A DNA stretch of 64,000 nucleotides from Anaerolineae bacterium (GTDB taxonomy: Bacteria > Chloroflexota > Anaerolineae > Anaerolineales > Villigracilaceae): contig JAKLPV010000070.1 in assembly GCA_022013685.1 (NCBI GenBank), positions 1 through 64,000 on the forward strand, written 5' to 3'. A program made the translations under genes and the position numbers. The stretch's first letter is position 1, and each line of letters begins with the position of its first letter. The notes beneath the pieces are model-generated. The model did not search any database. It was not told the DNA's origin and saw only the letters and a list, made by a program, of their open reading frames with translations. Positions 1 through 64,000 of this stretch are shown in pieces.

Positions 1-215
1 CCATTAACGTGTCGGTTCGTTTATAGTTGTTAAAGTTCTGGTAAACTTCAGAACGGAACTGCTGCAATTGGTTGTCCACAACTCCCAATTGTCACGCAGT
101 TCTATCTTTTACGCAATCTTTGACTTTGTCAAAAGTCCAATTATTGCTTGATTGCTTTCTTGCCGGCCCGCCCTTCGACTGCGGGCTGCGCCCTCCGCTC
201 AGGGCTTGATTTTGC

Positions 216-2537
216 CTATGGCCGCTCCGACTCCAAATACCCGACCGCGCGGCCCTCGTCATCGTCCATGACCAGGTTCAGGTGGCAGCCGGCGTGGAAA
301 TCCTGGACCGCGATCAGGCGCAGGCACTTTGCCAGCAGCGCATCCGCCGCCTCGACCCAGTCCGCCAACCGGTTGGGGGTGTCGTAGAAAAACTTGCGGT
401 TGAAAACCGCATCTTTATCGTCCAGAAAAACAGCCAGCGGGAAAATGCGCGCTTCCATCAAATCCTGAAAAAAATGGGTGCCGAACGAAGGCTCAGGTGA
501 AGAACCAACCCCCTGGCCGGAGACTTCCACCAGCGCGCGCGTGTTGTAAATATCTCCGTAGGTAATGTGAACGCCCAGGTCAGGTGTGGATGTTCCCCAA
601 CGGCCCGGCCCGACACAGATAAAGGTTTCATCCTTGAGAGCTTTGTTCAGTTCACCAATGGCGCGTTCCAAGCGCACCCGCTCGGCCGGCGAAGTCAGCG
701 AGAAATAGCCTTCCGCCGGGACAAAAAGAACGTAGCGAATGCCCATCACCGCGCCGCGCGGCACCATGCGGCGGGTCGAAAAGATGATGTTTTTTTCATC
801 CAAATCTTCGGGGATGTGGGCTTCTTCTTCCTCGATGGCGCTCTGCGGGCGGCACTGCAAGAGTGTGATCACAACCTTGGGCTGGAGCGAAAGAGGTTCA
901 TTGATTTGCAGGGTGAACTCGGTATCGACCGGGCCGTGGTAGAACTCTTCGAGCAGCTTTAACGCCGTGCGCATGGTGGCGGCGAAGGGAGTGCGCCGCA
1001 ACAATTCGTCAAAGGTGATGACCACATCAGCGGGGTCGACCGCGCTGGAGCGAATCGGCGTGAGATAATCGCCCTCGTCCACCTGGCCGACATAGCGCAG
1101 AATCGGGTAGCGGCGGTCGATTAGCTCCGAGACAGGCAGGGTTTTGAAAGAGTTTTCTTCCAGGTCGACCACGTCCACAAATTGCTGCGAATAGCGCCGG
1201 ATCATCTTGGTGGCCGCTGCCGGGTGCAAGAGGGGATGGCTTAGGGCAACCAGGCGTGGATGGTCGTTGGCAACCGTATCCACCGCGCGGGTTCCCATGC
1301 CCCAGACCAGGCGCAGGAAACCATCGTCGCGTTTGATCTGGGGCGACCAGCGGTACAGATTGCGGCTGAAAGCCACCCCGGCCCCATGCGGGAAGAAATA
1401 GCGCCCGTACTGTTCCCCCTCGACAAACTGAATCAGGACGGCGATGCGCTCATCATAATCGAGCAGGCCCTTATGGTTGCGATAAAGCAGGGCATTCGGG
1501 TTGAGTCCGCTGGCGTATACGCGCGCAATGGCCGTCGTCAGTGCCTCCAGGTTTTCATCCAGCGTGCCCTGGTTGGGGCAAAAATAACTCTCGTATTTGC
1601 CGGCAAAAGAGGTGCCGAAGTTATCTTCCAACTGGCTGGATGAACGCACGATCAGCGGGCGGCCATCCGATTCTTCAACGATACGCCCCAAACGATCCAA
1701 AATATCGCGCGGGAATTTGCCCCGTAAAAATTCTTCGACCAGCAGCGGGTACTCTTCGCGGATTTGTTCCTCTGTCTTGTATTTCTGGTCAGACCAGTGG
1801 ATCAGCCCATTTTTAGAGAGAAAAGTATAAAAAACATCCGAGGCCAGGAAGTAAGAAACCGGAATGCGAAAAGCTTCGCGCACTTCAGGCGGAGCGGCCT
1901 CGTGCAGGATCCGATGCGCCAGCATCATGCCCGCCGACTTGCCGCCGATTTTTCCATAGCCGATCTTGCGGCTGCGAATATCTTTCAGGTCGGCGATGGT
2001 AAACCACTTGCGCGCAATCTTGATATAAGCCAGTTGGTCGCTGATCATGGTGCGAATCAAGACAACCTTGATCTCTTTCAGGCGCGCTTCGAGCGGCTTG
2101 CGCTTTTCAGGGGATAAGCGCTCAATGACTTCGGCCTGCTCAAAAAGCATGTCCTGCGGGGCAAGCTCGGGATTAAAGGTAATAAAGTTTGGGGTTTCCC
2201 CGCGCTCTCCGACGGTATCACGGACAAGCAGTTCAAAGTCACGGTAGGGCAAATTGTACGCAAAGTAGTAATCGGTCAGTGTTTCGCGGATGCGCTCCAT
2301 GCGCAAGTCCCAGATTTCAAAAGACTCCTCTGAATACGGGTCGTGCAGCCCTTCGCGCAGTTGCGACTTGATCGCCCGGTCGCGCACTTCAGATTCGAAG
2401 GCATCTGGCAGGATGATACCGCGCGTAAACAGCTCTGTGCGCATCTTGGCACGAATCCGCGAAGACAGGATGGGGTACTGGGTCAGCGCCAGGTAGATAT
2501 TGAGTACGCGGTCAGCGGATGGATGTGGAAGGGTCAT
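216..2537 (-). CDS. PEP/pyruvate-binding domain protein (PPDK/PEP synthase N-terminal-like)
   Basis: 773-aa ORF; motifs KIGGKSAGMMLAHRIL and RPLIVRSSSQLEDNFGTSFAGKYES typical of PPDK_N. Confidence 0.85.
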   Translation of the reverse strand: MTLPHPSADRVLNIYLALTQYPILSSRIRAKMRTELFTRGIILPDAFESEVRDRAIKSQLREGLHDPYSEESFEIWDLRMERIRETLTDYYFAYNLPYRDFELLVRDTVGERGETPNFITFNPELAPQDMLFEQAEVIERLSPEKRKPLEARLKEIKVVLIRTMISDQLAYIKIARKWFTIADLKDIRSRKIGYGKIGGKSAGMMLAHRILHEAAPPEVREAFRIPVSYFLASDVFYTFLSKNGLIHWSDQKYKTEEQIREEYPLLVEEFLRGKFPRDILDRLGRIVEESDGRPLIVRSSSQLEDNFGTSFAGKYESYFCPNQGTLDENLEALTTAIARVYASGLNPNALLYRNHKGLLDYDERIAVLIQFVEGEQYGRYFFPHGAGVAFSRNLYRWSPQIKRDDGFLRLVWGMGTRAVDTVANDHPRLVALSHPLLHPAAATKMIRRYSQQFVDVVDLEENSFKTLPVSELIDRRYPILRYVGQVDEGDYLTPIRSSAVDPADVVITFDELLRRTPFAATMRTALKLLEEFYHGPVDTEFTLQINEPLSLQPKVVITLLQCRPQSAIEEEEAHIPEDLDEKNIIFSTRRMVPRGAVMGIRYVLFVPAEGYFSLTSPAERVRLERAIGELNKALKDETFICVGPGRWGTSTPDLGVHITYGDIYNTRALVEVSGQGVGSSPEPSFGTHFFQDLMEARIFPLAVFLDDKDAVFNRKFFYDTPNRLADWVEAADALLAKCLRLIAVQDFHAGCHLNLVMDDDEGRAVGYLESERP

Positions 2538-2682
2538 GATGTCAGGTGTCAGGTGTCAACTAATTCTAAAACAAAAAGCGCCAGCGAGATAAGATCTGGC
2601 GCTTTGCTTGGTTTCTGTAGGTCTTCCTTCGGCTTTGCGCTCGCTCCGCCAGGGAAAGAAAAACGGCTTGCTGAACACCTGC

Positions 2683-3813
2683 TTATCCCAGGTGCATCGG
2701 CATGATTACGTGCAAGAAATGATCGTCGCCAACCGGGCGCACGACGCCGGGCGCATTGGGAGCCGAGGTTTCAATGGCAACATTGGGTGATTTGACCACT
2801 TCCAAAACTTCACGCAAATATTTGACATTGAAAGCGATCAGGAGCGGGATGCCGTCCACAGTCGCTTCAACCAGGGTCTCATTCGAGCCGGTCTCCTCAC
2901 TGTGGGCCGAAATTTCCACTTCGCCGGGCTGCATTTCACCATTGGTCTTGATGTTCAGGCGCACGACATTCGAGCCTTCGCGGGCAAAAATTTCAGCCTG
3001 ACGGCAAGCCTTGAGCAGGGATGCGGTCGAAACCAGGGTGCGGGATTTGTGCGAGCGCGGGATAATTTGTTGATAATCGGGGAAAGTGCCGTCGATCAAC
3101 TGCGAGACCTGTTCGGCATCCTTGATGCGGAAGACAACCTGGCCGCGTCCTTTTGGAAGCACCATCTGGATCATCTGTTCGCCATCTGATGCAATGCGGG
3201 CCAGCTCGTTCAACGCCCTGGCGGGGATGATGGCGCTCACCGGCGCAGCAACCGCTGAAGACAGCGCCGCTTTGCGCACCGAGAGCCGGAAACCGTCGGC
3301 GGCGGCCATCGTCACCAGGTCCTTTTCGACCGTCACGAGCACACCCATCAGCACCGGTCGGGCCTCGTCGGTCGAGGCGGCAAAGGCCACCTGCTGGATC
3401 ATCTCTTTGAAATCGGCAACGTTGATCAGGATGGCGTCTTCAAAATCCGGCACGGGCAGGGGCGGAAATTCCTGGGCGTCGATGCCCTTAATATCGTTGG
3501 TCGAAGAACCGGAACGCACATTCAGGGTCTGGGTCTGGGTATTAAGTGTCAGGCTGACTTGAGGGTCAGGCATGGTACCAACCAGATCGGCCAGGGTGCG
3601 AGATGGAACCGTTGTCGAACCTTCCTCCTCGATTTTCGCGCCGATCCAGCAGGTAATGCCCAATTCCAGGTTGGTTGCCGAAAGGCGCAATCGGCCTTCG
3701 TCAGTAGCAATCAACACATTCGCCAGGACTGGCAGGGTGCTGCGCGGCGAAACAGCGCGGGAAACAATGCTCAATCCGCGCGCAAGGTTTTCTTGAAGGA
3801 CGGTGACTTTCAT
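2683..3813 (-). CDS. dnaN: DNA polymerase III beta sliding clamp
   Basis: MKVTVLQENLARGLSIVSRAVSPRSTLPVLANVL N-terminus and HFLHVIMPMHLG C-terminus; RBS upstream of internal ATG at 3813. Confidence 0.96.
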   Translation of the reverse strand: MKVTVLQENLARGLSIVSRAVSPRSTLPVLANVLIATDEGRLRLSATNLELGITCWIGAKIEEEGSTTVPSRTLADLVGTMPDPQVSLTLNTQTQTLNVRSGSSTNDIKGIDAQEFPPLPVPDFEDAILINVADFKEMIQQVAFAASTDEARPVLMGVLVTVEKDLVTMAAADGFRLSVRKAALSSAVAAPVSAIIPARALNELARIASDGEQMIQMVLPKGRGQVVFRIKDAEQVSQLIDGTFPDYQQIIPRSHKSRTLVSTASLLKACRQAEIFAREGSNVVRLNIKTNGEMQPGEVEISAHSEETGSNETLVEATVDGIPLLIAFNVKYLREVLEVVKSPNVAIETSAPNAPGVVRPVGDDHFLHVIMPMHLG

Positions 3814-3901
3814 CGGCGTTTCTCCTGGAGTTGATATACCCATCCCGGTTGCAAATTGCGACCACGGGCACTATATTATGAAAAAAGTATATCACGAGTT
3901 G

Positions 3902-5833
3902 CTAAAAACCGACGATCATGGAAATCCCGATACTCAGGAATACAAACAAGATCTGGAGCGCGAACAAAGCCGCAAAAACATAGGCCACCACCGTTAAAGC
4001 AGACAGTCCGGCGCTCATGCGCGGGATTTCGCCATCGGCCAGTTGGCGAATAATTTGGGCGGCCTGCTCCTGCGGGCGGGCCGATACGCCGCCAACCCAC
4101 CACCATCCGGGCGTGACAGAAGGCACGACCACCCGCTGGCCTTCGTAGGAATTAAGCCACAGTCGCAGCGCTTCGGGCGGGTTGAGCGCCAGGTCTGCGG
4201 GGATGACAACCACGCGCGCCGCTTCTGCGCCTTCCGGAATGGGCTGCTCCATCGGCTGGACCGCCACCGGCAAACCAGCCGCCTGGCGCGAAAGCGACTC
4301 CACCAGGCGGGCGCCAAAACCGTTTTCGCCATGCTCAAAGACCAGCACCGGAAAGTCGCGGTAACGGCTGGCGATGGAATCCGCCGCGCGGCCCCCGTCC
4401 CGGCGCAGGGTGGCAATGTGATAAATCAACAGGCCGATAAAAAGCAGCGAGACTTGCAAGGCATTCAATACCGAGGCCAGGAAATCGTCAGGGATATCCC
4501 CGCCCAGAACCGCATTCAACAAGAGAAATGCCAGGACAACCGCTGAAATCATGCCGCCGATCACTGCCGCAAAAATCACAAGGTAAAGGTAAACCCGGCG
4601 CACAATCGACTGGCGGGCGCGGTTGCCGGCATCACCCTCTGCCAGCGCTTCGGCCTGCATTGGCCGCCAGGCCGAGAGCCAGAGCGGCAAGCCAACCAGC
4701 AGGGTGGAAAGCGCCCCGCTCAAACGCGGACGAAGCGAATCGCCCCAGACGGCTCCCGGCAGCAACAAGGAATCGATCAGAAACGAGAGCAAAAGCGCCA
4801 GGCCAGTCACTGTCGCCGCCAGGCCGATCGGGGCAATGACATAAAAGTACAGCCGCTTGATCCCAGCCCGGCGATTTGGCTCCTCGTTCGACTCGGCTTC
4901 GCGGCTGAACCAGCCCCCATAATAGGCCCAAACCAATCCCAACGGAATGCCTATCGAAAGCGGGCCGCTGATTTGCTGCAAAAATCTGGAAAAGCTGGTT
5001 GCTTCACCCAGAACCATGCGCAGGATGACATCCATCATGATGCCGGCCGCAGAGAGCACGACAACAACCCCGGAAAGCGACAACAGGTAAAGCACCCCCA
5101 GACGCAGGTTGGAACCCTGCTCGAGGAAATCTTCGAGCGCGTCCTGACAGGTTTTCCAGGTATATAGCCAGATGGGCGCGCCTATCAGCAGCAGGCTGAT
5201 ACCGTTAATTGCCAGTTCCCGGCCTGAGTCGCCCAGAATGGTGCTGTCTGGCAGGAAGAGCAGAAAACGAAGCACCTGCTGTGCGCCAAAGATGACCATC
5301 AACAACCCATAAGTCAGCCAAATATGGCGGTATAACCTGCGTACATCGGCAAAATTTTCGCGTTCAGGCAGCGCGGGCCAAATGGCGCGCAAGCTGTTCC
5401 AGAAATAGGCCGCGGCGACGCCGTTCATCAGGATGGCAATCAGGTTGTCGGCCCAGGTCTGGCTGCCGCCAAACAGGGCGCTGGAGCGGTCCAGGCGCAC
5501 GGATTCGATAAAAGTGCGGTCCACCAAGGCCAGCAGGTTTTGCACCACCGGCACGAGGGTAAACAAGAGCGCCAGGTAGAAAAAAACGGCCCGCACGGTG
5601 GATGTCTGCTCTTCTGTGTCACTGGCGGCAGCGCGCTGCGCCCACAGCCAGTGGATCAGGAAAATCGGGACGCCCACAAGGATGAGCGCCAGGGCCTGGG
5701 CCAGGGTGGAGGCGGTTGGAAAAAGAACATCCTGCGCGAAAAGCGTGCGCAGGAGTGAGATCATGCCCCACAACACAACTTCAAGGCTGATAAGGGCAAC
5801 GGCATAAAAATAGATGCGGCGAATGGTACGCAT
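3902..5833 (-). CDS. Multi-pass membrane protein (DUF5671-like)
   Basis: Repeated ~4-TM blocks starting RRIYFYAVALISLEVVLWGMISLL, RLYFYVIAPIGLAATVTGLALLL, RRVYLYLVIFAAVIGGM. Confidence 0.7.
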   Translation of the reverse strand: MRTIRRIYFYAVALISLEVVLWGMISLLRTLFAQDVLFPTASTLAQALALILVGVPIFLIHWLWAQRAAASDTEEQTSTVRAVFFYLALLFTLVPVVQNLLALVDRTFIESVRLDRSSALFGGSQTWADNLIAILMNGVAAAYFWNSLRAIWPALPERENFADVRRLYRHIWLTYGLLMVIFGAQQVLRFLLFLPDSTILGDSGRELAINGISLLLIGAPIWLYTWKTCQDALEDFLEQGSNLRLGVLYLLSLSGVVVVLSAAGIMMDVILRMVLGEATSFSRFLQQISGPLSIGIPLGLVWAYYGGWFSREAESNEEPNRRAGIKRLYFYVIAPIGLAATVTGLALLLSFLIDSLLLPGAVWGDSLRPRLSGALSTLLVGLPLWLSAWRPMQAEALAEGDAGNRARQSIVRRVYLYLVIFAAVIGGMISAVVLAFLLLNAVLGGDIPDDFLASVLNALQVSLLFIGLLIYHIATLRRDGGRAADSIASRYRDFPVLVFEHGENGFGARLVESLSRQAAGLPVAVQPMEQPIPEGAEAARVVVIPADLALNPPEALRLWLNSYEGQRVVVPSVTPGWWWVGGVSARPQEQAAQIIRQLADGEIPRMSAGLSALTVVAYVFAALFALQILFVFLSIGISMIVGF

Positions 5834-5926
5834 ATTGACTCCAGGGTTGGGCAAGGCCGGGGTGCAAAGAACAGGCCAGGGGTGGTTCGTTCCGTACAGA
5901 ATTGCTACCAGCGCAAAACAAGCTTT

Positions 5927-6403
5927 TTATGGTTGTTTGTACAATTCCTGGTACCAATCGTAATACCAAAAAGGATACGGCGCCTGGTTGATTTTCCACT
6001 GTCCGGCCTGGCGTTCCAGGGATGCTAAATCGTTGGAGCGATAACCGCCAGAGAAGGGGTCACTGGCGTTGTTTAAAACGCTGATTTGAACAGAGGCCTT
6101 ATCGCCACTGATCGTAGACTCGAGTACTTCAACCCCGGCGCTGGCCGGGTTAACATAATTTAACATAAAGGCCTGGGAAAAATCATCCTGCGTCGGCTTG
6201 TACTCGCCCTCCGCCAGGTAGGAATATGCTTTTTCGTAATCTTTGAGGTGGATGGCAACAATGTAATTGAGCACAACCCCTTCAGGGGTTGTCTCTTCAC
6301 CATATTCAAGCCCATCAGGGCGGATGAAGAATGCGACCAGGGCGATGATGACAAGTGCGGCTATCCCGACCAGGATGCCCAAGAGAAAACGGTCTTGCTT
6401 CAT
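5927..6403 (-). CDS. Hypothetical membrane-anchored protein
   Basis: 158-aa ORF with N-terminal TM (LLGILVGIAALVIIALVAFFI); coupled to the upstream ORF. Confidence 0.65.
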   Translation of the reverse strand: MKQDRFLLGILVGIAALVIIALVAFFIRPDGLEYGEETTPEGVVLNYIVAIHLKDYEKAYSYLAEGEYKPTQDDFSQAFMLNYVNPASAGVEVLESTISGDKASVQISVLNNASDPFSGGYRSNDLASLERQAGQWKINQAPYPFWYYDWYQELYKQP

Positions 6404-6633
6404 GGATTTTTTCCTTCTTTTTGCGAATCGGGTTTACGGCGGCGCAGCGGACGCGGACCGGGACGGGCGCTGATCACGAAAAACGGCCCGAACACTGGCA
6501 GCATGACGGCAACCAGTCCCCAAAAAAACCACTCCCCCAGGGTCAAGCGGCGGCGCGACAGGTAAGCAAAGGCAACTACGAGCGAAATGCCCAGGTAGAC
6601 AAGCAGCAGAACACGCAAGATTTCGGGTGCCAT
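6400..6633 (-). CDS. Small membrane protein, PLD nuclease N-terminal-like
   Basis: 77 aa, two hydrophobic segments, WGLVAVMLPVFGPFFVI; overlaps the next gene by 4 nt. Confidence 0.6.
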   Translation of the reverse strand: MAPEILRVLLLVYLGISLVVAFAYLSRRRLTLGEWFFWGLVAVMLPVFGPFFVISARPGPRPLRRRKPDSQKEGKNP

Positions 6634-6663
6634 AGTTTGGTTTTATCCTCCGGGGAGTAATGA

Positions 6664-9201
6664 TTATTCAATCCAATATTCCTGCCCGTGCCGCTCGAAG
6701 AAGACCTTGGTAGCAGGCAGGAATCCGTCCCACAAACGGCGGGACCAGGCTTCGAGGCCGGATGGCAGGCATTCGGTCAGGAAGACAGCCGCAGGCAGGG
6801 CCGGGGATTCGCAAATGGCGGGCAGGTCTCTCTCTCCGCGAAAAATAGTTTCGGCCAGTTTATTGATTTGCGACAGGGTCGGCTCACAGCCAAAGACCCA
6901 GGTTGGGCCGCCATCGGGCAGCCGGCACCAGGTCTGATCGGGTTTGGTGGGACTGGTATAGGTGAAGGCGTCTGAAATGGAGCCATTGGTCTGGAACAGG
7001 CGCACGCTGTCTGAGCGGTTGCTGAGCAGCAGGCCGGTCTGGCTGGCGAAAAAGACCGCCCGCGCGCCCGGCGCAAGGCTGACGCCGCTAATGGTATAAG
7101 GCGAAGAATCGCCTTGCTGGTCGTCCAACCGCCAGCCCTGGAGGTCGACCGAAACATTGCCGACATTCAACAGCTCGATGAACTCATCCCCCGAATCGAC
7201 GATGCCGTCGTTGTTCCAATCTGAACGCGGGTGCACCAGAAATTCGTTGAGGATGATCTGGCTGACTTTGGCGGGCGGGATCGGTGTGGGTGTGCGGGTG
7301 CGGGTCGGGGTGCGAGTCGGCCCAACCGGAGAGGGTGTGGGGGTAACGAAGTAAGCCCAGTTAACATTACGCGGTGTGCCGCAGATGTCGTTGCCATCGG
7401 CGTCTTTTCCGTTCTTCAATGTGCCGGTGTTGGTAATCCAGGCCGTGTCGCTATCAACGATGGTCGCCCCACGACGTTCCATACTGCACTTGGTGGTCGA
7501 ATTCCCGGCCGGCCAAACGCCGCCATTCCCGTTGGCGGTATCGATCAACTGGGCCGAAGCTGTCCGTAGAGACAGAGCCATACCGGTATCAACCAGACTG
7601 CCGGTAAAAATTTGGTCAGCATCGATGTCTGAGATGGTGTCATTGTCGGTACGCTCGAGCAGGAAGTAGCCTCCGGCAGGAATCGTACCGGCCAGGGTAA
7701 TGGAAAAGGTACTACCGGCTGCCGTTATTTTCCACCCTGTGATGTTAATCGAGGCTGTGCCAGGGTTATAAAGTTCGATCCACTCATCGTTGCTGCTGGA
7801 TGTGGTCCCCATCCAGGCAACTTCGTTGATGAGGATGGAGCGCAGGCCGGATGGGGTTGAGGTCAGGGTGGGAGAGAGAGTAGCGGTCGGCGTTGCTGTC
7901 GAGGTTGGTGTGGTCGTTGGCGTGCTGGTTGCTCCGGACGACCTGGGTCTTCCGGGAGAACCGTTGATAAGATTGCCAAGCCGATCAGCAGCGTAAGGAG
8001 ACCCGAAGAAATTTAGCCAACTGGCATCATTTTCTAGTCCATAGGGCGGTCCAATTCGCTCCATGCTGGCATAAGAAAAAAAACGGTTTCCTGCCGGCCA
8101 GGATCCGCCATCGCCATTGGCCGTATCTGCCAGAGTACCTTCGCCAATAACCGCGCCTCCACAATACAATTCAAGCCTGTCCCCGCCAACATTCAAAAGG
8201 GGAAACGCAATAGTCATGCCCGGAACAGAAAAGCCTGGAATATTTGTGGGCGTTTCTGTGGGGGTTGGAAAACCGGATATAGGGTAAGTATAGGTTTCGA
8301 CGTTGGTATCAACCTGATTACGCTCGATCAGGTAATAAGAACCAGCCGGAATTGCGCCTTCTAGCTCAATATCTGCCTTGCCCGGGATTCTCAAGAAACA
8401 TTTATTAAGCTCCAGGTCAATATAATCGCCAGGATTATACAATTCGATCCATTGGGCCAGGGTATCATCGGCGCGTGTGCCGCCCCAGGCAACTTCACTG
8501 ATAAAAAGGCGTTGTTGCCATTCAGGGGTAGCAGTGGGGGCAGGGCAAGGAGTGGCCGGAAGAGATGAGTTTTGAGGCTGGCTGGGATCCGTTAGTACAA
8601 AATCTGTCAAATTATTATTATTGTCTTCACAAACATCTACTCGAGCATAGCTAGTGTCAGCATTAGCTGTCAACTCGGGTAAAGGGCTACCTTCAACAAA
8701 AGATGGGGCAGCACTCATACCTACTTGGTCAATAATATTCGTGCCAGTTCGTAATGCAAGGCCACCGTCCGTGGCTATTCCCAAACTATCAGACACATCA
8801 CCAGGAGAAACATCATCGTAAGTTGAGCCAACTATCAAATAATATTGTCCCGGGGCTAAAGTTACAGAACCAAATGTATGTAATGTTGTGTATGAGCCAC
8901 TGCTACTTGAGCGGGCAATATTCCAGCCTGTTATTTCAATAGGTCCTTGAGTTGGATTGAATAATTCAATAAATTCATCGGCAGCCCCCGCAGAACCTAC
9001 TACTCGAAACTCGCTGATGATTACGTTTGTTCCCTGTACTTGCTCGGGCCGATGTTGGGATCCGGCTTCGGCCTGCAACAACCCCGGCGCGCTCAGCAGC
9101 GAGAACGCCAGCGCGCCAAAGGCAGCCAGCGCCAGAAAGCGCCGCAGCCAGGCGAATTGGCCTGGCGAACGTGGTTTGGGGGACGTGGGGAAATTGGTCA
9201 T
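6664..9201 (-). CDS. Secreted multi-lamin-tail-domain (LTD) protein
   Basis: Signal peptide; repeated 'VIISEFRVVGSAGAADEFIELFNP', 'LFISEVAWGGTRADDTLAQWIELYNPG', 'ILINEVAWMGTTSSSNDEWIELYNPG', 'IILNEFLVHPRSDWNNDGIVDSGDEFIELLNVG'; T/P-rich linkers. Confidence 0.85.
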   Translation of the reverse strand: MTNFPTSPKPRSPGQFAWLRRFLALAAFGALAFSLLSAPGLLQAEAGSQHRPEQVQGTNVIISEFRVVGSAGAADEFIELFNPTQGPIEITGWNIARSSSSGSYTTLHTFGSVTLAPGQYYLIVGSTYDDVSPGDVSDSLGIATDGGLALRTGTNIIDQVGMSAAPSFVEGSPLPELTANADTSYARVDVCEDNNNNLTDFVLTDPSQPQNSSLPATPCPAPTATPEWQQRLFISEVAWGGTRADDTLAQWIELYNPGDYIDLELNKCFLRIPGKADIELEGAIPAGSYYLIERNQVDTNVETYTYPISGFPTPTETPTNIPGFSVPGMTIAFPLLNVGGDRLELYCGGAVIGEGTLADTANGDGGSWPAGNRFFSYASMERIGPPYGLENDASWLNFFGSPYAADRLGNLINGSPGRPRSSGATSTPTTTPTSTATPTATLSPTLTSTPSGLRSILINEVAWMGTTSSSNDEWIELYNPGTASINITGWKITAAGSTFSITLAGTIPAGGYFLLERTDNDTISDIDADQIFTGSLVDTGMALSLRTASAQLIDTANGNGGVWPAGNSTTKCSMERRGATIVDSDTAWITNTGTLKNGKDADGNDICGTPRNVNWAYFVTPTPSPVGPTRTPTRTRTPTPIPPAKVSQIILNEFLVHPRSDWNNDGIVDSGDEFIELLNVGNVSVDLQGWRLDDQQGDSSPYTISGVSLAPGARAVFFASQTGLLLSNRSDSVRLFQTNGSISDAFTYTSPTKPDQTWCRLPDGGPTWVFGCEPTLSQINKLAETIFRGERDLPAICESPALPAAVFLTECLPSGLEAWSRRLWDGFLPATKVFFERHGQEYWIE

Positions 9202-9303
9202 CAATTGGTCTCTCAGGCCAGCATCAGGCAAATTAAAGCCAAGCCCTGGCGCTCAAGCGCATCATCCCCCGATTATAACCTGCCCAAAAGCCTGCGGGCA
9301 GGG

Positions 9304-9564
9304 TTAGCGCGGTTCGATCACCATTTTTATGGCGGTGCGAACCTTGTCTTCGATTTCCACGTCCACAAACTCTGGCACACAACAAACTTCAATGCCATCT
9401 CCGCGCAGGTAGGTGGTCGCCAGCACCAGAGCTTTGACCGCCTGGTTGACGGCTCCCGCTCCAATGGCCTGCACCTCCGCGCGTTTGTGTTCACGGACGA
9501 CGCCAGCGATTGCCCCGGCGACGGCTGATGTGCGGGAGTTCGCAGAAACTTTAATCATATCCAT
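9304..9564 (-). CDS. Stage V sporulation protein S family
   Basis: MDMIKVSANSRTSAVAGAIAGVVREHKRAEVQAIGAGAVNQAVKAL is a full SpoVS signature; internal ATG start chosen. Confidence 0.92.
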   Translation of the reverse strand: MDMIKVSANSRTSAVAGAIAGVVREHKRAEVQAIGAGAVNQAVKALVLATTYLRGDGIEVCCVPEFVDVEIEDKVRTAIKMVIEPR

Positions 9565-9773
9565 GGTACTCTCCCTTCCAATGATGAGAATGAGGGGCAG
9601 TAAGGTTAAAATGAGTATACAAGATTCAAACAAGCAAATCAACACCGTAATCCAGGCGAGGCTTGCTGGGCAGGCCTCACCGTTTCTGTTGTTTGTTTTG
9701 CGTTTTTGGTTTGCTTTAAGAATTAAACAAGGATGTATAAAGAATATACTTATTTAGTATTCGTAGTAGGCGC

Positions 9774-10069
9774 TGTGGATATGTGGATAAACCCGCCTGA
9801 GCCGCCATATCTGGTGGGCAAGTCTGTGCCGCGGGGCCTATCTGCGGGTTTTCTTGAGGCTGCGCATGCGCGGGGCTGTGGAGAAAAGAGATGAAACCTT
9901 TTTCTTGCGCGGGCGGGGCGTGCTTTCAGGAAACAGCGTTTCCATAAATTGGGTTATCGAAAAGACGCCCCCCATATATGGGGGGCGTCTTTTGTGCAAT
10001 CATCGAACACTTGAGCAGGTTGTCCACAGTAAAGCAATGTTATCCACAGTTTTAAGGCACTTATCCACA
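9774..10069. promoter_or_regulatory. oriC: Candidate replication origin (DnaA-box cluster)
   Basis: TGTGGATAA 9782-9790, TGTGGAGAA 9877-9885, TTGTCCACA 10020-10028, TTATCCACA 10040-10048, TTATCCACA 10061-10069, in a ~560-bp intergenic region with an AT-rich flank near 9700-9770. Confidence 0.6.
9960..9993. repeat. Perfect 34-bp palindrome
   Basis: AAAAGACGCCCCCCATATATGGGGGGCGTCTTTT is identical to its reverse complement. Confidence 0.95.
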
Positions 10070-10127
10070 GGCTGGATGGATTTTTTGTGGCCTTGTTTGC
10101 AAAGGGATACCCATATGTGGGTTAAGG

Positions 10128-11123
10128 CTACACGTCATATTGGGCGGTCATGGCGTCCAGGGTCTCTTCCAGCACGTCCAGATAGTGATCCAAACCTTGC
10201 AGGCGCAGGCTTAGGCCGGATGCATCCAGCCCCAATGTTTGCAAGACAGCCAGCCAGTCGTTTTGCTGGGCTTCGTTCAGGGTGCCGGTCTCGGCGCACA
10301 GCGACCAGGTGTGCAACAGTGGCCACAGGCAGGCCGAAGGGGATTCGGTGGCGAGCAGGGCCAGCAGGGCTTGCTTGTAATACTCCAGCCGGGCGGCGTG
10401 GATACGCAGGTCGTTGGGGGGCTGCTGGGCCGCCGCCTGCAGAAAGGCTGCTTCCCAGGCCGGCAGCCAGGCACGCAGGATTTCGGGATCCAGGTCCAGG
10501 CCGCCGAGCAGGGCCAGCAGGGTATCGGTCAATTCGGGGTGGCCGGCCAATTCGGCGCGCCTGGGGAACTCCAACAGGAAGCGCCGCTCGGCCAGGGGAA
10601 ATCCACCCAGGACGGCCAGGGCGTTGGCGGCATTTTCGACCATGGTCAGGTATTCGGGCAGGGTCGGTTCACTGCCCAACTGCGTCATTGTCCAGGCTTC
10701 GCGAGCCGGGCCAGCGAAGGTGCGGGCGCGCCCCAGCAGGTTGGCCGGGTCATCAAACTGGGCGCGCAAGATCGACTGGGTGTACTCGAAAAACTTGCCT
10801 TTTTCATGCAGCAGTTGCGGGTTCCACATGGTCCATCCGCGCCAGGGATCGCTGCGCAGCTCACGTGGTTTGGCGTACAGGCTTTCGGCTTCAAAGACGA
10901 TATCGAGATGGATTTCATTGGATATTTTTACGATTTCGCGCTCGAAGGACGGCTCGTTTTTGGTGATCACCAGCAGGTCTATGTCGGTGCTGCCGCCCAG
11001 AAGCGGTTCGTCCCTGAGCACAGAACCGATCAGGAAAACGGCGACCACGCTTGGGTCCGCTTTGAAGCGTTTGTCCACCGTATCGCGCGCCAGTTTAATC
11101 AGCATCTCTCGGGTAATGCGCAT
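10128..11123 (-). CDS. Nucleotidyltransferase-domain protein with alpha-helical C-terminal region
   Basis: FLIGSVLRDEPLLGGSTDIDLLVI (GS...D.D NTase motif). Confidence 0.75.
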   Translation of the reverse strand: MRITREMLIKLARDTVDKRFKADPSVVAVFLIGSVLRDEPLLGGSTDIDLLVITKNEPSFEREIVKISNEIHLDIVFEAESLYAKPRELRSDPWRGWTMWNPQLLHEKGKFFEYTQSILRAQFDDPANLLGRARTFAGPAREAWTMTQLGSEPTLPEYLTMVENAANALAVLGGFPLAERRFLLEFPRRAELAGHPELTDTLLALLGGLDLDPEILRAWLPAWEAAFLQAAAQQPPNDLRIHAARLEYYKQALLALLATESPSACLWPLLHTWSLCAETGTLNEAQQNDWLAVLQTLGLDASGLSLRLQGLDHYLDVLEETLDAMTAQYDV

Positions 11124-11124
11124 C

Positions 11125-11760
11125 TCAATCTCCATCGATCAGCGTAGGTTGGAAGGGCGAAATCCCCAGCGCCTCGCGGATTCGGTTTTCTATCAGGTTC
11201 AGGTGTTCAGGGTAGCGCACAAAGTCGATCGGGTTGCTGTCGATGACCAGCTTGGGGCTGTTGGTCTGGGCAAAAAAATCGTCATAAGCGGCGGCCAGCT
11301 CGGCGATGTAACCGCGTTCCATGGCGCGCTCATAAAAGCGGTCGCGCAAGGCGATGCGTGCCATGAGCGTATCGACGCTGGCCGAAAGGTAGACCGTCAG
11401 GTCGGGCAGCGGGATTTTTTCGGCCAGGGCCTCGTGCACGCGGTGGTACATGGTCAGTTCGTCGCCCTGCAGGTTGATGCGCGCGAAAAGCGAGTCTTTG
11501 GCGAAGGTGTAATCGGCCAGCAGGCTTTTGCCGGTGTTCAAAATGGCCGGAACCGTGCTGTTTTGCTGGCGGTAGCGGCTGAGCAGGAAGAAAATCTGGG
11601 TTTGGAAGGCATAGCGCGCCCGGTCGCCGTAAAAATCGGAAAGGAACGGGTTTTCCTCGAAAACTTCGAGCAAAATTTCGGTATTTTCGAAACGCGGCTG
11701 CAGCAGGCGCGCGAGGGTGGTCTTACCGACCCCGATCACACCTTCGATGGCGATGTACAT
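11125..11760 (-). CDS. Deoxynucleoside kinase
   Basis: MYIAIEGVIGVGKTTLARLL P-loop plus DRFYERAME lid motif. Confidence 0.9.
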   Translation of the reverse strand: MYIAIEGVIGVGKTTLARLLQPRFENTEILLEVFEENPFLSDFYGDRARYAFQTQIFFLLSRYRQQNSTVPAILNTGKSLLADYTFAKDSLFARINLQGDELTMYHRVHEALAEKIPLPDLTVYLSASVDTLMARIALRDRFYERAMERGYIAELAAAYDDFFAQTNSPKLVIDSNPIDFVRYPEHLNLIENRIREALGISPFQPTLIDGD

Positions 11761-11854
11761 GCGGCGACTCCCGGAAAATGATGGTTAAGGATACCATAAA
11801 TCAAAGGCAGAAGGATGAATGATGAAGTCAGAATTCTGCGCGTATAATAGCGGC

Positions 11855-12289
11855 ATGTCGATTTATGAACGTCTCGTTTATGCGCGAAAAAGCCGATTTT
11901 TCGGAAAAATCGCCTATTTTTTGTTAAAACTGATGGGGGTGGAGATTCCCGTTTCGGTGGCGATCGGCCCCGGATTTTTGCTCCACCATGGCGGGGTGGG
12001 AGTCGTCATCCACCCGAAGGCGGTCCTCGGCGCGCGGGTCGGGGTCTACCCCGGAGTGACTCTCGGTCGCGCCGACGTTTACCGCCCGGCATCGCAATCC
12101 GCTTTCGAGGGGATTGTCATCGAAGACGATGTGATCCTCGGCGCCGGGGCCAAAATCCTGTGCGACAGCGGCATCCTGCGCCTTGGGCGTGGAACGGTGG
12201 TTGGCGCGAACGCCGTCTTGACCCAGTCGACCGGCGAAAATGAGATCTGGGCGGGCATCCCGGCCAAAAAAGTGGGGATGCGAGTTTGA
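11855..12289 (+). CDS. Serine O-acetyltransferase-like hexapeptide acetyltransferase
   Basis: Left-handed beta-helix motifs: GPGFLLHHGGVGVVIHPKAVLGARVGVYPGVTLG...VVGANAVLT. Confidence 0.8.
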   Translation: MSIYERLVYARKSRFFGKIAYFLLKLMGVEIPVSVAIGPGFLLHHGGVGVVIHPKAVLGARVGVYPGVTLGRADVYRPASQSAFEGIVIEDDVILGAGAKILCDSGILRLGRGTVVGANAVLTQSTGENEIWAGIPAKKVGMRV

Positions 12290-12362
12290 AACGGACTTTA
12301 TCGCGGACTCACGGACGGAAATGGCAAACGGAATTGCGGGTAGGAATTAAGAGAGATGATAA

Positions 12363-13118
12363 ATGACAGATGTTTTGGGCAATGAGATTTTTTGGGCTGT
12401 TCATAAAGATTTGCCGCGCGAGGCCCCCGGAGATGATGCTTCGACCCTGCGGGCCTTTGCGATGCTAAAAGATTTGCCCGCTGAACCGAATATTCTTGAT
12501 ATCGGCTGCGGTCCCGGCGCACAGACGGTGGCCCTGGCGCGCGCCAGCCAGGCCAATATCGTCGCGGTTGATACCCATCAACCCTTTTTAGATGATCTTG
12601 TCCGTCGCGCGGCGCGGGCCGGAGTGGCGGAGCGCATCAAACCGGTCAATGCTTCGATGTTCGATCTGGCTTTTGACGAGCGTTTTGATCTGATCTGGTC
12701 GGAAGGTGCGATTTACATCATTGGATTTGAAGAAGGCTTGCGCAAGTGGGGTTCGTTGTTGAAGCCGGGCGGTTATATGGCGGTAACAGAGATCTCCTGG
12801 CTCAAACCGGATGTATCAAATGAATCCGCCCGCTTCTGGCTGGATGGGTATCCCGCCATGGCAACAGTTGAAGAGAACCTGGCTCGCGTGGCCCGGGCTG
12901 GTTACCAGCCTCTGGGGCATTTTACGCTGCCCGAAAGCGCCTGGTGGAATTTGTACTATCATCCGATGGCAGAACGGATCACGCAATTGCGCGAGATGTA
13001 TCGCGAAAACGCGGCCGCTCAGGAAATTCTGGATATCGAGTATGCTGAAATCGAGCTTTATCGCAAACATTCGAATGATTATGGGTATGTCTTTTATGTG
13101 ATGAAAGCGGATTGTTGA
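12363..13118 (+). CDS. Class I SAM-dependent methyltransferase
   Basis: NILDIGCGPGAQTVALAR motif I. Confidence 0.88.
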   Translation: MTDVLGNEIFWAVHKDLPREAPGDDASTLRAFAMLKDLPAEPNILDIGCGPGAQTVALARASQANIVAVDTHQPFLDDLVRRAARAGVAERIKPVNASMFDLAFDERFDLIWSEGAIYIIGFEEGLRKWGSLLKPGGYMAVTEISWLKPDVSNESARFWLDGYPAMATVEENLARVARAGYQPLGHFTLPESAWWNLYYHPMAERITQLREMYRENAAAQEILDIEYAEIELYRKHSNDYGYVFYVMKADC

Positions 13119-13122
13119 ACAG

Positions 13123-14127
13123 ATGACTGAGCGGATTTGTATTGTCCCTAAAGTGCATGGCGTCGGCGGCATGGTCTCCTTTCTCCACAAGTTTTCCTCG
13201 GCTGTGGAGAAACGCGGCGTCGCGGTCACTTACGATTTAACGGACGAACCTTACAGCGCGATCCTGGTGATCGGTGGGTCGAGACAACTTCTCTCACTTT
13301 TCAGGGCAAGACAAAGGGTTGTCCAGCGCCTTGACGGGATCAACTGGATCCACCGCAAAAAGCCGATTTCGTTGAAGCATTCCCTGCGTTCGGAATACGG
13401 CAACTTTGTCCTGAGTTTGATCCGGCGCTTTGTGGCGGACCGGATCGTTTACCAGAGTGAATTTTCGCGCGTCTGGTGGAATGGTTGGTTTGGAACGCTC
13501 AAAACCCCGTTTTCGGTGGTGCATAATGCGGTCGATTTGGATGTTTACCGTCCCGTAACGCGAATTGCCAATTCGCGCAACCGTTTGTTGGTTGTGGAAG
13601 GTTCGATGGGCGGCGGTTACGAGGGCGGGCTGGCAAACGCCGTCCAGCTGGCAGAGGCGACCTGCGGCCTGGTTTCGAAACCGCTGGAGTTGATGGTGGT
13701 TGGGGAAGTGGATGAGGCGCTCAAGGCGGAGTGGAATGCCAAAAGCGCTGTGCCGATCGTCTGGGCGGGCAAGGTTTCGAGGGAGAGCATCCCACAGCTG
13801 ATGAACGAGGCCCAGGCCCTGTTTTCTGCGGATGTTCACCCGGCCTGCCCAAACTCGGTCATCGAAGCGCTGGCCTGCGGCCTGCCGGTCGTGGCCTACG
13901 ATACCGGCTCGCTTTCCGAGCTGGTCCCGGCTTCGGCGGGGGTGGTGGTTCCCTATGGCGCGAACCCCTGGAATTTGGAAACGCCCATTGTCGGGCCGCT
14001 GGCGCAGGGGCTGGCGGAGGTGCTGGACAGGCAACAAAAATTCCGCGAGGGCGCCAGGGCGCACGCGGAATCTTCTTTTGGGTTGGAGGCAATGACAGAG
14101 AAATATCTGGATGCGTTGTTGGGGTAG
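13123..14127 (+). CDS. Glycosyltransferase family 4-like protein
   Basis: HPACPNSVIEALACGLPVVAYDTGSLSELV motif. Confidence 0.88.
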   Translation: MTERICIVPKVHGVGGMVSFLHKFSSAVEKRGVAVTYDLTDEPYSAILVIGGSRQLLSLFRARQRVVQRLDGINWIHRKKPISLKHSLRSEYGNFVLSLIRRFVADRIVYQSEFSRVWWNGWFGTLKTPFSVVHNAVDLDVYRPVTRIANSRNRLLVVEGSMGGGYEGGLANAVQLAEATCGLVSKPLELMVVGEVDEALKAEWNAKSAVPIVWAGKVSRESIPQLMNEAQALFSADVHPACPNSVIEALACGLPVVAYDTGSLSELVPASAGVVVPYGANPWNLETPIVGPLAQGLAEVLDRQQKFREGARAHAESSFGLEAMTEKYLDALLG

Positions 14128-14131
14128 TTTT

Positions 14132-14578
14132 TTAGGAATTTTCCAGTAAATCGGCATCTATTAAATCTTGGGGTCGTCCCGATGCCCGTTTTGCGGTCAC
14201 CAAATCTTGTTTGGAAATAAAATTAACTTTGAGCCCATCAAAATCTACAATTTGGCGGCGGGGCCAGCATTTTTCAAAAGTTGCGCCGGGAATTCCCATC
14301 AGGACATCAACACGGACAGGGGGAACACCCATTTGATAAAAATAGCCTTCTTCAGAAAAATCATCAACGCTCATCTCTGTTAATGGCGCACCAAATTCTT
14401 TTAGAGATTTATAAACCGCTTCGGCATTGGCAGTATCTGTACTAATCCAAAGATCAAGATCTTTGGTAAAACGAGGCTCACCGTATTGGATGACGGCGTA
14501 GCCACCAATTACCAAATATTTAACGCGGTTGTCGTTGAAAATTTGTAACAGATCGCTGAAGTCTGAGTTGACGAACAT
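14132..14578 (-). CDS. DUF6036-like nucleotidyltransferase
   Basis: VKYLVIGGYAVIQYGEPRFTKDLDLWI NTase motif. Confidence 0.8.
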   Translation of the reverse strand: MFVNSDFSDLLQIFNDNRVKYLVIGGYAVIQYGEPRFTKDLDLWISTDTANAEAVYKSLKEFGAPLTEMSVDDFSEEGYFYQMGVPPVRVDVLMGIPGATFEKCWPRRQIVDFDGLKVNFISKQDLVTAKRASGRPQDLIDADLLENS

Positions 14579-14726
14579 CGAGTCCCTTGACTTTCATATA
14601 ATGGACGATTATTTCCCATGTGGCATCAAAACGGGCCTTGGCCGGCTGGGATTGCCAGAATTGCAGGTCAAAAGACCTGTCCAAATCTTTTAATTTGCCT
14701 TTTCGTTCGGTGAATTCAGTTCTCAT
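14520..14726 (-). CDS. Small partner protein of the downstream nucleotidyltransferase (antitoxin-like)
   Basis: 68 aa; FDLQFWQSQPAKARFDATWEIIVHYMKVKGLD...RLQRSV; overlaps 14132..14578 by 59 nt; -10-like TATAAC 6 nt upstream. Confidence 0.65.
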   Translation of the reverse strand: MRTEFTERKGKLKDLDRSFDLQFWQSQPAKARFDATWEIIVHYMKVKGLDVRQLRLQRSVTNFQRQPR

Positions 14727-14746
14727 ACTTTCGTTATATCACAAAA

Positions 14747-15835
14747 TTAACCTCTTATATTGACTCCAAATCCCGGCTCAGCCAGGATTTTTCCATCTTT
14801 ATAGGCTTCCTGTCCGCGCAGGACAACGCGCGTGACGCGGCCTTTGACCTGCCAGCCCTCGAAGGGGGTCCAGCCGCAGCGCGAGTGCATTTCTGCGGCG
14901 CGGATCTCGTAGCGAGCATTCTCATCCACTTCGACCCAGGTTTCGGGCTGTTCGGGCAGTTTGAAGATGCGGCGCGGGTTGGTGACCGATTTTTCGATGA
15001 TCTGATCGATCGTCAGGCGTCCCTCGCTGACGGCAGTCAGCAGCAGCGGCAGGAGCGTTTCCAGACCGGGAAAACCGGGCGGGGGATTTTCGCCGTCTTT
15101 TTCGGCGAGGGTGTGCGGGGCGTGGTCGGTGGCGAAGCAGTCGATCACATCCAGGTTGGCCCAGAGCGCATCCACATCGGCTTTCGTGGCCAGGCGCGGG
15201 CGGACTTCGGCCCGCCCGCCGGAAAGGCCGCCGGAGCAGCAATCACAGCCAGCCGGGGCAAGCGGGATTCCGCCATCGGCCAGGAACAGGTGATGCGGGC
15301 AAACCTCGCAGGTGACTTTGATTCCGCGCGCTTTGGCTTCCTTGATCAGCAGGACTTCTTCTCGCAGCGAGATGTGCGCAATATGGATCGGTTTGTCGAA
15401 CAGTTGCGCCATCCAGATCGCGGCGGCCATGCTGCGGCTTTCGGAGTGGGTCACGATCGGCGTCGCATCCGGCCACAGACGGAAGTGCTCCATCCACAGG
15501 GTCATATCGTCGAGGCGCAGTTGGCCGAAGGTTGAGTCCAGGTACATTTTCAGGGCGGCGGCCTGTGAGGCTAGGCGGGCGACTTCGGCGGCATTCTCCG
15601 GACCGGCGCCGATGTATTGGGCGTAATCGCAACGGGCTTTGGTTTTTGCGGTCGCCAGCACAGCGCTGAGGGTGGCCTGGTCGAAAATGGGCGGTTTGGT
15701 GTTGGGCATGGCCAGCACCATCGTCACGCCGCCAGCCAGGGCCGAGGCCGTGCCGGTGTCGTAGTCTTCTTTGTGGGTTGCGCCGGGTTCGCGCAGGTGA
15801 ACGTGGGGGTCGATTAAGCCGGGGAGTTTGATCAT
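14747..15835 (-). CDS. pyrC: Dihydroorotase / amidohydrolase
   Basis: LIDPHVHLREPGATHKEDYDTGTASALAGGVT; CFATDHAPHTLAEK. Confidence 0.88.
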   Translation of the reverse strand: MIKLPGLIDPHVHLREPGATHKEDYDTGTASALAGGVTMVLAMPNTKPPIFDQATLSAVLATAKTKARCDYAQYIGAGPENAAEVARLASQAAALKMYLDSTFGQLRLDDMTLWMEHFRLWPDATPIVTHSESRSMAAAIWMAQLFDKPIHIAHISLREEVLLIKEAKARGIKVTCEVCPHHLFLADGGIPLAPAGCDCCSGGLSGGRAEVRPRLATKADVDALWANLDVIDCFATDHAPHTLAEKDGENPPPGFPGLETLLPLLLTAVSEGRLTIDQIIEKSVTNPRRIFKLPEQPETWVEVDENARYEIRAAEMHSRCGWTPFEGWQVKGRVTRVVLRGQEAYKDGKILAEPGFGVNIRG

Positions 15836-15954
15836 GGTCGGAGGTTGAAAGGTGAATCTTGAAGGTTAGGAATTTCGATTGAGCGGAATCAGGCATCGGG
15901 TGGGGTGCCGCGCGGAGGAAAAATTTTGCAGGGGTGAAAGCTTATCGAAACAAA

Positions 15955-16002
15955 AAGGGATTGGGAACGAATCCGCTCCCAATCCCCAGTATAGCATTTT
16001 GT
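15955..16002 (-). terminator. Intrinsic terminator of the permease gene
   Basis: Inverted repeat gggattgggaacg...gctcccaatcccc between permease stop and pyrC start. Confidence 0.6.
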
Positions 16003-16011
16003 GGCTTTGTT

Positions 16012-17373
16012 TTATTCTGCCGGTTTGAAGATTGCGAAAACCAGGCTGACCAGGATGCCCAGGATTGCGGCAAAAACGATGGCCGGGATGCCCGCCGGGA
16101 AGAGCACGGGGACGATGAAGGGGAACAAACCGGAGGGCAGGGCCAGGTTGCCGCCGATGCCGGTAACGAGGATGATCGCGCCAATGGCCAGGTTCTTCGG
16201 GTCGAACAGGTTGACTTTCTCAGACTGGATCAGGGCGACACCTTGCATGCCGATCACACCGAACAGATAGATGGCCAGGCCGCCGGTCACTGCGACCGGG
16301 ATACTGTTGACGAGGCCGGCCAGTTTGCCAACGAAACCGAGCAGGATGGCGATTACGCCAGCAGTCATCAGGACGGGAACGGAGTAGTTGCGCGTAATGG
16401 CCATCAGCGAGTTGTTTTCACCATAATTGGTGCCCGCTGCGCCGCCCAGGAAACCGACGATCATGTCGTCGGTGCCATCCGCGACCAGGTTCAGGCCGAT
16501 CATTTCTTTGATATTGAGCGGTTTCTTACCGAGTTCGTGGGCCAGTTCATCAATGTACAGGCTCATCTGGTACAGGTGGGCTGTGCTTTCGGGGATGGTG
16601 GCGATGGCGATCAGGGCGATGCTGACAACCAGACCCCAGGCGTTGGGATCGGTGAAGGCCGGGAAGGTGATGGCGGGCATGCGGATCCATTCGGCGTTGG
16701 TGATGGCGCTGTAATCGATAATACCGAGCGCAGCGGAAACGGCATAGCCGAACAACGCGCCAAACAAAATTGGCAGCATCCCGAGCAAGCCTTTGCCGCG
16801 CAGGTAGACCGAGAACAGGATGGTGGCGATCAGGGTAACGAAGGCAACCAGCCAGTTGGCTCCGGCCATGCCGAGAGCTGCACCGGAGAGGGCCACCCCG
16901 ATCACGACAGCCATTGAACCGGTCACGATGGGAGGCAGGACGCGGTCAAGCGCGGCTTTGCCGAGGCGCATGATCAGCAGACCGACCAGGATATTGACGA
17001 TACCCGTGCCGATGATGCCGACCTGTACCAGGCGCACGCCTTCAGGGCAATAAACGGTGGTTGGGTCGCTAAAGCAGTCGCCCGCGTACAGGCTCATTGC
17101 GGTCACAACGACAGCGATATATGAAAACGATGAGCCGTAGTACATCGGGATTTTGCGCTGGGAAACCAGCAGGGCGATGATCGTGCCGATGCCGCTGGCC
17201 AGCAAGGTGACGCCGACATCGAACTTGGTCAGGATGGCGACCAGCACGGTGGCGGGGAACATCGTCAGCACCTGTTGGAAGCCGAGCGAAATCATGGCGC
17301 CCCAGGGCGGGGTGTCAGCGGGCAGGAAGCCCATGACGGTGGATTTGGTTATGGGTTTTGATTTTGCAGACAT
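16012..17373 (-). CDS. NCS2 uracil/xanthine permease
   Basis: 453 aa polytopic; PIVTGSMAVVIGVALSGAAL and NYGENNSLMAITRNYSVPVL are NCS2 signatures. Confidence 0.9.
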   Translation of the reverse strand: MSAKSKPITKSTVMGFLPADTPPWGAMISLGFQQVLTMFPATVLVAILTKFDVGVTLLASGIGTIIALLVSQRKIPMYYGSSFSYIAVVVTAMSLYAGDCFSDPTTVYCPEGVRLVQVGIIGTGIVNILVGLLIMRLGKAALDRVLPPIVTGSMAVVIGVALSGAALGMAGANWLVAFVTLIATILFSVYLRGKGLLGMLPILFGALFGYAVSAALGIIDYSAITNAEWIRMPAITFPAFTDPNAWGLVVSIALIAIATIPESTAHLYQMSLYIDELAHELGKKPLNIKEMIGLNLVADGTDDMIVGFLGGAAGTNYGENNSLMAITRNYSVPVLMTAGVIAILLGFVGKLAGLVNSIPVAVTGGLAIYLFGVIGMQGVALIQSEKVNLFDPKNLAIGAIILVTGIGGNLALPSGLFPFIVPVLFPAGIPAIVFAAILGILVSLVFAIFKPAE

Positions 17374-17403
17374 TGCATTCTCCTCTTGATCTGATATGAT
17401 GGC

Positions 17404-17434
17404 AAAAAAAGAGAGCCGCTAAAAGCGACTCTCT
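17404..17434 (-). terminator. Leader terminator (putative attenuator) upstream of the NCS2 permease
   Basis: Minus strand AGAGAGTCGCTTTTAGCGGCTCTCTTTTTTT, 31 nt upstream of the start codon; promoter TTGACA-N16-TAGAAT at ~17526-17553. Confidence 0.65.
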
Positions 17435-17592
17435 GACTCTCGAAAAACAGAAACACCTGTTCCACCAATAAGTTTATGACAAATTCTTTCCCTGGTACGA
17501 TGGTGTTGTGTAGACATTGCGCCCAATTCTATGCCGATTGAAAATTTTGTCAAGAGGCAACTTCATTATGTGCATGGCTTTCTCAAAGAAGG

Positions 17593-17640
17593 GAATGTCA
17601 TTGCGAGCCGCAGCTTTTTTGCGGCGCGGCAATCTCCACA
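17593..17640. repeat. Dispersed-repeat-like element (GTCATTGCGAGCC...GCGGCAATCTCC)
   Basis: gtcattgcgagccgcagcttttttgcggcgcggcaatctcc in non-coding DNA. Confidence 0.5.
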
Positions 17641-17896
17641 TGATAAGTAAATGCTTCATCCGGCAGAAGAGCGCCGGGTTCGCAATAGCTGCTGTTTATA
17701 CCTGCCCCGGTTACAATGCGCAGCACGGTGTTGCGCTTTTTATAAGAGCATGAGCACGCAATATCATGCTCCGCATTTGTGACCACGGGCATTATGTTAA
17801 CCTGCTTGGGCCTGACAGGGTGGGATTTTGAGTTTGAATCAAGCCGCCAAATTCTGTATACTGGAGTTGTAGCAAGCACATGCGAAAGGAGGCATC

Positions 17897-18316
17897 ATGT
17901 TTACAAACATCTTGCTTGCCGTAGATGGCTCAGAACATGCCATTCGCGCCGCCCACATCGCCGCCGAATTGGCGCGCTGCCACAAAGCCTCGCTCAGGCT
18001 GGTAGCTGCTTATGACCCTGTCCCGCCCTACCTGGGCGAGCCGAATTTCCAAATCATCCTGGACGCGCAGTTGAAGGAAGCCGATAAGTACCTGGCAAGA
18101 ACGCTGGAAATTTTGGGGGAAATACCAGGAGAAGTGAACAGTGAAGTCTTGCAAGGTCCGCCCGCCGAAGCTATTCTGGATGTTGCCAAAACCCGCGCAT
18201 GCGACCTGATCGTAATGGGGTCGCGCGGGCTGGGACAGTTTACCGGCCTGCTGCTCGGAAGCCAGAGCCAGAAAGTAGTGCAGCACGCCGATTGCCCGGT
18301 CCTGATCGTCAAATAG
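17897..18316 (+). CDS. Universal stress protein (UspA family)
   Basis: MFTNILLAVDGSEHAIRAA...IVMGSRGLGQFTGLLLGSQSQKVVQHADCPVLIV. Confidence 0.95.
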   Translation: MFTNILLAVDGSEHAIRAAHIAAELARCHKASLRLVAAYDPVPPYLGEPNFQIILDAQLKEADKYLARTLEILGEIPGEVNSEVLQGPPAEAILDVAKTRACDLIVMGSRGLGQFTGLLLGSQSQKVVQHADCPVLIVK

Positions 18317-18923
18317 GCCGTGAGTCATTGAACTGGCGCGCCAGGTTCTCAGCCTGGGAAAATTCCTCGGGTGTATTGACGTTGACAAAGGCCAGGCCGC
18401 GCGGATCGTGCTGCGCCAGTTCATCTGCGCTCAACGGGCGCACCCTGACGCTCGGGAACCACGAAATAACCTTCCACTGTTTGGCCTGGAGGGCTTGCTC
18501 GATGGCAGGCAGGCAGGCTGCGCGGCGATAAACGGCGTGGAGCGGTTCATAGCCCGCCTCCCTTCGCGGAATAACCACGTCTACGGATTCGGCCTCGAAC
18601 AGCCTGCTCTGGAATTGGAGCAGGGCTGGGCTGGCGAAGGGCATGTCGCAGGCCACGACCGCCACCCGTGGCTGGCTGGCTGCTTCGATAGCGGTGTACA
18701 ACCCGCCCAACGCGCCCCGGTCTGTGATTTTGTCGGTAAAAAGTGGCAGACCCAGAAAGGCGTAGTCAGCGGGGCGGTTGGTGGTGATGAGAATTTCAGC
18801 GGCGATCGGCGTCAGGCGCGCGACAAGGCGCGTGATGAGCGGTTGGCCGAGAAACGGGAGCAGGGCTTTGTCGCGCCCCATGCGCGAAGATTGTCCGCCT
18901 GCTTGAATGACAACGGTAAGCAT
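18309..18923 (-). CDS. mobA: Molybdenum cofactor guanylyltransferase
   Basis: LTVVIQAGGQSSRMGRDKALLPFLGQPLITRLV; VVACDMPF. Confidence 0.92.
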   Translation of the reverse strand: MLTVVIQAGGQSSRMGRDKALLPFLGQPLITRLVARLTPIAAEILITTNRPADYAFLGLPLFTDKITDRGALGGLYTAIEAASQPRVAVVACDMPFASPALLQFQSRLFEAESVDVVIPRREAGYEPLHAVYRRAACLPAIEQALQAKQWKVISWFPSVRVRPLSADELAQHDPRGLAFVNVNTPEEFSQAENLARQFNDSRPI

Positions 18924-18970
18924 GGCGCGATTATACCCATTCTGGGCGCACGCCGCGCCAAAGGAAAATT

Positions 18971-20080
18971 ATGAAAAATGTTGCTGCGTTTCTCGATTCG
19001 ATGACCCGCCCGGCCCAACTGGTTGAGCGTTTGGGGAATAACGCAGTACGCTGCCTGGCCTGCGGGCATCGCTGCATCATCAAGCCTGGCAAACGCGGAG
19101 TTTGCCAGGTGCGCTTCAACGATGGTGATTCGCTGCGCGTACCCTGGGGTTATGTGGCCGCCCTGCAAGCCGATCCAATTGAGAAGAAACCCTTTTCGCA
19201 CGTTTTACCCGGCGCAATTGCACTGACCTTTGGCATGCTCGGTTGTGACTTCAAGTGCGGTTATTGTCAGAACTGGCTGACCTCGCAGGCTTTACGCAAT
19301 CCGGCTTCAGACGCGGCAGCCAACCTCGTCCGCCAGGTAACGCCCGAAGAAATTGTAGAAACAGCGCGGCGTATCGGGGCGGACGCATTGGTCTCGTCTT
19401 ACAACGAGCCGCTGATCACATCCGAGTGGGCGGTGGATGTTTTCCAGAAGGCCAGGGAATCCGGATTGAAATGTGCCTTTGTCTCGAACGGCAACGCCAC
19501 ACCTGAAGCGCTGGCTTACCTGCTGCCTTATCTCGATGCCTACAAGGTGGATTTGAAGTCCATGCGCCAGGAGACCTATCGCCAGTTGGGCGGCGCGCTC
19601 AAGCATGTGCTGGCAACCATCGAACAGGCCCACGCTCTCGGCCTGTGGGTGGAGGTGGTGACTCTGGTTGTGCCGGGACTGAACGACAGCAACGAAGAAT
19701 TTTGGGACACGGCTCGCTTCCTGGCCGGGGTCTCGCCTGATATTCCCTGGCATGTCAGCGCTTTTCACCCCGATTACCAGATGACCGCTCGCGATTTCAC
19801 TCCGCCCGAAAGCCTGGTGCGTGCTGCTGATATTGGGCGCGAGGCTGGGCTTCGTTACATCTATGCGGGCAACCTGCCGGGACGGGTGGGGGAATACGAA
19901 GATACCTTTTGCGCGGGCTGTGGGCGGGCGCTAATTCGACGCAGGCATTATGAAGTGCGCGAGTATCACCTGGATGGCTCAGGACGGTGCATGACTTGCG
20001 GCCTGCGCCTGCCCGGAATCTGGCCGAGTGACCCGCGCCAGGTACGGCTTAAGCAATCCTGGATTTCGAAATCAGACTGA
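18971..20080 (+). CDS. amrS: AmmeMemoRadiSam system radical SAM enzyme
   Basis: LGCDFKCGYCQNW CxxxCxxC motif; SYNEPLITSEWAVDVFQ; HVSAFHPDYQM. Confidence 0.9.
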   Translation: MKNVAAFLDSMTRPAQLVERLGNNAVRCLACGHRCIIKPGKRGVCQVRFNDGDSLRVPWGYVAALQADPIEKKPFSHVLPGAIALTFGMLGCDFKCGYCQNWLTSQALRNPASDAAANLVRQVTPEEIVETARRIGADALVSSYNEPLITSEWAVDVFQKARESGLKCAFVSNGNATPEALAYLLPYLDAYKVDLKSMRQETYRQLGGALKHVLATIEQAHALGLWVEVVTLVVPGLNDSNEEFWDTARFLAGVSPDIPWHVSAFHPDYQMTARDFTPPESLVRAADIGREAGLRYIYAGNLPGRVGEYEDTFCAGCGRALIRRRHYEVREYHLDGSGRCMTCGLRLPGIWPSDPRQVRLKQSWISKSD

Positions 20081-20087
20081 TTTGCTG

Positions 20088-20166
20088 TATAATTTGTATG
20101 CGCGCTTTTCGCCCAACCGGATGAACCTGAGAAAGCGCGCAAATGTTTGACATTTCAGGTTCATCC
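20088..20166 (+). promoter_or_regulatory. Promoter -10 plus structured 5' leader with pseudoknot topology
   Basis: TATAAT 20088-20093; GCGCGCTTT 20100-20108 pairs with AAAGCGCGC 20132-20140; GGATGAACCTGA 20119-20130 pairs with TCAGGTTCATCC 20155-20166. Confidence 0.65.
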
Positions 20167-20197
20167 AAACCATCACCACTCTCTAAGGAGGAGAAAC

Positions 20198-21883
20198 GTG
20201 AAAAGTAAAATTCTTGTTTTGTTGTCCCTGCTTATGGTAGCCAGTATGTTGCTGGCTGCCTGCGGCGCTGCCGATCCTGGCGCTGGCCCTGAAGAAGAAG
20301 TAGCGGCCGGGCCTTTTGAGCCCAAGTCACTTGCGGCGGCTGATTGCGAATCGACCGGCATTATCAAGTCGGTTGTCGCCACTGACGAGCACACCGTGAC
20401 CTTCACGCTGTGCCAGTCTGACCCGGCTTTCCTTTCCAAAATCGCTTTCAGCCCCTTCGCCATCTATCCTGAAGAATGGATTGAGCGCACCCTGGGTGAG
20501 GAAACCCGCACCAGCGAAGGCCTCGAAAAGCCCGTTGGCACTGGCCCCTACATGGTTTCCGAATGGAAACGCGGTGATAGCGTCAACTTCACAGCCTTCC
20601 CTGATTACTGGGGCGAACAGCCTATCGCCAAGACTCTGGTCCTGCGCTGGCAGTCTGAAGCCGCAGCCCGCTTGCTCGAACTGCAATCCGGTACAGTGGA
20701 TGGTATCGACAATCTCGGCCCGTCCGACTTCGATGTTGTGCGCGCCGATTCGAACCTGACCCTGGTCGAACGCGAAGCTCTCAACATTTTCTACATTGGC
20801 ATGACCAACACCTTTGCCCCATGGGACAATGTCAAAGTTCGCCAGGCGATTGCCTATGGCATTGACCGCCAGCGTATCGTGGATAATTTCTACCCGGCTG
20901 GTTCAGAAACCGCTTCCCACTTCACACCCTGCGCCATCCCGAACGGCTGTGTGGGTGATGCCTGGTATGAGTTTGACGCCGCCAAGGGCCGTGAACTGCT
21001 GGCTGAAGCCGGCTTCCCGGATGGCTTTGCGACCAAGATTTACTATCGCGATGTTGTGCGCGGTTACCTGCCCCAGGTTCCCAATGTAGCCCAGGATGTC
21101 CAGGCCCAGTTGAAGGAAAACCTGAACATCGATGCTGAAATCGTTGTGATGGAGTCTGGTGCATTCATCGAAGCCTCGAACACCGGCCAGTTGGACGGCC
21201 TGTACTTCCTTGGTTGGGGCGCGGATTATCCGCATATCACCAACTTCCTCGATTTCCACTTTGGCGCAACCAACCCGCAATTTGGCGACGCCTTACCTGA
21301 GATTTACGAGAAGCTGGAAGAGGCTTCCAAGATCGCTGATCCCAAGGTGGCTGAACCTCTGTATGTTGAAGCCAACAACGCCATTCGTGAACTGGTTCCG
21401 ATGGTGGCTGTTGCCCATGGTGGTTCCGGCACGGCTTATCGCAATGATGTGACCGTCCCGCAGGCCAGCCCGCTGACCAATGAGCAGTTCGCTGTCTCTG
21501 ACCCCGGTGGCCGTGATGTGTTTGTCTTCATGCAGAACGCCGAACCCATCAGCCTGTTCTGCGCTGATGAAACCGATGGCGAATCGCTGCGCGCTTGTGA
21601 CCAGGTCATGGAAGCTCTCTATGGCTACGAAGTCAACGGCACCGCTGTTGTGCCGATGCTGGCTGAAGTCTGCGCCCCGAACGAAGACCTGTCTGTCTGG
21701 ACCTGCACCCTGCGTCAGGGTGTCAAATTCCACGATGGAACGACCTTTGATGCCAACGATGTGGTCACGACCTTCACCATGGGTCTGGATGTCACCTCGC
21801 CCCTGCACAAGGGCAACACCAACGTTTGGGATTACTATGGCTACTTGTGGGGCCTGATGAACGAGCCCCCTGCCGCCGAGTAG
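20198..21883 (+). CDS. ABC transporter substrate-binding lipoprotein (SBP_bac_5 type) with circularly permuted block order
   Basis: GTG start with AAGGAGGAG RBS; lipobox LLAAC; VGTGPYMVSEWKRGDSVNF...VRQAIAYGIDRQRIV precede QNAEPISLFCADETDGESL...RQGVKFHDGTTFDANDVVTTF. Confidence 0.9.
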   Translation: MKSKILVLLSLLMVASMLLAACGAADPGAGPEEEVAAGPFEPKSLAAADCESTGIIKSVVATDEHTVTFTLCQSDPAFLSKIAFSPFAIYPEEWIERTLGEETRTSEGLEKPVGTGPYMVSEWKRGDSVNFTAFPDYWGEQPIAKTLVLRWQSEAAARLLELQSGTVDGIDNLGPSDFDVVRADSNLTLVEREALNIFYIGMTNTFAPWDNVKVRQAIAYGIDRQRIVDNFYPAGSETASHFTPCAIPNGCVGDAWYEFDAAKGRELLAEAGFPDGFATKIYYRDVVRGYLPQVPNVAQDVQAQLKENLNIDAEIVVMESGAFIEASNTGQLDGLYFLGWGADYPHITNFLDFHFGATNPQFGDALPEIYEKLEEASKIADPKVAEPLYVEANNAIRELVPMVAVAHGGSGTAYRNDVTVPQASPLTNEQFAVSDPGGRDVFVFMQNAEPISLFCADETDGESLRACDQVMEALYGYEVNGTAVVPMLAEVCAPNEDLSVWTCTLRQGVKFHDGTTFDANDVVTTFTMGLDVTSPLHKGNTNVWDYYGYLWGLMNEPPAAE

Positions 21884-21971
21884 TTTGGTAAGATTTACTC
21901 GCTCTGTGGTTCAAACACGGGATGGCGGAATGCCCGCCATCCCGTGTTCACAAAAAAGGAGTCGCCCGCTC

Positions 21972-23054
21972 ATGATGCTGCAATATATCCTGCGCCGCTT
22001 ATTGTCTTCCATTCCTGTTCTGCTTGGCATTTTGTTGGTTACCTTTGCGCTGGCTCGCATGATCCCCGGCGACCCTTGTCGCGCCATGCTTGGCGAAAAA
22101 GCTACCGCGACCACATGTGAACGTTTCATGCGCGAGAAGGGACTTGACAAGCCCATCCACGAACAATTCTTTATTTACATGAAAGATGTTGCCAGGGGCG
22201 ACTTCGGCAATTCCATACGTTTCAGCCAACCCGTTACGCGTATCCTTGGCGAGCGCCTGCCCACCACGGTTGAATTAAGTTTTTCAGCTTTGTTTCTTAG
22301 TATGTTGGTGGGGATTCCGCTGGGAATCATTTCTGCCATACGTCATAATTCATGGGTCGACGTTGTAACCATGGTATGGGCCAATATCGGCGTTTCCATG
22401 CCGGTTTTCTGGCTGGGGCTGATGCTGGCCTTTGTTTTTTCCCTTCTATTTAAAGACACGTTTTTGTGGCTGCCTCCCTCTGGCCGGGTCAGCGCGGGGA
22501 TGGATACCACAGCATTTTACATTGCCTGGAAGTTAACCCTGCCCGAATCTGGAATTCTACGCAGCCTGGCTGAATTTATTGGCAGATTGAACATTCTCAA
22601 CTCGCTCCTGACCGGTAACTGGGAACTCCTGCGCGACTCCGTTCGCCACCTGATCCTCCCCTCGGTTGCCCTTGGAACCATTCCGATGGCCTTGATTGCC
22701 CGTATGACACGTTCCGCGATGCTCGAAGTGCTCGGTCAGGATTACGTCCGCACGGCGCGCGCCAAAGGTGTTCGATATAACAAGGTTATTATGAAGCACG
22801 CTTTTCGGAACGCGCTTTTGCCGATTACAACGGTTCTTGGCCTTTCGCTTGGCACTTTGCTCGGCGGCGCGGTCTTGACCGAAACCATTTTTGGGCTTTC
22901 AGGGGTTGGACGCATCCTGTACGAAGGCATTACGGCGCGTGATTATGCCATCATACAAGGCTTCACGATTGTCATTGCTGTCTTTTTTGTGGTGCTCAAC
23001 CTGCTTGTAGATATTTCCTACGCTTATATTGACCCGCGCATTCGCCTGAATTAA
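21972..23054 (+). CDS. Dipeptide/oligopeptide ABC transporter permease (DppB-like)
   Basis: MLQYILRRLLSSIPVLLGILLVTFALARMIPGDP; EAA loop GQDYVRTARAKGV. Confidence 0.93.
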   Translation: MMLQYILRRLLSSIPVLLGILLVTFALARMIPGDPCRAMLGEKATATTCERFMREKGLDKPIHEQFFIYMKDVARGDFGNSIRFSQPVTRILGERLPTTVELSFSALFLSMLVGIPLGIISAIRHNSWVDVVTMVWANIGVSMPVFWLGLMLAFVFSLLFKDTFLWLPPSGRVSAGMDTTAFYIAWKLTLPESGILRSLAEFIGRLNILNSLLTGNWELLRDSVRHLILPSVALGTIPMALIARMTRSAMLEVLGQDYVRTARAKGVRYNKVIMKHAFRNALLPITTVLGLSLGTLLGGAVLTETIFGLSGVGRILYEGITARDYAIIQGFTIVIAVFFVVLNLLVDISYAYIDPRIRLN

Positions 23055-23056
23055 CC

Positions 23057-23998
23057 ATGACAAACCAAATAACCCCAACTGTAGCAAAACTGGATGCCGA
23101 AGCGATTTCGCTCGAATCTGTCAGCTTGTGGAGCATCACCTGGAAGCGGCTTTTTAAACGCAAATCATCCCTGGTAGGAATTGGCATCATCCTGGCTTTG
23201 ATTGTGATTGCCCTGACCGCCCAGTGGATTGCGCCTTATGACCCCTTGCAGGTTTTGATCGGTATTGAAGATGTCAAAATGCGTGAAGCGCCGTGTATTC
23301 ACCTGTTTGGCTGTCCGCAAGAACAGCCCCAGCACATTATGGGCATCGACGGCAACGTCCGCGATCAGTTCAGCCGCCTGCTCTTTGGAACGCGCCTGAG
23401 CCTGATCGTTGGTTTCTCAACCGTTACCTTCGCGATCATCATCGGCACCGTTCTGGGCGCATTGGGCGGCTATTTTGGCGGCTGGATCGACAACACGATC
23501 ATGCGCGTCATGGATGTTCTGCTGGCCTTCCCCTCGCTTTTGCTTGCCATCGCTATCGTGACGGTGCTTGGCCCCGGGCTGATCAACGCTCTGCTGGCGA
23601 TCGGTATTGTCTCTATCCCGGCCTATGCCCGCGTAGTGCGCGCCAGCGTACTCTCCGTGCGCGAGATGGACTATGTTTCTGTCACCCGTGCTCTGGGCGG
23701 CGGAACCTTCCAGATCCTGTTTATCCGCATCATGCCCAATGCCCTGACCCCGCTCATCGTCCAGGGGACGCTCGGCATTGCGACCGCCATTCTCGACGCG
23801 GCAGCTTTGTCGTTCCTCGGCCTGGGCGCGCAACCGCCAACCCCCGAATGGGGCGCGATGCTTGGTTCGGAGCGTAACCAGGTTTTCACCGCTCCACACC
23901 TGGTTTTCTTCCCCGGTTTTGCGATCATGCTAACGGTGCTGGCCTTCAATCTGCTCGGCGACGGCCTGCGCGATGCGCTCGACCCGCGCCTGAGATAA
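23057..23998 (+). CDS. Dipeptide/oligopeptide ABC transporter permease (DppC-like)
   Basis: GTDGNVRDQFSRLLFGTRLSL-like segment; EMDYVSVTRALGG; AALSFLGLGAQPPTPEWGAML. Confidence 0.93.
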   Translation: MTNQITPTVAKLDAEAISLESVSLWSITWKRLFKRKSSLVGIGIILALIVIALTAQWIAPYDPLQVLIGIEDVKMREAPCIHLFGCPQEQPQHIMGIDGNVRDQFSRLLFGTRLSLIVGFSTVTFAIIIGTVLGALGGYFGGWIDNTIMRVMDVLLAFPSLLLAIAIVTVLGPGLINALLAIGIVSIPAYARVVRASVLSVREMDYVSVTRALGGGTFQILFIRIMPNALTPLIVQGTLGIATAILDAAALSFLGLGAQPPTPEWGAMLGSERNQVFTAPHLVFFPGFAIMLTVLAFNLLGDGLRDALDPRLR

Positions 23999-24017
23999 AC
24001 CTGGCAATAGCGACAAC

Positions 24018-24050
24018 AAAAAACGCCGGAAGATTTTTCTGGCGTTTTTG
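24018..24050 (+). terminator. Intrinsic terminator
   Basis: aaaaaacgccgga...tctggcgttttt after the permease gene. Confidence 0.65.
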
Positions 24051-24073
24051 ATTTAATCGGTTGTTGGCTTTTT

Positions 24074-24913
24074 TCAGGCGACGAGGTGTTTTTCCAGCCA
24101 GGTCTGGATATCGGTCAGTACCTGGGCGCGGCCGGGTTCGTTCATCACCTCATGATAAAACCCTTCGTAGACTTTGTGGGTTTTATCGGGCGAAGCCGAT
24201 TGTTCGTACAGCATCTTTGCCCCGCTCGGGTCCACCAGGCGGTCGGCAGTGCCCTGCACGATCAAGAGCGGCAGGTGAATGGTGCCCACCTCGCTCGTTA
24301 CGTGCTGCATCGCGCCCAGCATTTCTGCTGCCAGGCGGGCGGTCACTTTGCCGTTGTAAACCAGCGGATCGTCGATATAAGCCTTGACCACTGCCGGGTC
24401 ACTCGAAACCGCAGTTGCATCCAGCGCTAGGATGCCCAACTTGGGCGCAATCACCGAGAAAGCCTTGCCGGCTGTCATGGTCAGCGGCGAAATATCGTCA
24501 GAGATTTTGATGGCCGGGGCCGAGATGACCGCTCCCGCCAGTTCATCCTGATGGTCGAGCAGGTAAGAGCAACCGATCAGGCCGCCCATACTGTGCGCCA
24601 CCATGAAAACCTGCTTGCCGGGTTGCCAGGCGCGAACCTGGTCAAAATAGATCTTCAGTGTATCGGTGAAATCGGCAAAGCGCTCGACAAAGACCCGCGT
24701 TCCCTCTGAATTTCCATGCCCGAAATGGTCAAGCGCATAAACCGCATAGCCCAACGGCACAAAATGGTTGACCAGGTTCATGTAACGCCCGCTATGTTCG
24801 CCCAGCCCATGCACCACCAGGAGAACCGCTTTCACTTCCCCGTCTGGCAGCCAGCTTTGCTGGAAAATCTCTGCATTGCGCGCGCCGCGAAATTTGGCCT
24901 GTTCATGTTTCAT
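24074..24913 (-). CDS. Alpha/beta hydrolase, monoacylglycerol lipase-like
   Basis: VHGLGEHSGRY...MVAHSMGGLIG...HEVMNEP. Confidence 0.92.
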   Translation of the reverse strand: MKHEQAKFRGARNAEIFQQSWLPDGEVKAVLLVVHGLGEHSGRYMNLVNHFVPLGYAVYALDHFGHGNSEGTRVFVERFADFTDTLKIYFDQVRAWQPGKQVFMVAHSMGGLIGCSYLLDHQDELAGAVISAPAIKISDDISPLTMTAGKAFSVIAPKLGILALDATAVSSDPAVVKAYIDDPLVYNGKVTARLAAEMLGAMQHVTSEVGTIHLPLLIVQGTADRLVDPSGAKMLYEQSASPDKTHKVYEGFYHEVMNEPGRAQVLTDIQTWLEKHLVA

Positions 24914-24959
24914 GCTCGCCTCCTTGGTGAATTCTGTTGATACCGATATTATACAACTT

Positions 24960-25679
24960 TCACGAAAATAAAGCCCGGTGTACCAGGCGCGCATTCTCAA
25001 CCGAATCCGGATGGTCGCCGTGCAGGCAAAGTGTGTCCGGGAGAATCACCCGCTCGCCAAAGCGGATTCCCTCGTGCGCCAGGCGCAGGGCATTGGCAGC
25101 CACTGCCTGTGGATCGGTCAGCAGCGCGCCGGGCAATTTGCGGGACATTAAAGTGCCGTCGGGATTGTACCCCCGGTCGGGGAAGGCTTCGCCGGCCACC
25201 GTCAGGCCGATTGCCCGCCCTGCATCGAGCAACCCGCAGCCTGCCAGCCCGACCAGGACCAGCTCCACGCTGAAGCGTTTGACCGCCCTGGCAACTGCTT
25301 CCGCCAAAGCGGCATCGGTTGCGGCCTGATTGTAGAGCGCTCCGTGGGGTTTGACATGCCGCAGTTCAACACCATCGGCTTTTGCAAAAGCCGCCAGAGC
25401 TCCGATTTGATACAACAGCAGCGCCTCAGCCTCCGCCGGGCTGACGTTCATCTCGCGCCGCCCAAAACCTTGCAGGTCGGGCCAGCCGGGGTGTGCGCCG
25501 ATCGCCACCCCGTGCTGCTTTGCCAGCCGGAGGGTGGCTTGCATCACGAGCGGGTCGCCGGCGTGAAACCCGCAGGCGATATTGGCGGAGGTGATAAAGG
25601 GCATGATGCCGGCGTCATTGCCGAGGCTGTAATTGCCAAACGATTCGCCAAGGTCGCAGTTCAGGTCAATGTTTGTCAT
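24960..25679 (-). CDS. pxpA: 5-oxoprolinase subunit A (LamB/YcsF family)
   Basis: IDLNCDLGESFGNYSLGNDAGIMPFITSANIACGFHAGDP. Confidence 0.95.
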   Translation of the reverse strand: MTNIDLNCDLGESFGNYSLGNDAGIMPFITSANIACGFHAGDPLVMQATLRLAKQHGVAIGAHPGWPDLQGFGRREMNVSPAEAEALLLYQIGALAAFAKADGVELRHVKPHGALYNQAATDAALAEAVARAVKRFSVELVLVGLAGCGLLDAGRAIGLTVAGEAFPDRGYNPDGTLMSRKLPGALLTDPQAVAANALRLAHEGIRFGERVILPDTLCLHGDHPDSVENARLVHRALFS

Positions 25680-25701
25680 GTTTTTTTTAGGTTTGAGAAA
25701 G

Positions 25702-26676
25702 TTAGAATCCTGCCCAGAGATAATCATCCTGAGTCTGGGTTTGTCGGATTTGGGTTTCCAGTTCGTGGATCAACTGCCGGTAGCTGGCCTGGGCTTCTTC
25801 GACGCTGGTTTCGACGAAGCGGACCTGTCCGCTTCCGAGCGGGGTTTGAGCAAGCAGCGGCTGGTCGGCGGCAATCACAGAAGCGATCTTGGGGTAGCCG
25901 CCCGTTGTGGGGCAATCGGCCTGCATGACGATCGGTTGCCCATCGGCCGGGACCTGGATGCAGCCGCGCGCCATGCCTTCCGAGATCAGCTCCCCTTTTC
26001 TGGCCCGTTGCAGTAGCGGCCCGTTTAAGCGAAAACCCGCCCGGTCTGACGTAGACGAAATGCGATAGGTTGATCTGAAAAAAGTAGTGATCGACTCGGC
26101 TGCGAACCAATCCCACTGCGGGCCGGGAATAACACGGATGATGGGATTAAGGCTGTAGCCAATCGGCGCTGAAGCCAGCTTGCGTGCCGCCAGGCCGGGC
26201 AGGAAGGCCCTGCCTGACCCAATTGGCAATATATCGTCCGCCTGGAGCGGGCGGGCAGGTTGCCCTGTCAGCGTGGCGCGCAGGGTCGTGGCGCGGGAGC
26301 CAAGCGCAGGCGGAGTCTGTATCCCGCCGTGAACGGCGAGCGTGAGCCAGTTGCCCTCCCCCGCTTTTTCGAGCGAGATCGTGCTCCCGGCGCGGACATA
26401 AACCGAAGTCCACAGCGGCAACTGCCATTTGCCCACCCACAGCCTGAAACCTGCCCCGCAGGCGGCAACCAGGCAGTCGTTGTGGGCGTAAAAAGCAGCC
26501 GAAGTCATGCCGATCTCGACTGCGGCCGCCTCGGGCGGGTTGTTGACGAGCAGGTTGGCCGCGCGATGGGCCAGGGCGTCCATTGGCCCGCTGAGCGGGA
26601 CGCCAAAAGCCTGCCAGCCGCGGCGGCCGGCATCTTGAACGGTGGTCAGCAGGGCGGGTTCGATGACTTCGAGCAT
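25702..26676 (-). CDS. pxpC: 5-oxoprolinase subunit C (biotin-dependent carboxyltransferase family)
   Basis: LLTTVQDAGRRGWQAFGVPLSGPMDALAHRAANLLVNN. Confidence 0.94.
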   Translation of the reverse strand: MLEVIEPALLTTVQDAGRRGWQAFGVPLSGPMDALAHRAANLLVNNPPEAAAVEIGMTSAAFYAHNDCLVAACGAGFRLWVGKWQLPLWTSVYVRAGSTISLEKAGEGNWLTLAVHGGIQTPPALGSRATTLRATLTGQPARPLQADDILPIGSGRAFLPGLAARKLASAPIGYSLNPIIRVIPGPQWDWFAAESITTFFRSTYRISSTSDRAGFRLNGPLLQRARKGELISEGMARGCIQVPADGQPIVMQADCPTTGGYPKIASVIAADQPLLAQTPLGSGQVRFVETSVEEAQASYRQLIHELETQIRQTQTQDDYLWAGF

Positions 26677-26689
26677 ATATCGCCTTCGA

Positions 26690-27328
26690 CTACGCTCCGC
26701 TCTGCTCAGGGATAAAGCGCACCGTGTCTCCCGGGGCAAGCAGGAAGGGTGGCTCGCGGCGCGCGTCATAAAGCGCCAGGGATGTCTGCCCAATCAACTG
26801 CCAGCCGCCCGGCGAATCGACCGGGTAAATGCCGGTTTGCCCGCCCGCAATCGCCACCGAACCCGCCGGGACGTGACTACGCGGTGTTGCCAGGCGCGGC
26901 GCGACCAGCGATTCTGGAAGTTTCCCCAGGTAGGGGAAGCCCGGCATGAATCCCATCATATAAACCGTATATTCTGTCCCGCTGTGGATGCGGATCACAT
27001 CTGCCACTTTCAAATGGCAGTGTTCGGCCACGAAAGCCAGGTCCGGGCCACTGTAAATAACGGGGATTTCAATCCGTCGCGGCGGGCGCAGGGCGGACTC
27101 GGCGTTTGAGTCGAGTTGGGCCGAGAGCCAGTCCGTTATTTCGGCCTGGCTGCGCACGAGCGGGTCGTAGTGGATCACGAGCGAGGCGTAGCCAGGGACA
27201 GTTTCGCTGACGCCCTCGAGCGGATTCAGGTTCAACTGGGCTGCCAGCGCATGCACCCGCTGGTTAATGAACGGGTCGATGGCATCGCCAAGTTTGATCA
27301 GGATGGACGAGTCGGAAAGCGGGAACAT
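26690..27328 (-). CDS. pxpB: 5-oxoprolinase subunit B (KipI family)
   Basis: HSGTEYTVYMMGFMPGFPYLGKLPESLVAPRLATPRSHVPAGSVAIAGGQTGIYP. Confidence 0.95.
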   Translation of the reverse strand: MFPLSDSSILIKLGDAIDPFINQRVHALAAQLNLNPLEGVSETVPGYASLVIHYDPLVRSQAEITDWLSAQLDSNAESALRPPRRIEIPVIYSGPDLAFVAEHCHLKVADVIRIHSGTEYTVYMMGFMPGFPYLGKLPESLVAPRLATPRSHVPAGSVAIAGGQTGIYPVDSPGGWQLIGQTSLALYDARREPPFLLAPGDTVRFIPEQSGA

Positions 27329-28572
27329 TAACTTTCGAAGATGCTGATACTTTCGATGTGATAGGTTTGCGGGAACAAGTCGAAGGGTGTGACCTGTTTC
27401 AGCCGGTAGCCGCCAGCGATCAGGCGGGCCGCATCCCGCGCCAGGGTGGCCGGGTCGCAGGAGACGTAGGCAATGGTTTCAGGGCGGATTTGGATCAGGG
27501 CATCGATGACAGCCCTGTCCAGCCCGGCGCGCGGCGGGTCGAGGATGACGATGTCGGCGTACTCTTTGAGTTCAGGTAATACTTCTTCAGCGAAGGCTTC
27601 ATACAGCTCGACGTTCTCGAATTCATCGAGATTAACACCGAAATCCTCGCAGGAGGAGGTCGCAAGTTCGATGCCGATCACTTTTTTGACCCTGGGCGCG
27701 AAGAAGGCACTGAACAGGCCGACTCCGCAGTAGACATCGAGCAGGGTTGTTTTTTGCGAAACGGGCAAGACCGCCAGCAGGTGTTCGACCATTTTGGCGG
27801 CCATGACCGTATTGACCTGGAAAAACGAGGCCGCCGAGACTTTGAAGGGTTTGCCAAGCACTTCGATGATGATGTAATCGTCCCCGGCCATGATGATCGT
27901 GTCATCTTCCAGCAGATGAACAACCGAGATATCGCTCTCGAGTTCCATTTCGGGCGTTTCGACCTGGTCAGACTCGAGGATCAGCATTAACTCATCCCCG
28001 GCGCGCAGCGAGACACGCTCGATGGGCGCACCCGGCTCAAACTCGAGAGTCGGCCACAGTTCGTTGAGCGCGGCTTCGGGCAGGTGGCATTCGCTGATCG
28101 GCAGCACGCTCAAGGTGGAGTCGGGCTGCGCGGGGTCGGCCACCGCTGAGATAAATCCCAGTTTCGCATTCTCGTCCAGGTGAAATTGGATGTTGTTGCG
28201 ATAATTCCACTCGAGGGGCGAGGCGACGATCTGTTTGACCGGCGGGTTGGCGATTTTGCCGATCCGGCTCAGTTGGTCGCGCAGGATTTCGGTTTTGGCG
28301 GTGAGTTGGTCGGCGTAGGCCAGGTGCTGATAGTGGCATCCGCCGCAGCGCGTGTAATGAGGGCATTTGGGTGCGATGCGTTCCGGCGAGGCTTTGACAA
28401 CTTCAAGCAGTTCGGCGCGCGAAAAGTTTTTGCGTTCTTCGACGATGCGGGCGCGCACGATTTCACCGGGCAGGGCAAAAGGCACAAAGACAGCCTTGCC
28501 GTTGTAGCGCCCAATGGCTTCGCCGCCATAGGTCTGGGCAGTAAGGGTCAGTTGGATCGGTTTTTCAGTCAT
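27328..28572 (-). CDS. 23S rRNA (uracil-5-)-methyltransferase family protein (RlmD/RumA/TrmA-like)
   Basis: TRAM-like N-terminus; CPHYTRCGGCHYQHL Fe-S cysteines; LDVYCGVGLFS; DPPRAGLD; YVSCDPATLARD. Confidence 0.92.
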   Translation of the reverse strand: MTEKPIQLTLTAQTYGGEAIGRYNGKAVFVPFALPGEIVRARIVEERKNFSRAELLEVVKASPERIAPKCPHYTRCGGCHYQHLAYADQLTAKTEILRDQLSRIGKIANPPVKQIVASPLEWNYRNNIQFHLDENAKLGFISAVADPAQPDSTLSVLPISECHLPEAALNELWPTLEFEPGAPIERVSLRAGDELMLILESDQVETPEMELESDISVVHLLEDDTIIMAGDDYIIIEVLGKPFKVSAASFFQVNTVMAAKMVEHLLAVLPVSQKTTLLDVYCGVGLFSAFFAPRVKKVIGIELATSSCEDFGVNLDEFENVELYEAFAEEVLPELKEYADIVILDPPRAGLDRAVIDALIQIRPETIAYVSCDPATLARDAARLIAGGYRLKQVTPFDLFPQTYHIESISIFES

Positions 28573-28586
28573 TTTAGGGTCTTTTT

Positions 28587-28666
28587 AACGTCAAGTCGCC
28601 AAGCTTACCGGGTGCGCCAGGGTTTTGTTTTTTGGCGTCCACGATACTACTTGGCGACTTGACGTT
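28587..28666. repeat. Intergenic hairpin element with 17-bp perfect arms
   Basis: aacgtcaagtcgccaag 28587-28603 and cttggcgacttgacgtt 28650-28666. Confidence 0.85.
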
Positions 28667-28680
28667 TTGCAGTGACGCTT

Positions 28681-28827
28681 TTAGCGCAGGAAGAACGAAA
28701 GCGTAACCAGGATGACGAAAAACGTGCCAGCCAGGATACCGATGCGCTTAAGGTCTTTGCGGACCGGGCCGTAGTCGGGGTTGAATTCTGCGGCGGTGGT
28801 GCTTTTGAAGGTGGTTTTCTTTGCCAT
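28681..28827 (-). CDS. Small single-TM protein (48 aa), absent from the ORF track
   Basis: MAKKTTFKSTTAAEFNPDYGPVRKDLKRIGILAGTFFVILVTLSFFLR; RBS-like ggagcaagaa upstream. Confidence 0.7.
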   Translation of the reverse strand: MAKKTTFKSTTAAEFNPDYGPVRKDLKRIGILAGTFFVILVTLSFFLR

Positions 28828-28836
28828 TTCTTGCTC

Positions 28837-29748
28837 CTAAGGGTTTTGTAACGCGGCGGAAACGACGATCCGCTGGTTATCGATGAGATAAGGATAACAC
28901 GAGATGAGTGTTACCGTTGGGTTGGGGGTCGGCGCCATGACCTCGACACGGGTCGGCTCGACAACCTGAGTGCCGGTGACAATGTAAGTGTACTGGCGCT
29001 GGTTGGTGTAGACGATGACGACATCGCCGGGCTGGAGCTTATCCAGTTCGCGGAAGATTTCACCGAAAATATCGTTATGCGCCGAAAGGACAACATTGCC
29101 GTTCTCTCCCGGGTTCGGGCTGCCGATAAACTGGCCGACTCCCTTTTTGAGTTGTTCAAAACCGTCACCCTGAACGATGGGCGCATCCACGCCGATGGCG
29201 GGAATCTGGATGCGGATGGCCTGGGCCGGGCCGGGTGTTGGAATGGGGATATTGGCGATGGCTTGAACAAGCGGGCGCAAGTGCTCAGGGATTTCAGCTT
29301 CGTTGGGCTGTGCGCCGCCTTCCGCATTTGGCGGGGTGTGGCCGGAGGGCAGCACGACGGCGGTGATCAGCGCGGTGGCCTGGGCAGTAGGTTGCTGGAT
29401 GGAGGCAACTACTTCCTGATTCAGTGTGCGCATCATGCCAAAAAAAGCCAGACCAATACCGATGAAACCGATCACGGCCAGAATTTCGATGCCCAACAGG
29501 AGCCGATCCAGGAAAACCCGGCGCGGACTGCGCAAGGCAGGCTGAGATTCGCCTTCCGGAGTCTCAACGACGCGTCCCGGATCGAGTTCGTCTGTCACCG
29601 GATTTTCAGGGGTTTCAATTGCCAGTGAAATTACCCGCCCTGTGCTGCGGAATCGCTCCAAGCGGTCGTGACGTGTGACACGGCGTTTATCGAGCAACAA
29701 GCGGCGAAGTTCTTCTACGGATAAATCTTCAGGCCGTTTCTCAGTCAT
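28837..29748 (-). CDS. Sortase
   Basis: IPAIGVDAPIVQGDG...NVVLSAHNDIFGEIFRELDKLQPGDVVIVYT...VTLISCYPYL...QRIVVSAAL (His/Cys/Arg). Confidence 0.9.
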   Translation of the reverse strand: MTEKRPEDLSVEELRRLLLDKRRVTRHDRLERFRSTGRVISLAIETPENPVTDELDPGRVVETPEGESQPALRSPRRVFLDRLLLGIEILAVIGFIGIGLAFFGMMRTLNQEVVASIQQPTAQATALITAVVLPSGHTPPNAEGGAQPNEAEIPEHLRPLVQAIANIPIPTPGPAQAIRIQIPAIGVDAPIVQGDGFEQLKKGVGQFIGSPNPGENGNVVLSAHNDIFGEIFRELDKLQPGDVVIVYTNQRQYTYIVTGTQVVEPTRVEVMAPTPNPTVTLISCYPYLIDNQRIVVSAALQNP

Positions 29749-29868
29749 AGCACCGAGATTATACCGCAAGGGTTTTGTTTTTTAGGCCAAGAGGGTTATA
29801 ATTACATCCTGTGTTCCGCATAGTTGTATCTCAAAATTTGCGGAGTTTAATTTCCTAAGGAGGAAACC

Positions 29869-30063
29869 ATGGCTTTTAGTTTCAAAAATTCCCGCGGTGT
29901 GACTTATTTCTTACACTCCAAGGCCACGCTTTTGAAGAGTGGCAAAACCCAAACTCTGTACTTCTTCTCGAAAGAGCAGAAAGCAGGCGTTTTGGATGCC
30001 GTCCCGGCCGGCTACCAGGTTGCAGAAACGGCCAACGGCTTACCGGTTTTGAAGAAGGCCTAG
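29869..30063 (+). CDS. Conserved small hypothetical protein
   Basis: 64 aa with strong RBS taaggagga. Confidence 0.65.
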   Translation: MAFSFKNSRGVTYFLHSKATLLKSGKTQTLYFFSKEQKAGVLDAVPAGYQVAETANGLPVLKKA

Positions 30064-30148
30064 GCAGTAGTGAGGGCCGGTTTTGAAAAAGACCGGCTCT
30101 CTCCTTGTAATTTCAAGTTACCCTTGTTATAATATCGCTCTGCTTTCG

Positions 30149-30222
30149 GGCGGGTAGCTCAGTTGGTTAGAGCATTGCGTTGACATCGCAAAGGTCGTAG
30201 GTTCGAGTCCTATTCCGCCCAC
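30149..30222 (+). tRNA. tRNA-Val (GAC)
   Basis: Cloverleaf GGGCGGG...TTCGAGTCCTATTCCGCCCA; anticodon loop TTGACAT. Confidence 0.93.
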
Positions 30223-30239
30223 AAAATAATATCTAAACA

Positions 30240-30525
30240 CGAAGACCGGGACGAGTAAACGGGAAATTGCTGACAGGGAGAGCAAGGCCATAGATTGAGA
30301 GCCTGCTCCGGCCAAAACCGTTGAAAACCACCCGTGAGTGTTGAACAGAACAGTTTTCGTAATTTCGTGAAAACCAAGTAAGGAAGACGGCTGGCTCCGT
30401 TATTGGCCTAAGAGATATTCTGAGCGCAGGGTTGGGCTTGTTGAAACCCTCAGTCGAAGAATAAATCGGGTGGAATCGCGTGAAGTGTAATTACCTCTCG
30501 CCCCGAATGGGTGCGGGAGTTTTTG
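30240..30525 (+). promoter_or_regulatory. T-box leader of thrS
   Basis: T-box-like CGGGTGGAATCGCG ending 30480; terminator ctctcgccccgaatgggtgcgggagttttt; candidate ACC specifier in gaaaACCacccgtgagtg; directly upstream of thrS. Confidence 0.88.
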
Positions 30526-30546
30526 TTTTCTATGAAGGAGGTACGA

Positions 30547-32346
30547 ATGTCTGACCGATATGAAGATTCACAACTCTATAAGATTCGCCATTCTGCTGCG
30601 CATGTCATGGCGCAGGCGGTGCTGGAGTTTTACCCGGAGACCAAGTACACCATTGGCCCGCCGGTTGAGAATGGTTTTTATTACGATTTTGAACTGCCCG
30701 CGCCGATCACTGCTGAAGACCTGGAAAAAATCGAAAAGCGCATGCGCCAGATTATCTCGGGCGGACATGTCTTTGAGAAAAAAGTATTGTCCGCAGATGA
30801 GGCCCGTCAGGTTTTTAAAGACCAGCCCTACAAGTTGGAATTGATTGACGGGCTTGAAAAAGGCGGCCTGGACGAGTATGGCAATCCGTTGGACGATAAG
30901 CCAGACATCTCCATCTACCAGCACGACACCTTTACGGATTTGTGCCGTGGGCCGCACGTGGAGAACACGCGCCAGATCAACCCGAGCGCCATCAAGCTGA
31001 TGTCGATCGCCGGGGCCTACTGGCGCGGCGATGAGAATAACAAGATGTTGACACGCATCTATGGCACGGCCTGGCAAAAACCGGATGAACTCAAGCAATA
31101 TCTGCTCATGCTGGAAGAAGCCAAGAAGCGCGACCACCGCAAGCTGGGCAAGGAACTGGAAATCTTCTTCTTCGACGATGAGGTGGGCCCCGGTCTGCCG
31201 CTCTGGATGCCAAACGGGACGATCATTGCCGACGAACTCGAAAACCTGGCCAAGGAAATGGAATCCAATGCCGGTTATCAGCGCGTCCGCACGCCCAACC
31301 TGACCAAGGAAGATCTGTTTATCCGCTCCGGTCACCTGCCGTACTACGCCGAGAGCATGTACCCGCCCATGGAATTGGAAGGCGTGAAATACTACGTCAA
31401 GCCGATGAACTGTCCGATGCACCACAAAATCTTCGGCGCCCGCCCGCGCTCGTACCGCGAGCTGCCCATCCGGCTGGCCGAGTATGGGACGTGTTACCGC
31501 TACGAGAAATCGGGTGAACTGTTCGGGTTGATGCGCGTGCGCTCGATGCAGATGAACGATGCCCACATCTACTGTTCCGAAGAACAGTTCGAGAGCGAGT
31601 TCATGGGTGTGATCGACCTGTACAAAAAATATTTTGAACTCTTCAACATTGGCAAATACGTCATGCGTCTCTCCCTGCATGGCAAGGCCGGTTTGGGGAA
31701 GAAATTTGTCGATAACGAACGGCTGTGGCTGAAGACCGAAGATATGGTTCGCCGCGCGATGCAGAATGGCGGCGTGCCGTTTGTCGAAGTGCAGAACGAA
31801 GCCGCTTTCTACGGGCCGAAGATCGATGTCCAGATCTGGAGCGCGATCGGCCGCGAGTTCACGCTGGCTACGAACCAGGTCGATTTTGCCGTGCCGGAGC
31901 GCTTTGACCTGAAATTCGTCAATCGTGAAGGCCAGGACGAAATTCCGCTTTGCATCCACCGCGCGCCGCTCAGCACGCACGAACGCATGATCGGCTTCCT
32001 GATCGAGCATTACGCCGGGGCCTTCCCGGTCTGGCTTGCGCCTGAACAGGTGCGTGTCATCCCGATCACGGACGGGCAGAACGAGTATGCATCCCAGATT
32101 GCGGTCCAACTCAAGGCGCAGGGGGTGCGGGCCAGTGCTGACCTGGGTACAGACCGCATGAATGGCAAAATCCGCCAGGCGCAGTTGATGAAGGTGCCGT
32201 ATATGGTTGTTATTGGTGCAAATGAAGCCGAAGCCGGCGTGGTGTCCCTGCGTATGCGCGACGGCGCCCAGTTGAATAACATTCCGATGGCTGAGTTTAT
32301 GGCGCGGGTCAAAGACCGTATCAGCCGCCGTGCAAGCGAACTGTAA
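30547..32346 (+). CDS. thrS: Threonyl-tRNA synthetase
   Basis: RHSAAHVMAQAV; MNCPMHHKIF; YRYEKSGELFGLMRVRSMQMNDAHIYC. Confidence 0.97.
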   Translation: MSDRYEDSQLYKIRHSAAHVMAQAVLEFYPETKYTIGPPVENGFYYDFELPAPITAEDLEKIEKRMRQIISGGHVFEKKVLSADEARQVFKDQPYKLELIDGLEKGGLDEYGNPLDDKPDISIYQHDTFTDLCRGPHVENTRQINPSAIKLMSIAGAYWRGDENNKMLTRIYGTAWQKPDELKQYLLMLEEAKKRDHRKLGKELEIFFFDDEVGPGLPLWMPNGTIIADELENLAKEMESNAGYQRVRTPNLTKEDLFIRSGHLPYYAESMYPPMELEGVKYYVKPMNCPMHHKIFGARPRSYRELPIRLAEYGTCYRYEKSGELFGLMRVRSMQMNDAHIYCSEEQFESEFMGVIDLYKKYFELFNIGKYVMRLSLHGKAGLGKKFVDNERLWLKTEDMVRRAMQNGGVPFVEVQNEAAFYGPKIDVQIWSAIGREFTLATNQVDFAVPERFDLKFVNREGQDEIPLCIHRAPLSTHERMIGFLIEHYAGAFPVWLAPEQVRVIPITDGQNEYASQIAVQLKAQGVRASADLGTDRMNGKIRQAQLMKVPYMVVIGANEAEAGVVSLRMRDGAQLNNIPMAEFMARVKDRISRRASEL

Positions 32347-32350
32347 AAGA

Positions 32351-32398
32351 ACAACGATACAGCGAAACCGCTCTGCAATGGTTTCGCTGTATCGTTGT
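32351..32398 (+). terminator. Terminator-type hairpin after thrS
   Basis: 19-bp perfect arms acaacgatacagcgaaacc / ggtttcgctgtatcgttgt. Confidence 0.7.
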
Positions 32399-32403
32399 CT
32401 TGC

Positions 32404-32432
32404 ACAACTCCCGGCTTAAGGCCGGGAGTTGT
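32404..32432. terminator. Hairpin between convergent thrS and lexA
   Basis: acaactcccggc-ttaag-gccgggagttgt. Confidence 0.6.
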
Positions 32433-32447
32433 ATAACAAGGAGCAAC

Positions 32448-33191
32448 CTACATGGCAGTGGTTGCGACTTTTCGAATGACCATCACAACCTTGCCCCTGA
32501 TCTCCAATTTTTCACGTTTGTCAACGTAAATTGGAGACATGGTGGGGTTGGCCGGTTGCAGGCGATAGCGGTTGGTTTCTTTATAGAAGTATTTGAGCGT
32601 GGTTTCATCTCGTTCAGGAAGCCATACCGCAACCATCTCGCCATTTTTAGCCTCAGCATTACTGCCAATACGGCGCATGATGACGATATCTCCATCATTG
32701 ACCATTGCATCGATCATTGAGTCGCCTTCAACTTCAAGAGCAAACAACTCGTCTGTTTTTGTCTTGACCGGTAAAAGTGAGCGCGCAATTTCCACACTGG
32801 CCTCCTGGTCATAATAACCAAAGTCGGACGCTGGCACAGGGGCAGGGGCGCTGGCGACAATCCTACCGGCAAGAGGAATTTTGAGCAGATCTGCGGCTAT
32901 ATTAACCGCTTGTACAACGGATGCCCGCGCGGTATTACCCAAACGATGGGCAACCTCACTAAGACGCTCCGGCACAACCCTTACGCCGCGCGAAATCCGT
33001 CGATCTCGCTCAATATAACCCCATTTTTCGAGTTGTTCAAGATAATAATTAACCACTGAAGTGGACGAAATACCCGTCTCTTCGCCAATTTCGCGAATGG
33101 AGGGTGGATAGCCCTTATCTTGATGTTCGCCCAAAAAATTCAAGATTTTTATGTGGCGGTCACTCAAACCTTTGCTTTTTCTTACCATCAT
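32448..33191 (-). CDS. lexA: LexA-type SOS repressor
   Basis: KGLSDRHIKILNFLGEHQDKGYPPSIREIGEETGISSTSVVNYYLEQLEKWGYIERD; S24 peptidase domain ALEVEGDSMIDAMVNDGDIVIM. Confidence 0.95.
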   Translation of the reverse strand: MMVRKSKGLSDRHIKILNFLGEHQDKGYPPSIREIGEETGISSTSVVNYYLEQLEKWGYIERDRRISRGVRVVPERLSEVAHRLGNTARASVVQAVNIAADLLKIPLAGRIVASAPAPVPASDFGYYDQEASVEIARSLLPVKTKTDELFALEVEGDSMIDAMVNDGDIVIMRRIGSNAEAKNGEMVAVWLPERDETTLKYFYKETNRYRLQPANPTMSPIYVDKREKLEIRGKVVMVIRKVATTAM

Positions 33192-33241
33192 GGTTTCTCC
33201 TTAAGCGCATAAACCGCTCAAACGTTCTATAAAATCATACA

Positions 33242-33254
33242 CGAACATTCGTTC
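33242..33254. promoter_or_regulatory. Putative LexA/SOS box
   Basis: CGAACATTCGTTC, a Gram-positive-type SOS palindrome, upstream of lexA. Confidence 0.7.
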
Positions 33255-33296
33255 CATGTCAAGACCCAATTCAAAATCCCCTGTTATAATTGGGGC

Positions 33297-33767
33297 ATGA
33301 TAGAATTAATCATTCCAGGGCGAGGTACTCTCACATTGCAGTACCTGGTTATGGATGTTAACGGAACACTGGCCCTGGATGGTATTTTGATAGACGGCGT
33401 AGCACGTCGAATTGCAACTTTGCGTGACCGGATTGAAATCCACTTGTTAACAGCAGACACGCACGGCAGACAAGCGGACATTGACCAGCGACTTAATTTG
33501 CAGGCTGTCCGCATCCAGCCAGGCAATGAAGCTGCCCAAAAAGCGGATTATGTTTGCAGCCTGGGGAGCGAAAACGTTGTGGCAATTGGGCAAGGCGCAA
33601 ACGATAGCCTGATGCTCAAGGAAGCAGCGCTTAGTATTTGTGTTATCTCAGCCGAGGGATTAAGCACCGAAGCCTTGCTCGCAGCAGACTTGGTTATGCC
33701 TGATATCAACACAGCCCTCGAATTGTTCGAAAAACCCCTGCGCCTGATTGCGAGCTTGAGAAAATGA
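33297..33767 (+). CDS. HAD-family hydrolase (soluble P-type ATPase-like)
   Basis: YLVMDVNGTLALDG...VVAIGQGANDSLMLKEA. Confidence 0.85.
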   Translation: MIELIIPGRGTLTLQYLVMDVNGTLALDGILIDGVARRIATLRDRIEIHLLTADTHGRQADIDQRLNLQAVRIQPGNEAAQKADYVCSLGSENVVAIGQGANDSLMLKEAALSICVISAEGLSTEALLAADLVMPDINTALELFEKPLRLIASLRK

Positions 33768-35182
33768 ATCTTCCAGTTGAAGACCCCAACCTGCCTAAAA
33801 AAGACCAAGAAGAGCCTAACCTGTCAGAAGATTTCGGCGCGGATTCTTCTCCCAATCAAGATGAAAGCGACCAGCGGGAGGCCATCGAATCCGCGTTGCC
33901 GGATGACCCAGGCACATCTCTGGGTGATCTGATCGAAAAAAGCACCGACGAAGAAGAGTCTCCCGAATTTGATTTTTCAGCACTCGAAGCCAGCGCCCGC
34001 GCCAACATCGAAGAACTGGGCTTTGCCCCGCTTCCAGAATTTGAAAGAACTACGACACGCAGGCGGCGTTCGCGGCAGCCGCTTCTCTCACGGCTCAGCG
34101 ATGAAGAAGTATCCGATCGCCTAGAAAATATGGCCCAACGCGCTGTGCCGACCTTTGACTTCTTCGTTTTTGCCATTGTCGCCGGGTCGTTAATGGGCAT
34201 TGGCTATTTGCTCAACGCCCCCGCCATCCTTTTATTGGCTGTTGTGCTGGCTCCCTTTCCCGCCCCCTGGCTGGGTATTTCGCTGGCGGCAGCAACCGGT
34301 GAATCTCGTTTTTTGGGTCAAACCCTGGGTGGCTTTTTCACTGCAATCCTGATTGTATTTTTCACCGGCTTGCTGGCCGGACTGACCTCGCGCATCTTCA
34401 TGCCAATTCTGCTCGACCAGGCCTATTTGCACGCTCGTCTATGGTGGCCCGACTTATTACTGGCTGCGATTGGTGCCATAACCCTTGTTCTTCTCTTCAG
34501 CCAAAAAGATGACAAACCCGTTTTGCCTGGCCTGATTCTAAGCTATGTACTGTTGCTGCCAATCAGCGCGGCAGGGTTTGGCCTGGGCAACGGCACACCC
34601 GGTCTTTGGCCACAGGCTCTGGCCGTCTTCCTGGTGCATCTTGCGCTGTCCATTGTGCTGGGATTGGCAATTTTCTATTACATGGGCTTTCGTCCCATTG
34701 AATCGATTGGCTACGCCTGGGGCGCGGGGGTTATCCTGGTCAGCCTGATGATTGTGGTGGGATTTGCCGGACTGGGAACGCTGGTGCCTGTTCCCCAGCC
34801 CCAGATTCAACCAGAGCTTACGGCAACCCCCACCGCGCCTATAGCGGCAACTCCCAGTCTGGCTCCCGCTACCGAAACGCCGTCGCCAGAACCAGCAACC
34901 ATCACCCCACAGCCGAGCGCTACATCCCGGCCGAGTGCAACACTGGTGGTTATCCCCACCACAGCGTATGGGCGCATCCAATTTGGAGCAACCATTCGAA
35001 ATACACCAGCAGGTACTGGCATCACGACCATCATGGACGGCTATGTGGTCGAAATCCTGCCAGATGAACCGGTAACAATAGATGGCAATATCTGGATTCG
35101 GGTCAAAGTCACCACTGCAATACGGGTTATCGAAGGGTGGGTATTACAAAACCTGGTGGTTACACCTACTCCGCAACCCTAA
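33764..35182 (+). CDS. Membrane protein with C-terminal SH3-like domain
   Basis: Multiple TM segments, T/P-rich linker, C-terminal GATIRNTPAGTGITTIMDGYVVEILPDEPVTIDGNIWIRVKV. Confidence 0.75.
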   Translation: MNLPVEDPNLPKKDQEEPNLSEDFGADSSPNQDESDQREAIESALPDDPGTSLGDLIEKSTDEEESPEFDFSALEASARANIEELGFAPLPEFERTTTRRRRSRQPLLSRLSDEEVSDRLENMAQRAVPTFDFFVFAIVAGSLMGIGYLLNAPAILLLAVVLAPFPAPWLGISLAAATGESRFLGQTLGGFFTAILIVFFTGLLAGLTSRIFMPILLDQAYLHARLWWPDLLLAAIGAITLVLLFSQKDDKPVLPGLILSYVLLLPISAAGFGLGNGTPGLWPQALAVFLVHLALSIVLGLAIFYYMGFRPIESIGYAWGAGVILVSLMIVVGFAGLGTLVPVPQPQIQPELTATPTAPIAATPSLAPATETPSPEPATITPQPSATSRPSATLVVIPTTAYGRIQFGATIRNTPAGTGITTIMDGYVVEILPDEPVTIDGNIWIRVKVTTAIRVIEGWVLQNLVVTPTPQP

Positions 35183-35205
35183 AACTATAAAATCGGAGAA
35201 ATAGA

Positions 35206-36654
35206 ATGCCAATTCACTTTGGAACTGACGGCTGGAGAGCCGTTATTTCTGACACGTTCACGTTTGCCAATCTACGCATGGTTGCTCAAGCTATTGCTGA
35301 CGCGGCCACATCAGAGCACTGGCAAAAGGAGGCTGGCGTAGCAGAAAAAAAATTTGTGGTCGGTTTCGATACCCGCTTCCTTTCAGATCGTTATGCGGCA
35401 GACGTGGCGCGCGTATTGGCCGCCAATGGGTTTACCGTCCACCTGGCGCAAGCCGATTCACCCACACCAGCCATCTCGTATGCCATTAAACATTTGCATG
35501 CTGCCGGGGGGGTGATGATCACGGCCTCGCACAATGCTCCCCGTTACAATGGAGTAAAACTCAAGGCTGCCTATGGCGGATCAGCCCTACCGGAACAATG
35601 CCGCCGGGTGGAAGTTTATATCAACGACAACGAGGAACGCGCACGTGGCCCCAACTTGATGGATTTTGACAAGGCGCGTGAACTTGGACTGATTCAAAAG
35701 TTCAATCCTTTACCGATTTACTTCGACCATTTGCGCACACTTATTAATACCGATGTCATCGCAGAAAACCCGCAAAACTTTGTTGTCGACTCTATGTTTG
35801 GTTCAGGACGAGGCACGATAAAATCCTTCTTGCACGGTAGCGGTTGCGAAATTACCGAGATACGTGGAGAAATGAACCCCGGCTTTGGCGGAGTTCACCC
35901 GGAGCCAATTGATCGCTATCTGGGCGCCCTGAAAGGTGCAATAGGCGCAGGGTTAGGTAATTTTGGCATTGCCACCGATGGTGACGCCGACCGCGTCGGC
36001 GCAATGGATGAGCGCGGAAATTTTGTCGATCCGCATAAAATCATGGCGCTGGCCTTGCGATACCTGGTCGAAAAACGAGGTTTGGGCGGCGCTGTTGTGC
36101 GCACCGTTTCGACCACGCGCATGATCGATCGCTTGGCCAAACGTTATGGATTGACCGTCTATGAAACACCCGTTGGCTTTAACCACATCTCTGACTATAT
36201 GATGAGCGAGGATATTCTGCTGGGGGGTGAAGAATCTGGCGGCATGTCTTTCAAGGGACACATTCCTGAGGGCGACGGCCCCATCATGGGCTTGCTGTTG
36301 GTTGAGCTGATCGCCGAATCGCGCAAAACTTTGCACGAACTGGTACAAGAACTGCTGGATGATGTTGGCCCGGCCTACTATGAACGCGCCGATCTTCGTT
36401 TAAGCCGACCGGTTGCCAAAGCGGAGATGACTGAGCTATTGGTCAGCCAGGCCCCGGCAGCCATTGGCGAACAGGCAGTGGCTGAGGTTTCTAAAAAGGA
36501 TGGCGTCAAATACATCATGGCGGACGATTCTTGGCTTCTCATCCGCCCGTCTGGAACAGAACCGGTCTTGAGGGTCTATGCTGAAGGCCGGACACCACAA
36601 ATGGTCAAAGATTTGCTGGCCTACGGGCAACAGATAGCAGCCAGTGTGGTTTAA
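35206..36654 (+). CDS. Phosphoglucomutase/phosphomannomutase
   Basis: FGTDGWRAVISDTFT; MITASHNAPRYNGVKLK; IATDGDADRVG; RPSGTEPVLRVYAE. Confidence 0.95.
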   Translation: MPIHFGTDGWRAVISDTFTFANLRMVAQAIADAATSEHWQKEAGVAEKKFVVGFDTRFLSDRYAADVARVLAANGFTVHLAQADSPTPAISYAIKHLHAAGGVMITASHNAPRYNGVKLKAAYGGSALPEQCRRVEVYINDNEERARGPNLMDFDKARELGLIQKFNPLPIYFDHLRTLINTDVIAENPQNFVVDSMFGSGRGTIKSFLHGSGCEITEIRGEMNPGFGGVHPEPIDRYLGALKGAIGAGLGNFGIATDGDADRVGAMDERGNFVDPHKIMALALRYLVEKRGLGGAVVRTVSTTRMIDRLAKRYGLTVYETPVGFNHISDYMMSEDILLGGEESGGMSFKGHIPEGDGPIMGLLLVELIAESRKTLHELVQELLDDVGPAYYERADLRLSRPVAKAEMTELLVSQAPAAIGEQAVAEVSKKDGVKYIMADDSWLLIRPSGTEPVLRVYAEGRTPQMVKDLLAYGQQIAASVV

Positions 36655-36655
36655 T

Positions 36656-36691
36656 AAAAAAACTCCCCGATTTTTTCGGGGAGTTTTTTTA
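36656..36691. terminator. Bidirectional intrinsic terminator
   Basis: aaaaactccccgattttttcggggagttttttt between convergent genes. Confidence 0.8.
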
Positions 36692-36706
36692 GGCAAGAAT
36701 TTGTGC

Positions 36707-37333
36707 TTATCGTTTTGCGGGCGATTCGCGCAGTCGACGCACTAACAGAATCACCGCAACCAGCACGATTGCGCCAACAAACAGCCCCGGCAAGCCAACA
36801 TCATCTGCAAAACCGGTGTTTGAAAGCGCCGTAACGGTGGGCATCAGTGTGACCGTTAATTGGGCGTTGGCAAGCTCGGTATTAAGTGCCACGACAGTGG
36901 CAGTAGCATCAGCGTTCGCATCACGAGGCGCAAGGCCTGCCCCTGGCGTTTCAGTGGCGGGGTCAACCAGCACCGGGGTAAAGGTTGGCACCGGAGTCGG
37001 CGTTTCGGTTGGCGGAAGAGTGGGGGTATAGTTCATCACTTCCTGGGTCAGGGCTACCACAATTGCTGCTTCGGTATTGACCGCTACCAGGGTGTTCTGG
37101 GCATCCAGACGAGCGGCCTGCTGTCCGGGTAAAACCCAGAGCGCATAGGCGGCGCCACCGATCAGCGTGCATAAAAAGAGCACCCCAAGCACAATCCCCA
37201 CAATATAAAACGCGCGATTTCCTGATTCACCCTCTTCCCCAGGTTCATCATCCTGCATTTCTGTTTCGGTTGACTGATCGTCAAATGGAGGGGTCTCTTC
37301 TTCATCGTCATCAAAGCTGAAGGCATTGGACAT
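36707..37333 (-). CDS. Membrane protein with T/P-rich stalk and possible sortase sorting signal
   Basis: N-terminal TM; PTLPPTETPTPVPTFTPV; C-terminal LSNTGFADDVGLPGLFVGAIVLVAVILLVRRLRESPAKR. Confidence 0.7.
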   Translation of the reverse strand: MSNAFSFDDDEEETPPFDDQSTETEMQDDEPGEEGESGNRAFYIVGIVLGVLFLCTLIGGAAYALWVLPGQQAARLDAQNTLVAVNTEAAIVVALTQEVMNYTPTLPPTETPTPVPTFTPVLVDPATETPGAGLAPRDANADATATVVALNTELANAQLTVTLMPTVTALSNTGFADDVGLPGLFVGAIVLVAVILLVRRLRESPAKR

Positions 37334-37363
37334 GGTTCTTCTCCTCGTATTAGTAACCTTATT

Positions 37364-38449
37364 TTACCCCAGTACTTCAAGATTGGAGAGCGGAACGAGA
37401 ATTTCTTCGCCCGATTCCAGGCGCACACGGGACGATTTCGCCCTGACGCCACTGGGAAGTATCGTTAATTCTTCCGGCAAGTGTACCAATGTTCCAATTC
37501 GACCCGGGTGGAGCATGGAAATGATACGCACTGTCTGGCCTTGAGCAAAGGTTTCGAATGCGGGCGCTTCCGGGGGCTCCTGGTTAAACGGCAGGGCCAA
37601 GAACAGTTCAGGCAGGGTTCCTTGCGTTCTATTGGCCGCTTCGGCATTTAATATAACATCCCTTTTCAAGTTGGTGGTGAGCAACTTGAACGCGGCAGCA
37701 TTCATCGGGCGGCGGCCAAAACCATCCAAAAGTAAAATTGGATAGGGCGCTTGCCTTGCCAACGGAATCAGAGCAGGAGACATGCTGGAAAGCACCAACC
37801 CGCGCACAGGCAGTTCTGCCGCATTCTTCAAGGCGGCAGCCTCAGCAACGTGACCGGCCAAAATGACAGAACCTCGCAAACTGACATCCAGGCGCGAAGG
37901 TTCGAGAAGATCATCCGGCTTCTCGATCAGGCTGAATAAAACGCCTGCGTCCATTTTCCCGTTCCCCCAAAGACCCTGCACAACGGCCCCTGAAGCGCGG
38001 ATAACAACCCCGAAATCTTCGATGATTTCTGTAACCGTACCCGCCAGGCCGGCATGTATTTCGATAGTGGCCCGTCCGATTTCGAGTACCAGTTTGCCGC
38101 CTCCCTGGGCTGTTACACGCCCATCGACGGGAGAAAGCACTTCGCGGCCAAAAATTCCTTTTGATTCTGCCAGCAAATCACCCTTGGCAACCTTTTGGCC
38201 CCGCTTCACGCGCACGAATGATTCCAGTTTTTCATTTGGCAATTGCAGCTTCTCAGCCAAATCAACAATAACGTGCTTACGGCTTACGGAGGCTTCAGCA
38301 ACAACTTCAGAAGGCGAGACCTTCTGGCCGACACGTACCACAACCCGCCCGGGATAAGGCAAAAGCCGGGTACGGTTGATCGTGGCCAGAGGCAGAATAT
38401 AAAATGTCGATGCGCGCGTCATGGCTAGCCTCCTACCCTGTTTTGCCAC
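37364..38449 (-). CDS. Conserved protein with lipoyl-like and KOW-like segments
   Basis: VKRGQKVAKGDLLAESKGIFGREVLSPVDGRVT; MLHPGRIGTLVHLPEE. Confidence 0.6.
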   Translation of the reverse strand: MAKQGRRLAMTRASTFYILPLATINRTRLLPYPGRVVVRVGQKVSPSEVVAEASVSRKHVIVDLAEKLQLPNEKLESFVRVKRGQKVAKGDLLAESKGIFGREVLSPVDGRVTAQGGGKLVLEIGRATIEIHAGLAGTVTEIIEDFGVVIRASGAVVQGLWGNGKMDAGVLFSLIEKPDDLLEPSRLDVSLRGSVILAGHVAEAAALKNAAELPVRGLVLSSMSPALIPLARQAPYPILLLDGFGRRPMNAAAFKLLTTNLKRDVILNAEAANRTQGTLPELFLALPFNQEPPEAPAFETFAQGQTVRIISMLHPGRIGTLVHLPEELTILPSGVRAKSSRVRLESGEEILVPLSNLEVLG

Positions 38450-40179
38450 AAATTGAGCAGTTCCCGGCGGCGCTCAGGCTCGGCAGGCAAGCGAATAGGG
38501 CGACCGCGGGCGTCAATCACAATACCCAGTGAACTACCGATTACATCCACCTCGCCCGCGCGGCCCGGGCCAAGCCCGACATCGGCGCGCAATAAAGGAC
38601 GAAGCTGTAAACGAGCGGTTTGTCCGCTATCGAGGGGCAAAATCTGGAGTGCGCCCATCTTGACCTCGGTTTCGCTCTCACTGCCATCGTTGCGGATTAA
38701 TTTTGCGCGCACAATCGGGGTGCCATAATTAACATTACTAACGACCGGCGCTATCACAGTGGCAAGGTAAACCAATGCGCCAGAATTGATGACCTGCACC
38801 GGCAACAAACTATTTTGCTCGGCAATTGCGCCAAGCATTGCCAGCAGGTTATTCTGGTCCATCGCAAGGGTGGTAATCCCAGCGGGTTGTAAACCATCTA
38901 GAAGCATCAATAATTTTTGTCCGAGTGTCGCTGCCTCCGTCAGGGATGCGCCCGAAGCCAGGATTGGCTGCGTGGCAGGCAGTAAACCAGTCCGGGGGCG
39001 ATACTTGGCCGGGAGCGTTGCAACCGCATCTCGCGAAGCAAGCTGAAGCAGGTGCCGCACGATGGTTTGTTCAACAGCCAATTCTTCAGTTGTTGCCGGG
39101 ATAAAAGCCGGGTAAAGCGCCTTTTGATGAATATAATCCCGCAACCATTCGACCGGCAGATTTAACGGGAACCAGCGTGCCAGTTCATCAAGGCTGGTGT
39201 GTGTTAGTAACCGGGCAAGAGGTTCTCCCACCCCATAATGGTTAAAAACATTCAGGTAAAGATCATCGCCGAACGCCATCGCCAATGAAAGAGATGCGGC
39301 GCCAACATCGACCGACAACACCCCTCGGCCGGTATCGAAATAACGTGAAAGGAAACGCACCATGCGTCCCTGGTTGTAGGCCGCCGGTAAAATGGGGCTG
39401 GCACAAAGCGTGCGCAAATCTTCCAACTCGGGCATTTGGCGCTGGCGCAATTTGATCATCTGCTCGGCAAGTTTGCGCTGCGCCGGGCCTAAATCCTCCA
39501 CATCGGCGACCGGGCGCACATTAGGGGCAATCGCCACACTCGAGGCCAGGTTTTTCATCGAAGTAAGCACTTGCTTTTGCATATTCTTATTGCCGGCAAA
39601 CAACAAGGCCGGACGCCGGGTTTCGGGCAAAAGATAGCTTGCCAGCCCGACCAATTCTAAAAATTTTTGTATGGACTGGGTAGCCCCGCCGTCAGTTCCC
39701 CCGGCTATCAAAACCAGGTCAGGGCTGCTCTTGAAAATGGCATCCAACTGTTCGTTGATATCGCGAACATCGTTGGTATTGAAAGAGTCGACAACCTGAA
39801 TATCTGCGCCCAGAGCCAATTTCTCGATACTCTTCAACGAGACATCGGGCAGCAGCCCAACCAGCACCGTTCTCAATACGTCCCCGGTGGAGATGGTCGC
39901 ACAAAGGCTATCGACCCCCACACCATCAGGCTGGGATGGCATTGTCAGGTGGTTGTTCTCATCCACCAGGGTTTTGCCGATCACGAACTGGAGCGATTCG
40001 ATGGCTGATTGCACACCAAAGGCGATATTGCTGGCCGGCGCAATCAGGGTGGTGGGAGATTGGCCCATACCAATAAAACGGTACTGGCCCTCCACCACAT
40101 CAAAATATGCGGCGCGAGTAGTTATCGAGCCGATATCAACTGCTAACAGGGAATTTCCTTCGACAAGAGAAACAGGCAT
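38425..40179 (-). CDS. Glutamate-mutase-L (MutL/GlmL)-like ASKHA protein
   Basis: SLLAVDIGSITTRAAYFDVVEGQYRFIGMGQSPTT; GVLSVDVGAASLSLAMAFG. Confidence 0.8.
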   Translation of the reverse strand: MPVSLVEGNSLLAVDIGSITTRAAYFDVVEGQYRFIGMGQSPTTLIAPASNIAFGVQSAIESLQFVIGKTLVDENNHLTMPSQPDGVGVDSLCATISTGDVLRTVLVGLLPDVSLKSIEKLALGADIQVVDSFNTNDVRDINEQLDAIFKSSPDLVLIAGGTDGGATQSIQKFLELVGLASYLLPETRRPALLFAGNKNMQKQVLTSMKNLASSVAIAPNVRPVADVEDLGPAQRKLAEQMIKLRQRQMPELEDLRTLCASPILPAAYNQGRMVRFLSRYFDTGRGVLSVDVGAASLSLAMAFGDDLYLNVFNHYGVGEPLARLLTHTSLDELARWFPLNLPVEWLRDYIHQKALYPAFIPATTEELAVEQTIVRHLLQLASRDAVATLPAKYRPRTGLLPATQPILASGASLTEAATLGQKLLMLLDGLQPAGITTLAMDQNNLLAMLGAIAEQNSLLPVQVINSGALVYLATVIAPVVSNVNYGTPIVRAKLIRNDGSESETEVKMGALQILPLDSGQTARLQLRPLLRADVGLGPGRAGEVDVIGSSLGIVIDARGRPIRLPAEPERRRELLNLWQNRVGG

Positions 40180-40185
40180 AAGGTT

Positions 40186-40929
40186 CTAGAAAAATAATGA
40201 TGCAAAAAAATCAACGATGGATTGTATCCGGTTTACCATCGCTGCCAGGGCAGAAGAAAGCACGCCCGCAAATAAAGCGCCAAACGTAATGGCAAGGAAA
40301 GCTTCGCCCGCATAAGACAAAATCCGCATAAACAGGCCGCGCTGACCCGTTTTTGCAGCGCTTTGGCGAATGCTGAATTGGAAATAAGTCAGGGTGGTCA
40401 CAGTTCCTAATAGTATAGAGACGCCTTCAGCAATCTTCTCCACAGTTGTGCCTGGCTGAAACGCGCTTATATCGAACAAATTGATCGAAGCCCAAGCCTG
40501 GGGCAAAAGGGTGCCGGTCAAAGCGCCCGCAATCGCCGCGGCTGCCCCAACCCCAACCAAAAAGGCTACCACCCAACGGCCCAGCGACTGGTATTTGGGA
40601 GAAATCTTTGTCAGCAAGAAAAGCCCCATTACCAGCGGGAAAATAAGCACAATGGCTTGAGGCCAATTTCCGGTCAGCATTGGCGCAATCAACTTATTGA
40701 TAACCACATGCTGCCAGACGACCAACGTGACATAACCGGCTGTTACGCCAACAAAAATATGAATCGCAAGCCGAAAAAGTGGATTATCACCCACTATGTA
40801 ACTTAAAATCATCAGGGTGAGCAAAAAGCTCAATAATCCTATAAGGAAGTCGGCTATCGCAAAAGGCAACATTCCTAAACCTCTTCCTGTTCTTTGCGCC
40901 GGGAGATGATCCCCACCACCAGGCTCCAC
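40186..40929 (-). CDS. Polytopic membrane protein
   Basis: About 7 hydrophobic segments; likely starts near the end of the 1025-aa gene. Confidence 0.7.
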   Translation of the reverse strand: MEPGGGDHLPAQRTGRGLGMLPFAIADFLIGLLSFLLTLMILSYIVGDNPLFRLAIHIFVGVTAGYVTLVVWQHVVINKLIAPMLTGNWPQAIVLIFPLVMGLFLLTKISPKYQSLGRWVVAFLVGVGAAAAIAGALTGTLLPQAWASINLFDISAFQPGTTVEKIAEGVSILLGTVTTLTYFQFSIRQSAAKTGQRGLFMRILSYAGEAFLAITFGALFAGVLSSALAAMVNRIQSIVDFFASLFF

Positions 40930-43900
40930 GCGCCGCCGGCTAAAATCAATAACTGCATCGCTATCAAACCGAACCCATACGAATCCCAGTATAAATGCGC
41001 GTTGCCTGGCTGCTGGCGAATCGACTCGTATACAGCGCCGCCGCTCAAGCCGGTCAACAAGCCGCGCACCTGGCCAGAATCATAATAAGGGATAAGCATC
41101 GGTTCAGCCTGGGCGCTGATCACCATCAGCATTGGCTGGCCTTGTAAAACTGGCCCGGCCTGTTCAACCCAGATACGACCGGTGTCAGGGTTATCCGTGA
41201 CAACGATAACTGCCGAGAAATCGTTCAATAGCTGCACACCAGACAGCACCGGTGTATCCCAGGCATTGACGCCAAAACCGCTCGTACCTACCGTTTCGCG
41301 AGGATAATTTGCAAAAGTCCTGATACCGGCTGCGTCGCCCGGCAAGAAACCCAAATCAACAAACTGTTCACCATCACGATAAGTATGTCGAAACGGCTCA
41401 GCTTGCATGCGATCCATCATTCGGGAAACCATCAATGGCCCGGTTGGCAGCGTACTGACAAAAGAAATCGGCTTGCCAAAAATCATCAAATCGTTCAAAA
41501 CAGGCGAGAGCGCTGTTTCCATTTCGCCGGCCAGGGCTGGTTGATAATCCATCACAATCAAAACCGGAGAACTGTTGTCCAGGCTGTAAATTGTATCGAT
41601 AAAATCTCCCAGATCACTGGTCGCCTGGGTCGGAATTGGTATTATCTGGGTACCCAAAAGAGAAGGCACAAAAACCGATACTAACAAAACCGCCGCAACC
41701 ACCCAGCGCAATAAACGATCAGAAACAGCCTTGTGACGCTTTGGCAATGAGCGAGGTGTACCTTCAGCTTTTATCAAGGCATCCAACAAAATCGCCTGTG
41801 TCTGCTGGAATTGGTCTGTTTGTAACTTAATGGAATGGGCAACAGGTTTACGACCGATCAATAAGCCCAGTTGGGATGGTAATATTGCGCGAAAACCAGC
41901 CAGCGGACCATCCTGTTCTACAGTCTGGTCATCTTCGCCAAGCTCATCTTGCGAAACAACTGATTCCATCGGGCGTAAAGCCTGCACCCAAGATGGCAAA
42001 CTGGCCGGGGCAAGGTCTTCTTCGTCCCCTGACGATTCAGATTGAGCTTGTTCGCGCCTGGCCGCAGGCTCAAGTTCTCCTGGAGTAAATCCGGCCAGCC
42101 AATCGGGCACATCCATGGAAAGGATGGCATCAAAGTTTTCTTCGCCTTCTGACATTTGAAACGGTTGCCCGCCTGTAAATTCAAGCGCTTCCGAATCTGC
42201 TGTTTGCGCCTCGGGGCTTTCCAGCGCGGATTCGCTCCCCGCTTCAGCCTGGCCTGCCATTTCGAAGCTGGTTCCAGGCCCGGAGGGGGCTACACTTGCC
42301 AGCCAACCAGGAGTCTCTTCGACATGAATTTCATCCAGAGAACCGGTTTGGAAAGCTTTTGATTTTTTAGCATCAACAGGCTGCTCTTGTCCCGTACCGC
42401 CCGCCGTTTGTGAAAGCCAATCCGGCATATCAGCATCAGGCAGGGCTTCTTCGGTGGCGGGAGTCTCGGCAGACATTGAAGCCAGCCAGTCGGGAGTATC
42501 ATCCGCTTCGGCGGCCGGAGGCGTTTCAAGCACAGGAGCGTTGCCAGCAGATAGCGAAGCCATCCAATCGAGGGTGTCGCCTTCTTCTGCGGCAGGGGGC
42601 GTTGCTGTGGCTGGAACATCGGCTGAGAGTGAAGCCAGCCAGTCTGGGTCATCGTCTGTCTCAGATGCAGGAGTTGTCACTGGCGCGGGGGTATCGGTTG
42701 AAAGCGAAGCCAGCCAATCGGGAGCGTCATCGGCTTCTGTGGCGGGGGCGGGCGTATCAGCCGAGAGCGAAGCCAACCAGTCTGGAGTATCGTCTGTCCC
42801 AGGCGCGGGAGTTGTGGCCGGGGTAGTAGTATCGGCTGAGAGCGAAGCCAGCCAGTCTGGAGCGTCGTCTGCTTCAGATGCGGGAGTTGTGGCCGGGGCA
42901 GCAGTATCGGCTGAGAGCGAAGCCAGCCAATCGGGAGCGTCATCGGCTTTGGTGGCAGGGGCGGGAGTATCAGCCGAGAGCGAAGCCAGCCAGTCTGGAG
43001 CGTCGTCCGCCTCAGATGCGGGAGTTGTGGCCGGGGCAGCAGAATCGTACGAGAGTGAAGCCAGCCAATCGGGAGCGTCATCGGCTTCGGTGGCAGGGGC
43101 GGGAGTATCAGCCGAGAGCGAGGCAAGCCAGTCTGGAGTATCGTCTGCCGAAAGCGTGGATTCTACCTGGTTTATCGGCGAGGCAGGCTTGGGGGAGGCT
43201 GTTCGGGCAGAATCACTTCCGGCCAGATCATTCAACCAGGCGGGTAGATCCCCTTCGATGCCTGGCGGCGATTCGGCATTTCCAATTGAGTCGACAGGCT
43301 GGGTTGGGGCACCCTCCTGTTGGTTTTTGAGCGCGGAAAGCCAGTCGGGCGATTCTATCTCGCCAAAAGAAAAGGCCGAATCATCTTGAGAGTCATCACT
43401 AAAATCAAATTTTTGTTCACCAAAGCCTAACGCATCAGAAACGGGCTGTTCCTGTTGCGGTTGGCTGCGCGGATCAATGGCAGACATCAGGTCCTGCAGG
43501 CTGCTATCAGTCGTCGCAGGAGCTGCGGGCAGGTTTTCATCCTGGTCAGCGCGCAGGTTTTTGAGCCAATCGGGAGCTTCTTCGTCTTCATCTGCACTGG
43601 CAGCCAGCCCTGCCAGGAAATCCAGAGGCGCTTCAGGCTTGAGTGCAGCGACCGGTTCTGGTTCAGATTCAAGAAAGCCCGGAATATCCATGTCAAAGGC
43701 TTCCTGATCTTCGGCGTCCTGCTCTGAATCGGCAGACGAAGCATCTTGTTCCTGCGATGCTTTACGTACATCGCGCAGCCAACCCGGCAGGGTTCGTTCA
43801 AGATCAGATGTATTTTTAAGGGTGGGGGTTTCGCCCGGCTTGATGGCGTCCAACGGGGCAGTAACCGGTGTAATCCGCGCGCCGCAAAATTCACAGACTT

Positions 43901-43952
43901 CGGCTGTCGGTTGGTTGGGCTTGGAACACATTGGACACTTGACTTCGGCCAT
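40875..43952 (-). CDS. Zinc-ribbon protein with PDWLASLS-motif repeat array and C-terminal TM region
   Basis: N-terminal CPMCSKPNQPTAEVCEFCG; about ten near-identical DDxPDWLASLSADxxAPAT units; later TM segments. Confidence 0.8.
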   Translation of the reverse strand: MAEVKCPMCSKPNQPTAEVCEFCGARITPVTAPLDAIKPGETPTLKNTSDLERTLPGWLRDVRKASQEQDASSADSEQDAEDQEAFDMDIPGFLESEPEPVAALKPEAPLDFLAGLAASADEDEEAPDWLKNLRADQDENLPAAPATTDSSLQDLMSAIDPRSQPQQEQPVSDALGFGEQKFDFSDDSQDDSAFSFGEIESPDWLSALKNQQEGAPTQPVDSIGNAESPPGIEGDLPAWLNDLAGSDSARTASPKPASPINQVESTLSADDTPDWLASLSADTPAPATEADDAPDWLASLSYDSAAPATTPASEADDAPDWLASLSADTPAPATKADDAPDWLASLSADTAAPATTPASEADDAPDWLASLSADTTTPATTPAPGTDDTPDWLASLSADTPAPATEADDAPDWLASLSTDTPAPVTTPASETDDDPDWLASLSADVPATATPPAAEEGDTLDWMASLSAGNAPVLETPPAAEADDTPDWLASMSAETPATEEALPDADMPDWLSQTAGGTGQEQPVDAKKSKAFQTGSLDEIHVEETPGWLASVAPSGPGTSFEMAGQAEAGSESALESPEAQTADSEALEFTGGQPFQMSEGEENFDAILSMDVPDWLAGFTPGELEPAARREQAQSESSGDEEDLAPASLPSWVQALRPMESVVSQDELGEDDQTVEQDGPLAGFRAILPSQLGLLIGRKPVAHSIKLQTDQFQQTQAILLDALIKAEGTPRSLPKRHKAVSDRLLRWVVAAVLLVSVFVPSLLGTQIIPIPTQATSDLGDFIDTIYSLDNSSPVLIVMDYQPALAGEMETALSPVLNDLMIFGKPISFVSTLPTGPLMVSRMMDRMQAEPFRHTYRDGEQFVDLGFLPGDAAGIRTFANYPRETVGTSGFGVNAWDTPVLSGVQLLNDFSAVIVVTDNPDTGRIWVEQAGPVLQGQPMLMVISAQAEPMLIPYYDSGQVRGLLTGLSGGAVYESIRQQPGNAHLYWDSYGFGLIAMQLLILAGGAWSLVVGIISRRKEQEEV
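42430..43150. repeat. Coding tandem repeat region
   Basis: Repeated gagagcgaagccagccagtctggagcgtcgtc units of ~60-80 bp. Confidence 0.85.
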
Positions 43953-44584
43953 TATTTGCCTCCGTATGGCCGGTCAGCGCCGAACAAAATGCGAAGCCCG
44001 GTAGTCAGTGTGCCCAGGGCAATGCCAATCAGCAGGCCGCGCGCGCCGCCCACGGCAAGTACCTGTGAAATGATCTGCGAAACCATCGGCAGGATTTCAT
44101 CCCCAATACTTGGAATGCCCAATAGTAAAGGTAGAGAAATCGTACCAGAGAGGACAAATAGGGCTGTCAGGATAAAGATTATCGACTTGAAATCCGTACG
44201 TTCGCGCAGCAGGCGGATACTGGCATAGACAAGGGTAATGGCAAGCAGGGCCATCAGGCTAACTTCCACCGGTATCATAATGGCATTCATGGCAAACGCA
44301 GTAGCGTTATCAAACCCTAAAACGCCGAGAATCAAGATGCTCAACAATGAAACAAGCGTCACCAGACTGTAAATATAGCCCTTGCTACGCGCGCGCACAC
44401 GAACAAAATGGACGCTAAACAGGTTGCCCATGCCAATCAGTAAGGCTATCCCGGCCAGGATAATGGCCCATTCCATCAATAATCTTTGGAAAGGCGCAAC
44501 CTGCGGCACAAAATAACCAAGCAGGACGAGCGCCCCAACGCTGATGGCGATAATAGCATAGAAAGCGGATGAAATTCGTTTCAC
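43952..44584 (-). CDS. Polytopic membrane protein
   Basis: 210 aa, ~6 hydrophobic segments; overlaps neighbours. Confidence 0.7.
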   Translation of the reverse strand: MKRISSAFYAIIAISVGALVLLGYFVPQVAPFQRLLMEWAIILAGIALLIGMGNLFSVHFVRVRARSKGYIYSLVTLVSLLSILILGVLGFDNATAFAMNAIMIPVEVSLMALLAITLVYASIRLLRERTDFKSIIFILTALFVLSGTISLPLLLGIPSIGDEILPMVSQIISQVLAVGGARGLLIGIALGTLTTGLRILFGADRPYGGK

Positions 44585-45327
44585 AGCGCTCCAAGCAATT
44601 TCAGGATAATGCCAGCAAAAATAACGATGATAATGATCCAGCGCAAAATATCCTGGATAACCAGGCTGGCGGTATGAAAATTGCTTCCCTGGTTATATGC
44701 ACCTGCGGCGAATAACTCTTCTCCGATCAACGAGCCGGGAGTGGCCGCATAAAGGGCAGCTTGGGCAGGAAGATTATCGCTGGCTGCAATGACCGCCGCC
44801 CCCTCGCGCTCAGAGGCCTCTGTAAGCAAGGCAATTTCGACGCCGTAGTTGCCAATCAAAACATTGGTGGACACATCGTCGTCATGGATGTAAGGCATGG
44901 CCCCGGCAGCGTAGGAGAAAGGGGTCATACCGGTCATTCGTCCCTGGGTAAAGTCAAAGGGTTTTTCGCGTTGAATACTTTCTTGGGCGGTGCGCAGTGT
45001 CTCTTGGGCGAGCAAATTAATCACAGCGTCGCCAGATGTGGCAAACGGTGGCCGGTCGCTGGTGGAAGTGATTTCAGCCAAGCGTCGCAACATTGCCAAC
45101 CCGGCCAATGCGGCTGCGCCAAAAGGGGTTAATAAACTGCCGCGTCCGAGCGAAACATGCAGGCGTGAACCGTCTTCCACAACCATACTGACGGAGCGGC
45201 GGATAAACTTGAAAGCATTAATTTCTCGAAAAACAAAATTGGAACGACGCGCAAGAAAAGCAAAAACAACCATCATCAATGCGGAAATTATGACTATCAG
45301 CAGGGCGATCACGTTGGTCGGGTTCAC
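44581..45327 (-). CDS. DUF6754-like membrane protein
   Basis: NFVFREINAFKFIRRSVSMVVEDGSRLHVSLGRGSLLTPFGAAALAGL. Confidence 0.7.
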   Translation of the reverse strand: MNPTNVIALLIVIISALMMVVFAFLARRSNFVFREINAFKFIRRSVSMVVEDGSRLHVSLGRGSLLTPFGAAALAGLAMLRRLAEITSTSDRPPFATSGDAVINLLAQETLRTAQESIQREKPFDFTQGRMTGMTPFSYAAGAMPYIHDDDVSTNVLIGNYGVEIALLTEASEREGAAVIAASDNLPAQAALYAATPGSLIGEELFAAGAYNQGSNFHTASLVIQDILRWIIIIVIFAGIILKLLGAL

Positions 45328-45563
45328 GATTGTTCTCTCAAGAAGGTTATGAATGCGCGGGTCTCAGTGTCATCTTCAAGGATATGGGCCAGGGCGTTGG
45401 CCTGGTCTGAGTCGCCAAATAGCGGAGAAGCTAGATGCACGAACTGGGCGCCGAGCAAATTTAGCGGGCCAGCCACATCAAGTGTCCAGGCAACCCAGAG
45501 ACTCAGGTTCTTTTGCTGTAGAGAATCGAGCCAAGCGGGCCAGAAAGAACGGGGTAAATCCAT
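45324..45563 (-). CDS. Small conserved protein of the cluster
   Basis: 79 aa from internal ATG; overlaps the next gene; TATACT 7 nt upstream. Confidence 0.55.
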   Translation of the reverse strand: MDLPRSFWPAWLDSLQQKNLSLWVAWTLDVAGPLNLLGAQFVHLASPLFGDSDQANALAHILEDDTETRAFITFLREQS

Positions 45564-45604
45564 GATAAAAAGTATAGCATAAAACATAGAACAAGCGTTA
45601 GATT

Positions 45605-46744
45605 TTATTGTGTCGCAAGTTCCAAATTCAATTGTTTACCAATAATTCGAGCAATTTCATTCGAAGCCTCGGGCCGGGCGGCGCGAGCACAGGCCTCGAC
45701 CACTTTCTGGCGCTCTTCGGGATATTCGTACCAGCGACGCAAGGTAGCCACAACCCGTTGCGGGGTTGGCGCCCAGACACCCGTGTTGGTCTGGCGGACG
45801 AAAGTGACGTTGCCGTCTTCCTGGCCGGGCAGGCGGGCGTACAAGATGAGCGGCAGATGGGCAGCCAGCGACTCAGCAATCGTACCCGGCCCAGCTTTGG
45901 TAACAAGCACATCGGCGGCGCGCATGAAATCGGGCAGGTTGCGGGTAAATCCATGGATAAAGGCCGGGATGGACCAATTGATCTGCTGAAGACTGTTCTT
46001 CAAACGTTCATTGCGCCCGGCAACGACCACAAGGTTGAGGTCTAGGCCAGATTCGCCGATGGCGCGGGCGGTCTGGGCCAATGGCCCCATACCATCGCCG
46101 CCGCCAACGGCGACAACCGTGAATTTATCTTCAGGCCAGCCAAGCGCCTTACGCAAAGCTACCTTGTCTCCAACCGGGGCGCAATATTTGGCTGCGATGG
46201 GCTGGCCGACCACAACCACTTTTTCAGGCGGCATCGAATATTCAATGGCTCGACTGCGTGCAATTTCGGTAGGCACACAAATCACATCGGCGCGCTGGTC
46301 GAACCACAAGGCATGGGTTGTGACCATATCCGTGACAACCGTAATAAACGGAGGTCGATTAATATTGCCCAGGGCTTTCAAGATGAAGGAATTGCCGAAA
46401 GGGTGAACCGTGACCACCAGGTTGCAGGGGTGCTGGTTGATAATCTGGCGCGCATAACGTGCGGCCACAGGCCAGAAGGTGGCGGTAATGGCGCGAGCGC
46501 GGGCGCGGCCATCGGTAATGCGGAAACTGGCTCCCCACAAATCCGGTGCCTTGACCATATACGGATACCAGTCCGGCATGCGGTTGAGCGGGCGCGGCGC
46601 ATAATCTTTGAAAATATCCACCATCTCCGTGGTGACCGAATCGCCATATTGCAAATGAACAGCCTCGATTATTGCCTCAGCGGCCGAGCGGTGGCCCCCG
46701 CCAGTGTCTGAAAACAGGAAAAGTATATGGGGCTTTTTATCCAT
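45605..46744 (-). CDS. MGDG synthase / MurG-type glycosyltransferase
   Basis: ILFLFSDTGGGHRSAAEAI; TKAGPGTIAESLAAHLPLILYARLPGQE. Confidence 0.92.
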   Translation of the reverse strand: MDKKPHILFLFSDTGGGHRSAAEAIIEAVHLQYGDSVTTEMVDIFKDYAPRPLNRMPDWYPYMVKAPDLWGASFRITDGRARARAITATFWPVAARYARQIINQHPCNLVVTVHPFGNSFILKALGNINRPPFITVVTDMVTTHALWFDQRADVICVPTEIARSRAIEYSMPPEKVVVVGQPIAAKYCAPVGDKVALRKALGWPEDKFTVVAVGGGDGMGPLAQTARAIGESGLDLNLVVVAGRNERLKNSLQQINWSIPAFIHGFTRNLPDFMRAADVLVTKAGPGTIAESLAAHLPLILYARLPGQEDGNVTFVRQTNTGVWAPTPQRVVATLRRWYEYPEERQKVVEACARAARPEASNEIARIIGKQLNLELATQ

Positions 46745-46751
46745 TGGGGTC

Positions 46752-46964
46752 TCAAATCTCAGGGCTATCAGAAGGTGAAGGAGCAAAAATGACGGTCTTG
46801 ATCCGCCGGGCAAGTTCGCGCCGGGTGAGCAAAACTCGATGATGACAGGTGTTGCACTCCAGGCCGATATCTGCGCCCAGGCGGGTAACTGTCCACTCGT
46901 AGCCGCCACAGGGATGCGGTTTTCGTAATTTGACAACTGTATTGAGTTGCAAATCGGTTAACAT
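46752..46964 (-). CDS. DUF951 family protein
   Basis: VVKLRKPHPCGGYEWTVTRLGADIGLECNTCHHRVLL. Confidence 0.88.
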   Translation of the reverse strand: MLTDLQLNTVVKLRKPHPCGGYEWTVTRLGADIGLECNTCHHRVLLTRRELARRIKTVIFAPSPSDSPEI

Positions 46965-47055
46965 TTTATATTTCTCTCTGGCAAGGATTATACCGTAACG
47001 AGTGGATATGATAAACTATGCCGTTGTTTGAACATTTTCCGCGGAGGCAGATCTT

Positions 47056-47607
47056 ATGACCCAACAAGAGTTTTATAGCGTCGAAATTGCCGGCCTGAAG
47101 CGCAACTTGCGCCTGTTTGAGGTTGCGCCCGGCCTGCGCATCGCCATCCTGAATATATTGGGCGATACCGAACTTACCCAGGCGGCGGCAAAAGCTTTGG
47201 CCGAGAAATTGGAAATGGTCGATTATGATGTATTGGTAACCGCCGAAGCAAAATCGATCCCGTTGGCTTACGCACTCTCTGTCGAAACCGGCAAGCCTTA
47301 TGTTGTCTTGCGCAAAGCCTATAAATCTTATATGGGTGAAGCCCTGCAAGCCGAAACGCTTTCGATTACCACCGGCAAGCCACAAACCTTGATCTTGGAT
47401 GAAAAAGACAGCAGCCTCATCCATGAGAAACGAGTCGTGGTTGTGGATGATGTCATCAGCACTGGCTCGACCTTGCAAGGCATCCGCATGATCATCGAAA
47501 AAGCCGGAGGGAATGTGGCTGCTGAGACGGCGATCATGACTGAGGGCGAGAAATCAAAGTGGATGGAGATTATTGCGCTAGGGCACCTGCCAATGTTTAC
47601 CAAGTGA
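47056..47607 (+). CDS. Adenine phosphoribosyltransferase-like protein
   Basis: VVVDDVISTGSTLQGIRMIIEKAGG PRPP-binding motif. Confidence 0.85.
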   Translation: MTQQEFYSVEIAGLKRNLRLFEVAPGLRIAILNILGDTELTQAAAKALAEKLEMVDYDVLVTAEAKSIPLAYALSVETGKPYVVLRKAYKSYMGEALQAETLSITTGKPQTLILDEKDSSLIHEKRVVVVDDVISTGSTLQGIRMIIEKAGGNVAAETAIMTEGEKSKWMEIIALGHLPMFTK

Positions 47608-47799
47608 TCAATCGATCGGTGCTTTGCCTGGCAATACGGGCCAAAAATCTGAAGGTGTTTGTTGAGCATAAAAACGATACCGTTTTTGAACAGCAGGAGA
47701 TACCTGCAAGAATGATTTAGTTGCCCGCAAAGTTTTCTAACACTAAAAATCCCACCTTGACCGGGAAGCCTCTTTGATGTAAAATCTCACCTCGCAAAT

Positions 47800-47873
47800 G
47801 CCCTTGTAGCTCAGTGGATTAGAGCGCTTGCTTGCGGAGCAATAGGTCGCGTGTTCGAGTCGCGCCAAGGGCA
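47800..47873 (+). tRNA. tRNA-Arg, anticodon read as GCG
   Basis: GCCCTTG/CAAGGGC acceptor, TTCGAGT T-loop, anticodon loop TTGCGGA. Confidence 0.85.
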
Positions 47874-47878
47874 CTCAC

Positions 47879-47912
47879 AGTGGTAACGGTACAACACCGT
47901 TATCACTTTTTG
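47879..47912 (+). terminator. Terminator after tRNA-Arg
   Basis: agtggtaacggt-acaac-accgttatcactttttg. Confidence 0.75.
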
Positions 47913-47952
47913 TTTTCCTGCTTTAGGCGGTAAAATGTCTCCCGGAGGTACC

Positions 47953-48753
47953 ATGCAAAAACGACAGATTCTTCTCACCAACGACGACGGAATCCGCTCA
48001 CCCGGCCTGTGGGCCGCCGCCGAAGCGCTTTCGGCCCTAGGCTATGTTACTGTGGCTGCGCCGCGCGAACAATCTTCGGGCACGGGGCGCTCCCTGCCGA
48101 TCTCATCTGACGGCATCATCGAAAAAGAGATCCTGACCATCAATGGTCAGGAATGGCCCGTCTATGCGGTCGGCGGCACACCTGCCCAGGCCGTTTTACA
48201 CGGTATTCTTGAGATCATGCCGGCCAAACCCGACCTGGTTGTTTCGGGCATCAACTACGGCGAAAATGTCGCCACCGGCATTACGGTCTCTGGTACGGTT
48301 GGCGCGGCGATGGAGGCGGCTTCACACTTTATCCCGGCCCTGGCTGTTTCACTCGAAACTGGAAAAGAAAACCACCTGTCCTATTCACAGGACGTGGATT
48401 TTTCTGCCGCCGCGCATTTTACCGCGCAGGTGGCTGCCCGCTTGCTGGAACACGGTCTGCCGCCCGGCGCGGACCTGCTCAAGCTGGATGTGCCCTCCGA
48501 CGCAACGACCGCCACGCCCCTGGTCTGGACGCGCCTTTCACGCCAGCGTTACTTTCATCCCACCAAGCCCGAACGCAGCGACTGGAGCCAGCGCGGATAC
48601 GTTGGCTACGAAGTGCGCTTTGACATCTCCGGGGAACCGCATGACACTGACGCCTATATCATGCTTGGCAAGCGCCAAGTCTCGCTGACCCCGCTCAGCC
48701 TCGATTTCACTGCCCGCGTCCCGCCGGAAGCACTCGCAAAATTCCTGTCTTGA
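47953..48753 (+). CDS. surE: 5'/3'-nucleotidase SurE
   Basis: QILLTNDDGIRSPGLWAAAEAL; VAAPREQSSGTGRS; VVSGINYGENVATGITVSGTVGAAMEA. Confidence 0.96.
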   Translation: MQKRQILLTNDDGIRSPGLWAAAEALSALGYVTVAAPREQSSGTGRSLPISSDGIIEKEILTINGQEWPVYAVGGTPAQAVLHGILEIMPAKPDLVVSGINYGENVATGITVSGTVGAAMEAASHFIPALAVSLETGKENHLSYSQDVDFSAAAHFTAQVAARLLEHGLPPGADLLKLDVPSDATTATPLVWTRLSRQRYFHPTKPERSDWSQRGYVGYEVRFDISGEPHDTDAYIMLGKRQVSLTPLSLDFTARVPPEALAKFLS

Positions 48754-48797
48754 AAAATAAAAAATCCGCAGATTTTTCAAAATCTGTGGATAAAGTT

Positions 48798-51287
48798 TTA
48801 ATCCTTGACCATCTTCGCCACCGTCACCCCGTCGCCGCCTTCGGTTTCGAGACCGATCTCGAAGGTTGCCACCTGGGGATGATTTTTGAGCGCGGCGCGC
48901 ACTTCCTGGCGTAGTTTGCCCGTCCCCTTGCCGTGGATGATGCGCACAAACGGCATTCCCGCCAGGTAGGCCTTGTCGAGATAATCCTCCAGCCGCGAGA
49001 CGGCATCTTCGACCATCATCCCGCGCAGGTCGAGCTCCATGCCGGGGCTGGGAGCGACCGAGGACGAAGAACGGTTGACCGAAGCGCCTGTTTCGACACT
49101 TTTTCGACGTTTATCGGTCTTTGGTCCTTGGTCTATGGTCTCGGACAAATCATCATCTGTTTTGCGTTGGATGTCACCCAGCTTCGCCCTGATCCGTAAA
49201 CTGCCGATCTGGACCTCGGCCTCGTTCTCGCTGAGGGTGGTGATGATGCCCTGCGAGCCGAGTGTGCGTAAAGTCACTTTTTCTCCCAATTTGAGCGGGT
49301 AAAAGACATCTGGCGTTTTTTTCTTTTCCTTTGTTTTTCTCTCAACCGGGGCGCTTATCTTTTCTTCGGCAACTTCCAATTTTTCTTCGAGTATTGCCAG
49401 CGCTTCGACGGGTTGCTTAACCTTATTCATCTGCCGTTTAAGTGATTCGAGATTGCGCTTCAAGATCTCCACTTCCAGTTCGCCTTCGGCGCGCGCGCGC
49501 GCCAGTACCTCGCGGCGCTCATCTTCGATCTTTTCCAGTCTTTCGTCCAACTCGCGGCGCAATTTATGGGCCTCGGCCCGCGCTTTTTCGGCTTTCTGGC
49601 GTTCCTTGTGTGACAAGTTGCGCTGGCGTTTGATGTCGTCGAGCATGTTGTCGGCGCGCAGCGCTTCGGGGTTGACCTCGCTCCTCGCAACAGCCAGAAT
49701 GGATTCGGGTAGCCCGAGTCGCTGGGCAATCGCTATCGCGTTCGAGCGCCCCGGTATCCCGATCGTCAGTTGGTAGGTCGGGCGCAGCGTCCGCAGGTCA
49801 AATTCTACGCTGGCGTTGACGATGCCCGGTGCGCTGTGGGCGTAGGCTTTCAGTTCAGGGTGATGGGTGGTGACCAGGGTGGTGATGCCGCGCTCCATCA
49901 GGTGGGCCAGGATGGCCCGCGCCAGGGCCGCGCCCTCTTGCGGGTCGGTGCCTGCGCCGAGTTCATCCAGGATGACCAGCGAGTCTTCGTCGGCGGCCTC
50001 CAGAATACGGATGATGTTGGTGACATGACCGGAAAAAGTGCTCAACGACTGCTCGATGGATTGCTCGTCGCCAATATCAGCCAGCACGGCCTTGAACATA
50101 CTCAGCGACGATCCGCTCTGAGCCGGGATGTGCAGCCCGCTTTGGGCCATCAGAATCAGCAAACCGACCGTTTTGAGCGCAACCGTCTTGCCGCCGGTGT
50201 TCGGCCCGGTGATGATCACGGCGCGTGTTTGATGCGGCATGGTGAAATCGGTCGCCACCACCGTTTTGGGATCCAGCAAGGGGTGACGGGCGTGGACCAG
50301 GTTGATGGTCGGGTAATACTCGTTGTCAGGTTGCGATGTGTCAGGCTTGCCCTGAGTAGTATCGAAGGGTGCCGGGTTTTTCGTTGAGCGTTTAATGTTT
50401 AACTTTTCAACGAATATTGGTTCAGCGGCGTGAATCTCGTCGGCGTATTTGGCGCGGGCGAAGGAAAAATCAAGCAGGGCCAGCGCTTCGACTCCCCAGA
50501 TGAGCGACTCGGCATGTTCGGCAATTTGCAGGCACAATGCCGCCAGCACACGCCGGATTTCATCACGCTCGGCCAGTTGCAGCTCGCGCCATTTGTTATT
50601 GAGTTCCACCACGGCCAGCGGTTCGACAAAAATCGTCGCGCCCGAGGATGATTGGTCATGAACGATCGATTTGATGCGTCCTTTGAATTCGGAGCGCAGC
50701 GGGATGACATAGCGCCCGTCGCGCTGGGTGATGAGCGCGTCTTGCAGCATTGAAACAGTAGACGGGTCGCTGATATATTTTTGCAGGCGGCTCATCAGCC
50801 GGTCGTGCGCCACACGGATCTCGCCGCGCAGCGAGGCCAGCTTGGGTGATGCCCCGTCGAGCACATCTCCCCGGTCTGAGACGGTGCGCGAAATTGCATC
50901 CACCAGCCCGGAGGGCGTTGGCAGGGCCGTCGAAATATCTGCCAAACGCGGAAAGTCGGCGGCGCGTTTTTCGAGTTGTTTCTTGAGTTCACGCGCAGAA
51001 ATCAGGGTTGTTTTGATGTCGAGAATGTCGATCGGTTCCAGGACCCCGCCGCGCAGGGCCAGTTGCACCTTGGGACGGATGTCGTGCGCCCCGCCGATGG
51101 TAGCGTCGCTGGTAACGAGCAGGGTGCGCGCTTCACTCACCTCCTGCTGCCGCTGGCGGATTTCGAGCAGACTGGTGGATGGTTGCAGGCCGAGGGCCAG
51201 TTCTTTCGAGGCCGAAAAGCCGCATTGCGCGGCCAGACGTTCGAGGACTTTCGGATATTCAAGGACGTGCAGGGTTTTTGGATCCAT
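48798..51287 (-). CDS. mutS2: Endonuclease MutS2
   Basis: VIITGPNTGGKTVALKTVGLL; ELGAGTDPQEGAALARAIL; C-terminal Smr domain ELDLRGMMVEDA...IIHGKGTGKLR. Confidence 0.96.
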   Translation of the reverse strand: MDPKTLHVLEYPKVLERLAAQCGFSASKELALGLQPSTSLLEIRQRQQEVSEARTLLVTSDATIGGAHDIRPKVQLALRGGVLEPIDILDIKTTLISARELKKQLEKRAADFPRLADISTALPTPSGLVDAISRTVSDRGDVLDGASPKLASLRGEIRVAHDRLMSRLQKYISDPSTVSMLQDALITQRDGRYVIPLRSEFKGRIKSIVHDQSSSGATIFVEPLAVVELNNKWRELQLAERDEIRRVLAALCLQIAEHAESLIWGVEALALLDFSFARAKYADEIHAAEPIFVEKLNIKRSTKNPAPFDTTQGKPDTSQPDNEYYPTINLVHARHPLLDPKTVVATDFTMPHQTRAVIITGPNTGGKTVALKTVGLLILMAQSGLHIPAQSGSSLSMFKAVLADIGDEQSIEQSLSTFSGHVTNIIRILEAADEDSLVILDELGAGTDPQEGAALARAILAHLMERGITTLVTTHHPELKAYAHSAPGIVNASVEFDLRTLRPTYQLTIGIPGRSNAIAIAQRLGLPESILAVARSEVNPEALRADNMLDDIKRQRNLSHKERQKAEKARAEAHKLRRELDERLEKIEDERREVLARARAEGELEVEILKRNLESLKRQMNKVKQPVEALAILEEKLEVAEEKISAPVERKTKEKKKTPDVFYPLKLGEKVTLRTLGSQGIITTLSENEAEVQIGSLRIRAKLGDIQRKTDDDLSETIDQGPKTDKRRKSVETGASVNRSSSSVAPSPGMELDLRGMMVEDAVSRLEDYLDKAYLAGMPFVRIIHGKGTGKLRQEVRAALKNHPQVATFEIGLETEGGDGVTVAKMVKD

Positions 51288-51403
51288 CTTAATCGCTTGG
51301 TTGAAGAAAAAGAATACGGAGGCCTCTATTTTACCCTTTGGCGAGCCAATCAGACAGTATAATAAGAAACTATAAAAACAGCGCGGAAGGTACAGAAAAC
51401 AAA

Positions 51404-52435
51404 ATGAATAAAATATTTTACATTGGCACAGACGGCGGCGCGACCACATCCAAGGTGGGTGGCGTATGGAGCGATGGCTCGGCCATCTCAACCAAGTTAT
51501 TACAATCCCCAACCAATTCGGCGCATGGCCCTGAAGCTGTTGTAAGCGGTTGGGTCGAGGCGATTAATACCTACTTGGCGCAAAATGAACTTGCCTGGGA
51601 ACAGGTTGGCGGGGTGGGGCTGGCAATTCCCGGCCCGTTCCAGCGCTACGGAGTCTTTGATCGTTCACCCAACCTGCCCGCCGAATTTGCCGGGTTCGAT
51701 GTCCATACGGCTTATAGCAACGCCTTGACCGAACGCGCCGGGCGGGCTGTCCCGCTGATCGTTGGCAATGATGGCAACATGGGCGGCGTGGCCGAAGCCC
51801 AGCACGCGCGTGGGAACAGCCAGGGAACGGTGGTACTGCTCGCGCCTGGTTCAGGCCTGGGCTGCGCCTTTGTTGACCAGAGCGGCCTGGCCCTTGACGG
51901 CGATACGCTGGCCGGCATGGAGGCCAGCCACATGCCTGCGCCCTTGCACCTGATGGATGCGAAACCCTATCCCTGCGGATGTGGCCGCACCTGGGGCTGT
52001 GTCGAAGTCTATACCAGCCTGTCTGGCCTGCCTTACCTGCTCGAAGAACGCCTGCAGAAACACGCCGACCACGACCTGGCAAAATCGACGCTGAGCGCCA
52101 AAGAAAAAGCTTTCAGCCTGCGCGGATTGGCCCAAAAAGGCGACCTGTTGGCCCTGGAACTGTTTGATTTTCAGGCTAAAGCCCTGGGTTTGCACGTTGC
52201 CATGCTGGCGATGGTGCTCGATCCCAAATTTGTGGTCATTGGCGGCGGGTTGATGGACCCCGAAGCGACCACCACTAGCTTCCGCGAACGCTACCTGGGA
52301 ATTTTGAGCGACACTGCCCGCGCCTACCTGTGGCCGGCCCAGCGTGATAGCATCAGCATCGTCCCGGCGGCTCTGGGTGACCTTTCACAGGCGATCGGCG
52401 CGGCCCTGGCGGCCCTGTATCAGAATCGGTCATGA
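51404..52435 (+). CDS. ROK-family kinase
   Basis: YIGTDGGATTSKVGGVW; LVGNDGNMGGVAEA; CGCGRTWGCVEVYTS. Confidence 0.82.
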   Translation: MNKIFYIGTDGGATTSKVGGVWSDGSAISTKLLQSPTNSAHGPEAVVSGWVEAINTYLAQNELAWEQVGGVGLAIPGPFQRYGVFDRSPNLPAEFAGFDVHTAYSNALTERAGRAVPLIVGNDGNMGGVAEAQHARGNSQGTVVLLAPGSGLGCAFVDQSGLALDGDTLAGMEASHMPAPLHLMDAKPYPCGCGRTWGCVEVYTSLSGLPYLLEERLQKHADHDLAKSTLSAKEKAFSLRGLAQKGDLLALELFDFQAKALGLHVAMLAMVLDPKFVVIGGGLMDPEATTTSFRERYLGILSDTARAYLWPAQRDSISIVPAALGDLSQAIGAALAALYQNRS

Positions 52436-52734
52436 CCCAACGCCAGGTTACCCCCGAAATCATCCCGGTTTCGGAGCCAGACCTGGAGCCGCTTTACCGG
52501 GTCATCATCCACAATGACAACGTGACCCCGATGGATTTTGTCGTGCATGTGCTCCAGAGTATTTTTATGGTCAGCCCACCGGATGCGGTTAACATCATGT
52601 TTGAAGCCCACTACCGCGGCTCGGCCTACGTCCAGACTCTGCCCAGGGCCGAAGCCCAAGCGCGGATTGGCAAAGCCCACTTCGCTGCCGGATTGGAAGG
52701 CTATCCCTTGCATTTTTCGATGGAACCGGAATAA
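52432..52734 (+). CDS. clpS: ATP-dependent Clp protease adaptor ClpS
   Basis: YRVIIHNDNVTPMDFVVHVLQSIF; ATGA overlap with upstream gene. Confidence 0.92.
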   Translation: MTQRQVTPEIIPVSEPDLEPLYRVIIHNDNVTPMDFVVHVLQSIFMVSPPDAVNIMFEAHYRGSAYVQTLPRAEAQARIGKAHFAAGLEGYPLHFSMEPE

Positions 52735-52751
52735 GATTGATTCTTTGCAAA

Positions 52752-52788
52752 GAACCCCGCGCCATTTCCGGCGCGGGGTTCTTTCTTG
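52752..52788. terminator. Intrinsic terminator between convergent genes
   Basis: gaaccccgcgcc-atttcc-ggcgcggggttctttctt. Confidence 0.8.
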
Positions 52789-52800
52789 TTATTCCTGTAT

Positions 52801-55800
52801 TTATTTTCCGGCAGGCCAGGTTGGGCAAGTGATGCGATACTCTTCTCCTGAAAAAAACTGCTGCCATTCGCCCTGGGTAAAATTGCGGCCAGCGATAGCA
52901 CAGGTTTTCTTAAGCCATGATTCGGATGATAAATCCCATAAAACGATTTCATTACCCGCCGATGCAAGCAGATTTCCATCGCTGCTAAAAGCCAGGCTGT
53001 GGACACCCTCGGTATGCCTTAAGTACGGGCGAATGAGCGGTTGGCGACTGGCTACGTCCCACAGGGTCAGGTAGAAATTATCGTGTCCGGCGGCCAGGGT
53101 TTTGCCATCCGGGCTGAAAGCCAGCGCCAAAACCCGTCCCTGGCGGTCATACATCTGGGCTGTGATCTTGTTTTCTTCCACATCCCAGAGCAGGATGAGT
53201 CCTTCACTGCTGCCCAGGGCAAGCTGTTTCCCGGTTGGGCTGTAGGCCAGGCTGATAATTGCCCTCGTCTTGGATGGGATTTGCACAGCCTTGCTCTCGA
53301 GCTGATCCATGTCGATCAAGGTCAGGGCGTTGTCATAACCGCCGACGATGGCCAGTGTCTTGCCATCCGGGCTGAAGGCGAGCTGCGCCACGCCATTAAT
53401 AGCATCAAAACGAGCTTTTTCAGTATAGGTTTGGGTCTCGAGAAACAGAACGCTGTTGTCGTTAATTGCGACAGCCAGGGTTTTGCCATCCGGGCTATAG
53501 GCCAGCAAAACATTGCGGCTGTTGTAAGAATTCGTGGCGATTGAGATTTCATCGCCGACACGTGTGTATGTTTCCACATCCCAGAAAAGGATACTTTCTT
53601 TTTCGCAGCGCACGATGTTGTTGAAAACAACGGTGCAGTAAGCAGCCACGATCAGTTTGTCGTCCGGGCTGAGAGTGATGGCATCCAACATTTTATTTGG
53701 CAAGCTGAAGGTTTCAGACTGGGTAATTTCGAGCAGATCAAGGCCGCTGCTTGTCAGAATGTTTTTGAGTTGCCAGGCCTTGAAGACTCCCTGCCTGCAC
53801 AGGTAATATTTGCTTCCCGGCTCGCAGTTATCAAAATTGCTGGAAACAAGCGCCAGATTTTCCCTGGCGAAGGAAAGATGAGGGGATATCCCGGCTTCGC
53901 TGGAGACCGTCAGGAATACCCTGCCTCGTGCGTTTAGCAGGCTTAACAATTGGATGCGGGTCTGCGATGTGTCTACGACCTGAAAGGCTTCCGCGGCCAG
54001 CAAGCTTGCAATGCTATTTTGACCATTGTTCTGAGCCAGGATGGATTGGGCAGCCAGTTCATTGGCGCGGGCCAGCTTCTTTTGTTCCAGAGCAAGCTTC
54101 TCTTGATCGTTTGCCTTCGCCTTTTCTATCTCCGCATTTGCCTGGGCTGTTGCAGCGGCATTGGCATTTGCGAGCGCCTGGGCGCTGGCAGCCTCTGCGG
54201 TGGCCTGCTGGGCAACCGCAGAGGTGCTGGCCGCCTGCGCAGTGGACTGTTGCGAAATCGCTTGGGTGCTGGCCGCCTGTGCGATGGATTGTTGGGCAAC
54301 TGCCTGGGTACTGGCTTCGTTTGCCTTGATGGCCTCAAGCTCGTAACTACGGTTTGCGGCAGTGGCGCTGATGCTGAAAAACATGGCCACAAAGAAAAGC
54401 AGCAATGATATAACCAGCCCGGCAACGATCATGCGGCGCTGATTTTTGTCACGTATCTCACGCTGGCGTAAAGACCGGCATGCCCCCAAAAAAGCAGATT
54501 CTTCAGGGGTCAGGATGATACTTTTCGCTTCCTGTTCAGCAATTTCCAGTTCGCGGCCGCGTAAAAGCAAGCCTTCGCCCCGGCCCTGCTCGATCCACAA
54601 CTTGGACTGGCGTTGAAATAAATTCAAATTTGCTTCGAACCATCTTTTATTATCCGAGCGCACCGGTTCAATCAAGCGGTCGTGCGCCAATTCATACCAG
54701 ATCTGGCCGGCCCGTTTTTCTGGCCGGATAAGGTGTGTGGTTTCAATGTTGCGAATAACCTCGTTTGGCAGCCCTTCGCTGAGATCGATGCCAATTCTGA
54801 CCAGTGAACGTGTGCCTTCAGGGGTAATCAGCTTTTGGTCAAACCACTCGCGGATGCTGCGCTCAGGGATTTGGATCGCTTCTGCCGCCCTGGAAACGCT
54901 CATGGCGTAGTACCCGGCCAGGGATTGGTTGACATCGCCAACGCTGGCCAGATCCTGCTCGTCGATCGTCATTTTGTCCGCGTCTTTGTTTTCCCACAGG
55001 CGGTAACAAACCACTTGCAGTTGGACCGGCTCAATATAAAGCCCCAGTTGACTTTGGACAGAACCATCCATTGCCTGGACTTGAACCCGGCGCAAGTCAT
55101 CGACCAGCTTTTGGGCTGCCTCGTCGGTAAAATTGACCCCGGCTTTTTTCGCGGGCTGTTGAATGGCCTGCTGGGCCGCCTTTGCGCCGAGCAACTCCAG
55201 ATGAAAAGTGTTTGCAAAATAGGTCGGGATGTTTCGCGCGTACGGTTCCAACGCGCCAACGTAATCGGTTCGCATCACAAACAATGCCCAACGGTTGCGG
55301 TTCCTGAGAATCGTTCTTAGCTGGGTAAAAAAAGAATTCTTGGAAACACGGTCATTGGGGTCGAGAGAAAGGATTTCCTCGAACTGGTCAAAGATCAGGA
55401 ATTCAGGTCCATCTCGCTGGTCTTCAATCGAACGCAGAGCAAGATAATCTGCCAAAGAAAGGCGCGCCAAGCGGTTGAGCTTGGTTCTTTGTTCAGGGGG
55501 GTATTTTTCTTCCAGGGAAAGCAGCGTACTGAAGGTGAACCGATTAAACCGTCTGGCGTCACTGAGGGTGTCTGACGTTTTTACCAGATCGGCAGGGTAT
55601 TCTGCGTTGACGCGAATCGTAGGATGGACAAAGAACCCTTCGAGGGCCAACTCAGGGATCAGCCCCGCCTGCACCAGCGAAGTTTTGCCTGCTCCTGAAG
55701 GGGCATGCAGGAGAACAATCCGTTCGGCGATCAGGCGATCGGTCAGAATGCGCAATTCGCGGTCGCGGCCATAAAGCGTCTCGGCCTTCGAGAAAGAACG

Positions 55801-55830
55801 TGGACCAACATAAGGGTTATTCGCGCTCAT
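52801..55830 (-). CDS. nSTAND1-like NTPase with TM, Ala/Gln-rich coiled coil and WD40 repeats
   Basis: NPYVGPRSFSKAETLYGRDRELRIL; Walker A APSGAGKTSL; Walker B EFLIFDQFEEIL; repeated LAFSPDGKTLA...LWD. Confidence 0.9.
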   Translation of the reverse strand: MSANNPYVGPRSFSKAETLYGRDRELRILTDRLIAERIVLLHAPSGAGKTSLVQAGLIPELALEGFFVHPTIRVNAEYPADLVKTSDTLSDARRFNRFTFSTLLSLEEKYPPEQRTKLNRLARLSLADYLALRSIEDQRDGPEFLIFDQFEEILSLDPNDRVSKNSFFTQLRTILRNRNRWALFVMRTDYVGALEPYARNIPTYFANTFHLELLGAKAAQQAIQQPAKKAGVNFTDEAAQKLVDDLRRVQVQAMDGSVQSQLGLYIEPVQLQVVCYRLWENKDADKMTIDEQDLASVGDVNQSLAGYYAMSVSRAAEAIQIPERSIREWFDQKLITPEGTRSLVRIGIDLSEGLPNEVIRNIETTHLIRPEKRAGQIWYELAHDRLIEPVRSDNKRWFEANLNLFQRQSKLWIEQGRGEGLLLRGRELEIAEQEAKSIILTPEESAFLGACRSLRQREIRDKNQRRMIVAGLVISLLLFFVAMFFSISATAANRSYELEAIKANEASTQAVAQQSIAQAASTQAISQQSTAQAASTSAVAQQATAEAASAQALANANAAATAQANAEIEKAKANDQEKLALEQKKLARANELAAQSILAQNNGQNSIASLLAAEAFQVVDTSQTRIQLLSLLNARGRVFLTVSSEAGISPHLSFARENLALVSSNFDNCEPGSKYYLCRQGVFKAWQLKNILTSSGLDLLEITQSETFSLPNKMLDAITLSPDDKLIVAAYCTVVFNNIVRCEKESILFWDVETYTRVGDEISIATNSYNSRNVLLAYSPDGKTLAVAINDNSVLFLETQTYTEKARFDAINGVAQLAFSPDGKTLAIVGGYDNALTLIDMDQLESKAVQIPSKTRAIISLAYSPTGKQLALGSSEGLILLWDVEENKITAQMYDRQGRVLALAFSPDGKTLAAGHDNFYLTLWDVASRQPLIRPYLRHTEGVHSLAFSSDGNLLASAGNEIVLWDLSSESWLKKTCAIAGRNFTQGEWQQFFSGEEYRITCPTWPAGK

Positions 55831-55842
55831 TTTCCTGCCCTG

Positions 55843-57903
55843 TCATTTTAGCGGGGAAAGGCGCGCGGCGAGCTCTTTCATAAACTCTCGCGCGGTTCCC
55901 CAGAAAATGCTGATCTCGATATCTGAACTGTGCCCAAAATAGGTTTCCAAATAGCGGCGGGCGCGTCCGGGGTCGATCAGGCGCGCTTCGTCTGGTTCGA
56001 TCTGGGCCGCAATGTGGGCATGACGCCGCAACAGGTTATTGCCCTCTTTGGCCAAAAGCGACTGCATGACCACCCTGAAATCCCAATCTTCTGCCTGAAA
56101 TCCCAAAAAGAGAAGCGCAGAATCTGCCAGGGCGCGCCCAACCTGGCTGGGAATATTCTTCATATGACGGGTGATTCCAATCAGAAAACCGAATGTGTCG
56201 TCTTCTGTCAGCACCAGCGACTCTGGCTGGCTCAACAATCCGAACAGGTGATAAACAAGGGGGCGTTCGGCGGCTGGCTCGAAATCGTCATCCTGGCTAT
56301 ACATCGACGGGTCGGTTTTTTCGCTGAACTCATGCCAGGGGCAGACCATGGTGGTCGGCTCTTTGCCGGCTTCCCGCAAAGCTACTTCGAGCAATTCATC
56401 GGTGTTGGCGGTAATGAAAACCTTTGCGGGAATCTGCGCCAAAATTTTATAGGTTTCGAATTCATCTTTTACGAGAATCTGTTGGCGCGCGGCTTCAAGC
56501 AGTGTTCCCAGCGGAATATTGGGGCCGTTCAATTCGTCTGGCAAGCTGGCACGTTTCTGGATCGCTGCGCGCAGGTGGGCCAGCCATTCGTCTTCTGCCG
56601 TAAAGCGTGACTGGTCGACAGCGCGAAATTGCGCGACCTGTGGCAGTGATTCGCGTTCATGGGCTGCAAGCGGATATTCCAGTTCGTCAGCCCAGCGCTG
56701 GGCTAGGTCGCGCATCGAACCGATCAGGGGGTCGTTCAGCCCAGGGCCCAGGATGGGTGTGCAGCGGCCAGATTGGATTCCGCGCAAAAGCGATGGCCAT
56801 TTCTCGAATTCACCGCGCGGCCCGCCAAAACCGGGTGTGTACCACAAGCGTCCACTTTTTAGGCGCATGAACAAGGCCGGAACCCACCAATCGGGCCGCT
56901 CACGCACTTGTCCACGGGCCACCGAAAGAGCGCGGTCGATTTGCCCATCTTTTTGCAGTTCGGAGAAGAAAATCGGCATCAGTTTTGCGTTGGTTTCCAT
57001 CGACAGGTTGTCTTGCATCGCCAGCACCGCCGGGATGCCTGCTGCCGCCAGCCTGGGGCCAAGCGCGGTCAGCACATCGCCTTTGCCACGCCCGGCGCTC
57101 TGGCAGGAAGCCAGCACAGCCAATCGCGGGCGATGCTCCACCTCGCGCAGGCGCATCACCAATTCATTGCCCGCTACACGCGCCACACTGCCATCCTCGC
57201 TCTCAAGCCACAAGAACGATTCGCCATTGACAAAGGTACCATGCGCAACGATATGCAGGATATCGAACTCGTCTGTTTGCAGGGCGGAAATTAGATTATT
57301 CAGGGTTGCTTGCTCAAGAGTTTCGAAGGGGATCTGCCCCAGCCCGGTTGCTATTGATGTAATTTCGGACGTTTTATCGACGCTGGCAAGTTTATACGCT
57401 TCCAAACCACCTGGAGCGGCCACCATTACCAGGGCCTTTAACTCCCCTTTGGCGCGCAGACGCACCGGACGCCAATCCATGCTGGCCAGGTAGCGTGAGA
57501 AGTGGATGTTCTGGTCTGTGGAGAAACAAATCTCGCTTTGTGGGTCAAGGAGTGTTTCCCAGCGCAAAACGTTAAGTTCACCCGCGCCTGAGTGGATATT
57601 TAGCCGTAAACGCAGGCTGCCCTGCATTTGCTCCACGGCTGCCCGAGCCTGGGCCATTGCCGTTCGCAGGGCTTCGCTTTCAAAAAGGCCCCTGGTCAAC
57701 GATTGACCGTAGGCTTTTAGATCCCCAGACTCAAGCAACTCATCCAGCGCCGAAAAATCGAAGACTGCACTGGCCGCTTGTCCGGCCCCAAGCCGCACTT
57801 CAGATTGGCTTTGCGGATCGCTGTCCGAATAACGAAAATCCACCGCGTAGCCTTGCAGGTCATGGCGATGGATGGTTAGTTCAATATCGGCGGTTGTGCC
57901 CAT
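55843..57903 (-). CDS. CHAT protease domain fused to SIR2-like domain
   Basis: CHAT dyad region DILHIVAHGTF...PRLAVLASCQSAG; SIR2_2-like CTPILGPGLN, VFITANTDELLEVAL, YHLFGLL, LLFLGFQAEDWDFR. Confidence 0.87.
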   Translation of the reverse strand: MGTTADIELTIHRHDLQGYAVDFRYSDSDPQSQSEVRLGAGQAASAVFDFSALDELLESGDLKAYGQSLTRGLFESEALRTAMAQARAAVEQMQGSLRLRLNIHSGAGELNVLRWETLLDPQSEICFSTDQNIHFSRYLASMDWRPVRLRAKGELKALVMVAAPGGLEAYKLASVDKTSEITSIATGLGQIPFETLEQATLNNLISALQTDEFDILHIVAHGTFVNGESFLWLESEDGSVARVAGNELVMRLREVEHRPRLAVLASCQSAGRGKGDVLTALGPRLAAAGIPAVLAMQDNLSMETNAKLMPIFFSELQKDGQIDRALSVARGQVRERPDWWVPALFMRLKSGRLWYTPGFGGPRGEFEKWPSLLRGIQSGRCTPILGPGLNDPLIGSMRDLAQRWADELEYPLAAHERESLPQVAQFRAVDQSRFTAEDEWLAHLRAAIQKRASLPDELNGPNIPLGTLLEAARQQILVKDEFETYKILAQIPAKVFITANTDELLEVALREAGKEPTTMVCPWHEFSEKTDPSMYSQDDDFEPAAERPLVYHLFGLLSQPESLVLTEDDTFGFLIGITRHMKNIPSQVGRALADSALLFLGFQAEDWDFRVVMQSLLAKEGNNLLRRHAHIAAQIEPDEARLIDPGRARRYLETYFGHSSDIEISIFWGTAREFMKELAARLSPLK

Positions 57904-58044
57904 ATTTCTTTATCCCATCTTGCAAAATTCGGATAGATGTCACCCGATTGGTAAAATAATTATACGAAAATGCGATGGTATTTGCAATCCTTCTTTATCG
58001 TTGCTTGTGTATGGTCCCGCTCAGCGTTTGAAATCTTTATCGCA

Positions 58045-59136
58045 TTATTCAACATACTCAATTTCAGCGGGCAAAGCTCGCAAGGCTTCCTGAAGCGAGG
58101 CAAGCATAATTAATGTAATCAGGATGGCCGAGGTAACACACCAGATGCAGACCGCCATGATCACAAATGGTTCAAGATAGGTCAGGTAAGCAGAGAAGAT
58201 GGTGCCAAAGAAGGCCATGCCAAACAGGGCCAATGGGGCATAGGATGAGAGAATTCCCCATTTCTGGCGGTTTGCCCACCAGGCAAGCAGGATGGCGAGA
58301 TAGCCAAGCCCACCTAAAACGCCCACCGGCAGGATTCCGAACAGGCGCGCATAGGAGCTTGATTGCACGGCGTTGCAATCCCCGACCGGGCCGCAAAAGG
58401 CCTGTATCAGGGTTACTTCGATATAGGAGAGATAAGCAGCCACCAGTAAACCAGCCACAGACAGCACTGGGATCGCCCAGTTTGTCATCCAGGCCGGGGC
58501 TGGTCTGAGATGAACATTGCTAAACATGAACAGTAACAGGCGCGCAATGGCATACAGCAGGGCCAGTAACATGCCGACCAGAACAATGATCGCGAGTACA
58601 AATCCATTGTCGCGCATCCCTGAAGGAGCGGGTTGGAAATCCATCGGGGCAGGAACAGGCTCTTCGCGCAGCGCGGCAGGCGTCGGGGAGTCCGAATCCG
58701 GGGCAGCGGCCAGCAGTGGTTGGAGTTCGAGCCGGTCGGGCAAATCCACGCCGCCAGCGGCCAGATGAGTCTCGATTAACTCATCGAATTCAAGCCGTAC
58801 CTGATCGTAGCCGACCAGGGGCTGGTCGCCAATCACCAAAAATGGGACGCCGATCATGCGCTTTTCGATGCCGTAACTGGCGCCGAGGGCATAGAGCGCA
58901 TCGATATGTTCAAGGCTGTAGATTTGGATCAATTGCAGATCGAGCTGCGTGCCATATTTCTCGCGGATGGGTGGCAGGGTCATACTGATGGTTTGCTGGC
59001 AGTGCTTGCAGCCAGACATCCAGAACATGACTGCGTGAACAACGGGGGGCTCAGCAGTTTGGGCGCGGGCCGGCCAGGTCAGGTTCAGCGCCAACAGGCA
59101 AAAAACAGGCAGGAGGATGATCAGTTTTTTTAGCAT
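58045..59136 (-). CDS. Thioredoxin-like plus vitamin K epoxide reductase (VKOR) fusion
   Basis: N-terminal FWMSGCKHCQQTI after signal peptide; C-terminal CGPVGDCNAVQSSSYARLFGILPVGVLGGLGY and CIWCVTSA. Confidence 0.88.
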   Translation of the reverse strand: MLKKLIILLPVFCLLALNLTWPARAQTAEPPVVHAVMFWMSGCKHCQQTISMTLPPIREKYGTQLDLQLIQIYSLEHIDALYALGASYGIEKRMIGVPFLVIGDQPLVGYDQVRLEFDELIETHLAAGGVDLPDRLELQPLLAAAPDSDSPTPAALREEPVPAPMDFQPAPSGMRDNGFVLAIIVLVGMLLALLYAIARLLLFMFSNVHLRPAPAWMTNWAIPVLSVAGLLVAAYLSYIEVTLIQAFCGPVGDCNAVQSSSYARLFGILPVGVLGGLGYLAILLAWWANRQKWGILSSYAPLALFGMAFFGTIFSAYLTYLEPFVIMAVCIWCVTSAILITLIMLASLQEALRALPAEIEYVE

Positions 59137-59171
59137 GGTTGTTCCCTGGTTAAAAGTGTACCAGAAAATAA

Positions 59172-59208
59172 AAATCCTGTTTATGGTTTCAAACCATAAA
59201 CAGGATTT
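59172..59208 (-). terminator. Intrinsic terminator of metK
   Basis: 18-bp arms aaatcctgtttatggttt-c-aaaccataaacaggattt. Confidence 0.75.
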
Positions 59209-59226
59209 AAATCTCGCTTTGCAGGA

Positions 59227-60438
59227 TTAAAGACCCGCGGCTTTGCGCATGGCTTCAGTCTTGTTGGTCTCTTCCCAGGGCAGTTGGATATCGTCGCGTC
59301 CAAAGTGGCCGTAAGCGGCGGTCTGGCGGTAGATCGGGCGGCGTAGGTTCAAGTCGCGGATGATGGCGCCGGGGCGCAAATCAAAGACCTCGGTGATGAT
59401 CGCGGATATTTTCTCGTCTGAGATTTTGCCGGTGCCAAAGGTTTCGACATTGACCGAAAGCGGGTGGGCAACGCCAATGGCATAGGCCACCTGGATTTCA
59501 CAACGGTCAGCGATTCCCGCGGCGACCACGTTTTTGGCAGCCCAGCGCGCGGCGTAAGCGGCAGAACGATCGACCTTTGTGGGGTCTTTACCCGAGAAAG
59601 CGCCGCCGCCATGACGGCCCATGCCGCCGTAAGTGTCGACGATGATCTTGCGCCCGGTCAGGCCGGCATCGCCCATTGGTCCGCCAATCACAAAGCGGCC
59701 GGTGGGGTTGACATAGATCTTGATCTCGCCGTCACGCAATTCGGCAGGAATGATCGGATCGATGACGTGTTCGATAATGCCGGCGCGAATTTCTTCTTGC
59801 GAAACTTCAGCCGCGTGCTGGGTCGAGATCAGCACCGTATCGACGCGCTTGGGTTTGCCGAAAGCATATTCAATTGTGACCTGGCTTTTGCCATCGGGGC
59901 GCAGCCAGGGCAGGGTTCCGTTTTTGCGCACTTCACTCAGGCGGCGGGTCAGTTTGTGGGCCAGGTAGATCGGCATCGGCATCAGGGTGGCGGTTTCGTT
60001 GCAGGCAAAGCCAAACATCATACCCTGGTCGCCCGCGCCGACGTGTTCGATCTTGGCGTCGGTCATTTCACCGGCTTTGTCTTCCATGGCGTGATCAACA
60101 CCGAGAGCAATATCGGGGCTTTGGCTGGCAATGGCTGCCAGGACGGCGCAAGTACTGCCATCGAAGCCTTTCTCGCTGCTGTCATAACCAATTTCGTTGA
60201 CAACCTTGCGTACCAAATCATCAAAATTGACGAAAGCAGTGGTGGTAATCTCGCCTAGCACGGCGATAAACCCGGTCTTTGCTGCGGTTTCGCAGGCCAC
60301 GCGCGAAAAGGGATCCTGCTCAAGGCAGGCATCGAGAACTGCATCTGAAATTTGGTCACACATTTTATCGGGGTGACCTTCTGTCACGCTTTCAGATGTG
60401 AAGAGTAACTTGGGGGAATTCATAAAAGTGTTGCTCAT
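59227..60438 (-). CDS. metK: S-adenosylmethionine synthase
   Basis: [56 protein letters not shown]. Confidence 0.97.
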
Positions 60439-60462
60439 TGCGTTTTTGTCTCCTTGTTAAAG

Positions 60463-60500
60463 AAAATTGCCCTTTTCGGTCAAACTGAAAGGGCAATTGC
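60463..60500 (-). terminator. Riboswitch expression-platform terminator
   Basis: Minus strand aattgccctttcagtttgaccgaaaagggcaattttctttt. Confidence 0.7.
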
Positions 60501-60514
60501 GAAAACGCGGACGC

Positions 60515-60623
60515 CCTCTCATCTCCCAGATGTTCTCTGCCGGAATTGGCACCGTGTCTGGCTTTCGCCAGCCGGTTGTCGAGGCTTCGTCGGGCCGGTC
60601 CCTCCGCCTCTCTGGATAAGAGT
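60515..60623 (-). promoter_or_regulatory. SAM-I (S-box) riboswitch upstream of metK
   Basis: Minus strand CTCTTATCCAGAGAGGCGGAGGGACCGGCCCGACGAAGCCTCGACAACCGGC...CGGTGCCAATTCCGGCAGAGAA...GATGAGAG. Confidence 0.93.
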
Positions 60624-60735
60624 GCCGTATTAGGGGCTATTGAATTGTGCCGCGATATTACCACAGGACGCGAAGCGAGTCAAAGGGTTGAATGGTGAAA
60701 AACAAATAGCCTGTGCAGCCTGTTTGAAAAATAAA

Positions 60736-60772
60736 ACAACCTCCCGGCAGTAAAATGCTGCTGGGAGGTTGT
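60736..60772 (-). terminator. Intrinsic terminator
   Basis: acaacctcccggcag...ctgctgggaggttgt downstream of the SUMF1-like gene. Confidence 0.65.
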
Positions 60773-60786
60773 GATTATTATTTAAT

Positions 60787-61746
60787 TTACTGACCCTGCG
60801 CGCAGCGGAAACCAACAAACTCGGTGGCTTCACCCTTGTAGCGCTCAGATGTTTTATCGAGAGTCCGGTCAGGCGAAAGCAGGAACCCGCGATTCGAGAC
60901 GCGTAGCTCTTTGAAACCGTCAGCCCAGGAGCCGCCACGAATAACCACACGCTTGCCATTTGCGCCGAAAGTCTCCGGACCCATCGGGTTAAGCTCGGGC
61001 GATTCGGCATAGTAATTTTCTTTGTAGTAGTCTGAAGTCCATTCCCAGACGTTGCCGGCCATGTCGAGAATACCAAAGGGGCTGGCGCCGTTGGGGTACG
61101 ATCCTACGCGCTGGGTATCACGCAGTTTGTAATCAAAGTTTGCCAGGGCTTCGCTGGGAAGATCATCGCCCCAGGGGAAAGTGCGGAAATCGACACCGCC
61201 ACCGCGGGCCGCATATTCCCACTCTGCTTCGGTAGGTAAGCGGCGTCCGGCCCAGGTGCAGTAATTCACAGCTTCTTCATGGGTCACATAGATTACAGGA
61301 AATTCATTGAACTCTTCACTGCCAAAATACTTGGGGCGTGAGGCCGATTTGACTTCACGAGGAAAGTCACAAGCGCCGGCATTCACACAAAGAATGTACA
61401 TGGCATTGGTGACTTCAACCTTGTCCATCCAAAACCCTGAAAGCTCAACAGTGTGGCCGGGTTTCTCATCGTCGATGGCATTCTCATCAAGACCACCCAT
61501 ACGGAATTTCCCGGATGGAATGAAAACTTGAATCATGCCATCGGTCGATGCTGTTCTCTCGTCTCCGAGCTCGGCGCTATCTTCACCAGGAGCGGCAACG
61601 GCTTCAGTGGATTCCGCGGCCACCACTTCTTCAGTTGGTGCGGCTGTTGGCAAACTAATGGCTGTAGGCTCAGCTTGAGAACCTGGCAGGTCACATGCGC
61701 TCAACAAAAAAACTAAAATCAGTAGAATCGGGAATGCTTTTTTCAT
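60787..61746 (-). CDS. SUMF1/formylglycine-generating-enzyme-family lipoprotein
   Basis: Lipobox LLSAC; FRMGGLDENAIDDEKPGHTVELSGFWMDKVEVTN; RLPTEAEWEYAARGG; GNVWEWTSDYY; RGGSW. Confidence 0.93.
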   Translation of the reverse strand: MKKAFPILLILVFLLSACDLPGSQAEPTAISLPTAAPTEEVVAAESTEAVAAPGEDSAELGDERTASTDGMIQVFIPSGKFRMGGLDENAIDDEKPGHTVELSGFWMDKVEVTNAMYILCVNAGACDFPREVKSASRPKYFGSEEFNEFPVIYVTHEEAVNYCTWAGRRLPTEAEWEYAARGGGVDFRTFPWGDDLPSEALANFDYKLRDTQRVGSYPNGASPFGILDMAGNVWEWTSDYYKENYYAESPELNPMGPETFGANGKRVVIRGGSWADGFKELRVSNRGFLLSPDRTLDKTSERYKGEATEFVGFRCAQGQ

Positions 61747-61942
61747 AGGTGCCTCCTTAAAGAATGATTTTCAATATAACCCGACAAGTTTGCACGGTCA
61801 CTCCCCCATTTGTAGGATTGCGCAAACTTTAAAATATTTCCCTTATTTTAGCACGAAGGTGCAAGTTTGCTAAAAAATAACGATAACACCGGGAGCAATT
61901 TTAAGACCTGCACAAGTCCTTGAGTTACGTTAGAATAGCCCC

Positions 61943-63643
61943 ATGCCAGCCTTGGAGAAAACCCTGCCCACCGACGATCTTGGCTACCTGCAGATAGTCG
62001 CATCTCTGTGGGGCGCTGAACTTGCCTCGTCAGATCCGGCCATAGCCGCCGATGAACTCACTACCGCTCTGTGTGACGCCGAACTGCTCGAAGAAATTGT
62101 CAGCACCCTGCCTGAAGAGGCCCAAACGGCTCTGGGCGCACTGGCTGATTCTGCGGGTCGCCTGCCCTGGGAAACTTTTACACGTCGCTTTGGTGACTTG
62201 CGCGAAATGGGCCCCGGCAAACGTGACCGTGAAAAACCGCACCTGCGCCCAGCCTCCGCTACCGAAACCTTATGGTATCGCGCGCTGTTGGCGCGGGCCT
62301 TCTTTGAAACCGAGCGCGGCCCGCAAGAATTTGCCTTCATTCCCGATGATCTGCTTGAAGCGCTGGGCTTTATCGGCTTCAAGAGCGAAGGCGAACCGAA
62401 AAAAACACACGATGCCGCCGAAAAAACCATCGCCAAGCCAGCCGCCGCTTTGCCCCTGCAAGACAAACCCCTCGGTCGCGCGGCCACCCCGGCTGAAAAA
62501 TCCGTCCCCGAGAGCGCTTCAGATGGAATATTGGAAGAGATTACCACGCTATTGGCTGCCATTCGTACCGGCAGGCCGATCCCGGCCCTGGCTTTGCACC
62601 GTCCGTTCTTGCTGGACCTGTTAACTGTTTCCCGTTTCATCAGCCCCTCCAACGTTGAAAACGAACCCGCGGCTGCCGGCTGGACTTTGAACCCCGAAGC
62701 GGTCAAACGCTTTTTTGAATCGTCCCGCGCCGAGGCTTTGTCCTTGCTTGCGGATGCCTGGCGCGCCAGCCCCGATTTGAACGAACTGCGTCAGGTCCCC
62801 GGCCTGGTTTGCGAAGGCGGCTGGCGCAACGACCCGCTTGCCACGCGCACCTTCTTGCTCGACCTGCTGACGCTCATTCCTAAAAATCAGTGGTGGAGTC
62901 TGGCTGCCTTGATCCGTGACTTGAAAGCCGCCAGCCCTGATTTTCAGCGCCAGGGCGGCGAGTACGACACCTGGTTTGTCAAACGCCAATCTGACGGGTT
63001 ATATCTGCGCGGATTCGCCCACTGGGAGGATGTCGAAGGCGAATTGGTGCGTTACCTTGTCAGTATTTTGCACTGGCTGGGGCTGGCCGATATCGCTTCA
63101 GCGCAGGATGGCGGCCCAATCAGCGCGTTTCGGATGCTTGATAAAGCCGAACTTCGTGATGAAAACGGAAAAATCAGCGTCAATTCCAATGGACGTATCA
63201 GCGCGCCGCGGCTGACTCCGCGCAGTGTGCGCTACCAGGTGTCACGCTTCTGCGAGTGGGAAGAATCCAAAAGCAATGGCGATTATCGCTACCGTGTCAC
63301 GCCTGCTTCGCTAAAGACGGCCCACGGACAAGGTTTGAAGGCCGGTCAATTACTTAGTCTTTTGGCAAAAAACGCATCCGGGCCAATTCCGCCCGCATTT
63401 GTAAAAGCCTTGCAGCGCTGGGAGATTAACGGAACAGAAGCGCGGGTGGAACATCTGGTCGTCTTAAGGGTATCCAGGCCGGAGGTGATGAGCGAACTGA
63501 AAAATTCGAAGGCGGGGCGATTCCTGTCAGAGCCGCTTGGGCCCACTGCGGCGGTTGTCAAGCCGGGAGCTGAATCTAAAATCCTGGAAGCCCTGGCAGA
63601 GATGGGCTTGCTGGCTGAAGTGAGCGGAATAAAGGATGAATAA
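61943..63643 (+). CDS. Helicase-associated (XPB/Ssl2 N-terminal-like) conserved protein, no helicase motifs seen
   Basis: 566 aa; C-terminal YRVTPASLKTAHGQGLKAGQLLSLLAKNASGPIPPAFVKALQRWEI resembles Helicase_C_3. Confidence 0.55.
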   Translation: MPALEKTLPTDDLGYLQIVASLWGAELASSDPAIAADELTTALCDAELLEEIVSTLPEEAQTALGALADSAGRLPWETFTRRFGDLREMGPGKRDREKPHLRPASATETLWYRALLARAFFETERGPQEFAFIPDDLLEALGFIGFKSEGEPKKTHDAAEKTIAKPAAALPLQDKPLGRAATPAEKSVPESASDGILEEITTLLAAIRTGRPIPALALHRPFLLDLLTVSRFISPSNVENEPAAAGWTLNPEAVKRFFESSRAEALSLLADAWRASPDLNELRQVPGLVCEGGWRNDPLATRTFLLDLLTLIPKNQWWSLAALIRDLKAASPDFQRQGGEYDTWFVKRQSDGLYLRGFAHWEDVEGELVRYLVSILHWLGLADIASAQDGGPISAFRMLDKAELRDENGKISVNSNGRISAPRLTPRSVRYQVSRFCEWEESKSNGDYRYRVTPASLKTAHGQGLKAGQLLSLLAKNASGPIPPAFVKALQRWEINGTEARVEHLVVLRVSRPEVMSELKNSKAGRFLSEPLGPTAAVVKPGAESKILEALAEMGLLAEVSGIKDE

Positions 63644-63674
63644 AAAACTCGCCTGATGGCGAGTTTTTTATTGG

Positions 63675-64000
63675 TCAAACATTTTTCCCCGAACCACGCG
63701 GCAAAACCTCGGCCAGGTCGTCGCGGGTGGCCTGGGCCATGGGCAGACCGCTTTTGTAAGCGGCAGATGCAATCGTGTGTGCAACCACTGGCGAGGCCAG
63801 CAAAAGGAAGACAATCAGAATAAGGCTTTTGAAGATCGTCAAGTCGCGCCAGAGAACAATTGTTGCTGCGCCCAAGAGAAACACGGCGCCAAACGCGCTG
63901 ACTTTGCCGGTGGCATGTAAACGGGTATAAACATCGGGCAGGCGGGTAACTCCCAACATGCCGATAGATGAAAAAATGCTGCCAACAACGATGAAGACAA
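63675..64000 (-). CDS. mnhG: Monovalent cation/H+ antiporter subunit G (5' end outside window)
   Basis: VFIVVGSIFSSIGMLGVTRLPDVYTRLHATGKVSAFGAVFLLG; frame open to the window edge. Confidence 0.85.
   Translation of the reverse strand, partial: VFIVVGSIFSSIGMLGVTRLPDVYTRLHATGKVSAFGAVFLLGAATIVLWRDLTIFKSLILIVFLLLASPVVAHTIASAAYKSGLPMAQATRDDLAEVLPRGSGKNV

Follow-up and report, generated by a model that had tools for sequence, protein, structure and literature searches.

A naturally circularly permuted DppA-like substrate-binding lipoprotein encoded with DppB- and DppC-type permeases in Chloroflexota

Circular permutants are usually known as isolated protein pairs. Circular permutation as such is well documented: natural cases have been reviewed (PMC3320104), and for PDZ domains four permuted forms occur (CIRPIN, PMC12667903). 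In the open-access literature searched, no published description of a naturally permuted family-5 substrate-binding protein (SBP) was found. For the dipeptide-binding protein DppA of E. coli it was reported that Arg383 binds the carboxylate and Asp436 the amino group of the dipeptide (PMC12136057).

The window, i.e., the whole analysed stretch of 64,000 nucleotides from an Anaerolineae bacterium (assembly GCA_022013685.1, contig JAKLPV010000070.1), encodes a lipoprotein of the same family, confirmed here as a DppA/SBP_bac_5 protein with a clean circular permutation. The gene, its parts and the adjoining permease genes are as follows.

20198..21883 (+), ORF of the permuted SBP, 561 aa, with a GTG start at 20198, AAGGAGG just before it and the stop codon at 21881-21883
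20198..20263 (+), signal peptide and lipobox LLAAC (aa 18-22) with the putatively lipidated Cys22, read from the translation; a Cys and a signal sequence occur in nearly all full-length relatives
20264..20344 (+), linker after the lipid anchor, short and of low complexity, often with TEAP repeats in relatives; low pLDDT at mature residues 1-15
20345..21511 (+), main block, the normal middle and C-terminal part of the family (PF00496 about 62-365 and beyond; Pfam match at aa 53-359; blastp order test)
20345..20413 (+), new N-terminal hairpin between Cys50 and Cys72, a Cys pair absent in canonical relatives
21059..21061 (+), Arg288, aligned with E. coli DppA Arg383 (PDB-chain alignment)
21224..21226 (+), Asp343, aligned with E. 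coli DppA Asp436 (PDB-chain alignment)
21500..21517 (+), junction linker DPGGRD leading from the former C-terminus to the former N-terminus (junction alignment; pLDDT about 97 in the surrounding block)
21512..21880 (+), N-block relocated to the C-terminal end, PF00496 2-49 and the preceding strand (Pfam, PDB-chain matches, blastp)
21972..23054 (+), DppB-type permease of the same operon (Pfam BPD_transp_1 and BPD_transp_1_N; synteny)
22494..22583 (+), extra stretch in the periplasmic loop of DppB, found in permuted operons only
23057..23998 (+), DppC-type permease of the same operon (Pfam BPD_transp_1 and OppC_N; synteny)

An upstream TTG codon at 20147, given as the start in the ORF list, was considered unlikely to be the true start of the SBP. 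The signal peptide and lipobox, present also in the relatives, point at the sequence level to export and lipid anchoring. Just upstream of the SBP gene lies a radical SAM gene (18971-20080); in many relatives the corresponding position and strand are occupied by a gene of about that size, and the copy in locus L053 is clearly similar in sequence.

The Pfam search returned PF00496 in two stretches, profile positions 62-365 being matched by aa 53-359 and profile positions 2-49 by the downstream window region 21647-21790. The score of 251.3 bits, compared with the curated cut-off of 32.4, placed the protein in the SBP_bac_5 family, and the canonical N-block-first order of the chain was replaced by a permuted one. 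In a phmmer search of PDB chains, residues 13-117 of the GbpA/HbpA/DppA chains were aligned with query residues 450-547 and residues 124-479 with query residues 54-408. As these swapped two-part matches had E-values far beyond chance, the order of the chain is swapped. An alignment of the junctions with ten canonical relatives placed the new ends in a loop that spans about 6-12 residues in the canonical proteins; some 6 residues (DPGGRD) bridge the old termini. Every segment was present once, with none duplicated or lost, so the permutation is lossless; the kept cyclic order, the short linker and the existence of unpermuted homologues complete the picture of a natural circular permutant. The initial annotation, which had proposed the permuted order, placed the N-block at the end of the protein and located the breakpoint between GLMN and VVATD, within what is now seen as the short canonical loop, was right on each of these points.

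The AlphaFold prediction for the mature protein, run with 37 sequences, had a mean pLDDT of 91.1 and a pTM of 0.87, with values of about 97 around the junction and below 50 only for the first 15 mature residues. The confident model predicts one complete fold, without the appended fragment for which a structure prediction had been advised as a check. Foldseek aligned it with DppA and GbpA at 2.0-2.6 Å over only 383-391 of 540 columns (TM 0.65), which is expected if the remainder is out of order. Longer in-order alignments had an rmsd of mostly 6-10 Å; given such large deviations beyond about 390 residues, no chain with the permuted order was found among the solved structures.

Homologues sharing the permuted order, for which a search had also been proposed, were found in independent genomes including those of isolates. 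A search covering the genus, family and order (41 genomes) added 28 relatives that matched colinearly over their full length (41-95% identity). The scan of 85,462 species, with one genome per species, yielded 478 relatives; the best 80 of the 478 were all from Chloroflexota and comprised the isolates Bellilinea caldifistulae GOMI-1 and Thermanaerothrix daxensis GNS-1. Reading of the matches in 399 sampled genomes of the phylum showed the permuted order in 57 among the matches listed. At the level of the order, 84 of 150 genomes had a match at E < 1e-60, and all but two of these 84 appeared permuted. In the tree, for which the permuted proteins were rearranged in silico, 33 permuted and 27 canonical proteins were located on separate sides of one branch (support 100/100), the permuted proteins forming one clade of single origin. 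Close pairs of permuted genes had dN/dS values of 0.02-0.10, the mark of strong purifying selection where tested. To look beyond the phylum, 72,556 plasmid records were searched by tblastn; the three matches inspected (Deinococcus H1, Thermomicrobium H5 and Phyllobacterium H16) were all canonical. Only 4 plasmid records reached 80% coverage with a query limited to the junction, and the best of them, H16, was rejected as a junction match, being a canonical gene start aligned via the signal region.

At almost every locus the permuted SBP gene is followed by DppB and DppC genes, to which many relatives add two ATPase genes of the oligopeptide type, giving a dppA-B-C(-D-F)-type operon. The window gene likewise stands beside DppB- and DppC-type permease genes, as in a Dpp-type importer. 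Its operon has no adjacent ATPase genes; 12 matches to the oligo_HPY family of ATPases were found elsewhere in the genome, and ATPases encoded there may serve the permuted importer. The extra DppB loop of about 20-30 residues was present in all 74 DppB proteins from permuted operons and in none of the 23 from canonical ones. A loopless DppB labelled as permuted turned out to belong to a second operon in L068. Arg288 and Asp343, the residues aligned with the pair that anchors the dipeptide ends in DppA, are widely conserved: Arg288 in 29 of 33 permuted and 22 of 27 canonical proteins, Asp343 in 30 of 33 and 25 of 27, respectively. With both conserved, peptides are the likeliest ligands, and a peptide substrate of the permuted SBP is suggested by these two residues and by the operon type.

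Four cysteine pairs were nearly specific to the permuted proteins; in the window protein the predicted disulfides would link residues 50-72, 245-251, 455-467 and 492-503. Among 119 permuted sequences, three of the four pairs were present or absent together without exception, and disulfides are indicated by this joint gain and loss. The Cys50-Cys72 pair was intact in 117 of the 119, the other two having one Cys shifted by one column, and occurred in 0 of 27 canonical proteins; as a disulfide, it would staple the new N-terminus. Both the DppB loop and the cysteines may have arisen just once, on a single branch; their association with the permutation is thus an unreplicated correlation within a single clade and no proof of adaptation.

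The window protein is very probably a lipid-anchored DppA-like SBP of an ABC importer with relocated ends, and a functional part of a peptide importer. The gene would go back to a single circular permutation at an early stage of this Chloroflexota lineage. A short turn would have come to connect the original N- and C-termini, the new ends would have arisen from a surface loop some 120 residues from the canonical start, and the relocated N-terminus would have acquired a signal peptide and lipobox. The resulting polypeptide would fold as an ordinary two-lobed family-5 binding protein with its binding site left intact, capture a peptide-like ligand outside the cell and hand it to its own DppB/DppC pair, the tether and the free ends having been shifted to another surface of the protein. 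The DppB loop and the Cys50-Cys72 staple may be adapted to the new geometry, and the geometry of docking between the SBP and its permeases is likewise a presumed one.

In several loci the permuted module was located in one ORF behind a domain of another SBP family: SBP_bac_3 (L086:519-2927, L109:7092-9548 and L146:6085-8529), Peripla_BP_6 (L097:6732-9587, L107:1-2328 and L145:5652-7988) or SBP_bac_1 (L029:1474-4344). Permease genes were found 3' of the fused gene in L107, L109, L145, L146 and L148, the last being a longer stretch around L029. These SBP-SBP fusions could possibly be subunits of two-headed importers; the predicted structure of the SBP_bac_3 fusion from L109 was poor (pLDDT 67, pTM 0.59). 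In L174 (4307-7117) a protein kinase domain precedes the permuted SBP_bac_5 in frame, next to a tandem plain SBP gene, and the fusion may possibly be a receptor kinase for the same ligand. A 933-aa frame in L144 was discarded as a fusion, being an open frame in GC-rich DNA with an internal signal peptide.

Orphan permuted SBPs that are divergent (about 28-33% identity) and lack neighbouring permease genes were observed in L139 (5733-7475), L175 (5862-7544), L176 (4759-6402), L177 (5645-7330), L178 (5319-7004) and L179 (5249-6898). In one family (L140:5116-8906, L141 and L142) a very divergent permuted SBP gene and a canonical one stand head to head, and the pair adjoins a canonical DppB gene where the contig reaches that far.

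Other explanations of the permuted gene order were considered. The joining of two paralogues or of a rearranged contig during metagenome assembly might be suspected from the state of the window assembly, which is fragmented into 239 contigs with a contamination of 5.3%, but dozens of independently assembled genomes (41-95% identity) and also isolates show the same order and operon, and the dN/dS values are those of a maintained gene, so that an artefact deserves practically no credence. Only slightly more weight, and still very little, can be given to a partial tandem copy or decaying gene, in which a second SBP would have contributed the C-terminal block as an independent fragment and the N-block of the first would have been lost. 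Tandem SBP genes do exist (L136 and L194), yet each segment occurs exactly once with a tight junction, and the N-block is among the most conserved parts, confidently folded and under purifying selection. Improbable, though less so than these two, is an N-block that completes a neighbouring molecule, giving a domain-swapped dimer or a chain of SBPs instead of a permuted monomer. Such an arrangement would leave identical sequence evidence, and SBPs can swap domains in crystals, SP0092 being one example; it is at odds with the monomer model, confident throughout (pTM 0.87, junction pLDDT about 97), and with a linker of about 6 residues that joins two strands directly.

The protein might serve mainly for sensing or bind another ligand instead of importing peptides, and sensing roles are plausible for the orphan and kinase-linked permuted copies (L139, L175-L179 and the one protein kinase fusion). 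The missing ATPase genes beside the window operon would agree with such a role there as well. However, the window gene and most relatives lie directly 5' of a permease pair, often with two ATPase genes, the dipeptide-anchoring residues are retained, and the window genome has 12 matches to the right ATPase family at other sites. A main role other than peptide import is therefore judged unlikely, and peptide import by a permuted monomer remains the preferred reading.

The scan of 150 genomes of the order also revealed two genomes with matches 280-566 and then 53-304 in one reading frame. In both of these second-type (type II) genes (L172:5780-7519 and L173:4885-6618), which code for lipoproteins, segment 281-438 comes first, followed by the N-block and then by 44-273 (numbering of the window protein); the operon is ATPase-ATPase-SBP-DppB(-DppC). 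Type II was found in ten genomes of a single genus (including L172, L173 and L199-L204), another member of which keeps the order of the window protein (type I). Phylogenetically, type II is one clade (100/100) nested in type I, with 97/96 for the enclosing branch. Its internal junction runs from the type I C-terminus into the type I N-terminal segment (FGSFINAE...DGLLSLTAPDCEYGGEFKSIEA) and exceeds the canonical loop by about 20 residues. This fossil type I junction indicates that type II arose by fusion of tandem type I genes, an origin read from the sequences. Tandem type I pairs directly 5' of DppB/DppC were identified in L194 (4058-5746 and 6158-7876) and L136 (6038-7747 and 7791-9467); they resemble intermediates, since a further fusion and permutation would be expected to start from such an arrangement. 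The duplication/fusion route proposed in the initial annotation is not visible for the first permutation and is directly suggested for the second.

A wider, more tentative proposal is that of serial adaptive permutation. Tandem duplication and fusion would have re-cut the SBP in two or more rounds, from the canonical form to type I and on to type II; relocation of the N-terminus would have shifted the tether, been answered by the new DppB loop and the Cys staple, and made the N-terminus available for fusion with ligand domains or a kinase. This is a minority view here; if true, serial adaptive permutation yields two-headed importer subunits or receptor kinases. Within one lineage, the canonical order coexists with a permuted clade found across much of the phylum, with intermediate-like tandems and with a second permutant bearing a fossil junction, so steps of duplication and fusion can be studied in living genes. 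The permuted SBPs also offer a natural test of the tethering and orientation needed for docking on the permease, as well as natural scaffolds for permuted biosensors. Order-dependent annotation hides such a permutant, since Pfam and Foldseek each catch only part of the match.

The permuted SBP shares with DppA and GbpA (HbpA) of cluster C (PF00496) whole-length homology, a predicted fold core (2.0-2.6 Å, about 390 residues), the operon type and the dipeptide-anchoring Arg and Asp. It differs from them in the reordered chain, the lipid anchor on a different surface loop and the four extra cysteine pairs. The operon, like E. coli DppABCDF (PMC12136057), combines an SBP with DppB and DppC, and in many relatives with two oligopeptide-type ATPases, whereas the SBP is permuted, the periplasmic loop of DppB carries about 20-30 extra residues and the ATPase genes of the window genome are not adjacent. 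The two binding domains per chain in the SBP_bac_3, Peripla_BP_6 and SBP_bac_1 fusions recall the tandem SBDs of GlnPQ (PMC8025302); there both domains are linked to the transmembrane domain of the transporter, while here SBPs of other families are attached to the new N-terminus of the permuted SBP. With other natural permutants (PMC3320104, PMC12667903) the protein has in common the preserved cyclic order, the ends in a surface loop and a likely origin by duplication and fusion, but the permuted protein is here an ABC-importer SBP of more than 500 residues, and a further permutation has been superimposed on the first.
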